Source: Clytia hemisphaerica (lineage: Eukaryota; Cnidaria; Hydrozoa; Leptothecata; Clytiidae). From it: DNA of 64,000 nucleotides. Location: positions 310,001 through 374,000 of the forward strand of contig CACVBU010000276.1 of assembly GCA_902728285.1 (NCBI GenBank), in the 5' to 3' direction. Position 1 is the first letter of the stretch. Each line of letters starts with the position of its first letter. The position numbers and the translations under genes were made by a program. Shown here piece after piece: positions 1 to 64,000 of this stretch. A model generated the notes under the pieces. The model had not been told where the DNA came from. It did no database searches and saw only the letters and a program-made list of their open reading frames with translations.

Positions 1-10
1 TATTAGTATT

Positions 11-1453
11 CACAGGAAAAAATTTTCGATTTCCAAGGTTGGAAATTCAATATTTTTGGGTTGGAAATTTTGGTTTTATAATTGAAGGTTGGAAATTTGA
101 GCGATTACCTTAAGCTGATTTGGAAAACGTAAATTACCCATAGGTTTTGTAGAATAAACCAATGCCCTTGAAAAATCAAGTGAAAAAAACCCATGTAGAA
201 ATGACAATTTTCCAAGGCTGGTTGGAAAACATGACTTTTTGGGTGGGAAATTTTTATTTTCCAAACAGATTGGGAATTGAAAAAAAAGGTCAAAAATCGA
301 TGTGAAAATACATATTTTAGTAAATTTGATACCTCAAGTTGAAAAACTAGACTTTTTGGGTCGGAAATTTGTGTTTCTCCCAAACAGTTTGGAAAAAGTT
401 AAAAACCCATGTGGAAATTACATTTTTCTAAGATTGAGACCCTTTCTTGGAAAACTAGACTTTTTGGGTTGGAAATTTGTGTTTTTCCAAACAGTTTGGA
501 AAACGTTAAAAATCCATGTGGAAATTACGTTTTTCTAACCATTTTCTGCGCATGTCCTTGGGAAAACCACAAGCGATTTTTCGCTCAAAACTGTTTTGAT
601 GTATAGCTAACCTAGATATTAGGCTATAATGTGAGCAGTCAAGCTGTAAGTTTCCGTCAGGTGAGGCGTCTCTTCGGAGCGGCCTCGGTCAATCGCAGTG
701 AGTTCGCACAGTGAAGCACATAGGGTACTTGTGTCATAGTTTCAAATAGTACCCTGCTGAGCTGTGTGAGTGATCTAAGATCAACCACCTATTTGTGCGA
801 ACAATAACGAGAGATTGACCGGGAGCCATTGAGCCTAGGCTAGCGAGTGACTGTTCACAAAAACAAAAACCTTGTTTAAGATCTCTTTTCCACATCTCTG
901 CCATCACTTTTTGGATTTTGGCTTTTTTCAACCTGAATTTTTGAAATTTCCAACCTTGTTTAGCTTGGAATTTGGCTTTTTTCCAACTGAATTTACAAAA
1001 ATTCCAACCTTGTATTTCGGCTTTTTTCCACCTGGATTTTCGAAATTTCCAACCACCTTGTATTTCGGCATTTTTCAACCTAGATTTTCGAAAATTCCAA
1101 CCTTGTTTGGTTTGGATTTTGGCTTTTTTCCACCTGGATTTTTGAAAATTGCAACCTTGTTAAATTTGGATTTTGGCTTTTTTCCAACTGAATTTAAAAA
1201 AATTCCAACCTTGTTAAATTTGGATTTTGGCTTTTTTCAACCTGGATTTACGAAAATTCCAACCTTGTTAAATTTGGATTTTTGCTTTTTTCAACCTGGA
1301 TTTACGAAAATTCCAAGCCATGGAAAATGCAAAATTTCCAACCTTGGAGAATGTCCCACATTTTCAGGTTGGATTTTCCATTGGATTTTATCTTTTTTCC
1401 AACTAAGAAAACTTGAAATTTCCAACCTTGGAAATCGAAAATTTTTTCCTGTG
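11..1453. mobile_element. Large foldback element with terminal inverted repeats and tandem arrays on both arms
   Basis: The left end (CACAGGAAAAAATTTTCGAT and on to about 45) is matched in inverted orientation by the right end at about 1412-1453. The left half holds diverged repeats of roughly 109 bp (for example the ACTAGACTTTTTGGG segments at about 345 and 455). The right half holds a tandem array of about 54-bp units between roughly 950 and 1320 (core TTCCAACCTTGTT). A non-repetitive centre at 670-830 also folds back, with GGTCAATC opposite GATTGACC and AGGGTAC opposite GTACCCT. The long apparent reading frames here, rich in Phe, Pro and Leu, are translations of the array. Family not recognised; no clear target duplication. 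Confidence 0.75.
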
Positions 1454-1757
1454 ATTGTCCCCCTAAAACTTCAATGTTACTATTCTTCAACTGTATCTTC
1501 TAGTACTACTTGCTGAGATCCCCGAAAGAAAATAAATCTTATTTCTAGCAATGTCAGACGCACCTAATTAGTAAGTCTAGTAAGTATGCCGGGGGCCGTA
1601 ATCGGCGACAACCTAAAGGCTTTCGATAGCTATCTCCCCGAAGGTAGGGGAGGGCACCACTCTTTCTCCTTGGATTACTTTCTTGTAAGAAAGTGCTTGG
1701 CTTCCAACTAACAATTATCAATCTATCAGATAAGTGGATTGTTGAGAGTTTACTTAC
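1454..1757. other. Unassigned segment with small hairpins
   Basis: There is no supported exon. A relatively GC-rich block at 1586-1670 contains two short stem-loops (CCCC GAAGGTA GGGG near 1636-1650; ACTTTC TTGTAA GAAAGT near 1678-1694). It could be a repeat end, an untranslated region of the EGF gene or a small RNA. The sequence does not decide. Confidence 0.3.
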
Positions 1758-3327
1758 CTATACATGTGGTGTTATCTGTTGACAACCTCCATCCATTTCG
1801 ACAGCTGCATTTGTAAGAACCATCAGTATTGGAGCATATTTGTTGACAGTTGTGTGCGTTGTTCAATTTCGATGCACACTCGTTGATATCTTGAATTAAA
1901 GAAAATTATGAAACAATCTAGATTTATGCGGACCATACCAGCGGTCCGAAATTAATGCAATCACGCCTCCAGTTTTTGTTAATAAATATTTCACCCCATC
2001 ACATCTGCAAATCAGGACCCTCACTTATATGGTTGTTTTTGAAAGAAAACAGAATGAATAGACAAGCATGTCAGAAAGATGGAGCTCAGTCGGTTAGGAT
2101 TTAAATGAATGAGGCTGTAGTAAAACGAATATGTACCTGTACATTTCTTGCTTTTACCCACTCGTTCATAACCGTTTCGACAAGGACATTGGAAAGAACC
2201 TTTGGTATTTTTACATTTGGAATTGGGATCGTAGCAATGATGGCTATTTTCTTGACACTCGTCAATATCTAGAGAAAATTGAAGAGGTGATAATAGATTA
2301 TTGAGTGTAACTTTGAGGTGACTCTGTCTTTGTTAAACTTTGGTTCTTCAGGAGTCCTAATAACGCCACTCTAACATTCTTCTAATGAATACACGCTTTT
2401 TTATATAAGAATTCAGATTTCAGATTTAGAACAATAGGCCTATTGTTTTTAGAACAATAGAAAAATAAGAATAATGCTCACCCTCAGCCAAAGTGCACTA
2501 TTCTTATCAAGAAAAGTGTTTAGCGGAGGCAAATTTGTTGATGTGTAGATTTTGAATGGACCATCATAACCACTGACCTTTGGATATACCCTGGACACGA
2601 TCTCGGCCAAGAAAATTCTTTGATCGGAGATTTTGAAAGTGGTCACTTATGGTAGCACTAATCAATGTTGGTGAAAAAAAATTAATCGGAAAATTTCATT
2701 GAATTGCAAATTGACCCACTTGAGCAAGTGCTATCATTGGGGTTGCCACATCTCTAAAAATTCCGATCAAAGGTGGGTGGGTATAGCTTGGTCCAGGGTC
2801 CAGGGTAAATATAGGTCAGTGGCCATAACTTGTTCGTGCGATTGTAAGAATACAGAAGATGTTCTGTTCTTACCTACACAACGGCCATCGATCATTGTGA
2901 ACCCAACTCTACAAGAACACGAGAATTCCCCTGGATGATTTTGACACACTTCACCAGGTCCCCGACATGTTGTCTGACATTCATCAACATCTGAATGTGC
3001 AGAACATAATCTTGATAAGTTTTCATTGACTTTCTTAAAAACATCAGTCATGAAGGATTTTTGAGTATTCTCAAAAAGGGAAACAAAGTACGTTTCATGG
3101 TATGTATGCCTAAGTCAGTATAATGCATATATACTGTAAGTTGTTGATAATTATAAAATGAGTTTCAAATAAATTTGGTCTCTAGTTCTGTTTACCAACG
3201 ACTTTTTCATGAAAATGAAGAAAATTTATATTAAAAAAGTTACTGCTGTGGGCAAGAAACTTTTTACCTTCACAAATTTCTACTTTTCTGCTAAATTGTA
3301 TTTGTTGGTAGCCTGCAGCACATTGGC
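1758..3327 (-). CDS. EGF-like exons of a secreted PLAT/EGF protein (downstream part)
   Basis: Four minus-strand exons with AG acceptors and GT donors all begin and end in phase 1, so they splice without breaking frame: 3327-3268 (Cys-containing linker, GQCAAGYQ...EICE), 2990-2874 (39 codons), 2268-2137 and 1889-1758 (44 codons each). The last three are EGF-like domains with the six-Cys pattern. They begin DVDEC, DIDEC and DINEC, the calcium-binding EGF consensus, as in fibulin, fibrillin and hemicentin families. The product would be extracellular. The exon train starts in phase 1, so it needs an upstream exon, and the PLAT exons at 4795-6175 are the natural source. No stop codon was found before the foldback at 1-1453, so the 3' end may lie left of the window. 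Introns carry a MITE at 2392-2519. Confidence 0.85.
2392..2519. mobile_element. MITE, TA-duplication family with CACGC ends (intronic copy)
   Basis: Starts TA|CACGCTTTTTTATATAAGAA and ends near ATTCTTATC..AAGTG|T. The interior (CAATAGGCCTATTG and the CTCACCCTCAGCCAAAG segment) matches the copy at 11030-11182 in inverted orientation. TA flanks suggest a Tc1/mariner-type source. It lies between two EGF exons. Confidence 0.65.
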
Positions 3328-3751
3328 CTAAAAAATAGTTAAGGAGAAAATGTAAGTAAAAAAACCTTAGTAGGCATCAAGTGTAACCTGAACCTGATCA
3401 ACTCAATCCCATTCCATTTATGCGTGTGTTTTCGATCCGACAGTTCGAAACTTTATTTATAAAATTTTGCTTTCTGATTCTGTAGTTCGTGTCGATAACA
3501 GTATAGGAATTTGAGCTCGACCCTACATAGCTAATATTGATGTTGAAACGTAAACTCGTTTAATCAGCTTTCAAAACTCTTCGAAACAACAAAATATATA
3601 TTGATTTTCAGTCTTTTTCACTTGTAGATCAAAATGAGTATTAGAAACGTTGAAAGATTTAATATAAGTTTGAAGGCTGTTAGAGGATATTGTCCCCAAT
3701 ATATTCGTGACAAAGATTTAGATCGCCTCATGAGCTAGAGATAAAGTATTA

Positions 3752-4122
3752 CACGTTTTTTTTTAAGAAACTAGTTTTACCAAGCAGCCTCAATGTTTCT
3801 TAAGAAATCGGCCTTTTGAGCCTTAAATGTTTCTTACATGCTTCTAAACTTTGCCAAGCTTAAAGGACGCGTGTCGATAATACAATAGTCTAATTGACTA
3901 ATCTACGGTACTTTCCTATCTTCTATATTGATTTTCTGACTTTCTCAAGTGTTTATAACTGTTATGTATGTATATTTCTGGAACCTTGATTGGAAGGTTC
4001 TTAAAAAAAAAACGAGTTAAAAAATGCTATTTTCTCATTCTCAGCCTCAGCATGTTTCTTAGTTTTTAGACATTCTGAGCCTCATGTTTCTTAAAAGTGT
4101 GTTTCTTAAAAAAAAAAACGTG
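3752..4122. mobile_element. MITE, CACG-ended TA-duplication family
   Basis: TA|CACGTTTTTTTTTAAGAA at the left is mirrored by TTCTTAAAAAAAAAAAACGTG|TA at the right. The interior has repeated GTTTCTTA and GAGGCT-like words. It sits between the PLAT and EGF exons, where a coding exon is missing. Confidence 0.65.
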
Positions 4123-4794
4123 TACTGCGTTAACACAATATCCAAGATTTTGTATGTACCATCGAATTAATCGAATCCAAGGTAGGGCCCTTATCTACTA
4201 GCATATTTCCCTAGGTTAAAACTTCATCGAAAGTTCCATCAATGGCTGGCTTTTCGTACTTACGAGCAATAATCTCCTTTTGATGATGGACTTCTTTATT
4301 ATTTTTGAAGGTTCTGTGGAAGAATGCACGGTATGTTGAAGCGTTTATACCAACATCAATCTATGGTTGCAACGTGAAAAGTAACTAAACATACCGTAGA
4401 GAACATTCAAAGCCCTCCAGAAGTAAGCAAGAAGTCATCCCTTTGTTTTCTTGTTTTCTTGTTTTCGGTCCTCTTCGTTTACTTGTATCCCCGTTGTATC
4501 ATATCAGATAGCTCAAATTCTATTCCGTATCGTTGAAGGGAAAATTTTCAAGGAGTCGTATAGGCCCTCAATATCATTCTAGATTAAAAAAAAGTGCCAT
4601 TGATTGGATCTGGCACACACCCAGAATGGCTCCGTGGGTTATCGTTACATTAAAGGCTAACTTCCACTTCCATTTCTCGCCATTGTAGTCAGCTTCTTTA
4701 GAGCCTGTCATCTTCTTTAGGTCTTCTTACAATAAGCCATCAGTATGCTAAACTCATACGTACTTATGTTAATAATTGTCTGAAAAACTCTTAC

Positions 4795-6175
4795 ATATGA
4801 CAATCTCCAATGATCCAGGTATGAGCCATCCTGAACCACTCTGACATTGACACCTGTCAAGCGACCAATATTTTTTGTTTCGTACCGAAGTTGATCATAC
4901 CTATAATAAAAGAAATTTCAATGAAACCCCTGTTGTCTTTTTATCAAGTTTTATTTTACTACAAATTTCCGTTTTTAAAGAATTCGAGGACAGTTTTATC
5001 CATTTCTGCTGTAAACTTTACCAGGCAAGGGAGATATGATCTGTACTACATTTTTGACGGCAGATTGAATCTAGTGAATCTTCTTTTCTTCGTGCTACGA
5101 AATATTGCAGTAAATGTTACTTTGAATTCAGCGTTTGTTTGAAACTCCACTACGACTGCGCGAACTCGTGTAGATTCCATTCTAGCCCTTAGGGCTTATA
5201 CAACATCATTACCAACCCAATTCGCTGACAAACTTTCTACGCTTGGCTGGCTCACACACGCCCTAATTTTCCTGCGGTATCACTCTAAACCCATTTACAT
5301 AAACTTACCTGATATTCAAACGGCGAATTGACGGCTGTACACACTAAATTTCTGAAGGAGCGGGCCATTTTCCCATCGAAGTGGAATAGTAGCCGGCCCT
5401 CAATCGGGTTCAATTGCTCTTACCTGCTGCTAACACTGATGAAATAATTCCATTTGATAATTATCCAAAACAACGGCTGGGGTACCTCCCGCATCGGAAA
5501 TCCGTCAGGTGAGATTCCATAGGTCTAAATCTTCCAAATGTTTAAAATGTTCCCGAACTTCAGAGCTTTACTCTGCAGGAATAAAATTTTTACAGACAGA
5601 ACTTAAACTTACTCATTATTTTCGAATCGATCACGGTAATCACCTATATATCTTTCCCACTGTCCAACTCTGACATCACCAACCAATTGTATCTCAACAA
5701 ATTCATCTGTACCAGCGAAAAGTGAACTTGATGTCTTCACGCCCAAATTGTACACTGAAAATGACCACGGAAATATCTTTCTTCATAACGAAATTCAAAC
5801 TTCTCATTTAACCTTAGTTTCGACAGTCAATTTTTTATGACCAACATTTCTTAATGAGTTCTCTCAATTGAGTTTTAAAGGGATGTTACTTGAAGCTTCT
5901 GACATCCTGAGACAGATGCTCCTTATTCTACTTGCTGCGGTTTTGTAGAGGTACTGCAATTCAAGTAGACGATGATTCTTTTGATATTATACGATTATAT
6001 TATCTTTAAATATCATTAGCATGTTTCGTCAAGGCTGACACCCCAATAACAAAGAAAAACTTAAAACTGTATTGTCATTCAAAGTTTCTAGCCACTTACC
6101 CATGTTTCCTACAGTTGTACCGGTACCAAGGGCACTGGCCAGTATTGAACATAAAATTGTTATTCCAACTTGCAT
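4795..6175 (-). CDS. Signal peptide and PLAT/LH2 domain exons (5' part of the PLAT/EGF gene)
   Basis: Exon 1 (6175-6100) starts at ATG and encodes MQVGITILCSILASALG, a typical signal peptide, ending in phase 1. Exon 2 (5754-5613; phase 1 to 2) encodes the first half of a PLAT/LH2 beta-sandwich: VYNLGVKTSSSLFAGTDEF, then VEIQLVGD and, after a spacer, DRFEN. Exon 3 (4900-4795; phase 2 to 0) continues with NIGRLTGVNVRVVQDGS and DHWRLSY, the conserved Asp and Trp region of PLAT. Splicing gives one open frame of 108 residues. PLAT domains bind lipids or proteins and occur in lipoxygenases, polycystins and many secreted invertebrate proteins. The final PLAT strand and a phase 0-to-1 exon joining to the EGF exons at 3327 were not found; the gap 3328-4794 contains a MITE at 3751-4123. 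The join to the EGF exons is inferred from order, strand and secretion. Confidence 0.85.
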
Positions 6176-6408
6176 CTCCTTAGATATGATGTGGACTCTT
6201 TTATTGATTTTTTGATATTCTATAAGGACCCTATAAGGAATGTTGAATCCGTCTTTTTTGTCGTCTCTAACTAGCGGACATTTATCCGTACCCCCAGTGG
6301 TATTTGTTAATTAGAGATTCCAATGTACTCGATTTCTGGCCTCTATTCTTTGCGCTGGCTTCAAGGAGATGCTACAACACCCCCGTTCATAAAGAGAAAC
6401 TTTATTAT

Positions 6409-6834
6409 CTTATCAGCCCTTTTTACTCCGGCCCTTATTGGCGTTATTTTTTGGCTCGTTGCGTAATAAGGGCCGATGTTAAAAGGGCCGGCGTAAAAAA
6501 GGACCAAAATTTTTCAATTTTTACCTAAAAGCGGCGTTAATTGTTGACCATTTTTTCTCAATTTAAAGGATTTTAGGCATAATTAAAGAATGAAAACTAT
6601 CCATTTTTTTACTCTATATCCAAAACTTCACGGAAATCAATGATTATCAATGAAATTTTCAACAGTTTAATACTGAAAGATGACAATTTAATTTAAATTT
6701 TAGTTAATACTAACTGTTTTGAAGCCTGAATAGCGATTTTTACAAGTTTTGCCGTTATTTACGGCCCTAATTGGCGTAAGCCCAAAATTAGGCTGTGGCG
6801 GAATAAAGGCCGGTGTTAAATTAGGGCCGATAAG
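6409..6834. mobile_element. MITE with GC-rich terminal inverted repeats
   Basis: The left end CTTATCAGCCCTTTTTACTC plus CCGGCCCTTATTGGCG is matched in inverted orientation by CGGAATAAAGGCCGG..GGGCCGATAAG at the right, over about 45 bp. The interior is AT-rich and non-coding. No transposase frame. Confidence 0.6.
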
Positions 6835-7229
6835 GTGACCTCTAATATTCTGTATTCCGCAGTCTAAGTTAGAAAATTCGTCCCAAACGGGAAAAATACC
6901 CCCTATCTAAAAAATTTGACTTAAGATTTCATCCCCGCCATTCGAAATTCAATGTAAAAAAACTGCACTCCAAAACCATCCCAAATGGATTTTTTTAAGC
7001 TTGGAACAATAGAATTTCTATCCAAATTGGGATTTGATATAAATTTTATCCCCGCTGTGGGAAAAACTTCTACCGGGGCTGTGAAAAGGGGTGTACCAAT
7101 ATTTCATATGCTTAAAAAAACATCCAAAAGCCTAGCCATAGCTGCTATCATTGAGAATATCCTGATACTTTTTTGAATCGTTCATCCTGGGTTACTGGAA
7201 TTCATGCGGCAAATTTGTCGATCGATCAC

Positions 7230-7345
7230 CAAAAAGACTGCTCTCGATTAGATTTGAACTCGATTATGTTCCAGGTTCAACGACTATTTGTACTGGCTGC
7301 GTTTTGACACGCATCAGCCATAGAACCCCTTGGTCACGAAGATAC
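7230..7345 (-). repeat. Possible tRNA-derived SINE remnant
   Basis: On the minus strand, GTGACCAAGGGGTTCTATGG resembles a class II tRNA A box and GAGTTCAAATC resembles a B box. Stems do not pair as in a functional tRNA, so this is read as SINE-derived debris, possibly related to the segment at 19805-19890. Confidence 0.35.
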
Positions 7346-9769
7346 AACCACACTACACTACTAACCCACACATTAGCAAGAACTCGATAGAAATTTAATT
7401 TTCCCAAATTCTACTGGCGTCTTCCTCTTTATTTAAACTGATATGGAAGGTGTGAAAATCCTTTTGTAAATAAAGAGTCGTAAAATACAAAGCCCTGTAC
7501 CAATGAATATGCAATGTAATCCCAGCCCTTTTCATCGCTTCGGGTACAGTAAAATGAAGAAAAGCGAAATTTCAGAAGTTTTGTAGATGAAAAGCCATCG
7601 TGTTTTCTTTCTCAGTTATTGTTCAAATACAACCAATTGATCAGCTGCTCTAACACTTACAAGCTAAAACCCGAGCATCGTCAAGTGTTCGGCAAACAAC
7701 CAGACTAACTTTCGGTGGATTGAATGCCATCATTTTATAAGCAATTTTTTATCCTTCATTCAGCACTTGTGTCCTTAAAACAATGTCCAAACTCAAGCCC
7801 TAAGTATTTCAAGGGTCTGGATGAAATTCAAAATGCTTGCCAATACCAAAATAATTGTCATCTGATCTTATAATATTTCAGTTACTTTGGACAGCGATAG
7901 GTTGTTTTGGGATGCTTAATTTCGTGCTGCTCTGCAATCCCAGGGTCGGGTAGCTTAGTTGCTTATAGATAAATTGTATATTTCATAATGATATTTATAT
8001 GGTCTTGTTCACTTTTTCGTGTGAATTTTACCGCGTAACAATCCACAAACAAGATTTTTATAAGAACGTTCAAAATTTTTGAAGCTTTCAGGTGTTCTTA
8101 ACATTTAAGGCTGAAAATATGAGAATTTTTGTGTAGTTTTCCAAGGGATGGTTGAGTGTTTTAGAGTCTGCAAAGCCTTGAAATGTTATTGACATATTTT
8201 TGGTCATCTGTGCCTTATGTTCTTATATAGTTTGCTCTTATAAAAAAACGTTTAGTCCTTTTTTTTAAACGTAACATCGCGCTTTTTGTCACGTTGAGTT
8301 ATATTACGTGTGTTTCATTGAGTTAAAAAGGCTGTGTATTTTACAAGTCCCAATTGTTGAAAAATATATTTCCACACATTTCAACATTTATTGCACGCGA
8401 TCTTCGTCTTTCGCTGCTAAGCTACTTTTAAAAATCGGGGTTGGTAGCTTTAGTATTATTTGCTAATTTTCTCCCAAAACCTCGAGTCTCTAGGCTGAAT
8501 CGCTAGCTTTTGCAAATCACAACGTTGTTTAAGGAATTTTCAGGGTCTCATAGGGAATGATGATTTTGCCAAATCTTTCAAGTGCAGGAAGAATGCCACT
8601 ACCTAGGTGTCTGATACGAAGGTGCAGAGTAGGTCCAGAAAGAAGAGGATGCTCGTGCTCTAAACCATCAGTAAGCACCATTTATTGGATATTGTCTCAA
8701 ATAGTTTCTTTTATTTTTAGCAATTGAACATTTTCATATCGGGCAGGGTTATTTTTAGTATCACAAATATTTTTAGTACCACAAACATTTAGTATCAAAT
8801 ATTATATTTAATTAAGTAATTTGATTCCCAAGTTTTATATCAGGTTTAAGTTCAGCAACTTGTAAATTAACCAAACCAACTTATTTGGTTTAATGATTTG
8901 CTATGCAAACTGTTTCAATTAAAATTTGTGTTTACTTTACATGTTGTTTCACAGACTCTAGACAATATCCAGAACCATAATGTATACTTAGTGCGAACGG
9001 CCTTCCCGCCGACTTTTCCAATGCCCTTAAACATTGCCACTGGGGGGAAGGGGGGAGTGAAATTTATATTCTACCCTTGTCTCACAATTTTTGTCCATGA
9101 TTGTAGATTCTTTAAAATCTATTTTATTTGATTTCAATATTTCAGCCCTTCGAAAAACTTCATTTTTGTGTCAAACTATCGCACTTATCTAGCCGGTCTT
9201 AGTTAGTTCACTGGAATTGTTCAAGTTTTCATTCATAAAGGTAAAGGGCATATTGAACAAAAGTCATCCAAGCTTTATTTTACCGTATTATTATTTTCAT
9301 CCAAAATTGCAAGAGGAAATTATCGACAAGTTCCTGTCTTAAGAGTGCAGCGAGTAGCTGAAGGCCCCGGGCGTGGGGAGCACTTAGGCAAAATGGGTGA
9401 CGGGTAGGTGGAACTATAAGGGTCCCTTTTCACTATTAAAATTTCCTTTATAGTGTACAAAAACCATGAAAAAGGAATTCAGACCAAAAAGGTCCCAAAT
9501 CGAGAAAATTTAAAAAGGGTCATAAATCCTTATAAATTCGATTCAAAATCTATTAATTTTTTCTAAGAACTTGGGGGAAAAAGTCTCTAAGGTTGTAAAA
9601 CCGTCTAAAATTGGACAAAAATTTCATATTACGGTCTCTCTTGAACTTTAGTACGGAACTGGGGCTTACTTTATCGAGATTTCAGTAGAACGGTTAAAGT
9701 TTAAGGGCTGATAATAAGAAGAAATAAAAGTTTTAAACATAAAATTTATCTTCAAATTTACATAATAAT

Positions 9770-9825
9770 AAATTCAAAAAAAACAAAAAATAAAAAAAAA
9801 AACAAAAAAAAAAAAAAAAAACACA
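9770..9825. repeat. A-rich low-complexity tract
   Basis: Runs of A broken by single T or C bases. No other signal. Confidence 0.8.
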
Positions 9826-10375
9826 AATATATTTCATGCAGCACCACAGAAGAACATTGTCATTCAAAAATAAGTTCAAATTTACAAATTATACAATATT
9901 TAACCTGAAATCTACCTAAAGTTTCGGTTATTAAGCGATTTGTTTGTAAGAAAATAGGTACGAAAGTTGGCCTACCCTGTCCTTGCTTTAATACTTCAAA
10001 AAGTTATCATGACTTCCTGGTTGGTTTTATTCTTAACGTCTCTTGTAAACCCATTCCGTTTTAATTATTTTAGTAGATTAGTTATAAGTGTTTTTCCAAA
10101 TTTAAAGTGCAACCACTATTCAATATTCTAAAATTCTAAGAAAATATTTGTTTTAAACTTTCAAAATTAAGTGCATCATATTTAGTATTATATACTTTTT
10201 TTTAAATTTTCAAGGTTTCGTTAAAATAACATCTATTTACAGTACTTCAATTTTGTATCTCAATAATTATTCTTCAATTGAAGTTTCCCATTTTCATTTT
10301 TGACTGTTTTCCATATTGAGTGCGAGATTAAGGTTCGTTTTAGTTATTCACATTTTCCATTGTTTCTGTCGTTTC

Positions 10376-12684
10376 TTATTTCGTATTGACGAACCAATCA
10401 GCTTTCTTAACCCAAGCGTCACCTCCATTTTTGCGCCATAATCCGTCACCAGTTGCTACGAGAAAAAAAATTCTAACAGTTCTAATGCTCTATTAAAGGT
10501 CAGAGTTGATTATGTAGGAAAATGATGACATCGAGAATATGTTTACTTTCGGCAATCGTATGGTCGAAAATAAGAAGATAGTCGGACGTAAAATTCAGAT
10601 TACAAGTTATGCTAATATTAAATAAAACTACACCGTAAGGGTCAGGAACGTTCAGTAAAGTGCATTGTAAGGGCCTTTCCACTGCTCAAAGACTGCACTT
10701 TATAAAGGGTCCGATTTTGAAAGCCATTTTTTTGGCTCCACATGCCGTCGTTTAGAAATCGAGTGCCCCCTTCCCCGGGGTAGGGACTAACATGTGCTGG
10801 CGCGGCACAGAAGGGGGAAACTGTTCTAACTTTTCTTTAAAAATACTGCGTAAACAAATGGTTTGAGATAGGTTAAACGTGTATACTATTAAATATACAC
10901 TGCTATATTTGTTAGTGGTCTCTATTTGATTGCAAAAAAGGGTTAAAGCTTAAAGCGAATAGTCTTTAGTAATACCCGATTCGAATATGAAAAAGATTTT
11001 CTAGAAAATAAATTCTCCCAATCGTAATACACGCTTTTTTTTTTATAAGAATAGTGTACTTTGGTTGAGGGTGAGCATTATTCTTATTTTTCTATTGTTC
11101 TAAACAATAGGCCTATTGTTTTAAACCCGAAATCTCACCCTGATATTCTTATAGAAGTTATTCTTATAAAAGAAAAAGCGTGTACCGTATACACTCAGCA
11201 TGATTACCTTGCCATTTAATGTTATTGTGATCTCCTTCAAGATTAGACGGTGGGTTAGCTTCCACACCAATTTTATTGGCGTCTTCTGTATTTTGGAAAG
11301 AGAATGAAGCCATATCCGGGATCGCTTTATCAGGAATGTATTTCCATTTGTTTTTAGCTCCATCAAGTTTCAAAACGGTGATCTGGTTTCGAGCCAATGC
11401 GTAGAATTCTTGATCCTTACTCGATTTGCCAAGCATACATCCAATACGATGATCCATTGCTGTCAGAAGCAGATAGAATGTGGTGTACAGACTTTACAGA
11501 TAATGCTGATGGCCACCGTAAATGTAGGTTTTCACTTAACATACAGGCCATATTACAGTTTTACAAAATGAAGTTGCTTGTAGTTTCATATAGAACTCTC
11601 TAGGTAACAAAAAAGTCAGTCAAAAAGGCATAGGATGAATATTTGATGATTTCGATGAGTTTTTGATGAATAATCTTTACTCTGATTGACTCTAATAGAA
11701 AGATACAAGTCCCTCAAATTGGAGGAAAAAAATTATAATTTTGTAGGTGTATACTCACGCCTAAATAGTTCGCTTGTGGGGTGGTATTGGTAGCATGCTG
11801 GAATTGCTCTGAAAGTGAAAATTCAAAAAGGTTGAACATCCAACAAAATTCAGTAACTACTTCATAGAGACATGGTCATTTTTCAGCCTCTCTAAAGCCT
11901 CGTTCAATTCACGATATGCACCATTGCAATGTCTTCCAAGGACCCAACAGCTGATTGGTTGCAAGTGATGTATTGATTGATTTTACAGGCCACTTGCAGT
12001 TGGGTCCGCGGTGTAATGTCAGAAGACATTGCAATGGTGCATATCGTGAATTACCGTGATTATCACAGGCCGCAATTTACTCTGTGGGGACAGATTTCTG
12101 CGAGAATAAAAGAAACCGTGGCAATCATCAATATCATACAATATGTCGTTTGTTTTGAGTCTATCCATGATATGAATGATGCGCCATTGCAATGTTTTCA
12201 GGCCGTTTTCCACTTTCGCGCGAAATGGGCGACAGTTTTTTTCTTAACCTTTTATGCCTGAAGAAAAGATTACTTCATAAAATAGTTTTGCGCGAACAAA
12301 AAAAAAAGTTGAAGGAATTTCTACTTTTTTCAACCGTTACGTCAATTTCGACCAATGAAATTGCTTCATTTTTCAACCGACCAATGACCTTACAAAAACG
12401 ACCAAAAAGTTTTCGCTCATGTCGCGCGAAAGTGGAGACCTTTCCACGGAACCAACTGCTGATTGGTTGAAAGTGACATATTGACTGATTTTACGTCACA
12501 CACAACCAATCAGCTGTTTTAGGTCCGTGTGGTGCATATCGTGAATAGGGCTAGTTATTTACTTTTCACTACCATACTTCGAAACCACTCCACATACAGA
12601 AAACTTACGTTGCAACGTGTTGATTCATGCAGACATAGAAGTCACCATTGTCCGGATTCAAATAAAATCCACGTCCGTAATAAT
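10376..12684 (-). CDS. Exons 11-14: cysteine-containing C-terminal region
   Basis: Exon 11 (12684-12609) encodes YYGRGFYLNPDNGDFYVCMN; exon 12 (11808-11759) a short AIPACYQYHPTSELF piece; exon 13 (11459-11208) begins MDHRIGCMLGKSSKDQEFYA and continues with ITVLKLDGAKNKWKYIPD; exon 14 (10455-10376) encodes ATGDGLWRKNGGDAWVKKAD and the stop. The 25-codon exon 11 and 17-codon exon 12 are confirmed only by phase closure and splice sites. The Trp, Gly and Asp pattern suggests a separate compact C-terminal domain that I cannot name. Confidence 0.82.
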
Positions 12685-15600
12685 CTGTCAAAAAGGGAAA
12701 AAATAATAAGTTTAAATTTGAAGCATTCAGTCAATCTTTATATGTAGACTTATTTGATAGACCAAAGGCGAAAATGTCGAGATAAAAAAATATGACTATT
12801 TACAAGCCTCTATAATATGCGAGTTTTTTCGACTGGTTTTTATTTTTTTCTCGAACCGCTTACTTTATTGACTTATTGGCTTGAGATAAAGGGCTACGAA
12901 ATTAGGTTATTCTTGTATTATCCAGTACTTAAAGCCTGAAGCTGGGACTGTTCGTAGTTCTTTGGTTTTTATAAGATTGTTCTGTTATAAAACTGTGTAC
13001 TGCCCCTTTGTCAATATTGAACTCAGTACAATATATGACTTACGAGCTTTTGCTCTTGAGCTTTTCGGGATTGTAGGCGTTCTTGGTAAAACTTCCATTG
13101 TTCTTTTGGCAGCTCTGAAGTATTCTTTCCATTCTCCATCTCGGTTCTGGAAGGACACTCGGACAGGAATAGCGAATTCCACGGTACCAGTTTTGGGTGA
13201 TTTCGGACGATCCAATTTAACGTTGATAGCATGTGTAAACGCGTCGTTGAAGTAAAACATCTCTTTGTCAATCTTAAAAAAAAATCCATTAAAAAACTTA
13301 GAAAAATGTTTTTGTAAAAGAGAAAGCTAAAGACTCTGTAAGGCAGAGCTAAAACGATTCTAAAACAGACTTTAACATGCTCTAATAATATCCCTAATTA
13401 CCTTGAAACGTTGACCAAGAACTTTTGAGATGCCAGTAGATGAGCTGGCATCAGACTCGTACGCGATAAACGGTGGCAAATAATATTCGAAACTAACATT
13501 GTATGCCACTGCTTGTGAAAGCTCTTTGTCGTGACCAACAGATACATCAACTACGAATTCGTCCCTGTTAAATGTTAAAAGTGAATAATGAGTTTTTAAC
13601 TTTAGGGAATCATCTATATAGAACATACACAAAACAATCCCTCTTCCCTTTGAGTGCATACGTAACCTTCTATATGGAGGGCCCCTTAGGTTTATTTTTC
13701 TGCAAATGTGCACCTTTTTGGGTAGAAACCATGTCAGCGTAATGAGACTAATTCCCAGAATCCCACTTAATAACAAAAACGAGGCCACAATCAAAGCGAA
13801 TAGACTTTAGTCGCATTTTTAGTGAGGTCTTCGTAAGAGCCTTTGTAGTTTGAATGTTTTCTTCACTCCAATAAGATTTTAGGTCCTTTCAGGTGTTGTT
13901 TGTCCTCTATTCCCAGATCCACGTACGTATTTTTTCAAGGAATAAATACTACTACTAAACGGATACCTATTCAACTAGCCTGGGTTTCAGCTAAATTACA
14001 GTTATTAAAGTTTTAACAGCATCTGAAAATTATTATTAAGTCTATGAGTTATGAATTAATTTGATTGCACTTACGTATCACCAACCGTCATGTTGACTTC
14101 GGGGTATGGGACCGAGGGCGTTTTCAAGGTTGTTGTCAATTTAACTTGACCAACCCACACCATTTTGGGACGTGCAATGACTCCAGCACCAATCCAAAAA
14201 GCTGCACTTTCGGTCACGTTAGAATGGTCATTGAAATAAGCTGTGAATTTAATTTTGATTTTATTTGCATCAACATCATCCGTTGTAGACCCTTTGTTAG
14301 ATGTTTGACCAAGATTGATTACTGATTGGTCGGTCAAACTTTTATCTGAAGTTGTTTGGCGATCGGTAGGTGATGGAGAGTTGGTGGCGACATTAAGATT
14401 ACTTCCAACTGATTCGACCCCGAATTCTGTGATCGATGCAATAGGCCTGTCTTCAGTCTTTGGCATAACCAACTATAAGAAGAACAATGAATATTTTGAG
14501 AGTTGCTCCGATGTTATTATCTCGTTCTTATCCTCTCTGGTCTGTAAAATACTCGTTTATGTGTTATTATATACTGTAGAACAAAAAGATTATATGATAT
14601 TTATTTGACCTCCTCGTGTCATCATCTGAGTAATGTTTTTGAAAAGGCGGGTTCTGAGGCGCTAGGATGATCAAAAAATTAATCTCAACCTCATATCTTT
14701 GTTAACAGTTACTGTATTTCAACTGAAATTTTTTATTGTTCAGGGAAATTGTAACAACATCATTTTTCTCATTTTATAAATGTCTAAACTCACCTCGACT
14801 TGAATAGGTGATCTCATACGGACCATCAAAATCTCGATCATGAAGTCCATTTTTTGTCCAGGTGCCACTGTGGTACCGTTAGGTTCAGCCACGTAATAGT
14901 TAATTGTTGGGGTACCAGTCATCAAGCCAGTAATTTCTTGTTTCATGGTTCTTTTCGGGTTGGCATTAGCGTTCTTGTAGTTCAAATACATGGTTGCAGC
15001 AATCTCAAGGAGTGGACTCACATCATCAGTGTTAGCGACTTTAAATTTCAATTGGAACTCTTTTACTGATCCCAAAGCTGGAAATAAAGATAAACATTTT
15101 TTAGTTTCTGTTTCAGCATGTATGAATGTTACGGATGTATATACATAGAATGATTTGTTGAATCAAACTTTCATTTTATAATAGACCTGCAAAAAATATT
15201 CTTCTATGAATTATCATGAAAAGATTAAACTTTTACCATGGTTCAAAATTTTAACGTCTCAGACGGACAAAACATTTAATTTCGGTAAAAAACCTCTTCT
15301 GGTGTTTAATGACTTTGATTTCAGAGTTTATTCGGCAGCGACGGGTTTTATGTTTCAGCAAAGTGTAAACACAGGTTTTGTCGTCTCAAAACTCCGCAAA
15401 AAATTATTTTGTAATTTAGGTTAATTCGGGAAAATAAATTCGAAACTAAATTGTGAATAAATTCTCAGAACTTTGCTTTGAACAGTAACGTAGTTATTAC
15501 TGTGAACACTGTTTGATTAGATCATAGATTCTTCCTTACCTATATCTCCAACATCAAATGTTATGTAAGTGGCGTTTGAACCGGCGTTGTTTTTGGTATA

Positions 15601-18600
15601 TGTATTTGAAACTCCATCATCCGTCAAAAGTTCTGTCAGAAGACTAACTGTAACAGCATTGGCAGTCTGACTTGAAGTGTTTGTATTATGTTCGATCTTA
15701 ACATTGAATACGACTTCATCACCAATAAACAAACGTGTTCCATTAGTGGCTTGGTCACACGTCACTTCGAATGTCAATGCAGGCTCATCCTAAATTTGAG
15801 GAAAAATTAGTTTTTTATATATATCCAGTCAGCACATAACTTTGCTTTAAATTTCAGACATTATAGATGTAATGGTGACGGCGAAAATATGTTTTTTCGC
15901 CAATTTAAGAGAAATCTAGGCTACTGGATGGCATTCTCATCCTGCAACGGATTTGTGTCCCTTTTACTACAGTAGAGACTCTTAACCGAACCTCTATAAC
16001 TCGAATGTCTCCTTAACTGGGAAAAGCCATCTCGTCCCTTCATAATGCCTTATACTCCATAACTCGAATTTTCCTTAACTCGAACAAATTTGTGTTCTCG
16101 TGCGGGTTCTAGTTATGGAGTCCCACTGTACCTACAGAATTGTAGACTGCGACTCAGACTACCAGATAACAGATGTCCAGAATTTTGAAGCAAAACTGTC
16201 CTTTGTGCTGGATTGAAATAAGAAACATTCATCATGTTTAATTTAATAACTCACTTTTTCAACGACGAAGCTTGTTTGGTCAACCCACAAGACTGAATTT
16301 CCAGCTTGGATACCAGCACCAAAATAGCGTGTTGTCCCGTTCTCCAGGAGCTCGTGATCGTTAATCTCAACGTCGTACGTGATGGTGATAGTGCGATCGG
16401 CGTCAGGTGTTGTATCGTCACCGACCTATGAAAATGATTTATCGATAGACTATTTGCTCACTAAGTTTTACACTTGCGATAATAAACTGTCCGTTTTCTT
16501 CTAACATGACAGGAGATGTTTTGTGTTATTGAAACTAGATTTTCATTAATTCAAACTTTTGATTTAAATCTTCTTTTGGAAGCTTCTTTGGAAAATTTTC
16601 TTATCAATCTTACGTAACAAGGATGGACTTTTTATGAAGATGGTTTTACTGAAAGTCGATGTCAAATTGTTTTTCTAGTGGGAGATATTGACCATTGGGT
16701 GATGGATTGCCAATTAAGTAAAAAAGTTATGAAGTATGTGCATTTCCTACCGTTATGTTCCCAAAGTCAATGGTGAGTCGGTCAATTTCATTATTCATTT
16801 GAGACGAATAATCTTTTTGGACTGGGCTTGCAAGGTTGCTACCAATAGCTGAACCTTTGTGTGAAACAGTTGCTGACTTGATTTTCATGAAGATAAGATC
16901 TTCAATATTGGTAGTTAATTCGACCAACAATGAGTAGTTCAATGCGGGTAAGATCATCGACATTTCCATGCTGACGTCAGAATGAACCGTAGCCTCTGTG
17001 AGAAATAAAAGACTTATCATCACAGGTTTTATTTTTACATAAGTGTTCCCATTTCATATCAGACACATATTTCATATCAGGGCATTGTCTGCCAATTGTT
17101 ATATTATGCTGATAATATAAGTAAAAAACTAAATTTAAAGAAAAACAACAATGTTTTTAAAATTGAGCAAAAGCTTAATCGAAAAGCTTTTGCTCAATTT
17201 TAAAAACATTGTTGTTTTTCTTTAAATTTATTTTTGGAATGGCAAAATTTCAAAGAAGCAAAAAACTGTTTTTAATTTCCTCTTTCTTGGTAATCTTGCT
17301 CCACATATGTGTCAATTCAATACCAAAAAGCTTGTAAATTATAATTGACGAGTAAACAAACAATATAACTCTTATGTAAAGAGAAAACCTTTAACGACGA
17401 ACCAAAATTAATGATTGGAGTAACAATAGAGAAAGTGCTGCAACAGAAAGATGGGTTGACTTTCACTAGAGAAAAGATACCTTAAAGGAAGACGTTTTGA
17501 CTGGAGTTTAATTCTGCGAATGACGAAAAATTAATTTGGTGGGAAATTTAATTGAATAATTTAATCGTTATCAAATTTGGGGAATTCGTGAAATTAGTAT
17601 ATGTAATCACATGATAACGAGTGCAATTAGAGAATAATTGCACGAGTGTTTTTTTTGTTATTAATTTAAAATCTAACATAAATTAAAATCTAAATTAGTA
17701 GGAAAAAGTCTCAATCAAATCACTTTTGAGAATTCAATAAAATGATACTTACGTCCACTTGATAGACCGGTCACGTTGACATCCGGAAAGACCCCAAAAA
17801 CTGTTGGACTTGAGACAAATTCAGTACCAGCAAAATTATTAATATCTTGGTTCCCACTGACACTCATTTTCAATTCCAATCTGCTCAGGGGCCCGATTCC
17901 TGGTTTAACGATTCCAGATATATTTGCAATTTTGACTTCATTTGCAGCTAAAGTATTTACAGTGAGTTCAATTCCATCTCCAGCTTGCTTTTGTGAGTCA
18001 AATTGATCAAGAACTGGTGTTGTTTGGGTTAGATCAATCCAGTCACTGGTGATCAAGACTTTAACAGCTGTATAGGAAGTTCCAGTGGAGCCATTATATG
18101 CCATTCGAATTTTGAATGTGATTAATTCATTTCGATCAAAGTAATATGAATTGGTGAGGAAAGGACTTGCTGAAACCACTACTTGATGAGATGTCAGCAC
18201 CTAAAAGAAATTCAATATTACTCAATATTAGTAAAATTTAGTGGTATGCTAAGCATTAGAGAGGAAAGCTTACACGTTTTTCGTTCATAAGCAACACTTA
18301 ACCGTTCTTAAATTTTCGAATTTGGATAAATTATTTTCATTACTCAATTATTTACTGTTTTTACTTACAGCTCTTCTGGATCGGCTATGTTCAACTGAAC
18401 TATCGTACATGTCATCACTTTGAATGTCAACTGCCATACATGTTGCTATAACGACACAACAAAAGTGCTTCATTAAAAAATTGGATGTAGTTGGACGAAT
18501 AATCAAAGAAGGTACTTATTTTATTCTTCAGTTTAGCTCTTTATAGAAATTATAGTGAGTAATTTTCAAATAGGGAGAAAAGCTCACTCTCGGATCTGCT

Positions 18601-20445
18601 TCTGACTACAGTTACCCATCTAGCTGTGATGTCTCCATCCAGTCCGTTGATACTACTACCTTTTCCCCCTATATTTTTTGTTTACTCTTAGAGAATGTTA
18701 ATTTGTATTTCAATTTGTTAAGTATGTCCTCGGAAATTTGTTGTATCTTTTGGAAAAATTGTTTCTAAGCTTCCAAATTATTAGGAAAAATTAGAAATAG
18801 GTTCGAAAACAACCCTATAAAGTTTCAATTCATTTCGATAATTTTTTTTTAATTTTTTTTTTGCCATACCCGTGTTGTTGATAGCTCACTATCATAACAC
18901 CCCTGTCTCAGGCAGTGACCCGATGAAGACTGGCCATGAAAAAAATAATTTCACAGGGTATGAATTTGAGGTTTTAAAAGCTCACTTGGGTAAGAAACTT
19001 TTAACTCCAGGGTAGTGTCAACGAGTCTGGTTTTCCTAGAGTTCATTAAAATGTTATTTTTCTCGATTTTGACCTGATTGATACGATCTTTGTTTGACCA
19101 GGATAAGACCATCAATTTCTCAGTTTTTATCGGGATAGACAATTTACTTATTCATTAAAATTAAGTCATTTTGGCAATTCACCGGCTTATTCACCAGGGC
19201 GGATCTGGGTCAGTGATACAGGGGTGTATCTTAATTTTCCCAGCTGACTAAGACCTATTTTGATGTTTTTCTAGGTGGAAATCAAAGACGTTAGATGAAC
19301 ATTTAATTAATGTTTGAAAGCTTGGTTTAATCCCTACCTCGGATCCATATAGTATCTGAAGTGTTTTGTTCTGTCTCTATACTAAGATGTTGCGAATTCA
19401 CTTTTTGATAAATTGAGATTGCTCACGGGAATTTTTTGACCCGCATTCCGCGCGATCGTGTTTAATCGCCCGCGTGTGTACGCTCTGTGAATTCTGTCTG
19501 CTGTATATGGGTACATGCAAGAAAAAGCTCCTCTCCTCAGTCTTTTGAGACTTTAAGAAGATTGGAGATTGTCCTAACCCCCCAAATGGAAATTCTAATT
19601 TTACAGGCACTAGCAGGGTTTACAGCCCGTTTGCAGCAGTCCCACTAAAGAGTCCTGTAAATCCCCTCAGAATCGGCGATCGGCTCCAGAGTGTTGGAAA
19701 TGATCTAAAATCATTTGTTTAAGAAGTTAATACCTTGACAGGGTAAATAAAGTTATACAGGTCATGGCAAATAAAGATATGGTATGGTTTATCTTTATTC
19801 AGATTCCACTACAACTTGAGTGACCGAGTGGGTAAGGCGGTGGGTTGGTGTGTTAGTGATAGTCATTTTCGAGAGTTCGAATCCTATACGGTGCGTTATA
19901 GTGTTATTTTGTCAGCATTGACCAAACTTTTTCTGGTTTTATGAGCTCTTATTGATATTTTTGAAAATTCCCGTTATATTTTTAAGAAAAAAAAAAAATT
20001 CTAAATGGTCACCTCAGTGCAGTTTGACTCAAGTACAGTATTTCAAAATAGATAAGGTTGGTTAGTGGGTGGAGAGTCAAGAGTCAAGAGTCATGACTTT
20101 CCCTTCTCTTGAAAATCCAGTATTCCAAAACTTTCAACTAAAAAATGCATAAAAATCGACTTTCGTCTTTTTTTATTATTATCACTTTTTTCAAAACCAC
20201 AAGTGAAAAGAAAAGCAGCTAAAAAATGATTGACAGGTGCGGGTTTGCTCGCGCGGGTTAAAAATTCTCGTGAGCAATCTCGTTATTTATCAGAATGTGC
20301 GAATTCTCAATCGCTCCCATTTTAACAAAGCTGTACAACGATTGAAAAATAATGTGAGTTTGTTTGGAAGAGAAACCAACATACCTGATTCTGGGTAGAA
20401 GACAAAAGCCACCCATACCACACTCAAAACAAGCATTTGCCTCAT
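10376..20445 (-). CDS. 14-exon gene for a 927-residue secreted protein with tandem beta-sandwich modules
   Basis: Minus-strand exons: 20445-20385, 18445-18369, 18200-17753, 16995-16751, 16425-16255, 15789-15540, 15077-14794, 14472-14075, 13564-13402, 13272-13044, 12684-12609, 11808-11759, 11459-11208 and 10455-10376. All borders are AG/GT, every phase matches the next exon, and the 2784-nt CDS ends in TAA. The protein has a signal peptide (about 1-20), a furin-type RSRR at 42-45, then three related modules (about 47-334, 335-644, 645-775) of hydrophobic beta strands resembling DUF11 or integrin alpha-leg folds. The C-terminal region (776-927) holds three Cys and ends AWVKKADWFVNTK. About a dozen N-X-S/T sequons and no later membrane span fit an extracellular, probably matrix or adhesion role. 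I do not recognise the family; the fold is inferred from the strand pattern. Confidence 0.88.
11030..11182. mobile_element. MITE, CACGC-ended TA-duplication family
   Basis: TA|CACGCTTTTTTTTTTTATAAGA at the left and TTCTTATAAAAGAAAAAGCG|TG..TA at the right form inverted repeats flanked by TA. The interior CAATAGGCCTATTG is shared with the copy at 2392-2519. It lies in the last intron of the 14-exon gene. Confidence 0.75.
11908..12546. mobile_element. Intronic foldback repeat with nested inverted copies
   Basis: TTCACGATATGCACCA at 11908 is matched in inverted orientation at about 12035-12052 and again at 12530-12546. A segment with ACCCAACAGCTGATTGGTTG (11943) has an inverted partner before 12035 and a direct-like partner near 12448-12470. 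No transposase. Located in the intron between exons 11 and 12. Confidence 0.55.
13044..13564 (-). CDS. Exons 9-10: third, partial module (residues about 645-775)
   Basis: Exon 9 (13564-13402, phase 2 to 0) has DEFVVDVSVGHDKELSQAV followed by the strand AYNVSFEYYLPPFIAY, aligning loosely with the start of the other modules. Exon 10 (13272-13044, phase 0 to 1) has TGTVEFAIPVRVSFQNRDGE and ends with a basic stretch PKSSRAKA. The GAG..WV.Q ending of modules 1 and 2 is absent, so this copy is shorter or diverged. Confidence 0.8.
14075..15789 (-). CDS. Exons 6-8: second beta-sandwich module (residues about 335-644)
   Basis: Exon 6 (15789-15540, phase 0 to 1) has RLFIGDEVVFNVKIEH and AVTVSLLTELL, aligning with the start of exon 3. 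Exon 7 (15077-14794, phase 1 to 0) contains APGQKMDFMIEILMV. Exon 8 (14472-14075, phase 0 to 2) contains VESVGSNLNVATNSPSP and ends AAFWIGAGVIARPKMVWVGQ, matching the GAG(I/V)..(L/V)WV.Q signature of exon 5. The modules look like an internal duplication, but intron positions inside them are not identical. Confidence 0.85.
15970..16128. mobile_element. Short pogo/mariner-like MITE
   Basis: Bounded by TA on both sides, with CAGTAGAGACTC at the left and GAGTCCCACTG at the right. The interior has AACTCGAA words typical of pogo-type non-autonomous elements. It lies in the intron between exons 5 and 6 of the 14-exon gene. Confidence 0.65.
16255..18200 (-). CDS. Exons 3-5: first beta-sandwich module (residues about 47-334)
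   Basis: Exon 3 (18200-17753, phase 0 to 1) has the strand pattern YYFDRNELITFKIRMAYNG followed by a serine/threonine loop and AVKVLITSDWI. Exon 4 (16995-16751, phase 1 to 0) carries LPALNYSLLVELTTN and IGSNLASP. Exon 5 (16425-16255, phase 0 to 0) ends the unit with RYFGAGIQAGNSVLWVDQ. The same landmarks recur in exons 6-8. Intron 3 (16996-17752) contains a perfect 46-bp-arm hairpin at 17131-17229. Confidence 0.85.
17131..17229. repeat. Perfect 46-bp-arm inverted repeat in intron 3
   Basis: Arms 17131-17176 and 17184-17229 are fully complementary, separated by a 7-nt loop (AATCGAA). The arms are about 74% AT. No similar copy was seen elsewhere in the window. A transcript would fold into an uninterrupted 46-bp duplex. 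Confidence 0.9.
17478..17600. repeat. Partial copy of the TACCTTAAAGGAAG repeat family
   Basis: TACCTTAAAGGAAG followed by GGAGTTTAATT and TTAATTTGGTGGGAA matches the left side of the element at 33488-34185. The right boundary is not clear. Confidence 0.5.
18369..20445 (-). CDS. Exons 1-2: signal peptide and propeptide with furin site
   Basis: Exon 1 (20445-20385) encodes MRQMLVLSVVWVAFVFYPES. An upstream in-frame ATG would add 13 polar residues (MSLCGASV...), so the internal ATG is chosen because it puts the hydrophobic stretch at the N-terminus. Exon 2 (18445-18369) encodes an acidic, polar segment ending HSRSRRA. RSRR fits the R-X-K/R-R furin consensus, so the mature protein probably starts at about residue 46. 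The first intron is nearly 2 kb and contains the MITE at 18898-19226. Confidence 0.85.
18898..19226. mobile_element. CACCCCTG-ended MITE with 8-bp target duplication
   Basis: Starts CACCCCTGTCTCAGGCAGTG and ends TACAGGGGTG. Flanked by TATCATAA (18890-18897) and TATCTTAA (19227-19234), 7 of 8 identical. Non-coding interior. An 8-bp duplication suggests a hAT-like source. Confidence 0.75.
19805..19890 (+). repeat. tRNA-like sequence (pseudo-tRNA or SINE head)
   Basis: GTGACCGAGTGGGTAAGG resembles the A box of Ser or Leu tRNAs, and GAGTTCGAATCC is a good B box. The ends do not form an acceptor stem, so a working tRNA is unlikely. Confidence 0.5.
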
Positions 20446-23400
20446 TTTGATTTCACCATGTACAGAGGCTCCACAAAGGCTCAAATTCCGATGTTATTTT
20501 TCTTTTAAACTGAAAATTCAAAAGTTGATAGTTATGGAAACGCATTGCTTTGTCGAATTCTACTGTAAATTAATATGACATTACGCAAGAAAAATTATTT
20601 TATTTGGATTACTTCAAGAATATCAACACCTAATCTCATTTCGAGATTTCTGATCAAAAAAAAAATCTTATCATCTTCTTCAATAAGCTTAATATATTGT
20701 AAGAGTAAAAAAAAACTCATGAAAAAAATCTCGTAGAAAATTAATAATTCACTTCAATATGCGATTGAGTGAAAAAAAGTTTTTAACCCATTCAACAAGT
20801 TAGGGAGAAAAAATATTAAACAGGGGGTTTTTCGTTTCAACACTTGGTAAATAATTGATGAAAATAGTCTTCTTTCTTTCTGACTACTTTATCCATGAGA
20901 TTTTGATAAAATTTCTATTTCCAAACTTTAGTATTCGAGCCAAATGTATTAACAATCGCGTTTCATACAGTTTCTTTCAAAAACAGTTTTCTCTTCGCTA
21001 AGATCTGACTATTATTCAGATATTGTGTCCATGAAATATTTATAACGTTCAAGACACTTTGTTTTTATTTTAACACTGTGTGTAGTCACCCGACGATAAG
21101 CGTTGTCAGGAGCTTTATATTCATTCAATATTTAATTAATGTTGAATTGAATAGGTAGAGAGGTAAATCTGCACGCATCCCAAATAATCTATTACTACAA
21201 CTGACTTTTCTAGCTTACTACTGTACTAATATTTTCTAATATTTCTTTAATGTTTTTCTTCGTATCGAAAACTAGACAGAAGTTTTATCTCCACTGAGAA
21301 AGATGCCTTATTTATCGAATCTCTGATGGAGTTTTGAGCTGTAAGTAAGGAATGGAATTTGAAAACCCCTCCCATTGAATATGCAATTCCAGGCAAATGG
21401 TCTATGAACTTTTCAGAGTTTCCCAGATAGCCTAATTATTAGTGGCATTGCTTGACAGAATACACCTATAAGCCCTGCTTTTGATTTCCAGAATACCGCA
21501 AGAGTTTGAAAAGAAAAAGTAGGTAAAACTTAGCCGCAGGTGGTGAGTGCGCCAAAGCAATCTGAAAGTCATTAGTATGCCTGTGAATTGACCAAACCTT
21601 CTGATTGAGTGGGCTTTCTTTTCAAAAGTATAGACGTCTTCACTTTCTCACTCCTGAAAGAAAAGTCTGAAAGAATTTGTAAAAATCCATCCAATTCTTT
21701 ATTGAGTGAACTTGAGCTTTTCCTGGTGTCTACTTAAAATAAATCTGCCTGCTGGAATGTCTGCATTTTAAGATGGGATTCAGGTCCTGAAATTGCTAAA
21801 AACTTCCCTAGAAATAAGAACGCTATAAGAACAATTTTTGGGTGAAACTGCCGAAAATACGAACAGCTGAACCGGGACGGGGGTGTGAAGATACGATTTT
21901 ACGATTTCCATTGTCGATAAAATTTCCATAATATCCATATTAAATCTTTGGTACTTAGTTTTTTAGGTTATCAGCTTTGTCGCTTTGTATTGTGGTACTT
22001 TTGTTTGATGATCAATTTTAACTACTTATTCAAACAATTGCTGATTCTTCTTTCCAGCATCGACACGGGGTGTCAATTTTCCACCATATCTTTTTCGACA
22101 AATCCATAGCTTATTATGAAAATATTACCCAGAAAAATTGTTTTTAAACCCTTTCGAACGACAAAATTTCAAAATATCGATTGATTTTCAACTATCACTG
22201 CAGATTTTACTAGACGTTTATAAGTTTCTATAACTTGTACATTTTCAATAAATTATTGCTTCAACTTTTCTTAATCTTCGTTTTCTTGGCACAAAAGAAT
22301 TGAAAAAGTAGCGTTAAAAACATCGAGAAGGTGTGAAAATATTGAGGGAAAATATATTTCTATTACAAACCCATTCTCGCAACCGTCCCTTAATGTTTTC
22401 TTTACTAATTATGATATTTTCGAAATTTAAAACTTTTTTTTGGTGGAAATATCATTTTTCATACTAAGTCCAAATAAATATAAAAGCTTGAAACTATAAT
22501 TTGACACGCGTGATGTGAATACCGTGAGTATCACAATGACTATTGCACTGTGACGACAAATCCTGATTCTTTTCAACGCGCACTCAATGAGGACAAAAAT
22601 TAATCATCTAGGATCTTGGTAGAAGGCCATGCTAATCAAATCGCGAATAAGAAAAATAAACTTCAGAGAACCTAGCTGGCACACAACGTTGTTTCAACGT
22701 CCATCTAATGTTCACAACGTCCATATAACGTTAAATGAACGTTGAAACAACGTTGTGTGCCAGCTGGGAAGCTTAGTTGTGGTGCCCACGGTATGATTTC
22801 AACGCATGACCAATATCTTTTTCTGTCTGAATTCAGTGCCCAAGTCAAACAGGCTAACTAAAACCACTAAAGTCACTAAGTCCGAGGGGTTCTAGGTTTG
22901 TGGTATCTGGCTATGTGTCGTCCAGCCTTTGATACTCGAATCAGATCCTCATAAGAGATTAAAAAGGTGTATTAGATCAGAAGTTAACACCGCTAAAGGT
23001 TAACAAGTCAGAATTTCGGCTTCGTTTCGGAGCAAACCTCAATTCTGCCACAGGACTAACGCCGATAGCATCATTTGAAAATTGCAAACATCTGACATAA
23101 TCAAAATCCAAGTCAAATTTTAACAAAATTAATTAAAAGTATTGACTTGAACCCAATTTTAATTAACTGCCAGGTGGTCCTTAACTGTGACTGTCCCTAC
23201 TTGATGTTCTTTAAAACAAATTTTGAAAATTTTGAAAAAAAAAATAGACCATGACAGCACACCAATCAACGTTGAATGACCTCTTTTACTAATCTGATTT
23301 CCAATTTCTTCAATTTCTTTGAGTTTTGAGAAGAATGAGAAGATGACTTCCCTTTCAAGTGTTATAGAAGGGTATTTAAAATAAGGTTTTTATTTTTTAA

Positions 23401-24162
23401 TTTTATTTTTTCTTGAATAAATTATGAAAAATAGTTTTCATCGTATTTCGGGCCATGTCATTACATGTGGTTTCTCTTCTGTTATTATCGGAGGTTTCAA
23501 GTTGTGATTTTCGAAAAACATAACCCCCGGTTTTTCATGTAAGTCATTTTCAATCGAGATTATTTTTTCAATTATTTTTCAACTTAATAAATATATTTAT
23601 TGCTTTTTATCTTTGAGTTTTCGACTGTTTACTTGCAATATTTTGTCGTTGTTTTAAATCTTTTATAAGATTAACAATATTACAAAATACTACAACCATT
23701 TTAGTCTTATAAAAAAGATAACGCAATAGACCACAATACCAGGGCAAACCATCTAGTTTGCATTGCGACAATGCATGATTCACGATTTTTAGGAATTTTT
23801 TTTTAATTTCCAGAGAAAAAAATGAGAAAAAGTCTCTCTAAGGGTCGGTTTTCGGAGGTCCCGTCCGCACATACCCCTCATTTCCCAACCCTAGTACCCC
23901 CCGTTTAAATAATATGCTTTGAATTCATATGAATGTAGCCTACTCGAATTCGAATAGTGCCGAGTCTCCTTAGCTCAGCACTCAATGGAAGAGATAATTG
24001 CTCTTAATTAATGAAGAGTTTTAGTTGTACAGAGGCAGAAAAGCCTAAGTTTCTCTCAAAGGACCAAGAATACCCCCGAGTTAATGTCATATTGGAGTTG
24101 AGGGGGCTTTAATCCTAGAGACTCAACTTAAGTTTATGTTCAACGTGAGAGCTATATGGAGA
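20446..24162. other. Intergenic region upstream of the 14-exon gene
   Basis: This should contain the minus-strand promoter of the secreted-protein gene just above 20445. No distinctive core promoter was recognised. The rest is AT-rich non-coding sequence with a palindrome at 22674-22765. No exon could be supported. Confidence 0.5.
22674..22765. repeat. Inverted repeat with arms of about 27 bp
   Basis: AGCTGGCACACAACGTTGTT and the following CAACGT are mirrored by ACGTTGAAACAACGTTGTGTGCCAGCT at the other end. Shorter CAACGTCCAT repeats fill the centre, so the unit is a nested palindrome. Confidence 0.8.
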
Positions 24163-24486
24163 CACCACCTTCTCGCAGACTCACTGATTTTTCCCATTGG
24201 AAAAATTGGCAATTATATCGTCCCCAGTGGAAAATTATACTTCAGTTTTCGTCCAAACTGAAAATTATGAACTAAATCAATTCTCACTGCAAAATATTAT
24301 ACTATTTTTTTCATCCCCAATCCCAATTCAACCATTGTTTTCAAGTCAGATGTTGAAAACAATTGAATTTGAATCCCCAGCCAATAAAAAACAAGGGAAT
24401 ATCAATCCAGATGGAAATTCAATCCGTTATTTTTACACCAACGGGCTGGGCTGAAAAAATCTTACTGGGTCTGTGAGAAGGGGGTG
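24163..24486. mobile_element. CACC..GGGGGTG MITE, same family as 18898-19226
   Basis: Left end CACCACCTTCTCGCAGACTC, right end GTCTGTGAGAAGGGGGTG. Flanks TATGGAGA (24155-24162) and TATGGAAG (24487-24494) fit a decayed 8-bp duplication. The apparent reading frame inside is repeat translation. Confidence 0.7.
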
Positions 24487-24831
24487 TATGGAAGGTTCAG
24501 GTTCAGTAGAGATCGGTTGTTTTCATTCTTTTCCTTCTCGCCAATTCTGTAGTATAGCGGGCGAATCTTTGTAAAAATAGCGGTCAAAAGTTGTTTCAAT
24601 TGACTAATACTACACATTGATACCAAATTTAGCTGTGATTTCATGAAAGATCAATCTTTTGACAGAATACAATCGCCAATACTTTAAATGATTTATGATA
24701 TTTTTTGCAAGTTATATCACTTTTTTTTTTACCCTCAAAACATAAATAATTGAAAAGCAATTCAGTCTATCTAATCTAATCCGAGAAAAATATGTTGGAA
24801 ATAAGCGAGTAACTTCTTGAAGTATGTAGCT

Positions 24832-25064
24832 TAGCTCTAGTTTAGACGGCCCACTTTTCGCCCTGCCTATTCTAATTGTGAATTAAAGTGGGCATAAAGT
24901 GGGCTGTCTAAAGGCAATGCATTACCCTCTTTTGACGTTAATGCAATGTCTTCTTTCAATCTTTTCCAAGCAAAGATTTTAACTGTCAACTTTGTGCCCA
25001 CTTTCTGCCTTCTCTAACAATTAGAATAGGCAGGGCAGAAAGTCGGCCGTCTAAACTAGAGCTA
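24832..25064. mobile_element. MITE with 48-bp terminal inverted repeats
   Basis: TAGCTCTAGTTTAGACGGCC and the following CCCTGCCTATTCTAATTGT are matched in inverted order at 25017-25064, with a few mismatches. A second inner pair (AAAGTGGGC) is also inverted. No coding content. Confidence 0.75.
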
Positions 25065-25284
25065 AAATTTTCTTCTGTTATTCAACACGTATCCAGAAGG
25101 GTATCAAGATATCAAGACTTTCTTCCTAAACATGTGTGCAATATTTTGGTAATCTGGGCTTTAAAACCTAGCTTTGTCCAACAAAACACGAAAACATCAC
25201 GAGTTGTGCGGGATTTCCAATAGATTTTTCGTTCAAATACCGATATCCATCACTTTTTTCCAATCTTTCAGTAAAATTCACATA

Positions 25285-25526
25285 CACGTTTTTTTAAATA
25301 AGAACATCCAAAATATTTGAAGCCTTCGGATATTCTTAACTTTTTGAGTTTTAAGCCTTAAAATGTTCTTAACATGTTCTTGATTTCGCCATTTTTGAGT
25401 ATTTTTGTCCATTTTCCTAAGAAATTGTGTGTTTTGAGGTCTGCAAAATGTTCTTAACTTGTTCTTAATATTTGGCCATCGAAGCCTTATTTTCTTATAT
25501 AGTTTGTTCTTCTTAAAAAAAATGTG
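25285..25526. mobile_element. CACG-ended TA-duplication MITE
   Basis: TA|CACGTTTTTTTAAATAAGAA at the left and TTCTTCTTAAAAAAAATGTG|TA at the right. The interior has repeated TGTTCTTAA words, as in the related pieces at 8055-8250 and 38130-38300. Confidence 0.7.
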
Positions 25527-25990
25527 TAACACGCATTACTTTTTTGCTGAGTTGTTCTAAATGAAGCCTCCATAACCCATAATTCACAAATGCAACTTTG
25601 TGAGCTCCTTACCGCTAAAATACGCCATGGCGATTCCAACATTCGTAGAACAAAAAAATAAATCTTCTGTGCCAAATCTTACATACGGTGGTGTAAACTT
25701 TGTCTCAAGTTGCAATCCCCAAAATAAAACTTTTGCGTTAATGTCTCATTCCATTGTTACAAGGTCAGAAAACTACAGAACTGATCTAATTCCAACTAGA
25801 ATAGGGTCTCCAAAAATACAGAACTTCACACATTATTTTCAAAAGTCAGAGCTTATTTTTACGTTTCAATAGTAGGCCAAGGTAGGATTGCAAGACACAA
25901 AAGCACTGCATTCTGTTCAGTGCTAATATTTTCCGTCACAGACGGATTTTTGTCTCAGCAAACTATATAAAGAGGTTTTCCCTCTCAGCG

Positions 25991-26392
25991 TCTAGCAAGC
26001 TAGACGACTAATTTATACATAGTAGAAATAAAGCAAAAAGTAATGAATGGAACAATTTTAGTCGTCTAGAAACCTTTGTGCACTAACTCCAAACAAAAGA
26101 AAAGTGTCAATATTGCAATTATAATTTTTTCATGCTCAAAATAATTCTTGGGGAAAAAATATGTGTGGATTTGCGTATTGAAAGTTTTTCATTTGAGTTG
26201 ATTTCGTTTTGAGAGTTTGTTGTTGCTTGATAAATTGTTTTCTCGCCACGCAAGTTTCTGCGTAGCTAGCCCCTGTATCTATAAGGCTGGAACACCGGAT
26301 TCTTCCAGTCGTTTATACAAACTAAATCCCGTATTATTATTATTAGTATTGGTATTATTAGTATTACACGCATTATAAACGACTCCAGTCTA
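25991..26392. mobile_element. Mobile repeat with 9-bp target duplication, copy 1
   Basis: Flanked by identical CTCTCAGCG at 25982-25990 and 26393-26401. It starts TCTAGCAAGCTAGACGAC and ends GACTCCAGTCTA. The start can pair with TTAGTCGTCTAG about 70 bp inside, and CAGTCGTTTATA pairs with TATAAACGACT near the right end, giving a hairpin at each end. Nearly identical to 33747-34136 apart from an ATT-repeat length difference. Confidence 0.8.
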
Positions 26393-26401
26393 CTCTCAGC
26401 G

Positions 26402-28910
26402 AAGTATATAAGAAATAAGGCTTCTCCGTTCCAAAATTCTTAATATTTTGCCAAAGTCTCAAGGATATGTGCTAATTTGCTGTGGGAAGATCCCTTTTCC
26501 ATCTCATACGAAAAATCTTGCTTTGACCACTTCTGTAAATGAAGGGAGAATTTTCACTCATAGCTGACCAAATAAACTGAAATACAGACATAAACGGGTC
26601 TTTTACTAACCTGAGTATCAGAGGTTAAGTTTTCAAAGAATATATTAACCTCTGAAGACCAATAATAGAAATTTTATCGCGCGTGTGTCAATCTTAATCA
26701 CAGTAGAAAGAATCAAAGATGAAGAGTAAATATTACAATATTAATGTCTAGCAGACTGTATCAGTATGCAGTTTACTATTTACGAATTCCCCAGAAACCT
26801 CCAAGTGTAATTGAAATGAGTTTCTTTCAAAAGAAATCTTTTACATGATTCCCAAATGTATAACAGTAGTTACTAAACTTTTAATTATGGAAATGTCACT
26901 TTAATCGAATCGAAATAATAGACTTTATGTTATGATTCTCTATCACTGACTCTTTTTAAAAAGCATTGACGACATATTTGAGTTGTATTTTCAACGACGG
27001 GAATAAAAGTATCAACTTTGAACTTCATCCAAGATCTTGGATGGTCGTCATGGTTACTTTTCTCTGCGTTGATTGCGTGCTGAATAGAATCAGATTGGTC
27101 GGCACAGCGTCGATATATGATTTCGACCTGTGCTTTTCACGGTAGTCTTTTACCGATACCGAGATGCCGATCTAAAAACGGTCACTACCGATAATCCTTC
27201 CTTATTCCTAAGTTAATAGATGACACGTCTTTCTTTCATTAGCGGACGGGACAACAAGGTAAGTAATTTAAGTCTTAAAATCACAAAATATCTGAAAAGA
27301 TGGCAACATAAAAACTTATTTAAGCCAATTCATTATAGGTGTTTTCTTGAAATGCTTTCAGTGCTATCTACGGACCGTTAGTGGTAGCTATTTCTACAGG
27401 AAAAAATCTATTGCCGGTAAAGCGTAGTCACACAGAAAAATGTTAATCACTTAAATTTGAGAGGTAATCAGGCAGGGCTATGGAGCTATTACAATACCGT
27501 TTGAAGTTCTTAATGAGAAATCTTTTTTGGATGATTTCCGTCTTCCGTAGGTTGCGTAATACCTGATAATACCTAATATCTAAAATTGATAAAAAAGAAT
27601 TCTTCTCTTTGAAAAATAATTGCTTGCAGTAGGTGGTTATCTTTGGAGGGGAAGAGTATCTGTTTATGGGTCCAGTGACAACAGCACTTTGTTGGATTTT
27701 TCACGCTTGGAGCCTGAATTTATAACCATGTACAGTGGATTTCTTCATTTGATAATTCGAACTGATTTTCGATGAAGAACTGTTTTCATAAGAATGTGGA
27801 CTTCTCTGTAATTCAAACAAAGTATCAAAACCGTACAGCTAGTTTCAATTTATATTCAATATATTGTCCAAGTCTTGAGATATAATTTGGAGTCACCTTT
27901 CAGGATTTAGGGGGAAAGGGGCAGAAAGTAAATAGCTTTATTTTCGGAATTTCAAATAATGGTGACGTCAGTAGGTTTTTACCACGTCACCACGTCACCA
28001 TTTTTGCTGAACTGCTGAATGAGCTGTTATTAAAGACAAACTGGCAAAACTTTCAATTCAATCAAATGAACATTTCGAAAGTTATCCAAAACTTTTGTGA
28101 AGAGGGGGAGCAATAACCAAGATAACACAAAGAGTTCGTGACCCAAATTAATATCAATAAAAAGGGGGTTATGGGGCAAGGGGATTAATTAAGAAACTCT
28201 TTTATTTTCTCCTTCATTCCGGGGGAGGGGGTTATTAGGGTGGGAATATGTGGTAAGCGGATCAGACCTACGAAATTGACTCTTACAGAGACTAAAAAGT
28301 GACCATAAGAGGAACAAAATTGGCACTCTTAGACACCCTTTGGAACCTTAGATAAATAATTTTCGGAAAGTTTTCTAACCCTAGAAATTCTTTCGACTTT
28401 CCATGGTTTTCATTTCACTTTCCTCTAAAAAGGGGAAGATCCCTTTGAAAATTTTTTACTTTTCTTTTGTAACCCTTAGAATGACTAGGGATGGAAAAAA
28501 GGCCGACCCTTACTGTCCGTAAGTACCAAGCACCTATTTTTGCCTTCAGTTCAATCAATATGTTTCTGTGGTTAAGTTAAAAGGAAGAAAAATACTCCAG
28601 AACGATTTTACGAATTAAAGCCTTAGCTTTCACAGATTTCCGTTTTTCTCGACACGTAAAGCAGTGGGATTATCGAAAGCTTTCTAGATTTCTTTTGAAT
28701 GATAAATGTGTTGTTGTTATTTTCTTGTCCTTATCCCATAAAGTCCAATCTTTGAATAAAAAGGCCCAAAGTGGCTAGAAGAGATGCAAACTTTTTCAAT
28801 TGTCCAGTCAAGAAAAGTTGAACATTCTCACCGCAACTATGACAATGGTTTGAATTTCCTGTTTGGGTTGGGAATAAATGACTTCACTTCCCCAACCAAT
28901 CTAGTTCCTT
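26402..28910. other. Repeat-derived non-coding region
   Basis: Segment 26610-27165 is a repeat unit present elsewhere in inverted orientation, split into 43335-43560 and 46288-46600. The rest is AT-rich with no supported exon. A short inverted GGTGACGT pair lies at 27960-28000. Confidence 0.55.
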
Positions 28911-29164
<254 letters not shown>

Positions 29165-30620
29165 GTCGGCCAGTTTAATTAGGGAGGCGTCCCACCGGGT
29201 CATTATTTTTGGGATTTAAGACCTGCTTTTCTTTCTTATTACTGACCTTATTGTTCTTGGGAAAATTGTTCGCTTCAAACCAGAGGATATTGTGATTTTC
29301 TGGATGATTTGCCATTTAGTAGTCATTCGATAATATTCGGCAGAATGAGTATAGGGCAGGTGGGCAGTATGAAAAGGTTCGGATGATAAATTCGTGTTTA
29401 AACCATGTAGGTCAATGACACACAAATGGTTTGTTTATTAAACCCTCATTAAGATATTTCCTAAGGATTAATATTTCATAATATTATGTATTTTTGTGAT
29501 AAGCAATCGAGTTCCTAAAGGCTTATTTTAATAGAAATGCGAATTTTAAGATCTTTTTTGAGTATCATTTCATAGATTGGATATTGGATTAGATTAAGAT
29601 ATTTGCCATTCACTGATTGCTTACTATTCTGAAATTCTTATAATTAGACATTTGTTTTGAGTTTTCAAATAAACAATAACGATCATGATAAGTTGACGTG
29701 CTTCTTTCAGCAAAGCGGTTCTTTGATTTGACAAAACGCTATAATGAAAACATTAAGTGAAGCGGAATGTGTTCAAAATAGGTATTATAACAACAACGTA
29801 ATTAACAGTACGGCTCATTTAGTATTTAATGCCGCTAGTTCTCTCGGTTAATTGACTCGCTTAAACATAAATCTATCATTCTTTTGTATAGCTTTAATCC
29901 TTTGCATTATAGATTCGCCAATGTTTATATTTCAGATATCATTGGTAGCTTATACTATGATAGTAAAAGGTCCGAGTTTGGTTGCTTAGGTAATTAGAGA
30001 TTTGAGTAGAATTTTTTGGCAGATTAATGCGCGCTTTAATCCCGCAATTGACGATGCAGTGTTTTTATTGTGGCTATTAATATAGTCATTATTATTTTAT
30101 GTGGTATTTATAGTATTTTATAATGATGGGTCATTATTTATAATTAAAACTTGCTTGAATTGTGCGGTGGTTTCGGTGTTTTTGTTCATCATGAATGAAA
30201 ACACGTCAAGGTAGTTTCTGGGTTAGTTTGATGACTTGGTAGTTGCAAGGATATTCTTGAAATGTAGTTTCTGGGAAATTGGAGTCTATTTATTTATCAA
30301 CTCTTGCGCCCCAAAGACGTATCGAGTTTGCCAGGCTTCACAGGGTCGGATACAGGAGGTAGGCTATCTTATTCATGGAGAGTAATTAATTTCCATATAA
30401 GGTAATACGATAATAAAGTGCACTCTCCGCCATTGGTTATAGCCTCCCTCTGTATCCGAGCCTGCTTCAAATATTTCTATTTAGAGGCGCGCCAATAATG
30501 TTTATGTTTCTTTTCTTTATAGTTGATGTAAAGTAGTACAATGTGTACTTAACTCGAGGCTAATCAATATCAACTTTTAATTACAAATCTATCTAGAAGG
30601 TTGATACTCAAGATCAACTA
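29165..30620. other. Non-coding region, no gene seen
   Basis: AT-rich sequence without convincing exons. At 30340-30480 there are inverted GGCTTCACAGGGTCGGATAC / GTATCCGAGCCTGC-like words that look like ends of a short repeat. Confidence 0.4.
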
Positions 30621-31990
30621 TTATTTACAAATTAATTTAAATTTAATCGATAAACCAACGCCATGGATAAAGGTACGACAGTTTCGGCAAGGACAAGTAG
30701 TGGGCCTCCATTGCTTGATTTCTTTTTTAAATTCATCTGTGTTTTTAAGTTTTTTAAAGTCATCGGGAAGGGTAGCCCAGATTTTAGGTCCCAAGAAAGC
30801 TAAAGACGATTTTCCATTTATTTCACTTTCAACTACTCGAGTTTTGATTTAAATAGCTCTGTGGATAAGGATTGAATTGCTCGTTGATGGAAGGTGGAAC
30901 CATTGTCAAGTTTCAACAGATCTTCGAATGATGAGTTGTAGTCTGAGTAAACGATTCTCAAGCATCTTTTATGTAGATTGTTGATTTTATCCTCTAGAGT
31001 CCTGCTATGAAACATCCATATGAGAGGACAGTAATTGAAGTGGCATTTAATGAAAGCATTCATTAAGCTTCTTTTTTTCTAAACTGAGATATGTGCTTAT
31101 TCTGGCTAAGGTGGTTACTTTCTTGCAAAGATTTTCTATATGCGATTCAAACGTCAAGAGATTATCGAAGGTTACTGCAAGAATCTTTGACGTTTTGGTA
31201 TTGAAAACAGTTTCTTCTCTAATATTTAAACACCCCTGTCTCAGTGCCCCGGTGGCATGATTTCAGTACATGATTTTTTTCAGTACATGGTTTCAGTACA
31301 TGATTTTTTCCTACGTCACTGCAGTAATCAAATTTTTATTGCACTCATTTGTGAATTGAGATATAAATTGAATAAAGACAGCGACAATAAAAAACAGTTC
31401 TTGAATTCCCAAGCCATTTAGGATGATTACAAATGAGTGCAATAAAAATTTGATTACTGCAGTGACGTAGGAAAAAATCATGTACTGAAACCATGTACTG
31501 AAAAAAATCATGTACTGAAATCATGCCACCGGGGCACTGAGACAGGGGTGTATTTAAATAGAGCGAATCGTCACTGATGTTAACTATTAGCTGACATTTG
31601 TCAGCATTGCCAACCATTTGATTAATTGAAAGCCATGTTAAGATTTTTTCTGCTACAGAGCTTAGTTTACCACTTACTTCAATCCAGGTCGGAGCACTAA
31701 CATAGGGTGTCGTATCGTCCGCATAATTTGCGACCTTAGTATTCTCAATGATGAAAAAGAGGTCAGAGATATAAATATTGAAAAGTAGAGGACCAAGGAT
31801 GGATCCCTGGGGGACACCATCCTCGGTTCGTTGCCTACTTTTGTCTTTTGTTACCTATTTTCTAGAAAACTCTTGACTAACCTAGTGGAAAGGTCATCGA
31901 ATCCGTATGCACTAATCTTTGCTACAAGTAATTTGTGGCACATGCAATCAAAGGTTAGAAAGGTCGATGAGCAGTGCCCCAAAGCATAAT
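30621..31990 (-). pseudogene. Broken non-LTR retrotransposon (LINE) reverse transcriptase, 3' half
   Basis: On the minus strand, pieces of one protein occur in order. First come AYGFDDLSTRLVKSF (near 31890) and [17 protein letters not shown]. They are followed by the catalytic-box segment [10 protein letters not shown] (near 31705) and [14 protein letters not shown]. After a MITE insertion the order resumes with FESHIENLCKKVTT, NYCPLIWMFHSRTL, FLGPKIWATLPDDFKK and CPCRNCRTFIHGVG, then a stop at 30621-30623. This is the thumb and C-terminal order of Jockey/CR1-like LINEs. It is not functional: the palindromic MITE at 31231-31550 interrupts it, there is a frame change near 31075 and the 5' half is missing. 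Confidence 0.85.
31231..31550. mobile_element. Perfectly palindromic MITE inserted in the LINE
   Basis: Arms 31231-31352 and 31429-31550 are 122 bp each and read as exact reverse complements around a 76-bp centre. Ends CACCCCTGTCTCA / TGAGACAGGGGTG. The flanking 8-mers TATTTAAA (31223-31230 and 31551-31558) are identical. Perfect arms and duplication indicate a young insertion of the CACCCC family. Confidence 0.9.
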
Positions 31991-33487
31991 AGCCTTGATT
32001 CAAGCTAGTTTACATTTTTGTTATTTTTGATGTTTATGCTGTGTACTGCTTTTTCTACCTTGATATTTGTAAACCAAGGGTCCGATAGCATCTCAGCTTT
32101 GTGTAATTATTGGGTTGAGAAAGCATGCACCGAAACATCAAAAAACAGAAAAGCCTTGATGTATCCAGGCTAGTTTAAACAATGCCAACAACTTTTTATA
32201 TTTTATGGTGGGCTGTTGAATGTATTAAGAAAAATCCATCAGAAGACATTGAAGGGGAAAAGACAACTGCAAATCTCAATGGTTCTTCATGCTCGGTTTT
32301 CTCATAAAATCACAATGAGGGTCATGGTAAACAAGAAGCTTGGCAAAAAGCTATCGACTCTTAGTTTATGGTTAAGCAACTTCGATGCACGAATATTGTA
32401 TTTATATTTTGGTTTGATTTGAGAAACATGATCGATTTTCAATTTGTTTTCATTTTCTAACTAAGGAAAGTTGACAAAGGAAAGGTTTTTTGTCCATTAC
32501 GGGCTATGTCTGTATGAAGTATCGATTCTTATTCAAATAAAAAACAGAAACCTCTCTTTGAACACTTTAAAGTACATGCCAAGGAAAGTAAGATGAAAAA
32601 TGTTTCGAGTTAAGATATAGCGTTGCATAATACGAGCAGACAAAGAGTTTCTCTCTCGAGCGATAATATGTTACATGCAACTATTGTAATATAGCGAGAG
32701 TAGAGAAAATCGTAAAAGAAAGTGCAAAGAGGAGTTTCCCTTACATGGGAAGGAAGAAAGAAGAAAAAGTTTCCATTACCAGGCACTTCCAGATTAACAA
32801 CTCCCTTAGACTCTACAGTTTTATTGCAAACGACTATTGAATAATATCCACATTTAGTTCCTTTTATAGTTAAGCTTTAAAGCTCGTAAGACTATTTTGC
32901 TTCCCTTTTTTGGTAAATTCAACACTATCTAATGAACTGAAACAGATGTCTTTATAAATTATGTATGAGATTTTTTCTTACCGTTTAAGGATATTTTGTC
33001 CACCTTTAGCTGATCACGATAGAGTATATAACGCTGCCGGTCTATCTGTAAGACCAACTCTTGTTTTGAACTTTCATTCAGAGGTGGCAGACGTGGTAAT
33101 TGATGTGGATAGCTCAGTAAAACAGCGAATTAATTATTCTGTTCTCGGACAAAACTTTTAAACAGTTAGTAACACTGTTCCGATTTTGTGTGCTTCGATC
33201 GGGACGTAAATGTGGGGGGCGTTTGGTTTTTCGGATTGCGGAAATCGACCCTTTTTTCTGCGGAATTTCGGAAATCAGGCAAAATTCCTTCGTTATTTCG
33301 GAATTCTAAAATTGTTTCGGTATCGAAATCCATGAATTTTTGCTTCGAAATTTCGGTATAAGTTTTTATCCCCTTTTTTCCGGAATTCATACATGAAAAA
33401 TCAAATTTGATGAAAAATTAGTCAAAACGAGGAAAAATTGCAAGTATTTTTTTACGGAATTTCGGAAATTTTGGCAAAATTATTTGG
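31991..33487. other. Non-coding region, repeat fragments
   Basis: The sequence near 31980-32180 contains a repeated CCTTGATTCAAGCTAG / CCTTGATGTATCCAGGCTAG word. Segment 33180-33480 has repeated TTTCGGAATT/TTTCGGAAAT words that resume after 34185. No supported exon. Confidence 0.45.
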
Positions 33488-34185
33488 TACCTTAAAGGAA
33501 GAACTTTTGGCTGGAATTTAATTTGGCGGATGGCCGAAAAAGTTTTTTAGAGGGAATTTAATTTGGCGGATGGACGAAAAAACTAAATTTGGCGGGAATT
33601 TAATTTGGCGTTTGCTGAAAAAAGGCAAAACACCTTAAAAGAGATCATATTTTCAAAAAGTTTAATTTGGCGGGAATTTAATTTGGCGGACGGCGAAAAA
33701 AAGAAATTTTAGCGGGAACTTAATTTGGCGGATTCTGGCCAAATCCTAGTCTAGCAAGCTAGACGACTAATTTATACTTAGTAGAAATAAAGCAAAAAGT
33801 AATGAATGGAACAATTTTAGTCGTCTAGAAACCTTTGTGCACTAACTCCAAACAAAAGAAAAGTGTCAATATTGCAATTATAATTTTTTTCCTGTTCAAA
33901 ATAATTCTTGAGAAAAAAGAATATGTGTGGATTTGTGTATTGAAAGTTTTTCATTTGATTTGATTTCGTTTTGAGAGTTTGTTGTTGCTTGATAAATTGT
34001 TTTCTCGCTACGCAAGTTTCTGCGTAGCTAGCCCCTGTATCTATAAGGCTGGAACACCGGATTCTTCCAGTCGTTTATACAAACTAAATCCCGTATTATT
34101 ATTAGTATTACACGCATTATAAACGACTCCAGTCTAGCCAAATCCGCCAAATTTTCTTTCCGCCAAAATTTCTTCCTTTAAGGTA
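33488..34185. mobile_element. TACCTTAAAGGAAG element, interrupted by a nested insertion
   Basis: Terminal repeats TACCTTAAAGGAAGAA (33488) and TTCTTCCTTTAAGGTA (ends 34185) are inverted. The left part contains four or five TTTAATTTGGCGG units. The element at 33747-34136 is inserted near its right end. Confidence 0.7.
33747..34136. mobile_element. Mobile repeat with 9-bp target duplication, copy 2
   Basis: Flanked by identical GCCAAATCC at 33738-33746 and 34137-34145. The body matches 25991-26392 almost base for base. Together the copies define an element of about 390 bp that duplicates 9 bp on insertion, as Mutator-like elements do. Confidence 0.8.
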
Positions 34186-34361
34186 TTTCGGAAATCGCAA
34201 ACCCCGTACGCCCGTAAATGCCAAATCAGGAAACAAACAAAAGGAAATAAACTGACTTTTTTTTATCTAACTGCTGTATATTATTTATTTTCCCTTCTTT
34301 ACAAGAGGGTATTCGTCTTGTTTATCCTGTCGTCTATTCATAACATTTGCAAAAGCTGATA

Positions 34362-34640
34362 CACCCCTTCTCGCAGATCCACTGGGAACCCTTCCCTCTG
34401 GAAAATTGGCCGAATTATCTCCCCTGTGGAAAATTATCCTCTAGTTTCTGTCTCGCTGAAAACAATCAGATAAGTAAATCCCCACTGCAAAACATTGTGC
34501 TATTTTTCCCATCCCACTGAATTTTCTTGCTAGAAAGCAATGAAATTTAAATCCTCAACCATCAAAAACACGGGAATATCAATCTCCATCGAGTTTTTGT
34601 CCGTTATTTTTACCCCCACCGGGTCTGTGAGAAGGGGGTG
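34362..34640. mobile_element. CACCCCTT-ended MITE
   Basis: Left end CACCCCTTCTCGCAGATCCA, right end GGGTCTGTGAGAAGGGGGTG. Interior GGAAAATT and CCCACTG words match the copy at 24163-24486. The 8-bp flanks are not recognisably duplicated, so it may be an old insertion or have changed since. Confidence 0.65.
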
Positions 34641-34778
34641 TATTATTTATGGGGACGTAAAAATAATATTTCTACCGTTTCATTTTCAGGAAAATAAAAA
34701 AAAAACAGTACAAGATAAGAAGAAATTGGTTTGCTCATAATCAGTACAACAGAAGAAAAAACGAAACATCAAAGCGAA

Positions 34779-35192
34779 ATGGTATTGTTAAATACCTTTC
34801 TACCTGTACTTGGGATTTTATCATTACTCTCAGGCGTATCATCAAAAGAGCTTTTGAGAGACACTGATTTAGAGGAGCTGCAAAAATGTAAACCGTCCCT
34901 CACCAAACACGTTATCGCAATCCCTGGCTGTAAACCTAAAACAGTTTTCAATATGGAATGTTCAGGTTTTTGCAAATCACTATGGAAAACTTTTGTTCAG
35001 CCAGGGACGGTCAATGAGAATTATTGCTCAGCTTGTATGCCCGGTAAAAAGTACGAGAAAATTTTTTTTATTGAATGTCTAAATGGGAAACCTTCGATAC
35101 CAGTGACAATGTTGATGTCTGAGACTTGTCAATGTCGTAAAATCCCATGTAACTCTGGTAATATAGTTGTTGAGGACAATAAGCTGACGTAA
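34779..35192 (+). CDS. Secreted cystine-knot protein, DAN/bursicon-like
   Basis: A single open frame of 137 residues. Residues 1-22 (MVLLNTFLPVLGILSLLSGV...) form a signal peptide. The rest has ten Cys at 37, 51, 61, 65, 83, 86, 100, 117, 119 and 124. C61-S-G-F-C65 is the C-x-G-x-C ring of the knot, YCSACMPG (82-89) matches the C-x-x-C-x-P step of the DAN, gremlin and bursicon families, and CQC (117-119) closes the knot. Known members are BMP antagonists (DAN type) or hormone subunits (bursicon type); sequence alone does not choose between them. The in-frame upstream ATG at 34731 would add a hydrophilic leader, so the signal-peptide start is preferred. An acceptor-like TTTCATTTTCAG ends at 34689, so a spliced 5' UTR is possible. 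No intron interrupts the CDS and no AATAAA signal is obvious downstream. Confidence 0.85.
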   Translation: MVLLNTFLPVLGILSLLSGVSSKELLRDTDLEELQKCKPSLTKHVIAIPGCKPKTVFNMECSGFCKSLWKTFVQPGTVNENYCSACMPGKKYEKIFFIECLNGKPSIPVTMLMSETCQCRKIPCNSGNIVVEDNKLT

Positions 35193-35708
35193 GGCAATGG
35201 GTTTTATGAATGAAGTAAAATGACAATGTATATATTTTGTAAATAGTATTTTGTGGGTGCGTTGATATGGAACTTCTTAATTTGTTCCGATTACAGAGAG
35301 ATTCGAATGATAGAAAGAATTTTACGAAAGTTTCTCCTTCAAAATTAATAAGAAGTATAGAAAGATTCGAATAATGAAAAGGGTCCAACGCTTAATCTTC
35401 ACACAAAATCTGGATTGCGCCTCCCAAGGTTGACTTATTTTTTGCCTGGGAAAAGTATGGGGGGGGGGTACAAGGGCAAAATGGGTTGCGGGGATGCGCC
35501 GCTGGTCAGGGTACCTTTTTTAACCTCCACAAGTCCCAGGTAGGGTCACAAAAACACCAAAATAGATAAATCAGTTCCTCGTAGGGTGCCTTTTTGGAAA
35601 ATTTTGGAATTTTAGTCCTATTCAGGGTCACTTTTTTCGCAAATTTCGGCAAAATTTTTGAAAAAACGAGTCCCACGTAGGGTTCATTTTTTGAACCTCA
35701 GTGGAGCA

Positions 35709-35998
35709 CATTGAGTTTCAAGCCCGAAGGGCTAGAGGTCAATCTCTAACCTTTCTCAGGCAAGAAAAATTGAAGCCTTAAAATATGCGCCGTATTTTTT
35801 ATGACGGATTGAATCTAGCAATTCCTTTGTTTTCGAGTGATATATTTTTCGAAATTAAGCGGTAAATTTTAGTTTCAATCCGTCATTTGTGTAAAAACCA
35901 GGCGGGTCGCTCAAGGCCGCGCAACTTTGGTAGGATTTGTTGGCTTCAAATCCTACCAAAGAGATTGACCTCTAGCCCTTCGGGCTTGAAACTCAATG
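35709..35998. mobile_element. MITE with 8-bp duplication and CATTGAG ends
   Basis: The ends CATTGAGTTTCAAGCCCGAA and the following GGGCTAGAGGTCAATCTCT are inverted at 35959-35998. Flanks GTGGAGCA occur at 35701-35708 and 35999-36006. The inner pair GACGGATTGAA / TTCAATCCGTC is also inverted. Confidence 0.8.
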
Positions 35999-37018
35999 GT
36001 GGAGCACCCCCGTCGGTCGGCAAGGGTAGTACCCCCCCCCCGTCTTCTCGACTTGCTCGGACTCAAATTCATGTATAAAAGATAAAGATATGATGGTACT
36101 TTTGGGTACTTTTGGCTCAAAAGTGAAGAGCCCTGAGCGAAAATTGAATTTGACTTATACTGAGCGTCTGGGTTCCGAATATTTGGCTTTACACCTTTGT
36201 TCTCATTCTAATGTAAATAGTTTCTGTATAACTTGTTTTGTGTTTTCAATACCAGGTGACTTGAGAACCACTGAACCATATTTAAAGAGGTATACACCAG
36301 AGTTTAAGCTTGCCTTTCCTCTTTAAAATGGAAAAAAAATGAGTAAAAACTCAAATTATTTCGGACTCCAAACCCTTATACTTTGTTCTCAGTCCCGGTA
36401 CTTTCACTAGCCTCGATCCTTCTCCTAAAAGCATCAACGGGCTTACAGAACAATACATTTTTTCAGGTTTGTTTTTAATGACACTTTCTTATTTTTATCG
36501 ATAAATTTATGCTTAATTTATTCGGGTTATTTATTAATTGATAATAATTTACAACAAAAATTACACTTGTTTTATTTTACCTTCTGCCATATTTGTCTAA
36601 CCTTACTTTTTAAGTTCAGAGGACTTAACAAGCAATAGCAGCTACAGTATTAATCATGTCATTTCCTAAGGTTCAGATCAATGAATCATGCAAGCTATTT
36701 TACGAGAACAGTTCAGCCTCAGCCAAAATTTACTGGTTCTTATAAAAAACGTGCAATAATTATAGAACAAATTACTGAAATTTACAATACTTATTGGTAT
36801 TTTGATCCTATTCAGTTAAGTTAATCTTAACTGGGCAGAGATGTCAGCGGGTCCCTTGTGGTACTGAATCTGACTCTATCTGATGCTATTTTTCCGGCCA
36901 GAGTTTATATTTCTTTTGGCAGATGTTTTCATTGTATATTTTCAGAAAATTGGAGTCAAGAGAAAAATGAAGAAACAACTCGCCGAATGTTCAAATTAGG
37001 TAAAAACATTTCTTACTG

Positions 37019-37355
37019 CACGCTTCTTCTTTTTTTATAAGAAGGGTGTTTTTTCATTTCATCATGGATATTCTTAACTAGATATTCTTAACTTTTTTGG
37101 GAAAGTCATCTTAAAATATTCTTAGGGTATTTTCTTAGGTTTGGGTCAAAATTCAACCAAAATTTAACAAGAAATACACACCTGAAGCAAAAAATGGCGT
37201 TTTTGTGAAAATTTTGAGCCTTACTGAGAAAAAACTGGCAATTTACAGTTAAAATTACTCTGTAAATGGCATTCTTAGATTTTGTTGTCTAATTCTATGA
37301 TGGCCATTTTCATCATGGACATTCTTATAAAGTGTATTCTTATAAAAAAAGCGTG
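37019..37355. mobile_element. CACGC-ended MITE
   Basis: CACGCTTCTTCTTTTTTTAT at the left and TTCTTATAAAAAAAGCGTG|TA at the right. An inner pair TCATCATGGATATTCTTA / TTTTCATCATGGACATTC is a direct, diverged repeat near both ends. Confidence 0.7.
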
Positions 37356-39449
37356 TAATTTTCCATATTTTGTCCGTGTGCTCCTTAATACATATGAAAA
37401 ACTACACCAGCACATGTAATGATTTATCATGGTGGAGGAGATGGTATTAACTCGCGGGCTATCTATTTCATCCGACCCGTTGCGCTTTATGTAAAAAGTT
37501 GCAAATTTGATTTTGCAAATTTGCGTAAAATTGTCACCATTTTATCTGGGAGGATGATGATAATTTCCTATTGAAATTTTTCAAAAGCAAAATACCATGT
37601 AGCTAATCTATCTAGGAACAGGAAATTAGTAACACAGTGCAAATCCTACGCCATGCTATTCCAATCAATTGTACCCCGTCTCTGAAATTTTCTTTTTATC
37701 ATTTATTTTTGCGATTTTCTCCTTATAAGTTTCACCGTCAAGAATTCTTTTATTGCGGATACTATAAATTTACCTCAAAGAATGCAATATTCAGCTTCGG
37801 TTTGTGACTGGTGATTTGTAGTAGTTGATTTAATATAATTTTTCAAAAACATGGTTTATGGTTGATCATTTTCAAAATTGTGTTTCCGCGTTATTTACAG
37901 AGTGATCATGTCTTTCGCTCTATCAATCTGATTATGCTAGGTTGATTGTTGGTATTTTTCAATGAGTTGTTAACAGTTCGAATATAAGTTTTTGGTAGTA
38001 CATGTTCCGCCAGAATTTTGACATTTGGGGTTTTAGAACAACTGAATAAACTGATATTTAGAGTGACTAAACTCGAAGGAAAACTCAAATCTTCGTGAAT
38101 TTTGGGACCATCATTATGGCATACTACAGAACATAGCCCCCTTTCGGCTTTTAGAATAATTTTTTTTCAAAAAGAATTTTGTGTAATTCCGTTTGTGTAA
38201 GAAATTGGGTGTTTTAGCGTCCGCAAAGTTTTAAAATGTTCTCAACTTGCAACAAGTTTCACCTGTTCTTATATAGTTTGTTCTTATGAAGAAAAAACAT
38301 GCAAATGTAACCTCAAATGGATTTCAATGGATTTTTTGGACGAATATGAAAGACTTCTGGACTCCAGGACTATATATTTCGACCCCTTCTCCCCGGGAAG
38401 GGGATTAAAGTTTCCAGCTCTGTCTCAAAAATGTTTGAATAATTTGATCATCTAATCTTAGAGTATTAGTTCAATTAACCCAAAAGGATTATTTGACGAA
38501 TGGAGCATCATTGATTTTAAATCGTAGTGATTAATTTGAGAATGATGCAGTATAATTCCATGGTATATTAAACATTACAACGAAACGAAAACATCAAATT
38601 GAGCTTAACTCTGAGAACGGTATGCAAACCATATTTAAGTAGATTGTATGCGCTTTCAAAAAATGATAAAAAAATTGGATTTGGGGGTCTTTGATTCAAG
38701 TTTAAAAACTAACATCACTTTTGATTGTCATGTATTCTCAAATCCAATTATTTGCTTTGAGTTGATTGTGATGATGTTGTGGAAAAACTTTTTATATTGT
38801 TTTGATCAGCCTTGAGACTTTATTTGAAAAGTTTTAGTAAGCATTTGAAAAATTGTTGTCAAAACATATAACTTTATCAACAAAATTTATAAAGTTAGAT
38901 AACTATTGTTAGAGTCACCCACCGTAAAAAAAGTCTATTAAAAAGACTAGATTAAGAGCTAAAAGTAGTTGTTAAACTTTTGCTAAACTGACAGGCCTGC
39001 TGATGTTAAACTGATTGATAAAACTTAATCATGTCTAGGTTAATGATGAATTTTGATACCAAAAATTGACAATAAAATTTCGTATTGTTATTTATATGCT
39101 ATGAATTGATGGGGAAAAGAAGGAAAAAATCAGACATTTTTTCACCGTGTAACTGGACACTGGGGTACATTTTTTTGCAAATATGTAACTTTTACAATCT
39201 TATAGGTTAAATGTGAAATTTTATAGTCTTGTTTACCAAAAAGCACTTAAGGACTGGTTTAATGTGATCTATTAGATGTATTTGTCTGACTATTTGAAGT
39301 AATGAATTTACAGGACCAATTGATGAACTTTATTGGAGGATTGAACTAAACGCTTAATTTGTAAACGAAAATTGTAGACTATTATATTATAACTCGAATT
39401 ACAGTAGGCCTCCTCTGAAATCTCCCACAAACTGGTTTTTCGGGTGACC

Positions 39450-39728
39450 CATGGTCTCACAGCCCCGTTGGAACTTTTTTCTTCAGTGGGGATAAAAATC
39501 TCTATTGAAATTCTAATGGGGATAGAAATTTTATTGTTCCAAGGCTAAAAAATTCAGCGAGGATGGTTTAGGAGTGCCATTTTTAGACATTGATTTTCGA
39601 GTGGAGATGAAATCAAAGCCAATTTTCCAGTGGGGCTGAAATTCCAGGGTATTTTTCCACCGGGGACCAAATTTTAGCCTAATTTTCAAGTGGGGATGAG
39701 GTCCCAGTGGATCTGTGACACAGGGGTG
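39450..39728. mobile_element. Degenerate CACCCC-family MITE
   Basis: The right end GATCTGTGACACAGGGGTG fits the family; the left end (GGTCTCACAGCCCCGTTGG) is decayed. The interior, with repeated GTGGGGATGAAAT words, resembles the diverged copy at about 6855-7094 in inverted orientation. Confidence 0.45.
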
Positions 39729-40291
39729 TGGCCATTCTCTTCTTTTTTTGCGATGTTCAAATTTTGTTTTTTCTAAACATTCAAAGGTCTTTGCGTTAAC
39801 AAGTGGATGGGCTATGATGGAGATTAAGTTATCACTAAAGTTCCTTGGGGCTGTCGATGTTAATAGCCACTCCAGGATTACTTAATTTGTCTTGAAACTT
39901 TTCCAAATTATTTCTAGTATTACCCAATGTTCTCTTTCAACTCAGTATGCTTGCTACTTACAATGGAATGCTCTGTCTCTTCACAGTAAATGTAATTAAT
40001 TCAAGCCCCTATTCGCTCTATCTTTTAAAACGAAATTTATGTTGTATATTCCTCATATTTTTAATCTTTTTCTATCTTTTTTTCAACACAGTACCATTTT
40101 AAATACTATTATCAAAAAAGATTGATTAATCTAAAAGTACCAACATCCAAAGCAGAGAGCGTTGGACACAACATGACCGGTATGTGATGAGAGAATAAAT
40201 GACAGAAAAAACTTTGTATGGAATTAAAATCGCAATACCATTAAAAGAGTATTTTTTTGTTGTACAGGCAAAAGAACAATAATAGAATAGC

Positions 40292-41674
40292 ATGAAAAGT
40301 CCAATTAGAATAACAGTATCAACGTTTGAAGATGATACCATCTCTACAGAAGGGCGGCTTTCCAATCAAAGCAGCAAAGAAACGTGTGAAGACCAGCAAG
40401 GTTCTGCCAAAGACATTAAATCAGCAAATCATATTGATGGGCAAGGCAACTTATTGAATCACAATACCATGTATAAGAAGAGCAAGAATCTAAATAAGCA
40501 GCCATTATCACGATCTTACTCTTCACCACCAGCCAACGGGAGACGTCCAATCAACTTGAACAAGAAATTATTAGAAGTTCCTAAAGTCGCAACTGTTTAC
40601 CAAGAGCCTTCAAAGATGCACAAAACTAAAGTGGTATCCATGCGAACTAAAGACAAAATCGGGGATAACAATCACGTGACTTATTACCCGAATCGGAAAT
40701 TATCGGATTCATGGATTGGGAGTCATATCAATGTAGCTGAAAACTTGATTAATGCAGAGGAGGAAAAACTTACAAATAAAGAACAAAGGAAACAATCAAA
40801 CGAGAAAAAAGATGGTAACCTTTTGAACACTGGGTCCAGTAGTAGCAGCAGTCCGTTTAAGCGTCCGAAAAGTGGTAGTAAAAGCAGCGGAAACTCACCT
40901 GTGGGTAGTTTCCGGAAGTTAAAAGACAAGACGAAAAACTTAACATCGCCGACATCGGAGAAAGCAAGTAGTGGTTTTTCAAGAGGAAGTTTCCGTAAAA
41001 ATAAAACGTCAAATACTTCAACCTCGTCGTCGTCGACGGAGCAAAAAGAACAACAAACAACGTCGTCGTCCCGTGGCAGCTTTCGTCGACCCAAGTTGAA
41101 TCTTAAGAAACTTGATCTTTCAGAGAACAAATTCTTATCAAGTATTACCAATAAATCAGGCAATAAAAATAAAGATTTGAATAACAATAATACCAATAAT
41201 AATGCATCGACCGTCGCCGAAACAATTCCGGAAAAGCAGAACTCGTTAACTGTTCCCGATGACAAAATGTCTCCCAAATCAGATAAAAAGACAGACAACA
41301 TTCCCTTGTTAACACCACCTGTTATAATTGATGATTTCGAAATGCGATTAAAGGAAACTGAAATCCGTGAAATGATACAACAACATTTTAACCAGCATTT
41401 AGAGGGGGTTGGGTATGAGCACGAGGTCAATGAGAAACGGAGTATACATTTAAGTCAACAGATTCATGATAACTTGAAAGTGATGACAGATGAAAACTTC
41501 AAATTCATTGTTTCCGTGTTTATTGGTGAGATACGAGACGAAGGAATGGAAACTAGTTCCCAGTGCGTTTGGGATCCGAAACAGGATTGTGTTGTGATGG
41601 GGTATTATAAGAATGATTCACTGTTTGCGATCGCAGTTGTTTTTGCGATTGCGTTGGATTCAAACGATTTGTAA
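40292..41674 (+). CDS. Tctex-1 domain protein (dynein light chain Tctex-type, DYNLT5-like)
   Basis: One 460-residue frame. The last 114 residues (from about 347) form a Tctex-1 domain: EMRLKETEIREMIQQHFNQH, then FKFIVSVFIGEIRDEG and C-terminal strands CVWDPKQDCVVMGYYKNDSL and FAIAVVFAIALD. Tctex-1 proteins are light chains of cytoplasmic and axonemal dynein or related ciliary adaptors. The N-terminal 340 residues are polar and basic, rich in Ser, Lys and Asn, and probably disordered. They hold three copies of G-S-F-R-(K/R) (in VGSFRKLK, RGSFRKNK and RGSFRRPK), plausible phosphorylation or microtubule-binding motifs. A long disordered N-terminus before the domain fits the TCTEX1D/DYNLT5 type better than short DYNLT1. 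The CDS has no intron. TTGTTGTACAG upstream may be the acceptor of a 5' UTR intron. Confidence 0.88.
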   Translation: MKSPIRITVSTFEDDTISTEGRLSNQSSKETCEDQQGSAKDIKSANHIDGQGNLLNHNTMYKKSKNLNKQPLSRSYSSPPANGRRPINLNKKLLEVPKVATVYQEPSKMHKTKVVSMRTKDKIGDNNHVTYYPNRKLSDSWIGSHINVAENLINAEEEKLTNKEQRKQSNEKKDGNLLNTGSSSSSSPFKRPKSGSKSSGNSPVGSFRKLKDKTKNLTSPTSEKASSGFSRGSFRKNKTSNTSTSSSSTEQKEQQTTSSSRGSFRRPKLNLKKLDLSENKFLSSITNKSGNKNKDLNNNNTNNNASTVAETIPEKQNSLTVPDDKMSPKSDKKTDNIPLLTPPVIIDDFEMRLKETEIREMIQQHFNQHLEGVGYEHEVNEKRSIHLSQQIHDNLKVMTDENFKFIVSVFIGEIRDEGMETSSQCVWDPKQDCVVMGYYKNDSLFAIAVVFAIALDSNDL

Positions 41675-43334
41675 ACTTCAGTTCTTTCAAAGAAAACAAG
41701 TCTTTATATTTTGCAGGGCTGATTAAAAAATCCGTACCCTTAGACTTTTTATGTACTTTTTTATCGTATTTGTATAGAAATAAGATCTTCAATATTTATA
41801 CCCTTGTAGATTTTAAGCCTATGCGTGAAATTTGAGGTTTTTTAGCTAAATGGTTGTAAAAGTATCGATGGTAACTAAAGTTTTCGGCGAATTTATTCCA
41901 TCTGCTCATTTTAATCAATGAGTTATATATATAAAAAAAAAAAAAAAAAAAAAAAAATTCCATCTGCCAGTGACGTTTCATAATCTTTTAGCATCTATTG
42001 GTTTTAAATCAATAATGTTGAGCACTTTTAACGGGAGTCTGTATGGTTTTGTTTAAACTTTTTTATACCTGTTGAAAATTGACAGGTCTGTCAAATGAGA
42101 GGTGGGAAGGAGGGCCGTCGATATTCATCATTGTTATATATTTTTGTAAATATACTGATAAGAAATCAATCTAACTCCGAATTCCATTGAATGATACACT
42201 TCTCCCACGTTCTCAAATCCCTATTATTTTGTATATTGTTGTATATTTTGTATTTAGTGACTATTTTATCATCGAAAACGAAAATTTTGATAACTTTAGA
42301 AATTATTATCCAATTGACTTGAAATTCTGTAAATGTGCACCAAAAATGAATAAGCATCTTTGGTGAAATCTCGGCATCTTCGTGACGTTCTTGCCAACCT
42401 GATGATGTCATTTTTTATGCTAAAAAAGGACCCCTCTACTTTTTTCTGCTCTAATTTTGTGTGGAAACTCCACGTAACATGCGTTTTTGGGGTGCATTAA
42501 CATTGTTCCACCTCCTGGTTTCGTGTATTTTACAGACTGACCCAAAATTGCCCTTTTTCCTGGAAGAGATTAGGCATGGAAACGAGGTTGGGAGGCATAG
42601 AACCCCCCAGGATACTTCCACTAGTAAAGAATAAATAGGAAGATGTTTGAATGGTTAAATAACTCCCAAAAAGTGTTTGAAGTTTCACTTGGATGTGATG
42701 GCAATATCAATGAATCAACCCGCCGTTTAAATTCCCGGCAAGCTTGTTTGTGCTTAGTAAAGCTCAAATTGCAGAACGATAAACTCGGTATACAGTCACA
42801 CACCATCTGGATAGGCTATCGCTGTATCTCACTAACATTCTGCCGATTGGCTGACTTTCACTGCAATTGACTGTGTTCGATTCCCAAGCTATTCCAGCCA
42901 GGGTGTTAGGGAAATATGGTGATAGACTCTCTCTCTACCTTCACTCACATGTCATTCTCTCTCAATCCGGCTGATAATCGAAGTCAAATGAGCTTAGTAA
43001 AGCTCAAATTGCAGATGTAGAACGATAAACTCGGTATACACTTATTTGTATTGTACGAGATAGAAATCAAAATCAATCATGAAGTCATCTTCCAACCCAA
43101 AACTGAGCTTTCAAGGTTTTCAAACAGTCACCCCCCCTTCGGTTAGCGTGATGGTGTGATGGAGGGTTTTTTGTGGCGTATCGAAGTGAATTTTCGAAAA
43201 AAAGGACGTGATGGCGTGAAAACCACAATCATTTTGGGAACTAATTTTTTGTACCTATTTCAGCCAGTCTAGAGTGGCTGATTTCCAAAATTTTCTCTGT
43301 CGGTCCCAACCAGTGGGACCTCTTTTGACTTATT
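41675..43334. other. Non-coding region downstream of the Tctex gene
   Basis: Includes the 3' UTR of the Tctex gene without a clear AATAAA, a (TA)4 plus poly-A tract at 41926-41957, and a repeated segment: AGCTCAAATTGCAGA and CGATAAACTCGGTATACA occur near 42760-42795 and again near 42993-43040. TGTTCGATTCCC at 42870 resembles a Pol III B box, so this may be a SINE remnant. Confidence 0.45.
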
Positions 43335-46300
43335 CCAGCTTCCTTACCGTGAAAAGCACAGGTCGAAATCATATATCGACGCTGTGCCGACGAATCGAGA
43401 TTCTATTCAGCGCGCAATCAACGAAGACAAAAGTAACCATGACGACCATCCAAGATCTTGGATGAAGTTCAAAGTTGATATTTTTATTCCCCGTCGTTGA
43501 AAACACAACTAAAAAAAATTATCAATACTTTTTAAAAAGAGTCAGTGATAGAGAATTGTAACATCTGTTACCAGCTTTTCTCAGGATTGGCTCATTAGTT
43601 TTTTCTGATTTTTGGCACAATTATGCAAAATGGCAATGCCCAGAATGTGACGGAGCCCGATTTCGGACAAAAATATGCCGGAAAAACTGGTTTTTTGGCA
43701 TTTTCTCGAGATTTTATCATTAGTTTTTTCTGATTTTTTGCTCAAAGGTGCGTATTAACAATGCCCAAAACATGGCCGAGTCTAGCCTGTACCAGACGAA
43801 CACGGCTTTTTCCTCGACACCGTATCGTCTGTAACTTTTTACATTTATTCCCCCAGAGATTTGTGGGGGAATAAAAATCCTCGGCTTCAAGCCAAAGGAC
43901 CGTAGCTTTTGACTGCAGCAAAAACTCTACCAATAAAATTTGTCACCGCGAAGGAGTGTTTTTGTAAACAAAGCTCAAAAACAGAAGCGGGAAGAGTAGG
44001 AACTGATGTTTTGCTACATTTCGAACGAAAACATTCGAAAATATGTGACTTTAGAAACATTCTAAAACGTACCAAGAGAGTTCGAAATGTTGCAGAATGT
44101 TGTGTTTATATTTATTTTGTGCTTTGAACTTTGAAATTTGAAGAGTCACTCTTCAAAAAGTTTTTGGAATGGCTAGTCACTAGTTGTCTAGAATTATCCA
44201 GAAATTAATAGATACGAATTTATAAAGGGAAAGAGCAGAAAGATGACTACAAGAAACTTTCTCTGCAGCACTGCTTATGTTGGATTATTTTTGTTACATA
44301 AAGACTTTAATTTTGGTAAAATTGGCAAAGATTGACGAATGGTTTTATGAATTTGTCGAAGAATGGACAGTGGTGTGGTGAGACACACAAATTAATCAAA
44401 CATATCTGTATGTTGGAATGATAGTGGTTGGATTTTTGTTAAAGATTGCTCCATGGATCATCCCTGCTTCCAACAAACTTGGAAGTACATGAGTATATAC
44501 TTAGGCTCCTTGTTTTTGTTACCAAAATAAAGCACTATTTTTTCATTTCGAAAGATTTGAGTAACATTGTTTTTAAGTCAGATCGTTTCTATCGTGGACA
44601 TTTCTATTTCTATTCAGACAGTGGACATACAGAATGCATGGTAGTGTATTTCATAATGAGAAATGTTAACAAAGAGAATATATGTTACTTACGTGGGTGG
44701 TGTGGTGGCAAGCACAATTCGAGAGGCCCACCAAATACTTTTGATGATATCATGAGGAAATGTGGCTGATGTGGCTGATGGTCTACAGCTGGATTATTTT
44801 ATTTATAATTTTTAACAGAATAATCCTCGAGATAGGAGACCTTTAAAAGATACCTTTTCTTTCCTTTTGTGGATTCTACCGGAAACCACTATGAGTATAG
44901 AAATAATTATTTGAAAGTTTCGAAATAATCAAAACAAGTGATAGACCAACAGAGTGATCAAAAAATCGCGTGTTGGGATAGAGATAGGCTAGGCCGAGTC
45001 CGATTTTTGAGAAAAATTTTTTTATCGGCCGAAAATGCCGGAAATATGCCGGAAATCGCCGTTTTTCTGGATTTTCATTGGACTTTTTCCACATAATTGG
45101 TTGTTTTTTCATTCTAAAACATTATTAATAGCAATGCCCACCATCAAGCATATTTCAAGTTTCAATAAAATTGATTTTTGAAGCCGGAACTTTCTAAAAA
45201 TCGCCGGAACAGCCGATTTTCGCCGGAAAAACGGTATTTCTTGAATTTATTGAGCTGTACTTTATATTTTTTCATGAAATTTCGCACACTGATGCAAAAT
45301 GTCAATACCTAAATTGTGAGGGAGACCGATTTTCGAAAAGAATTTATTTCCGGCCGAAAATGCCGGAAATATGCCGGAAAAACTGTTTTTTTGGCATTTT
45401 CTCGAGATTTTATCATTAGTTTTTTCTGATTTTTTGCTCAAAGATGCGTATTAATAATGCCCGAAACATAGCCTAGTCCGATTTTTGAGAAAAAAATTTT
45501 TCCGGCGAAAAATGCCTGAAATATGCCGGAAACGCCGTTTTTCTAGATTTTCATTGGACTTTTTCCTTACAATTGGTTGTTTTTTCATTCAAAAAAATTA
45601 TAAATAGCAATGTCCACCATCAAGCATGTTTAAATTTTCAATAAAATTGATTTTTGAAGCCGGAACTTTCTAAAAATCGCCGGAACAGCCGATTTTCGCC
45701 GGAAAAACGGTATTTCTTGAATTTATTGAGCTGTACTTCATATATTTTTATGAAAATTTGCACACTGATGCAATATGACAATACCTAAATTGTGATGGAG
45801 CCCGATTTTCGAAAACCATTTTTGGCGGAAATATGCCGGAAAACCGGTTTTTTTGACTTTTTCTCGAATTTTCATTTTTAGTTTTTTCTGATTTTTTGCA
45901 GAAAGATGCGTATTCGCAATGCTCAAAAAATAGCCGAGTTCGATTTTTGAGAAAAAAATTTTTCCGGTTGAAAATGCTGGAAATCGCCGTTTTGCAGATT
46001 TTCATTGGATTTTTTCCTTATATTTATGTTTTTCACACAAAAACATTATTGATAACAATGCTCACCATTAAGCATGATTCAATTGTCAATAAAACTGATT
46101 TTTGCAACCAGAACTTCCTATTTATTTTTTCCCTACAATCCTTCCCTCTCCCCCATCAACAATCAATGATGAATTTATTGTGTTGTGTATTTTCGCTAAA
46201 CGCTATATTTTCTGACTGGTTTTTTTCATTTTTTTTTCGCATTGCTATCTAACTTTCATCATCAGGTAGGTCCATTCAGCATGTTGCTTGTTTCGATTCA

Positions 46301-46600
46301 ATTAAAGTGACATTTCCATAATTAATAGTTTTAGTAATTACTGTTATACATTTGGGGATCATGTAAAAGATTTCTTTCGAAAGAAACTCACTTCAATTAG
46401 ACTTGGAGGTTTTCTGGGGAATTCGTAAATAGTAAACTGCATACTGATACAGTCTGCTAGACATTAATAAGGTAATATTTGCTCTTCATCTTTGATTCTT
46501 TCGACAGTGATTAGATGGACACACGCGCAATAAAATATTTCTATTATTGGTCTTCAGAGGTTAATATATTCTTTGAAAACTTAACCTCTGATTATCATGG
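43335..46600. repeat. Inverted copy of the 26610-27165 repeat, split by a 2.7-kb insertion
   Basis: Segment 43335-43560 is the reverse complement of about 26945-27165, and 46288-46600 is the reverse complement of about 26610-26910, both diverged. Between them, about 43566-46285 is unrelated and made of the CCGGAAAT repeat family. At the junctions AGAGAATT|GTAACATC and CATGTTGC|TTGTTTCGATT the older unit stops and resumes, so the inner block is a later insertion. Confidence 0.75.
43566..46285. mobile_element. Tandemly repeated CCGGAAAT element
   Basis: Units of about 470 bp recur at about 44990, 45465 and, partially, 45930. Each contains ATGCCGGAAATATGCCGGAA, TTTTCATTGGACTTTTTCC and TTGAAGCCGGAACTTTCTAAAAATCGCCGGAA. 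The start TTACCAGCTTTTCTCAGGAT and end TGCTATCTAACTTTCATCATCAGGTAG match the block at 58260-61190. No protein recognised. Confidence 0.7.
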
Positions 46601-47120
46601 TCAAAATATATTGACATTTTAGTGTATTTTAACGTTTTTCAGCATTTAATGTTTGGGCGAGAATTAACCATTTTAGCACTCCCACTTTCTTTCATTGAAT
46701 ATTTCGGTTTTAGAGGGGTTCGGTGGCTTCTAGGCTATATTCCAAGCCTTATTAGAGCAAATTTGAGCTTTTAAAGGTCCTAAGTCTTAAGTCTTATGTT
46801 ACAACTCAGAGTTAAAACTCTACTTTCCAACTGTAGTTTAAGGCGCTTAAAAATCGAAAGCAGCCGGCGAGGCGACCTTTTTTTCCGATGTGTTCTGAGA
46901 GCATATTTCAGCTAGAAATTTTGATCTGTTTTGATCAATTCTTGGAAAATTAATCAGCTAGAAATGATGGTGTGTTCTGGTGAGACAGGGGTATAATCAA
47001 GGTCATCCATCTACCGTGTACTTGTTGTCTAGGTAACCCTAGAAAGCTATAGAACACGTCTTTTAAGTAAACAGGGGTATAACCAAGAGAAAATTGATGC
47101 AATCTTGTTGCCTAGTAACC
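46601..47120. other. Non-coding region
   Basis: No exon seen. The phrases GTGAGACAGGGGTATAATCAAG (46980) and AAACAGGGGTATAACCAAG (47070) are direct repeats about 90 bp apart, perhaps ends of a CACCCC-family relative. Confidence 0.4.
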
Positions 47121-49624
47121 CTACCGGGTGACCCACGAAAAAGTATAAGAGTTTGGAGGGTAACTGTGTCCGAAAAAAATTGAATTTTAACTAAATTCTT
47201 TTTTCGTGGTAAAGAGGAAAGGCAAACTTAAATTTTGATGTATCATTTTTTAATTTTATGAAAGTAGTTATCGAGATATGGAGGTAAAAAGTCATTATAA
47301 AAAACAGTCAAAAAACGTCAAAAAGACAGTAATAAATTTGTATCAGAACAAACATCTTTCCTTTGATCATTCCTATTTCTTTGTCTTAAAAGTTTCGTTA
47401 AAAAAATAATAAGCAGATATTCAATGGGTAAAATTTGGTTATTGAGATTTATTAACCCAAAGTGATGTAATATTCAACGAGGCGAAGCCGAGTTGAATAT
47501 ACATCACCGAGGGTTAATAAATCTAACTAGGTCACAGTGTGGATCTAAACCACACTGAAACGACCGCCTTCCATCACGCATCACGCTCGTAAAAGAGTGC
47601 GCGCACATTATTAACGCCTACATGTCATCTCCAGTACATTTTAGATTGTTCATTGAAAACAGATTACAATATAGTCATTTTTCATGTCTCGATTATTCAA
47701 TTCCGAATAAAAGACATTTAGGGGAAAAAAATCTCTGATCATTTGCTGGATCTAAGTTGTTACAAGCTCTGACGATTGCTGCTTTCAACTGATTGATGGT
47801 TTGGGGTTGCTGGTTGACAGGAACATTCCCAATGGGTGCGTTTTAAATGGCCCAAAATTCGATATTACTTATTATTATATACCTGTAGGCAAAAACAGCC
47901 ATTGAATAATTCCTGATATACCATGGCTATTATACCACGGTATAATCTTTTTTTCAAATTTTGCTTTCAAAGTTTGATTTTTTTGTCGCTCTTGTTGTTA
48001 TATCAAAGAAATTCATTAAAATAAATCCATTGTCAATTTCATGAACAATTTTTATGACTCAAAGTAATTAAGAAAATCATTAAAAAAGAAAATCATTCGA
48101 ACGTTCGATTATGGGAGTGTTGTATGTGAAACATTCGGCAATTGACACAATTATTTTTTTTTTGATTTTTGCCTCTAGGTATATAATAAAACATATATTC
48201 GATAGGTTTTCGTTTGTTATCGACCGCCGGAGGCGGTTTCTTTCATAGTGGTACGCTAATCTCGTTTTGCCTTGGCTCATTACTTTGTCTGCCATTTACT
48301 TTCGGTTTTGCAGTGACTGCAAAAAAAGGAATAACAGGTAAGACAGGATAAACAAAACAAAACCAAACAAAAAAAACGACCAAGGGACTTTGTGTGCAGC
48401 CTGAAGACTCTGGTTAAGGTGTGGCTCTTAGCTAATGGGTTGAAAACCCTTATGTCTACAAATGCTAATTGCCCCTTCACCCAGAAGTCTTTGACTGCGA
48501 CATCCGTTCTCGATCCTTCCGTCTTGATGGCTGTCTTGTATGTCATCCGTTCGCCAGTCAATGGAGTAAGTGTAGGTTCGACTATAACATGGTTGCTGAT
48601 TTCTTTTGCGATCTCGGCGGTAAGATCACGAAGCTCGTTGTGTCGGGAGATGATGAAACCGCCCCTAGGACAGTTCATTGCGTGTTGGATGTAGAAAGCC
48701 AAACCACAGACACATGTTGTTGGTAGACGCCTCAACGGGATGTTATAGCGAATAAAGATTGCATCCCAGAAGGCTTGTTTCTTAAGATAGAATCCATTTG
48801 ACTTGATTGGCAGAGCTGTCAACCAAAGGGAAGCACCCTTCTCCGTAGAAGCTTCAATCGATTTTAGCTTCAATTGGCATTGAATCTCTTCTTTGATGTC
48901 ATCAAGTTGTTTTTGGTTGTCCCTCCGTTTGTCTGCCCTGATCGCTATTTTGATCTTCATTTGCTCTTTGGCATCTTCCTCATACACTTTTTGGTGATCT
49001 TTTAGCTTTTCTCTCGAAGAACGAGTCACTTTGATGGAATTTATGTACTCTCGTTCGCACATCTCTGACGGAATGATAAGTCCCATCCCACCAAATCTTG
49101 GTGGAAGGGAGAGCAGTTTACGATCCAGAGAGTTGAACTCATGCCCTTGGAAGAGAGTCTTGATCAATGCATCGATGGCTTCATCTAGAGGTTTAAGGTG
49201 TTCTGATATGTTTGGTGTCGTCCTCATGATATATACATATCTGTGTCGTAGACCATGGATAAACGCAGCGAAGGCAAGATGTGGTTGAGTCTTTGCGATA
49301 TGTTGAAGAAGGTGGAGTTCTGATACCCACTCCTCGACTTTCTTCTCCATAAAGGCGTCTTTTGTTGGTTCATCACTGATGATAGTGCCAAGATGTCTTC
49401 TACTACCCCTCGTTGTTATATTGATCGATATATGATATACTGTTTTTTATAATGACTTTTGACGTTACACCTCAATATCTCGATAACTACTTTTCCAAAG
49501 TTAAAAATGATACATCAAAATTTAAGTTTGCCATTCCTCTTTACCATGAAAAAAGAATTTAGTTAAAATTCAATTTTTTTCGGACACAGTTACCCTCCAA
49601 ACTTTTTCGTGGGTCACCCGGTAG
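47121..49624. mobile_element. Element with inverted repeats of about 185 bp carrying a retroelement ORF
   Basis: Left arm 47121-47308 begins CTACCGGGTGACCCACGAAA. The right arm 49438-49624 is its reverse complement with modest divergence. Between them lies a second palindrome at 47448-47528 (GATTTATTAACCC.. / ..GGGTTAATAAATC around GAGGCGAAGCC) and a minus-strand open frame at 48280-49350. No target duplication was clear. Confidence 0.75.
48280..49350 (-). CDS. Retroelement-derived ORF (C-terminal region of a reverse-transcriptase polyprotein)
   Basis: A 356-residue frame. The N-terminal third has KTQPHLAFAAFIHGLRHRY, RTTPNISEHLKPLDEAI and LPPRFGGMGLIIP. The middle is a charged coiled-coil-like stretch. 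The end has GASLWLTALPIKSNGFYLKK, then TCVCGLAFYIQHAMNCPRGG (a Cys-Cys-His-Cys type zinc-knuckle arrangement), ISRHNELRDLTAEI and FVDIRVFNPLA. From memory, this domain follows reverse transcriptase in a retroelement group widespread in cnidarian and mollusc genomes; the clade is uncertain. No polymerase box is present, so this is a 5'-truncated or captured piece. The last residues after RVFRLHTKSLGRF lose similarity and probably run into unrelated sequence. Confidence 0.75.
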   Translation of the reverse strand: MEKKVEEWVSELHLLQHIAKTQPHLAFAAFIHGLRHRYVYIMRTTPNISEHLKPLDEAIDALIKTLFQGHEFNSLDRKLLSLPPRFGGMGLIIPSEMCEREYINSIKVTRSSREKLKDHQKVYEEDAKEQMKIKIAIRADKRRDNQKQLDDIKEEIQCQLKLKSIEASTEKGASLWLTALPIKSNGFYLKKQAFWDAIFIRYNIPLRRLPTTCVCGLAFYIQHAMNCPRGGFIISRHNELRDLTAEIAKEISNHVIVEPTLTPLTGERMTYKTAIKTEGSRTDVAVKDFWVKGQLAFVDIRVFNPLAKSHTLTRVFRLHTKSLGRFFCLVLFCLSCLTCYSFFCSHCKTESKWQTK

Positions 49625-50619
49625 AAATTTTCAGAACACATCTTTCGTGGAGCAAAACAAATATCTTACAAGTTTATCTTGGCAAACTGTTGTTCCTATA
49701 TTTTAAAACACATCAAACCATAAAGTAATGATAAGTTTAGGGAGACAAATAGTGCGATAAAGGTTTTCTAGAAATCAGAACACATCATTTGTATAAAAAA
49801 TTGAATGGCCATAACATTTGGTCTCCTAGAAGATAAGAACACATATTTCTAAATAATCTCTCCGCCGGCTGCTTCTGAAAAATCATTTTGTGGTGTTTGG
49901 AATTTCGCCGGGAAATCCCCCCTTTGTCTCAAATATTTTGTCCATGATTGTAGCTGCACGGGACTTGGACGTCGTATGATTCGGAAGACGTCTCCGTTCA
50001 AACTCCGGTAGGAAATCTGTTGCCGATGTTATTCGATGACTAAATTGTACCAAGAGCGTTCAAATGTTCTTTTCATATCTCTCAAACAGATAAACCTGTC
50101 AATATCAAAAGAAATTCTTCAGGCTTAAATTTGTGTGATTCTACGTTTTACGGATTAGATTGAAGTCTAAATTATAATTTAGTTACAATGAAGACGAAAT
50201 AATGGCGGCAACAAAATGGGCAGTGATTTTCTCTTTTTCTTCATCTCATCTGCTCGAACATTTTTTTATTTTTTTCTTTTGTTGGAAAAGATGAAGAATT
50301 GTCAGTAAAGGTTTGTTTCTATCTGAATTTTAGAGCTCTCATCTGCGTATCTAAATCTAGGTTTTAAAATTGTGAAATCTTCCATACATAGATCATAAAT
50401 ATTGGGCCATTCCAGTTTTTATTCGTTACCCCCCAATATATCCAGATGACTGATGTTGTTTTTTCTGAAAGCTTGATTTCCTAGTGTGACTAACTGTAAG
50501 GGGAATTCGAATTAGTTTTCATTAACCACAGGAGTACATCGAAAAGTTGGAAGATTTCTTGTAAATACCTTTTTGTGATTCAAGACGATTATTCAAGTTG
50601 AATGAGCGGTTGGTTCGAA
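49625..50619. other. Non-coding region
   Basis: AT-rich with no supported exon. TCAGAACACATC-like phrases occur several times at 49630-49860, suggesting an old repeat. Confidence 0.4.
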
Positions 50620-51431
50620 ACGCAGGAGACAGGACGCAGGAGACAGGACACAGGACGCAGGTCATACAAACTACAGACCGGAAAATTGTAACACACTCGT
50701 AACATATAATGTATAAAATGTTTCTAAAAACATTATACGCAATGGAAAATTATATATTATACAAAATACGCTATTTAAAAGATTTTTCAATGACAAGCCA
50801 TCAAAATGCATCAAAATGCTGATAGTGCAAGTAGATATAGATTTATATATTTTGAAAACATTAAATGCTCCAAGAGAGCTGTTTTAGAGATATGAAAATA
50901 GTGACGTCATTTTCATCAAAAATACGAGATAGGGAATGAAAATATTGATATATTAAGAAAATACAAACCTTTGACGCTATTTTAGTCAATTTTTGTTATC
51001 ATACCCAAGGTGATGCAGGAGATATAATGAGATATGATATAGCGATTGTGAAATAGCTATTTTCCTGTTGGGGCTGTTTAAAGATGAGATAAATATTTTT
51101 AACACATGTATTTTGTGTATAACATATATGTCACATGTCAATGACATTGAAAAGATAACTGCTACTATACATGCGTGATTTATGTGTAATATATAATACA
51201 AGTATTACAGGTCCGTGTTATACACGGCACAAAATGCAAAAGCACGTGGCAAGCATGTGGATAGATTTTGACCTTTAAAAAGGTTCTAGACCAATAAAAT
51301 ACCTTCAGAATGATATTTCTAACAATTACAAGTGTTTTCAAACATTTTCTTTGTCTTTTACAGCAATTAAAGCTGACCTGTCAGCACTGACCTGCGTCCT
51401 GTGTCCTGCCTCCTGGGTCCTGTGTCCTGTG
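50620..51431. mobile_element. Element with iterated CAGGACACAGGACGCAGG ends
   Basis: Left terminus 50620-50664 consists of CAGGAGACAGGACG-type words. Right terminus 51387-51431 is the inverted equivalent (TGACCTGCGTCCTGTGTCCT...). Each end is itself four to five tandem copies of a 7- to 10-bp word. The interior is AT-rich and non-coding. Confidence 0.75.
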
Positions 51432-52422
51432 AATGAGAGAATGTGACTTGAAATCTTCACCATAAAATTAGCTTAGTAATCAATAAACTGTCAATTATGA
51501 GAGTTTTTTCAGGAAGTTTAAAGGCCATTTCAGTTTAATCGAAAACGGGAACTTATTGAGCAGTGAAACGTCAAATTGAGAGCATCAAATGTATCATCTT
51601 ATCATCATTGTATGAAGAATGGAAAATAAAAAATGTTGCTGTATTTACGACTTTTTTGAGGTCGAAATGATGCGCTTTAAAAGACCAAATAATAGGGTAT
51701 TTTGATTTCAAAACAATCGTGTACAGTTAGGAACATTTGGCGAGTTCCTGTACGCAACCGCGATCGTAAAAAATCATAACAACACTTATTAAAAAATGAC
51801 GTTCGTGTCTTTTCGCACTTTTTTTAGCCTAGGCGATGTAGCAAACATAGTAAATATAAGCACATTGTGCTTTTAATTGGCTGAAATTTTTTTTTGCGTC
51901 GGAAAAACTTTTTTAAACTTTCAGCAATGATTGACCAAACTGTTACAATGAAAATTATCCAGCGCATTTTTTATCTTCTTATCTTCTTAATCTTCAATGA
52001 AGCACTCAAAGTTTACTGAATTTATTGCACATTAGATATTCTTATAATTATTGATATTCACTAAAACACCGTTCGTCGTGCGCTGCGGTGGAGTGTATGA
52101 CTTAACTCGCGCGGTAACTAACTCGCCATTTGTTGGAAGTTGATCATATTGGGCGTTTTGGCGTCACCACCCTCGAAGCTAGCGGGCGCCCCTGTCTTTC
52201 CGCAACTCTTTCCACCATTTTTGATGGCCATAACAATAGATCCAAAATGGCGCCATAATCTTGGAAGATAATTTGTTTTGATCTCCAGCTTTGGGAAGTA
52301 GCAATGTTTTTGGTTGTTTTTGATGGAAAATAGTAAGAAACTTAAGTTTGCAAGTGGCATTTAGTTTTTGCTGGCTTTTAGAATGGCAGGATCCTGGATG
52401 GTTTCCCCAACTGGTGTAGGCT
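51432..52422. other. Non-coding region
   Basis: No convincing exon. A GC-richer block at 52110-52270 (GGCGTCACCACCCTCGAAGC, CCAAAATGGCGCCATAATC) has open frames without splice support or family resemblance. Confidence 0.4.
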
Positions 52423-53934
52423 AGCTGAACATGTTCAAAAATCTGAGGCAAAATTTGGCTGTTTTTTGGACATTTGGATTCTTGTTACATTTTTATCAAT
52501 AAAATCTATTGAAGTTTGGTTAGATGTTTGGTTTTTTTGTCAGTCCTTTCAAAAAATAAATCCTCTTTATAAATATATACTTTATTCAAGACAAAGTTGA
52601 CTACATCTGAAACAAGTGTTAAATTACTCCAAAACAAAAAAATGATAAAAATGTAACAAAGCAAAATTTTGAAAAATGATAAAAGCTTTAATAACTTGAT
52701 TTATAGTTGTCGTATTGCTCTAAAATTTTCAATATGGGTAGAAGGGGGTGTTCTAAGCTTATTTCCAAGAAATTAGCTTCCAATACAATGAAATGATAAA
52801 CTTGTAACACTTTTTCTAGCAAGAAATGGACAATTTTATCAATCTTTTTTTGAAAGATTTATTGTTTATGACAAAAAAACTCAAACTAAGCCCTTCATAG
52901 CATTCCAACTATCGATTTCAATAAGTTTCAATTTTCTTTATCAACAGAAATAAGATAAAAATGTAACAAAAAACATATCACCGTGAAGATGCTGAATTTT
53001 AGGCTAAATTAGATAGGTTTATCATCAAGTGAATTTATACAATGTATAATTGTTTATTATTGAATGATATTTTGTGAACTGTTACTTCAAACTTCCAACT
53101 GAACTTAAAACTAGGATTTAAGACATAAGAAACATAGTTAAATCCCAAAAATTTGATAAAACCGTAACATATGAAAAGATTTGGAACTTTATAAATATTG
53201 TTACATAAATATCACTATTTTGTCTTTTTAAAGGCATCTGATTCATTATAACCTATCTAGGACCCTTCACTTACCAAATCAACATATAAAATATATATAT
53301 TTTATACAAGAAAATTACTTTCAAGTATAAAATCTGATCAAAATGTAACGCACGTAGCAAACAAATTTGGACTACTCAGAAGTCTTCATACTCGAAAATT
53401 TTGTAATATCTCAATCATAAGCTTGCCAGCTTTTAACTAAAGAAAATGACAATGAAAAAAGGTTTAGGAAGGTTTTACTACTCAAATAGTGTAATCAATA
53501 GTTATTGACCAAGAAAATTGACCAAGCTAAATGGTTTGATAAAAATAAATTAGATATGGCAGAATTGAAAAATCTTTGGACGGAAGCTTAACTGACAGGA
53601 TGTTACAATTTTATCATTTTTTGTGTCATTGAACTTAATTCAAATTCACTAAATAGGTAATTCTAACCAATTAAGTGAGTTATTTGCGATGAACTAACTT
53701 ATTACTACACACATGAGATAAAATAGTAACAATGTTATTTTTTTATCATTTCTCTGTACTGAATGCAAATTTTGACATTTTGACTAAGCGGTATCATTTT
53801 AAATATTGCAGCGGGTCTTTTCTGAAAATTATAGATCCCAATGTTGAGAATTGTCAATTTTATAGCAAAAAATCGATTTTAGTGAATTTTGAGATGTCCA
53901 ATGCATTGCCTCAGATTTTTGAACATGTTCAGCT
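52423..53934. mobile_element. Terminal-inverted-repeat element with a regularly iterated GATAAAAATGTAACA motif
   Basis: AGCTGAACATGTTCAAAAAT plus CTGAGGC at 52423-52450 is repeated in inverted orientation at 53908-53934. Inside, the word GATAAAAATGTAACA or a close variant occurs about every 150-250 bp: near 52641, 52794, 52952, 53154, 53337 and 53718, and inverted near 52485 and 53602. No long reading frame. Confidence 0.75.
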
Positions 53935-54008
53935 CTAAAACATTGAGCGCGACGACCTATTTTCCCGTTCCTATTATTCACTTTATATACATTGTTTCTT
54001 TTGGCTTT

Positions 54009-56462
54009 GGCGAGGGGAATTAATGAACGGGTTTACCGTCGCGTTGGAAAGAATATTTGAAGCGGCAAACAGTTACATCAAAATGCCTCGAAAATATCAA
54101 TATGAAAATTGCGTAATCAGAGAACGTATGTCTCGCTGATTATAAAAAGGCAGAGACAAACTTTCAATAATTGGATTGTAACATCGAGTTAAGTCTCTTT
54201 TGTTAAGTCACCAGGGGGTAAACAAAACCAGTCAGGCGCATCCTGGCAAATGAACGGGATATTTTTCACTTGCGATTGGTGGCAAATGCAAGGGGTCGAA
54301 AACAAAAGTGGTGTAATAGACCTTTTCGCCTTTGCGTCCGCCATATTGAATTGTATGCAAAAATTATGGTTGCCGAATTGCCGTGGTGAAATTCCCTTAG
54401 AAAGTATGCAAAACATATGCAAAAAGAAAGTATTAAATAAAAACTTACATGCATAATTGGCATTATATTAAAGTGTAATCTTGTAGGAAGAAAGATTAAA
54501 TTTGCTTCTCTTGAAAACTAAAAACAATTATATTCACTCATCTCTTAGAACAAGCACTTCAAAAGACCATAACATTAGACAGAATCTCAAACTGAAAAAT
54601 CACCCGCGAAGGTAAAAAACAATCCTTATTCGGCTGACGGCAAATTATTCTCCTGGGAATAGAGCCGCCAAATGATCAAATCAAAACATTGATAAATTGT
54701 GACGTCATAATTACTGCTTTCAGTTTGCGTGTTTTGAAAGTTTGATGTGTGTACTCCGTCTTCGTGGAATTTCTTAATGGCATGAAAACAGAATATGCAA
54801 TGTCTTTAAGAACAAATTCCTAAAAGGCTTTTGTTGTTCTGTAAATATTTCCTTTTGGATTAAGAAATTCTATCTTTTATTGTTCTAATGATTATAATAT
54901 CTATTTATAAGATGCTTTGTTGTCTTTTTAATCTTTGTGTAAACTTGCATATGTTTTGCATATTTTCCAACTAAATCCAACCACGGCATTTTCGTTCCTG
55001 TATTTTTGCATACAATTCAATATGGCGGATGCAAAGGCGAAAAGGTCTATAGTACTGAATACCCCACTCAATTGAACCGGGTTGGAAATATTTTGCTTCA
55101 TTTTGGAGAACTGCATAGATGAAATTTTTTTTCCATGGGTCAATTTTGTCTTCGAAGATTGAAGAAACTTTTAACAAAAAATTAAGTTCCCGGTTTTCTT
55201 CCTTTTTTCCCGTTTTCAGTTTGAAGTTCATTTTTATTCATTTTCACGCTTTTAGCCTGAGACGTCCTATCTCATTTGCACTGGGTGACGAATACCCTAT
55301 GCAAATGCTCACCCCATTCATTTGCCAGGATGCGCCTGACTGAAAGCAGACCTTGATACATTTATCGTTTGTTTCAACTTGACGATTTGTTTAAAACTCA
55401 GCCTCCTAAATATTTGGGGTAGGTAAAATATGTACAAAGAAATTCATACTTTTCCAACCCGGCGAATCTTTAAAAAAGAAGCGAACAATAAAATATAATT
55501 ACCCTTTCCAAATAAACCTCTTCGGTGGCGAGCGTAGTCTACTCTGACGTAATTGTAAAATTTATGTGATGGGAGTTTGATTGACAGAGTAATGTAATGT
55601 TGTTTGGGGAATTATGAAGTTCTCTGGAATTTCAATTGCATTTATTCAGGTTGATTTTTTATGACTTCTAATGGTACTTTTTCTAACGAGTTTGATTACT
55701 CTGTTCTCACACTTATGTCTTTTTTTTTCGCGTCCTTTTCCATGATTACTTTTATTTATATTTTTAAGGACAGGTAAGAAGGCATATTGATGTAACTGGC
55801 AAAAGTTCATTATTCATTATTTTTCAATACACATCGGGCCGAACCTTCAGTGTAAAGAAAGTTGCCTTTTTGCCACTTTTTCCCATTGAAAACAAAAAAC
55901 CTTTGGACATTTTATACTCCCAAAACATTGTAGAATCTTTTGATTATCAAACTAAGAGAGAAATAAAGAGTTTTAACCTTTAAATCTAATCATATTTCCT
56001 TTGTGTTTACACAAAGTCTTGTTCCCTCATGCGCTGCCATCTTGAATTTAGAATTAGAAGCATGTCGGAAACTAGAACCGAGTTTACCTCACCCAATAAA
56101 AACGCACGATTCACAAAGGAAAACCACTTTCGTTTTCTCCGACCAATCAGAACGCGCGATATGAGTTACTTGAGGAAACCCAGGGCGAAAATGTTTTGAT
56201 TGGTCTTTGGAAAAAAATTATGTCATGGCACAACGATTTGTCCGCCGGAAAGTAGAAAGTTGGGCTCCCTTGAGGAGACCGACCTTTACTTTACTTTAAA
56301 GAAGGTTGTGAATGTGAAAGGTGATTGCAGATACTGGAACTGGAAATATCTGGAAAAAAAACAAAATAATGATCTTTTATTAAAATAATGAACTTTTTTG
56401 AGCGGCAGCTCGAGGGCACGCGAGGGGTCGACGGTAAACCTGTTCATTAATTCCCCTCGCCT
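54009..56462. mobile_element. Large foldback with 34-bp terminal repeats
   Basis: GGCGAGGGGAATTAATGAAC and the following GGGTTTACCGTCG (54009-54042) are inverted at 56429-56462 with one mismatch. A further diverged copy of this end is at 57075-57113. The inner element at 54229-55342 is nested inside. The frames present are translations of repeats. Confidence 0.7.
54229..55342. mobile_element. Nested foldback element
   Basis: CAGTCAGGCGCATCCTGGCA and AATGAACGGG at 54229-54259 pair with 55311-55341. A second inner pair, AGACCTTTTCGCCTTTGCGT and CCGCCATATTGAATTGTATG at about 54318-54362, pairs with 55004-55050. The arms are therefore complementary at two levels. Confidence 0.7.
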
Positions 56463-56539
56463 TTCTGAGAATCAGTTTCACATTTTTGACTGAGATTTCA
56501 TACGTCTGTCTATCACTTGTCAATCGATTTCACCCAAAC

Positions 56540-56650
56540 TTATTATGGCACCGAGTGGGATTCGAACCAATGTCAAAAAAAGATCATTGTATTAAGAAAC
56601 CAGTGCTTTATTCGTGGAGTCATCGTCGCATAGCAGAATCCGCAATTTGT
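56540..56650 (-). repeat. tRNA-like remnant
   Basis: On the minus strand, ATTGGTTCGAATCCCACTCG contains a good B box, and the upstream GACTCCACGAATAAAGCACT is a weak A box. Pairing is insufficient for a functional tRNA. Confidence 0.4.
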
Positions 56651-57504
56651 AACGAATTAAACGGAACTGACAAATCTATATATAATAGGTGAAGAAGATA
56701 GAAATTTCATTATTCATTATTTTCAATACTCAAGAAAAAGCTGGAAAAAGTTCATTTAATCCCTTACTAAACATCTGTTTTAGTAGTCCAGATATCATTT
56801 TCGCTCCACATTTTCTTCTAATTTTTGCATAGAAATGTGTCTGCCATTTTTGTTTAATTTTCTTTCTGCTCACTCAAACTTTTTCTAAATTAATATTTCT
56901 GATCTTCCAATCAACGTGGGATTTAGATCATGTGGTTACGGATGTCTTCAACATCATTGAATTTTTCAAAGAAATTCAAAGATGGTGGCAAAATGCGATT
57001 TCAGATGATGGAACTGATAAATTTTAAAGAAAACAAAATAATGAATTTTTTTAAGCAGCAGCTTGAAGGCATGCAGGTGGTCGACGGTAAACTGGTTAAT
57101 TAATTCCCTGCGCCTTACCAGACGGTACTAATCCATAAATTCAATTACCAAAGTAATTAATAATGATCGAAGTAATTAACAATCAAATTTTGAGTATCAG
57201 AATTTCAAAAAAATTGTGAGTATTCAATCACTTTCTTGATAACAACCCTCGATAATTATTTGTGTATTCTGATTGGTTGGAGAAAACGAAAGTATTCCGC
57301 ATGCGTGAATTGTGTGTTCTAATTGGGTGAGATAAACTTGCATTCAGATTATTTCGACGCGCTGCTACAGGAAACATATTTGATAAAATTGAAGGTATTT
57401 GATAACAACGTGCGAGTAATTATGACGAGTTACTCACCGACCGAATTGTTAGTAAATAAAACAGCGTGGTTGGATAGTAAAAAATCATGTTTAATAATGA
57501 TATT

Positions 57505-57915
57505 AAACATAAGACGTAGTAGTATAGTGGTTATCGTGCTTGACTTCTGTCCAGGAGGCCCAAGTTCGATACCCACCGTGGCACTACAATTCATTTGGCT
57601 AGTGAATGCTCCTTCGCCCAGGTCAACCCATGCCATGTGAGGGGAATTGGGTACCATAACTACCCTGATACAAGAGTATATGGGACTCTGATACAAGAGT
57701 ATGGGTAGATATTCCAGACATTGTGGTGTGCTGAGACACTTAAGAGGTTCTACACCTGCGAGGACATCTGTTCTCCCATGTAGTTTGAGTTTGAGTGTCG
57801 TGGTATACACCATGGCTCGGCAGCTCACATCTGCAGGGTTGCAATGTCTGTTTGCGCTGTGATTCCTACTCCATCGTGGGTAGGACCCATTCCGATGCAT
57901 CATCGGAGGGCATAT
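57505..57915 (+). repeat. tRNA-derived SINE
   Basis: The head has GTAGTATAGTGGTTATCGTG (A box) and AAGTTCGATACC (B box) at tRNA spacing. The body continues with GAGGGGAATTGGGTACCATA and TGATACAAGAGTAT duplicated in tandem, ending near 57915. Part of the body recurs at 60790-60870. The cloverleaf stems do not pair well, so it is a SINE rather than a tRNA gene. Confidence 0.65.
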
Positions 57916-58261
57916 CTATCTATTAAACATTATTATGCGTGACATCACTTATGATTAGGAAACATACATTTTACCACCCACAAATTTTGACCAAAATTGC
58001 TTCGAGTTGTTCTTTGCCTTTCTGCTAATTTCTCGTTCGTAGTTTCTATGCAACGTGGTTTTTTGCTGAGACATATTGTGCTCTATTGAGCTCCTTGTCA
58101 GCACTCAAAGAATTGATATACTTCCTATGTAGGTGACCCTGATTTAATTTTGACTATCTTCCCCTATTGGTATGTTTCCTTTTTTGGACCTACCCCGGTG
58201 GGGTGGAGGTCCTATAAATTAACCCGTGTTCGTTAGTTAGTTCGTTCGTTCGTTCGTTAGT

Positions 58262-59265
58262 TACCAACTTTTCTCGAGATTGGCTCATTCAATTTTTCTA
58301 ATTTTTTGCACAAAGGTGCATTACTATAAACCCTCGAATGTGACGGAGCCCGATTTTCGAAAAAAAAAATTTTCCGGCCGGTAGAACCGGAAATGTCCCG
58401 AAAAAAGCGGTTTTTTGAGATTTTCTCGAGATTTTATCATTAGTTTTTTGCGATTTTTTGCACATAGATGCACATTAGTACTGCCGAAAAGGTGTCGAAA
58501 ACCGTTTGCCGAAAAAAAATTTATTCCGGTCTGTAGAACCGGAAATGTGCCGGAAATCGTCGTTTTTTCACATTTCCGTCACATTTTTTTCAATTTATTT
58601 AATTGTTTCTTTACAGAAAAATGTTCTTTATGATGATGCCCAAACAAAACTTAGCATCGTTTGATTTCCAAAAAAATCATCCTTTGAATCAGGAACTCCT
58701 TAAAAGTCGCCGGAACAGCCGAAAACCGGCGTAAAACGGTTTTCCTTCATTTTTTCAACTTATACTCGACAGATTTTCATGATTTTTTGCACAATGATGT
58801 AAAATGGCAATGCCAAAAATGTGACAGAGCCTAATTTTCGAAAAAAAAAATTTTCCGGCCGGTAGAACCGGAAATGTCCCGAAAAAAGCGGTTTTTTGAG
58901 ATTTTCTCGAGATTTTATCATTAGTTCTTTGCGATTTTTTGCACATAGATGCACATTAGTACTGCCGAAAAGGTGTCGAAAACCGTTTGCCGAAAAAAAA
59001 TTTTTTCCGGTCTGTAGAACCGGAAATGTGCCGGAAATCGTCGTTTTTTCACATTTCCGTCACATTTTTCAACTTATTTAATTGTTTCTTTACAGAAAAA
59101 TGTTCTTTATGATGATGCCCAAAACTTAGCATCGTTTGATTTCCAAAAAAATCATCCTTTGAATCCGGAACTCCTTAAAAATCGCCGGAACTGCCGAAAA
59201 CCGGCGTAAAACGGTTTTCCTTCATTTTTTCAACTTATACTCGACAGATTTTCATGATTTTTCTT
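58262..59265. repeat. Two tandem copies of a 481-bp CCGGAAAT-family unit
   Basis: TTTTCTCGAGATTTTATCAT, GTGTCGAAAACCGTTTGCCG and GTAGAACCGGAAATGTGCCG occur at the same offset in both copies (for example 58415 and 58896), a 481-bp period with high identity. Related to the block at 43566-46285. A GTTC microsatellite precedes it at about 58230-58260. Confidence 0.8.
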
Positions 59266-59385
59266 TCACCGTTAAACATCGATGCGTTTCTTAATTGCTT
59301 TCTCCGTTCCAATAGATATATAAATCGAAATTTAAAATTATACATTACTTCCATTAAATTCTAATTATTCGTTTTATAAATAGGT

Positions 59386-60067
59386 ACTCTCGGGTGCCTA
59401 ATAAACGTACATGTACGTTTATTTTTTTTGTGTCAAATTTCCCGACTGTACGCACCTTATTAGGAACTGAACGTTTATTTATTCTGAAGAATTTTCTTGC
59501 CTGTACGTTTACTCCCTCCTGTACGTTTATTTATTTTCACCCAATTTCATCGCCCAATAGACGATATCGGCTTTCTGAATTCTCCCCGAATGATTACCCA
59601 TGATGCATTGTTAGGGTTTGGGTTATCGTCCGTGAATTTCTTTGCGCAATGCATCATGGGTAAACATTCGGGGAGAATTCGGTAAAGTCGATATCGTCTA
59701 TTCATATGCAAAAAATTTGTTATTTTTTGTTTAAGTAAGATATGTTGAAAGGCCGTTAATTACATTCGAACGTATTGTGGGAGATTATGAGTGTTACAAG
59801 AGTAAATTCGAACGTTTTGCTTATTTAGTACTTGTCATTGATCTATAAGACATATACCTATACGTCAGTCGTTTCGACCTGGATGTTCTACTTTTGAGAA
59901 ATTGTTAGATTATTCCCTGTACGTTTATTTTAGCATGTACGTTTATTTATTTTAGCTCTAATTTCTTGCCTGTACATTTATTTCAGCCTGTACGTTTATT
60001 AATTCCAATTTTATTCTCTCCCCCGTACGTTTATTTTGGACTGTACGTTTATTAGGCACCCGAGAGT
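59386..60067. mobile_element. Foldback element with iterated TGTACGTTTATT words
   Basis: Ends ACTCTCGGGTGCCTAATAAA (59386) and TTTATTAGGCACCCGAGAGT (ends 60067) are exact inverted repeats of about 25 bp flanked by AGGT on both sides. TGTACGTTTATT or a close variant occurs about ten times. The centre (59560-59700) is a second palindrome: GAATTCTCCCCGAATG / CATTCGGGGAGAATTC with ATGCATCATGGGTAA words. Confidence 0.8.
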
Positions 60068-62975
60068 AGGTCCATTAAAGTATTACTTGTTTCTTCCAGA
60101 AAGAATTTCCAACTTCTTTTAGCGGGACAAATTAACTCCTTAGATTGTTTAGATCAGTTTTGAATTGTTCCCAGAGTACACATACTGTCTTTTCGTTGGA
60201 TGTTGCGATAAAGTCTTTCGTCCAATTAGCTGCTTGAAGAAAGCGTCGCATTTCCTGGAAGTCAGCTGAATTGTAGGAATACTTTTGACGACTTAGCTTC
60301 TGCTCAGCACAACACTTAAAAGTCAAAGACAAGTACACTGTGGTCACCTTTTCCAAGTGGACTAAGATATTTGAGATTGTTGACTTGGTTATTTTCACTG
60401 GTTAGAATGAGGTCTACTAGAGACGGATTGTCTGTTCCTCTACATCTCGTTGGTTATTTGACGTATTGGTAAAGATTTTCTCCTGGGATATAATAGTAAC
60501 TTGGTACCAAATTTCAATCTTTTTTGGGTAAAAAGTTGAAATTTTCCTATTTCTTCGACCCTTATAGTGGGACTGAAATTCGATTTTCTGATTTTCCAAG
60601 CCTTAGCGGGAATTTGGAAATCCAAAAAAGGTACCCTTAAGGGCGGCACATACTGTTATCTCCATTTGCCTAGTACCCCCTCCCCCAGGTTATTTGTCTC
60701 TGCCAATTAAGAAAAAATCCAAGTGAAAAGGAATTTTATTTTTTTGTAAAGAAACTGCATTTTTTATTTGTTCAACCTTTGTTACCATGTTAGGGGAATT
60801 GGGTACCATTACTCTTGATACAAGTGTGTGGGTGATATGCCAAGACAAGGCGATGCTCTGGGGTTTCCTCTTTAAAATGCAAGTGAATGATGAAAGTGAA
60901 AAATGAATGATTGTTTTTAACTATTTGGTGAAGATTTTTCATTTGTTTCTTCTCTTTTAAAGTTTATCGATGAGGCATTAAAAAGTGGGAAAGTGATATC
61001 CATATTGTTTACCAGTCCTTTTAAAATGTTTTCTTCGTCTTCTCTCTTATCCCATGAATATTTTCCTTCTTGATTTGGTATCAATCTTTCCCTGTTCGAT
61101 TTCTTCCTTTTGTTCTTTGACTTTTTTTTGCTATCTAACTTTCATCATCACTACGCTCATCATTAGGTAGATCCATTCAGCATCTAGCTCCGTCTAGCTT
61201 GTTGAATTTTTGGCCTAAAAATGTTTTCAAATATGTTTTAATGTATCTTTGTGGAATTTTATAAGAAATTGAGTGTCTTATAGTTAAAATTTACAGCCGA
61301 ACCTTCAAATTTTCTTAACAAGTTAAAGCTTGTTCTTAAAATACTCTTATAATAGTTTGTCCTTGAAAACATGTATGGGTGTCCTGGTAAAAGTTTTACT
61401 TAATAACTCTGTCTACAGTATACCATGTTAATCCTTTTGTAAATTGTGTTGCCTCTTTTCAAAATCATATAAGAACCAGTGGCTCCTTTTAATCTCATTC
61501 TAGTTTCATGTAACAGCAATTACATTAAAAGTAATTATTAATAGCTCTTTTCCATTATATCCTCGGATTAATAGCTTTTTCTCTTATAATGAGACGTGAG
61601 CAGTTCAATACACCATGACATGAGTATTTTATTAAATGAGTGATGGTGATATGTTTTGTCGAGTTTGTAAATCTCAATATTTTCTCATAAGATTTTTATC
61701 ACTGACGAAAGGTCTAAGATATCAATTAAATGGTTACATGATATGATGGCTGCTTTCTTGCTCAAAAAAAATAAACATCAATTTGAAGGCTTTTCTGTTT
61801 TCATTTTGAGATTATGTAAGCAAACATTGTTTCTGCTGTTTGTTTATATTATTTCATTCATGATTTTTGTGATTTTTTATATTGGAAATTAATGTTTTCC
61901 TTCCCTGTCTGCACTTCTGTTTTATCAAGTCATTAGAGCTCTAAAAAGGTTTTTATCATTTAGAAAGTTTTTTTGTGGGTTTAAAAAGTTATATGAGTGA
62001 TTTTATAACTCAGATAGAGTGTTATATTCCTGAGATTCACTCTTGTAAGAACGTTGTCACATAATTTCTTTCTTTTTTGTACTGGAACCAAGGATGATGT
62101 GGTGAATGCTAGTGTATATGGTATACATGAATACACAACTTTTTGATTAATTTAAAAGAAAAGGGATCAGGATTAAAACGTAATATTAATGCTAAAATCA
62201 TTATTGTTCAGCCACTGCTTATCTGCCTGCTTAAAGTGAATATTCTTTTATCATCATAAATCATAACTAGAAATTACATAGAAAATTCAAAAGTTGGTTT
62301 TTATTACTTTAAAAAAAGTTTGAATGAAGTTTAAAAACGTTAGAGTTTTGTTAAATGTTGTTGAATGAGTTTCTCCAGCTTGGAAAATTACCAGAACTTA
62401 ACAGGAAGTTTTGCTAAGCTACCCAATACCTTTTCAGGAAATAGATTGTAATTATTTTCAATATTTGTTGAGTGACTGAAAGATCTTTGACATAGTAGTG
62501 GTTTGTGAAGGTTAGACTTAGTATCAATAAACTCACTCACAATGCATATAAAATACTTACTCCATTTATAATCTATCTATTAGACACTCATAAAAGATTC
62601 ATGATCTTTTAACGGGTCATAGTAAAAACAGTTTCATTTTTTATTTTGAAAAAGATTATCACGTTTGGTAATTTTTTCCTTCTTTTTACATTTTATCAAG
62701 ATGGTTCTATACTTGAATAATAGGAAGAGACTTCTCAAATAACTTGTTCCAACAGTTTTCATTATGAATTTTTAATTGTTTCCCCTCTGTAGTCACTCTT
62801 TGGATCAAGAAGATTAATTCCCTTTCTTCTTTTTTAGAAATTCAACAAAAAAACATTGGAAAATATCAAAATCATCAAAAAATTTGTTCAACTAAGATGC
62901 AATATTTATTTTGCTAGAAAGGAGGAAAGTAGGAGCAGGTAGATTACTCTCAACCCAATGAACAGCAGATGAAAG
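60068..62975. other. Non-coding region upstream of the Ig gene
   Basis: 60790-60870 is a partial SINE copy (GGGGAATTGGGTACCATTAC). 61128-61190 resembles the right end of the 43566-46285 repeat (GCTATCTAACTTTCATCATC). The remaining AT-rich sequence up to 62975 has no supported exon and should include the Ig-gene promoter, for which no motif was recognised. Confidence 0.5.
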
Positions 62976-63991
62976 ATGATGAATTTGTCAAACAAACTGT
63001 CAACACTTCTGTTATGTTTGGCACTCATCACACCCTCTTTTTCAGTCACGCCAAATGGAGGTAAAACTTAACATTTTCAAAGTAGGGCTTTATATTAAAG
63101 TGATAAGCATGATGATCATAAGTAATTTATTTGTTAAATATTTAGGTAATTTTTTCGCTACTCAAATCATCTGCCCTTGATAACAACCAGGTAAATATGA
63201 AGCTGTGATAAAAATTAATAAAAAGATCCTAGAATTCAGTTGGTCTGTATATATTTACCATGTGGACATAGCACCAGAGTATTGTTCATGCTTTAGGAGT
63301 CCTTCAGCAAACCTTATTTTTTATATTTCAGAGGCTTTCAAATTCACAGCAAAAGCCTGGACAGTGCAATTCTTTGAACCACGTGCTTACTCACATCCAG
63401 GAGATTCCTTCATCTTCGATTGCAGTACCAATGACCCTGAAGCAACTGTAACTTTACAAAGAGCTGAACTACGTGGTGGTAATTCGTATAAAGATGCTCT
63501 CGCAGACTTTGGTAATAGAATAACAGTGATGCCTGGCAAGCAGAAATTCTCCTTGGGAAATGTCATTGAAGAAGATTATGCAAATTATGGTTGCAAAGCT
63601 GTCGACCAATCAAACAAAGAAATATTATTGACCCTTGGTCGTCTCATTGTGAATAAAGTCCCTAGGACTATTGAGCCTGAGATTATACCTCAAGAGGCTG
63701 TATATAAAATCGAAACTAATGGTAATGATAAGATATCGTGTAAAGCACAAGGTGCCATTGGTGTTAGTGAATCTTACTTGAATTGGTATCGTGAAGACAG
63801 CTCTGGTCAAAGAACTTTACTAAATGGTGACCGTGTTGAACGTAAAGAAGAAACGACTACGACAGCTTACATTGACGTGGAAGTGTTACTTTTTAAGAAC
63901 TTTCAAAAAGCAGACACTGGGAAATATGTCTGTGTGAGGAAAGTGTTGAATAACCCTGAAACTGAAAAATCAATCACTATTGAACTTGAAG
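62976..63991 (+). CDS. Immunoglobulin-superfamily gene, first two exons (3' end outside the window)
   Basis: Exon 1 (62976-63060) encodes MMNLSNKLSTLLLCLALITP plus SFSVTPNG, a clear signal peptide, and ends in phase 1 at GGAG|GTAAAA. Exon 2 (63332-63991) follows the acceptor TATATTTCAG and stays open for 219 codons to the donor GAAG|GTACGT, again phase 1. It encodes two Ig-like domains: the first has SFIFDCS..EEDYANYGCKA; the second has DKISCKAQ, SYLNWYRED and KADTGKYVCV, the canonical Cys, Trp and D-x-G-x-Y-x-C residues. The protein is secreted or a membrane receptor or adhesion molecule; later exons would decide. Encoding two Ig domains in one exon is somewhat unusual, since each is often on its own phase-1 exon. 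Confidence 0.88.
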
Positions 63992-64000
63992 GTACGTATC

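Follow-up and report, generated by a model that had tools for sequence, protein, structure and literature searches.

The minus strand of the window (the whole stretch of DNA analysed here, 64,000 nt) carries a series of exon-like open frames, from position 20445 down to 10376, which raises the question of whether they form a single gene and, if so, what kind of protein it encodes. An earlier note on this DNA had proposed a secreted, modular protein of a family that it could not name.

Gene structure

Independent reconstruction from the raw sequence gave 14 exons (Table 1). The joined coding sequence is 2784 nt long and encodes 927 residues with a single stop at its end, in agreement with the figures of the earlier note. 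GT–AG borders are present in 13 of 13 introns, whose lengths range from 129 to 1939 nt, and nine of the 13 have GTRAG donors. GC content is 0.417 in the coding sequence versus 0.339 in the introns, and the RNY fractions by frame are phased in the former (0.389/0.171/0.270) and unphased in the latter (0.239/0.234/0.246). In first-order Markov simulations (2000 per exon), exons 3, 7 and 8 were each open in 0/2000, and the open-frame fraction for exons 4, 5, 6, 9, 10 and 13 was 0.0015–0.0315. The frames of the short exons 1, 2, 11, 12 and 14 (50–80 nt) are individually unremarkable (0.188–0.357), and these exons therefore rest on their splice sites and phase. With the same coordinates, intact intron borders and a clear coding signal, the in-phase 14-exon model ending in a stop is borne out, and the locus is a real protein-coding gene, as predicted from genomic sequence.

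Table 1 Exons of the 927-residue gene and inverted repeats in its introns (positions in the window).
Feature	Position	Strand	Content
Exon 1	20385..20445	-	Start codon and signal-peptide-like stretch, residues 1–20; top hydropathy windows; GT donor
Exon 2	18369..18445	-	Presumed propeptide with furin-type RSRR (42–45), then A46
Exon 3	17753..18200	-	Module A1 (~47–190), whole in one exon; open in 0/2000; weak strand-only model
Intron 3 repeat	17125–17235		Inverted repeat, almost perfect: 52-nt arms with 98% complementarity, 7-nt spacer; could be a recent hairpin or what is left of a small mobile element
Exon 4	16751..16995	-	B1, first part (~191–277)
Exon 5	16255..16425	-	B1, second part (278–334)
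Exon 6	15540..15789	-	A2, first part (335–417)
Exon 7	14794..15077	-	End of A2 and start of B2 (418–512)
Exon 8	14075..14472	-	Bulk of B2 (513 to ~628) and start of A3; weak strand-only model
Exon 9	13402..13564	-	Module A3
Exon 10	13044..13272	-	End of A3 and linker towards the C-terminal domain
Exon 11	12609..12684	-	C-terminal domain, Cys 794; recovered as an exon of the same gene by genome search
Intron 11 repeats	11906–12518		Inverted repeats with arms of 31 nt (100%), 33 nt (85%) and 27 nt (85% and 81%); perhaps miniature inverted-repeat elements
Exon 12	11759..11808	-	C-terminal domain, Cys 806; shortest of the 14
Exon 13	11208..11459	-	C-terminal domain, Cys 825; start of the galectin-1-like stretch (861–910), probably a chance likeness
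Exon 14	10376..10455	-	End of the C-terminal domain and TAA stop

Predicted secretion and maturation

The six top-ranking 19-residue hydropathy windows of the protein begin at residues 3–8 (spanning 3–26). After residue 40 the best such window reaches 1.08, with no later membrane-like stretch, and from this pairing we take the protein to be secreted. The sole R-X-[KR]-R motif in the 927 residues is RSRR at 42–45, and the residue that follows it, A46, is the last of exon 2; a signal-like N-terminus followed by this motif, the criterion for furin-processed secreted proteins, is thus found at the level of sequence. There are 13 sequons and only five cysteines: Cys 23, ahead of the furin-type site, Cys 345, and Cys 794, 806 and 825, the last three all within the C-terminal domain. 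The chain from 47 to 927 has a computed mass of 97 kDa before glycans and a computed pI of 5.1; by module, the pI is 4.75 in A1, 4.31 in B1, 4.52 in A2, 5.36 in B2, 6.95 in A3 and 8.4 in the C-terminal domain. The signal peptide, the putative RSRR propeptide site, the many N-glycosylation sequons and the Cys-containing C-terminus described in the earlier note all reappear in this analysis.

Proposed module architecture

Judged by length and pattern, residues 47–772 would comprise five units of about 145 residues in the order A1–B1–A2–B2–A3. In sequence comparisons, B1 and B2 are the one module repeat with statistical support: their Smith–Waterman score of 94 was reached in 0/500 shuffles, the highest of which scored 53, with hhalign E 6.4e-6, tblastn E 2.8e-4 and 27% identity. 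When all ten module pairs were shuffled 500 times each, the other nine were unremarkable, the lowest being A1/A2 (37/500), and the A–A pairs gave 37, 169 and 68 of 500. At none of four widths did a block shared by the five modules reach significance (28, 16, 19 and 9 of 100). A three-way A block, which arose in 0/200 shuffles at width 20, 5/200 at 30 and 31/200 at 40, was set aside as proof of an A repeat because A3 falls in a different register. Since only B1/B2 is supported and the five modules share no significant block, we infer the five-unit rod rather than observe it. The tandem modules of the earlier note thus stand in part: a repeat is confirmed for the B pair, we would divide the chain into about five modules rather than three, and that pair alone is supported.

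B1 is interrupted at residues 277/278 by an intron that B2 lacks, the break in B2 falling at 512/513; these differing positions imply that the duplication is old or that the introns changed afterwards. Structure prediction covered single-exon pieces, and the models of exon 3 (A1; pLDDT 39.9, pTM 0.37) and exon 8 (most of B2, the part aligned with exons 4 and 5; pLDDT 52.4, pTM 0.42) are too weak to use. Both contain strands and no helices, which fits beta structure and names no fold. A Foldseek comparison of the exon 8 model (pLDDT 52.4) with the PDB returned 64 matches, none with E ≤0.001 and the best at E 2.8, and was judged meaningless.

Search for known families

The whole protein had no accepted match in Pfam, NCBIfam or the PDB, in line with the earlier note, which could not name the family; these libraries do not cover animal proteomes, and the protein is unnamed relative to the three of them. 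Its single touch in Pfam was Big_8 (9.1 bits, E 2), in scans listed to E 10, where the filters of HMMER let through few matches with E greater than roughly 0.1. NCBIfam gave nothing for the whole protein or per module, and A1, A2, A3 and the C-terminal domain scanned singly had no match in Pfam. Searches of the PDB by sequence returned galectin-1 chains alone for the whole protein (best E 0.023), nothing for A1–B1 or for B2, a best E of 1.1 for A3 and of 0.06 for a B1/B2 profile. The protein is named in no title or abstract opening among the literature found.

Scanned alone, both B modules touched Pfam profiles of bacterial surface domains, in each case below the curated cut-off: B1 touched GramPos_pilinBB (PF16569; E 0.0064, 17.8 bits versus 30.5) and GBS104-like_Ig (PF21426; E 0.019, 16.2 versus 26), and B2 touched Big_8 (PF17961; E 0.0028, 18.2 bits versus 22.9). 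The touches lie at about residues 244–308 in B1, across exons 4 and 5, and at about 567–605 in B2, in exon 8, and fall on overlapping equivalent stretches of the two modules. Among 10 reversed or shuffled control modules, the best E was 0.016, to a helical motif, and the two best real touches were lower; one of the controls, a shuffled B1, gave a touch at E 0.05 to bMG3, a sandwich profile from bacteria. We treat the paired touches as a sequence-based lead to the fold rather than as evidence of membership; no profile of Big_8 and its relatives matched over its cut-off. Bacterial surface Ig-like and pilin domains form surface-exposed beta-sandwich stalks. The present protein is like them in these touches (E 0.0028–0.019) and differs in its sub-cut-off scores, its 13 introns and the lack of a confirmed bacterial relative of the B pair. 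A pattern search with the B pair gave 33 hits in bacterial and archaeal genomes and 144 in viral contigs, 0 of them confirmed; the C-terminal domain and the mature protein had no pattern match in viral contigs, phages gave no match, and the best per-module E in PHROGs was 0.09. The Big_8 profile run over the protein's own genome, a weak test in that it reads exon by exon, matched only elsewhere (E 4.2). It is a long shot that this is a matrix protein confined to hydrozoans, with B modules that stem from the Ig-like domain of a bacterial surface adhesin or pilin; an ancestor would have acquired that domain, which was then duplicated, interrupted by introns and joined to a C-terminal domain with a new fold.

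The earlier note had read the modules as DUF11-like or integrin-leg-like, and this assignment found no profile match in the whole protein, in single modules or, by genome search, at the locus. A true but divergent member of either class, beyond the reach of profiles, would account for the pattern seen by eye in the A modules and for weak models consisting of strands only. The A modules do resemble DUF11 (PF01345) in strand spacing, by eye, and the protein as a whole, if its modules are as proposed, resembles the integrin alpha leg in having tandem extracellular units of sandwich size. However, neither DUF11 nor Integrin_A_Ig_1 (PF08441) nor any other integrin profile matched in Pfam, for the whole protein or per module. 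Genome-wide, DUF11 gave 0 matches and Integrin_A_Ig_1 gave one elsewhere, on contig C594, at a sub-cut-off E of 0.035; such searches read exon by exon and are weak tests, and the integrin search was nowhere over cut-off. The protein also differs from integrin alpha in having no integrin or beta-propeller match and no integrin-type transmembrane helix and cytoplasmic tail, with hydropathy after residue 40 never above the value given earlier. Our literature search found nothing on a DUF11 domain in metazoans; the DUF11 paper that it found is bacterial. On balance, divergent membership in either class is unlikely. A degenerate galectin-like lectin at the C-terminus is scarcely credible: phmmer aligned the C-terminal 152 residues with galectin chains over a gapless stretch of 49 residues, with E from 0.016 upward, but E 4.2e-5 was reached solely by a chain of two fused galectins, with per-domain E of 1.4 and 1.2, and the per-domain E in the next chain was 0.027. 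Gal-bind_lectin (PF00337) was unmatched in Pfam and in the genome search matched only elsewhere, on another contig (E 5.1), and since 17 residues remain after the matched stretch, the second half of the galectin fold is missing. Most of the residues that we take to be the galectin sugar contacts are not kept in the stretch. The candidate was rejected on the weak per-domain values, the unmatched profile and the half-absent fold.

Possible function

Modular secreted glycoproteins are a familiar kind of protein, and this one is most likely an ordinary scaffold or adhesion protein outside the cell. We give a roughly even chance to its being a glycoprotein rod, trimmed by furin and made up of some five beta-sandwich modules and a C-terminal domain, in an extracellular matrix or coat, where we infer the cleavage, fold, assembly and location. 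The chain would enter the secretory route, and signal peptidase and a furin-like convertase would remove residues 1–45, Cys 23 among them. What remains, the mature chain starting at A46, may then form an extended rod in which some five Ig-like beta-sandwich modules follow one another in the order A–B–A–B–A; the first three modules are acidic (pI 4.3–4.8) and the C-terminal domain is basic (pI 8.4). The rod could serve as a spacer, with the Cys-bearing C-terminal domain as a head for binding or cross-linking. The setting could be the mesoglea, the perisarc or some other extracellular coat, and removal of the propeptide may switch on assembly after secretion.

The same modules could belong to a secreted but non-structural protein, such as a regulated secretory, cnidocyst, mucus, glue, immune or egg-coat recognition protein, and the signal, propeptide and sequons would suit any secretory route. 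Unlike Cys-rich cnidocyst proteins, the present protein has five Cys in 927 residues, and no family match points to proteins of these kinds. In favour of such a role, PMC12549020 reports cnidocyte-lineage expression for 176 of 551 matrisomal genes (32%) of the sea anemone Nematostella. A non-structural role is the main rival of the structural reading, though the less likely of the two. Another reading is that two adjoining genes were wrongly fused, or short exons miscalled: the five short exons are statistically weak on their own in a model drawn entirely from genomic sequence. Nevertheless, the phases close at all 13 junctions, and the B1/B2 repeat spans an exon junction in either module (4/5 in B1, 7/8 in B2), an argument that has no equivalent for the junctions beyond exon 8. 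We regard such a mis-joined gene as very unlikely.

If the structural reading is confirmed, the rod would extend the set of extracellular proteins in hydrozoans by one unnamed component, with a C-terminal domain that has no name in Pfam, NCBIfam or the PDB. Orphan secreted proteins are candidates for traits particular to one lineage.

Host lineage and genomic context

The earlier note had also suggested a skeletal role. Contig C900 (1–10000) carries mitochondrial genes in which TGA encodes Trp, with COX1 identified by profile and the others named from their translations, in the order nad2–nad5–nad6–nad3–nad4L–nad1–nad4–cob–cox1. In PMC4655093, nad2–nad5 and nad6–nad3–nad4L–nad1–nad4 are collinear in the hydroidolinan Physalia, and the cob–cox1 boundary is discussed for hydrozoan mitochondria. 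The gene order is hydroidolinan-like, so the host is most likely a hydroidolinan hydrozoan and not a stony coral, as a coral skeletal matrix protein would require. Some hydroidolinans do calcify, namely fire corals and stylasterids, and a skeletal role thus becomes less likely rather than impossible. The contig ends within cox1, adjoining cob, as the same paper discusses for hydroidolinan linear mtDNA (PMC4655093). Under the bacterial code, ARAGORN detected no tRNA in C900 1–10000.

No second copy of the gene was found in its own genome. A search of the full protein against the 417 Mb genome (E up to 10), which scores best candidates only, gave 14 matches, one per exon of the gene itself, and no further copy was found at E ≤1 within 70 kb on either side of the window (14 stretches). 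Orthologues may exist in other hydrozoans or more widely. A match to the C-terminal part on contig C34 (E 3.3) contains a stop and was judged to be due to chance; it sits among open reading frames that, by inspection, resemble transposase remains.

Several other features lie in the window. The minus strand at 2024–3114, some 7 kb downstream of the 927-residue gene, has two frames in which calcium-binding EGF domains are encoded (E 4e-12 and 2.3e-6). A reverse transcriptase fragment (RVT_1, E 4.2e-12) is located at 31348–31854, and a plus-strand open reading frame at 34719–35189 with a DAN cystine-knot domain (E 6e-9) perhaps encodes a secreted protein of the BMP-antagonist type. The 462-residue frame at 40286–41671 is of low complexity in its N-terminal part and has a Tctex-1 domain (E 6.1e-22) at the C-terminus, and the frame at 63184–63999, with immunoglobulin domains (Ig_3, E 9.5e-9), continues past the end of the window.
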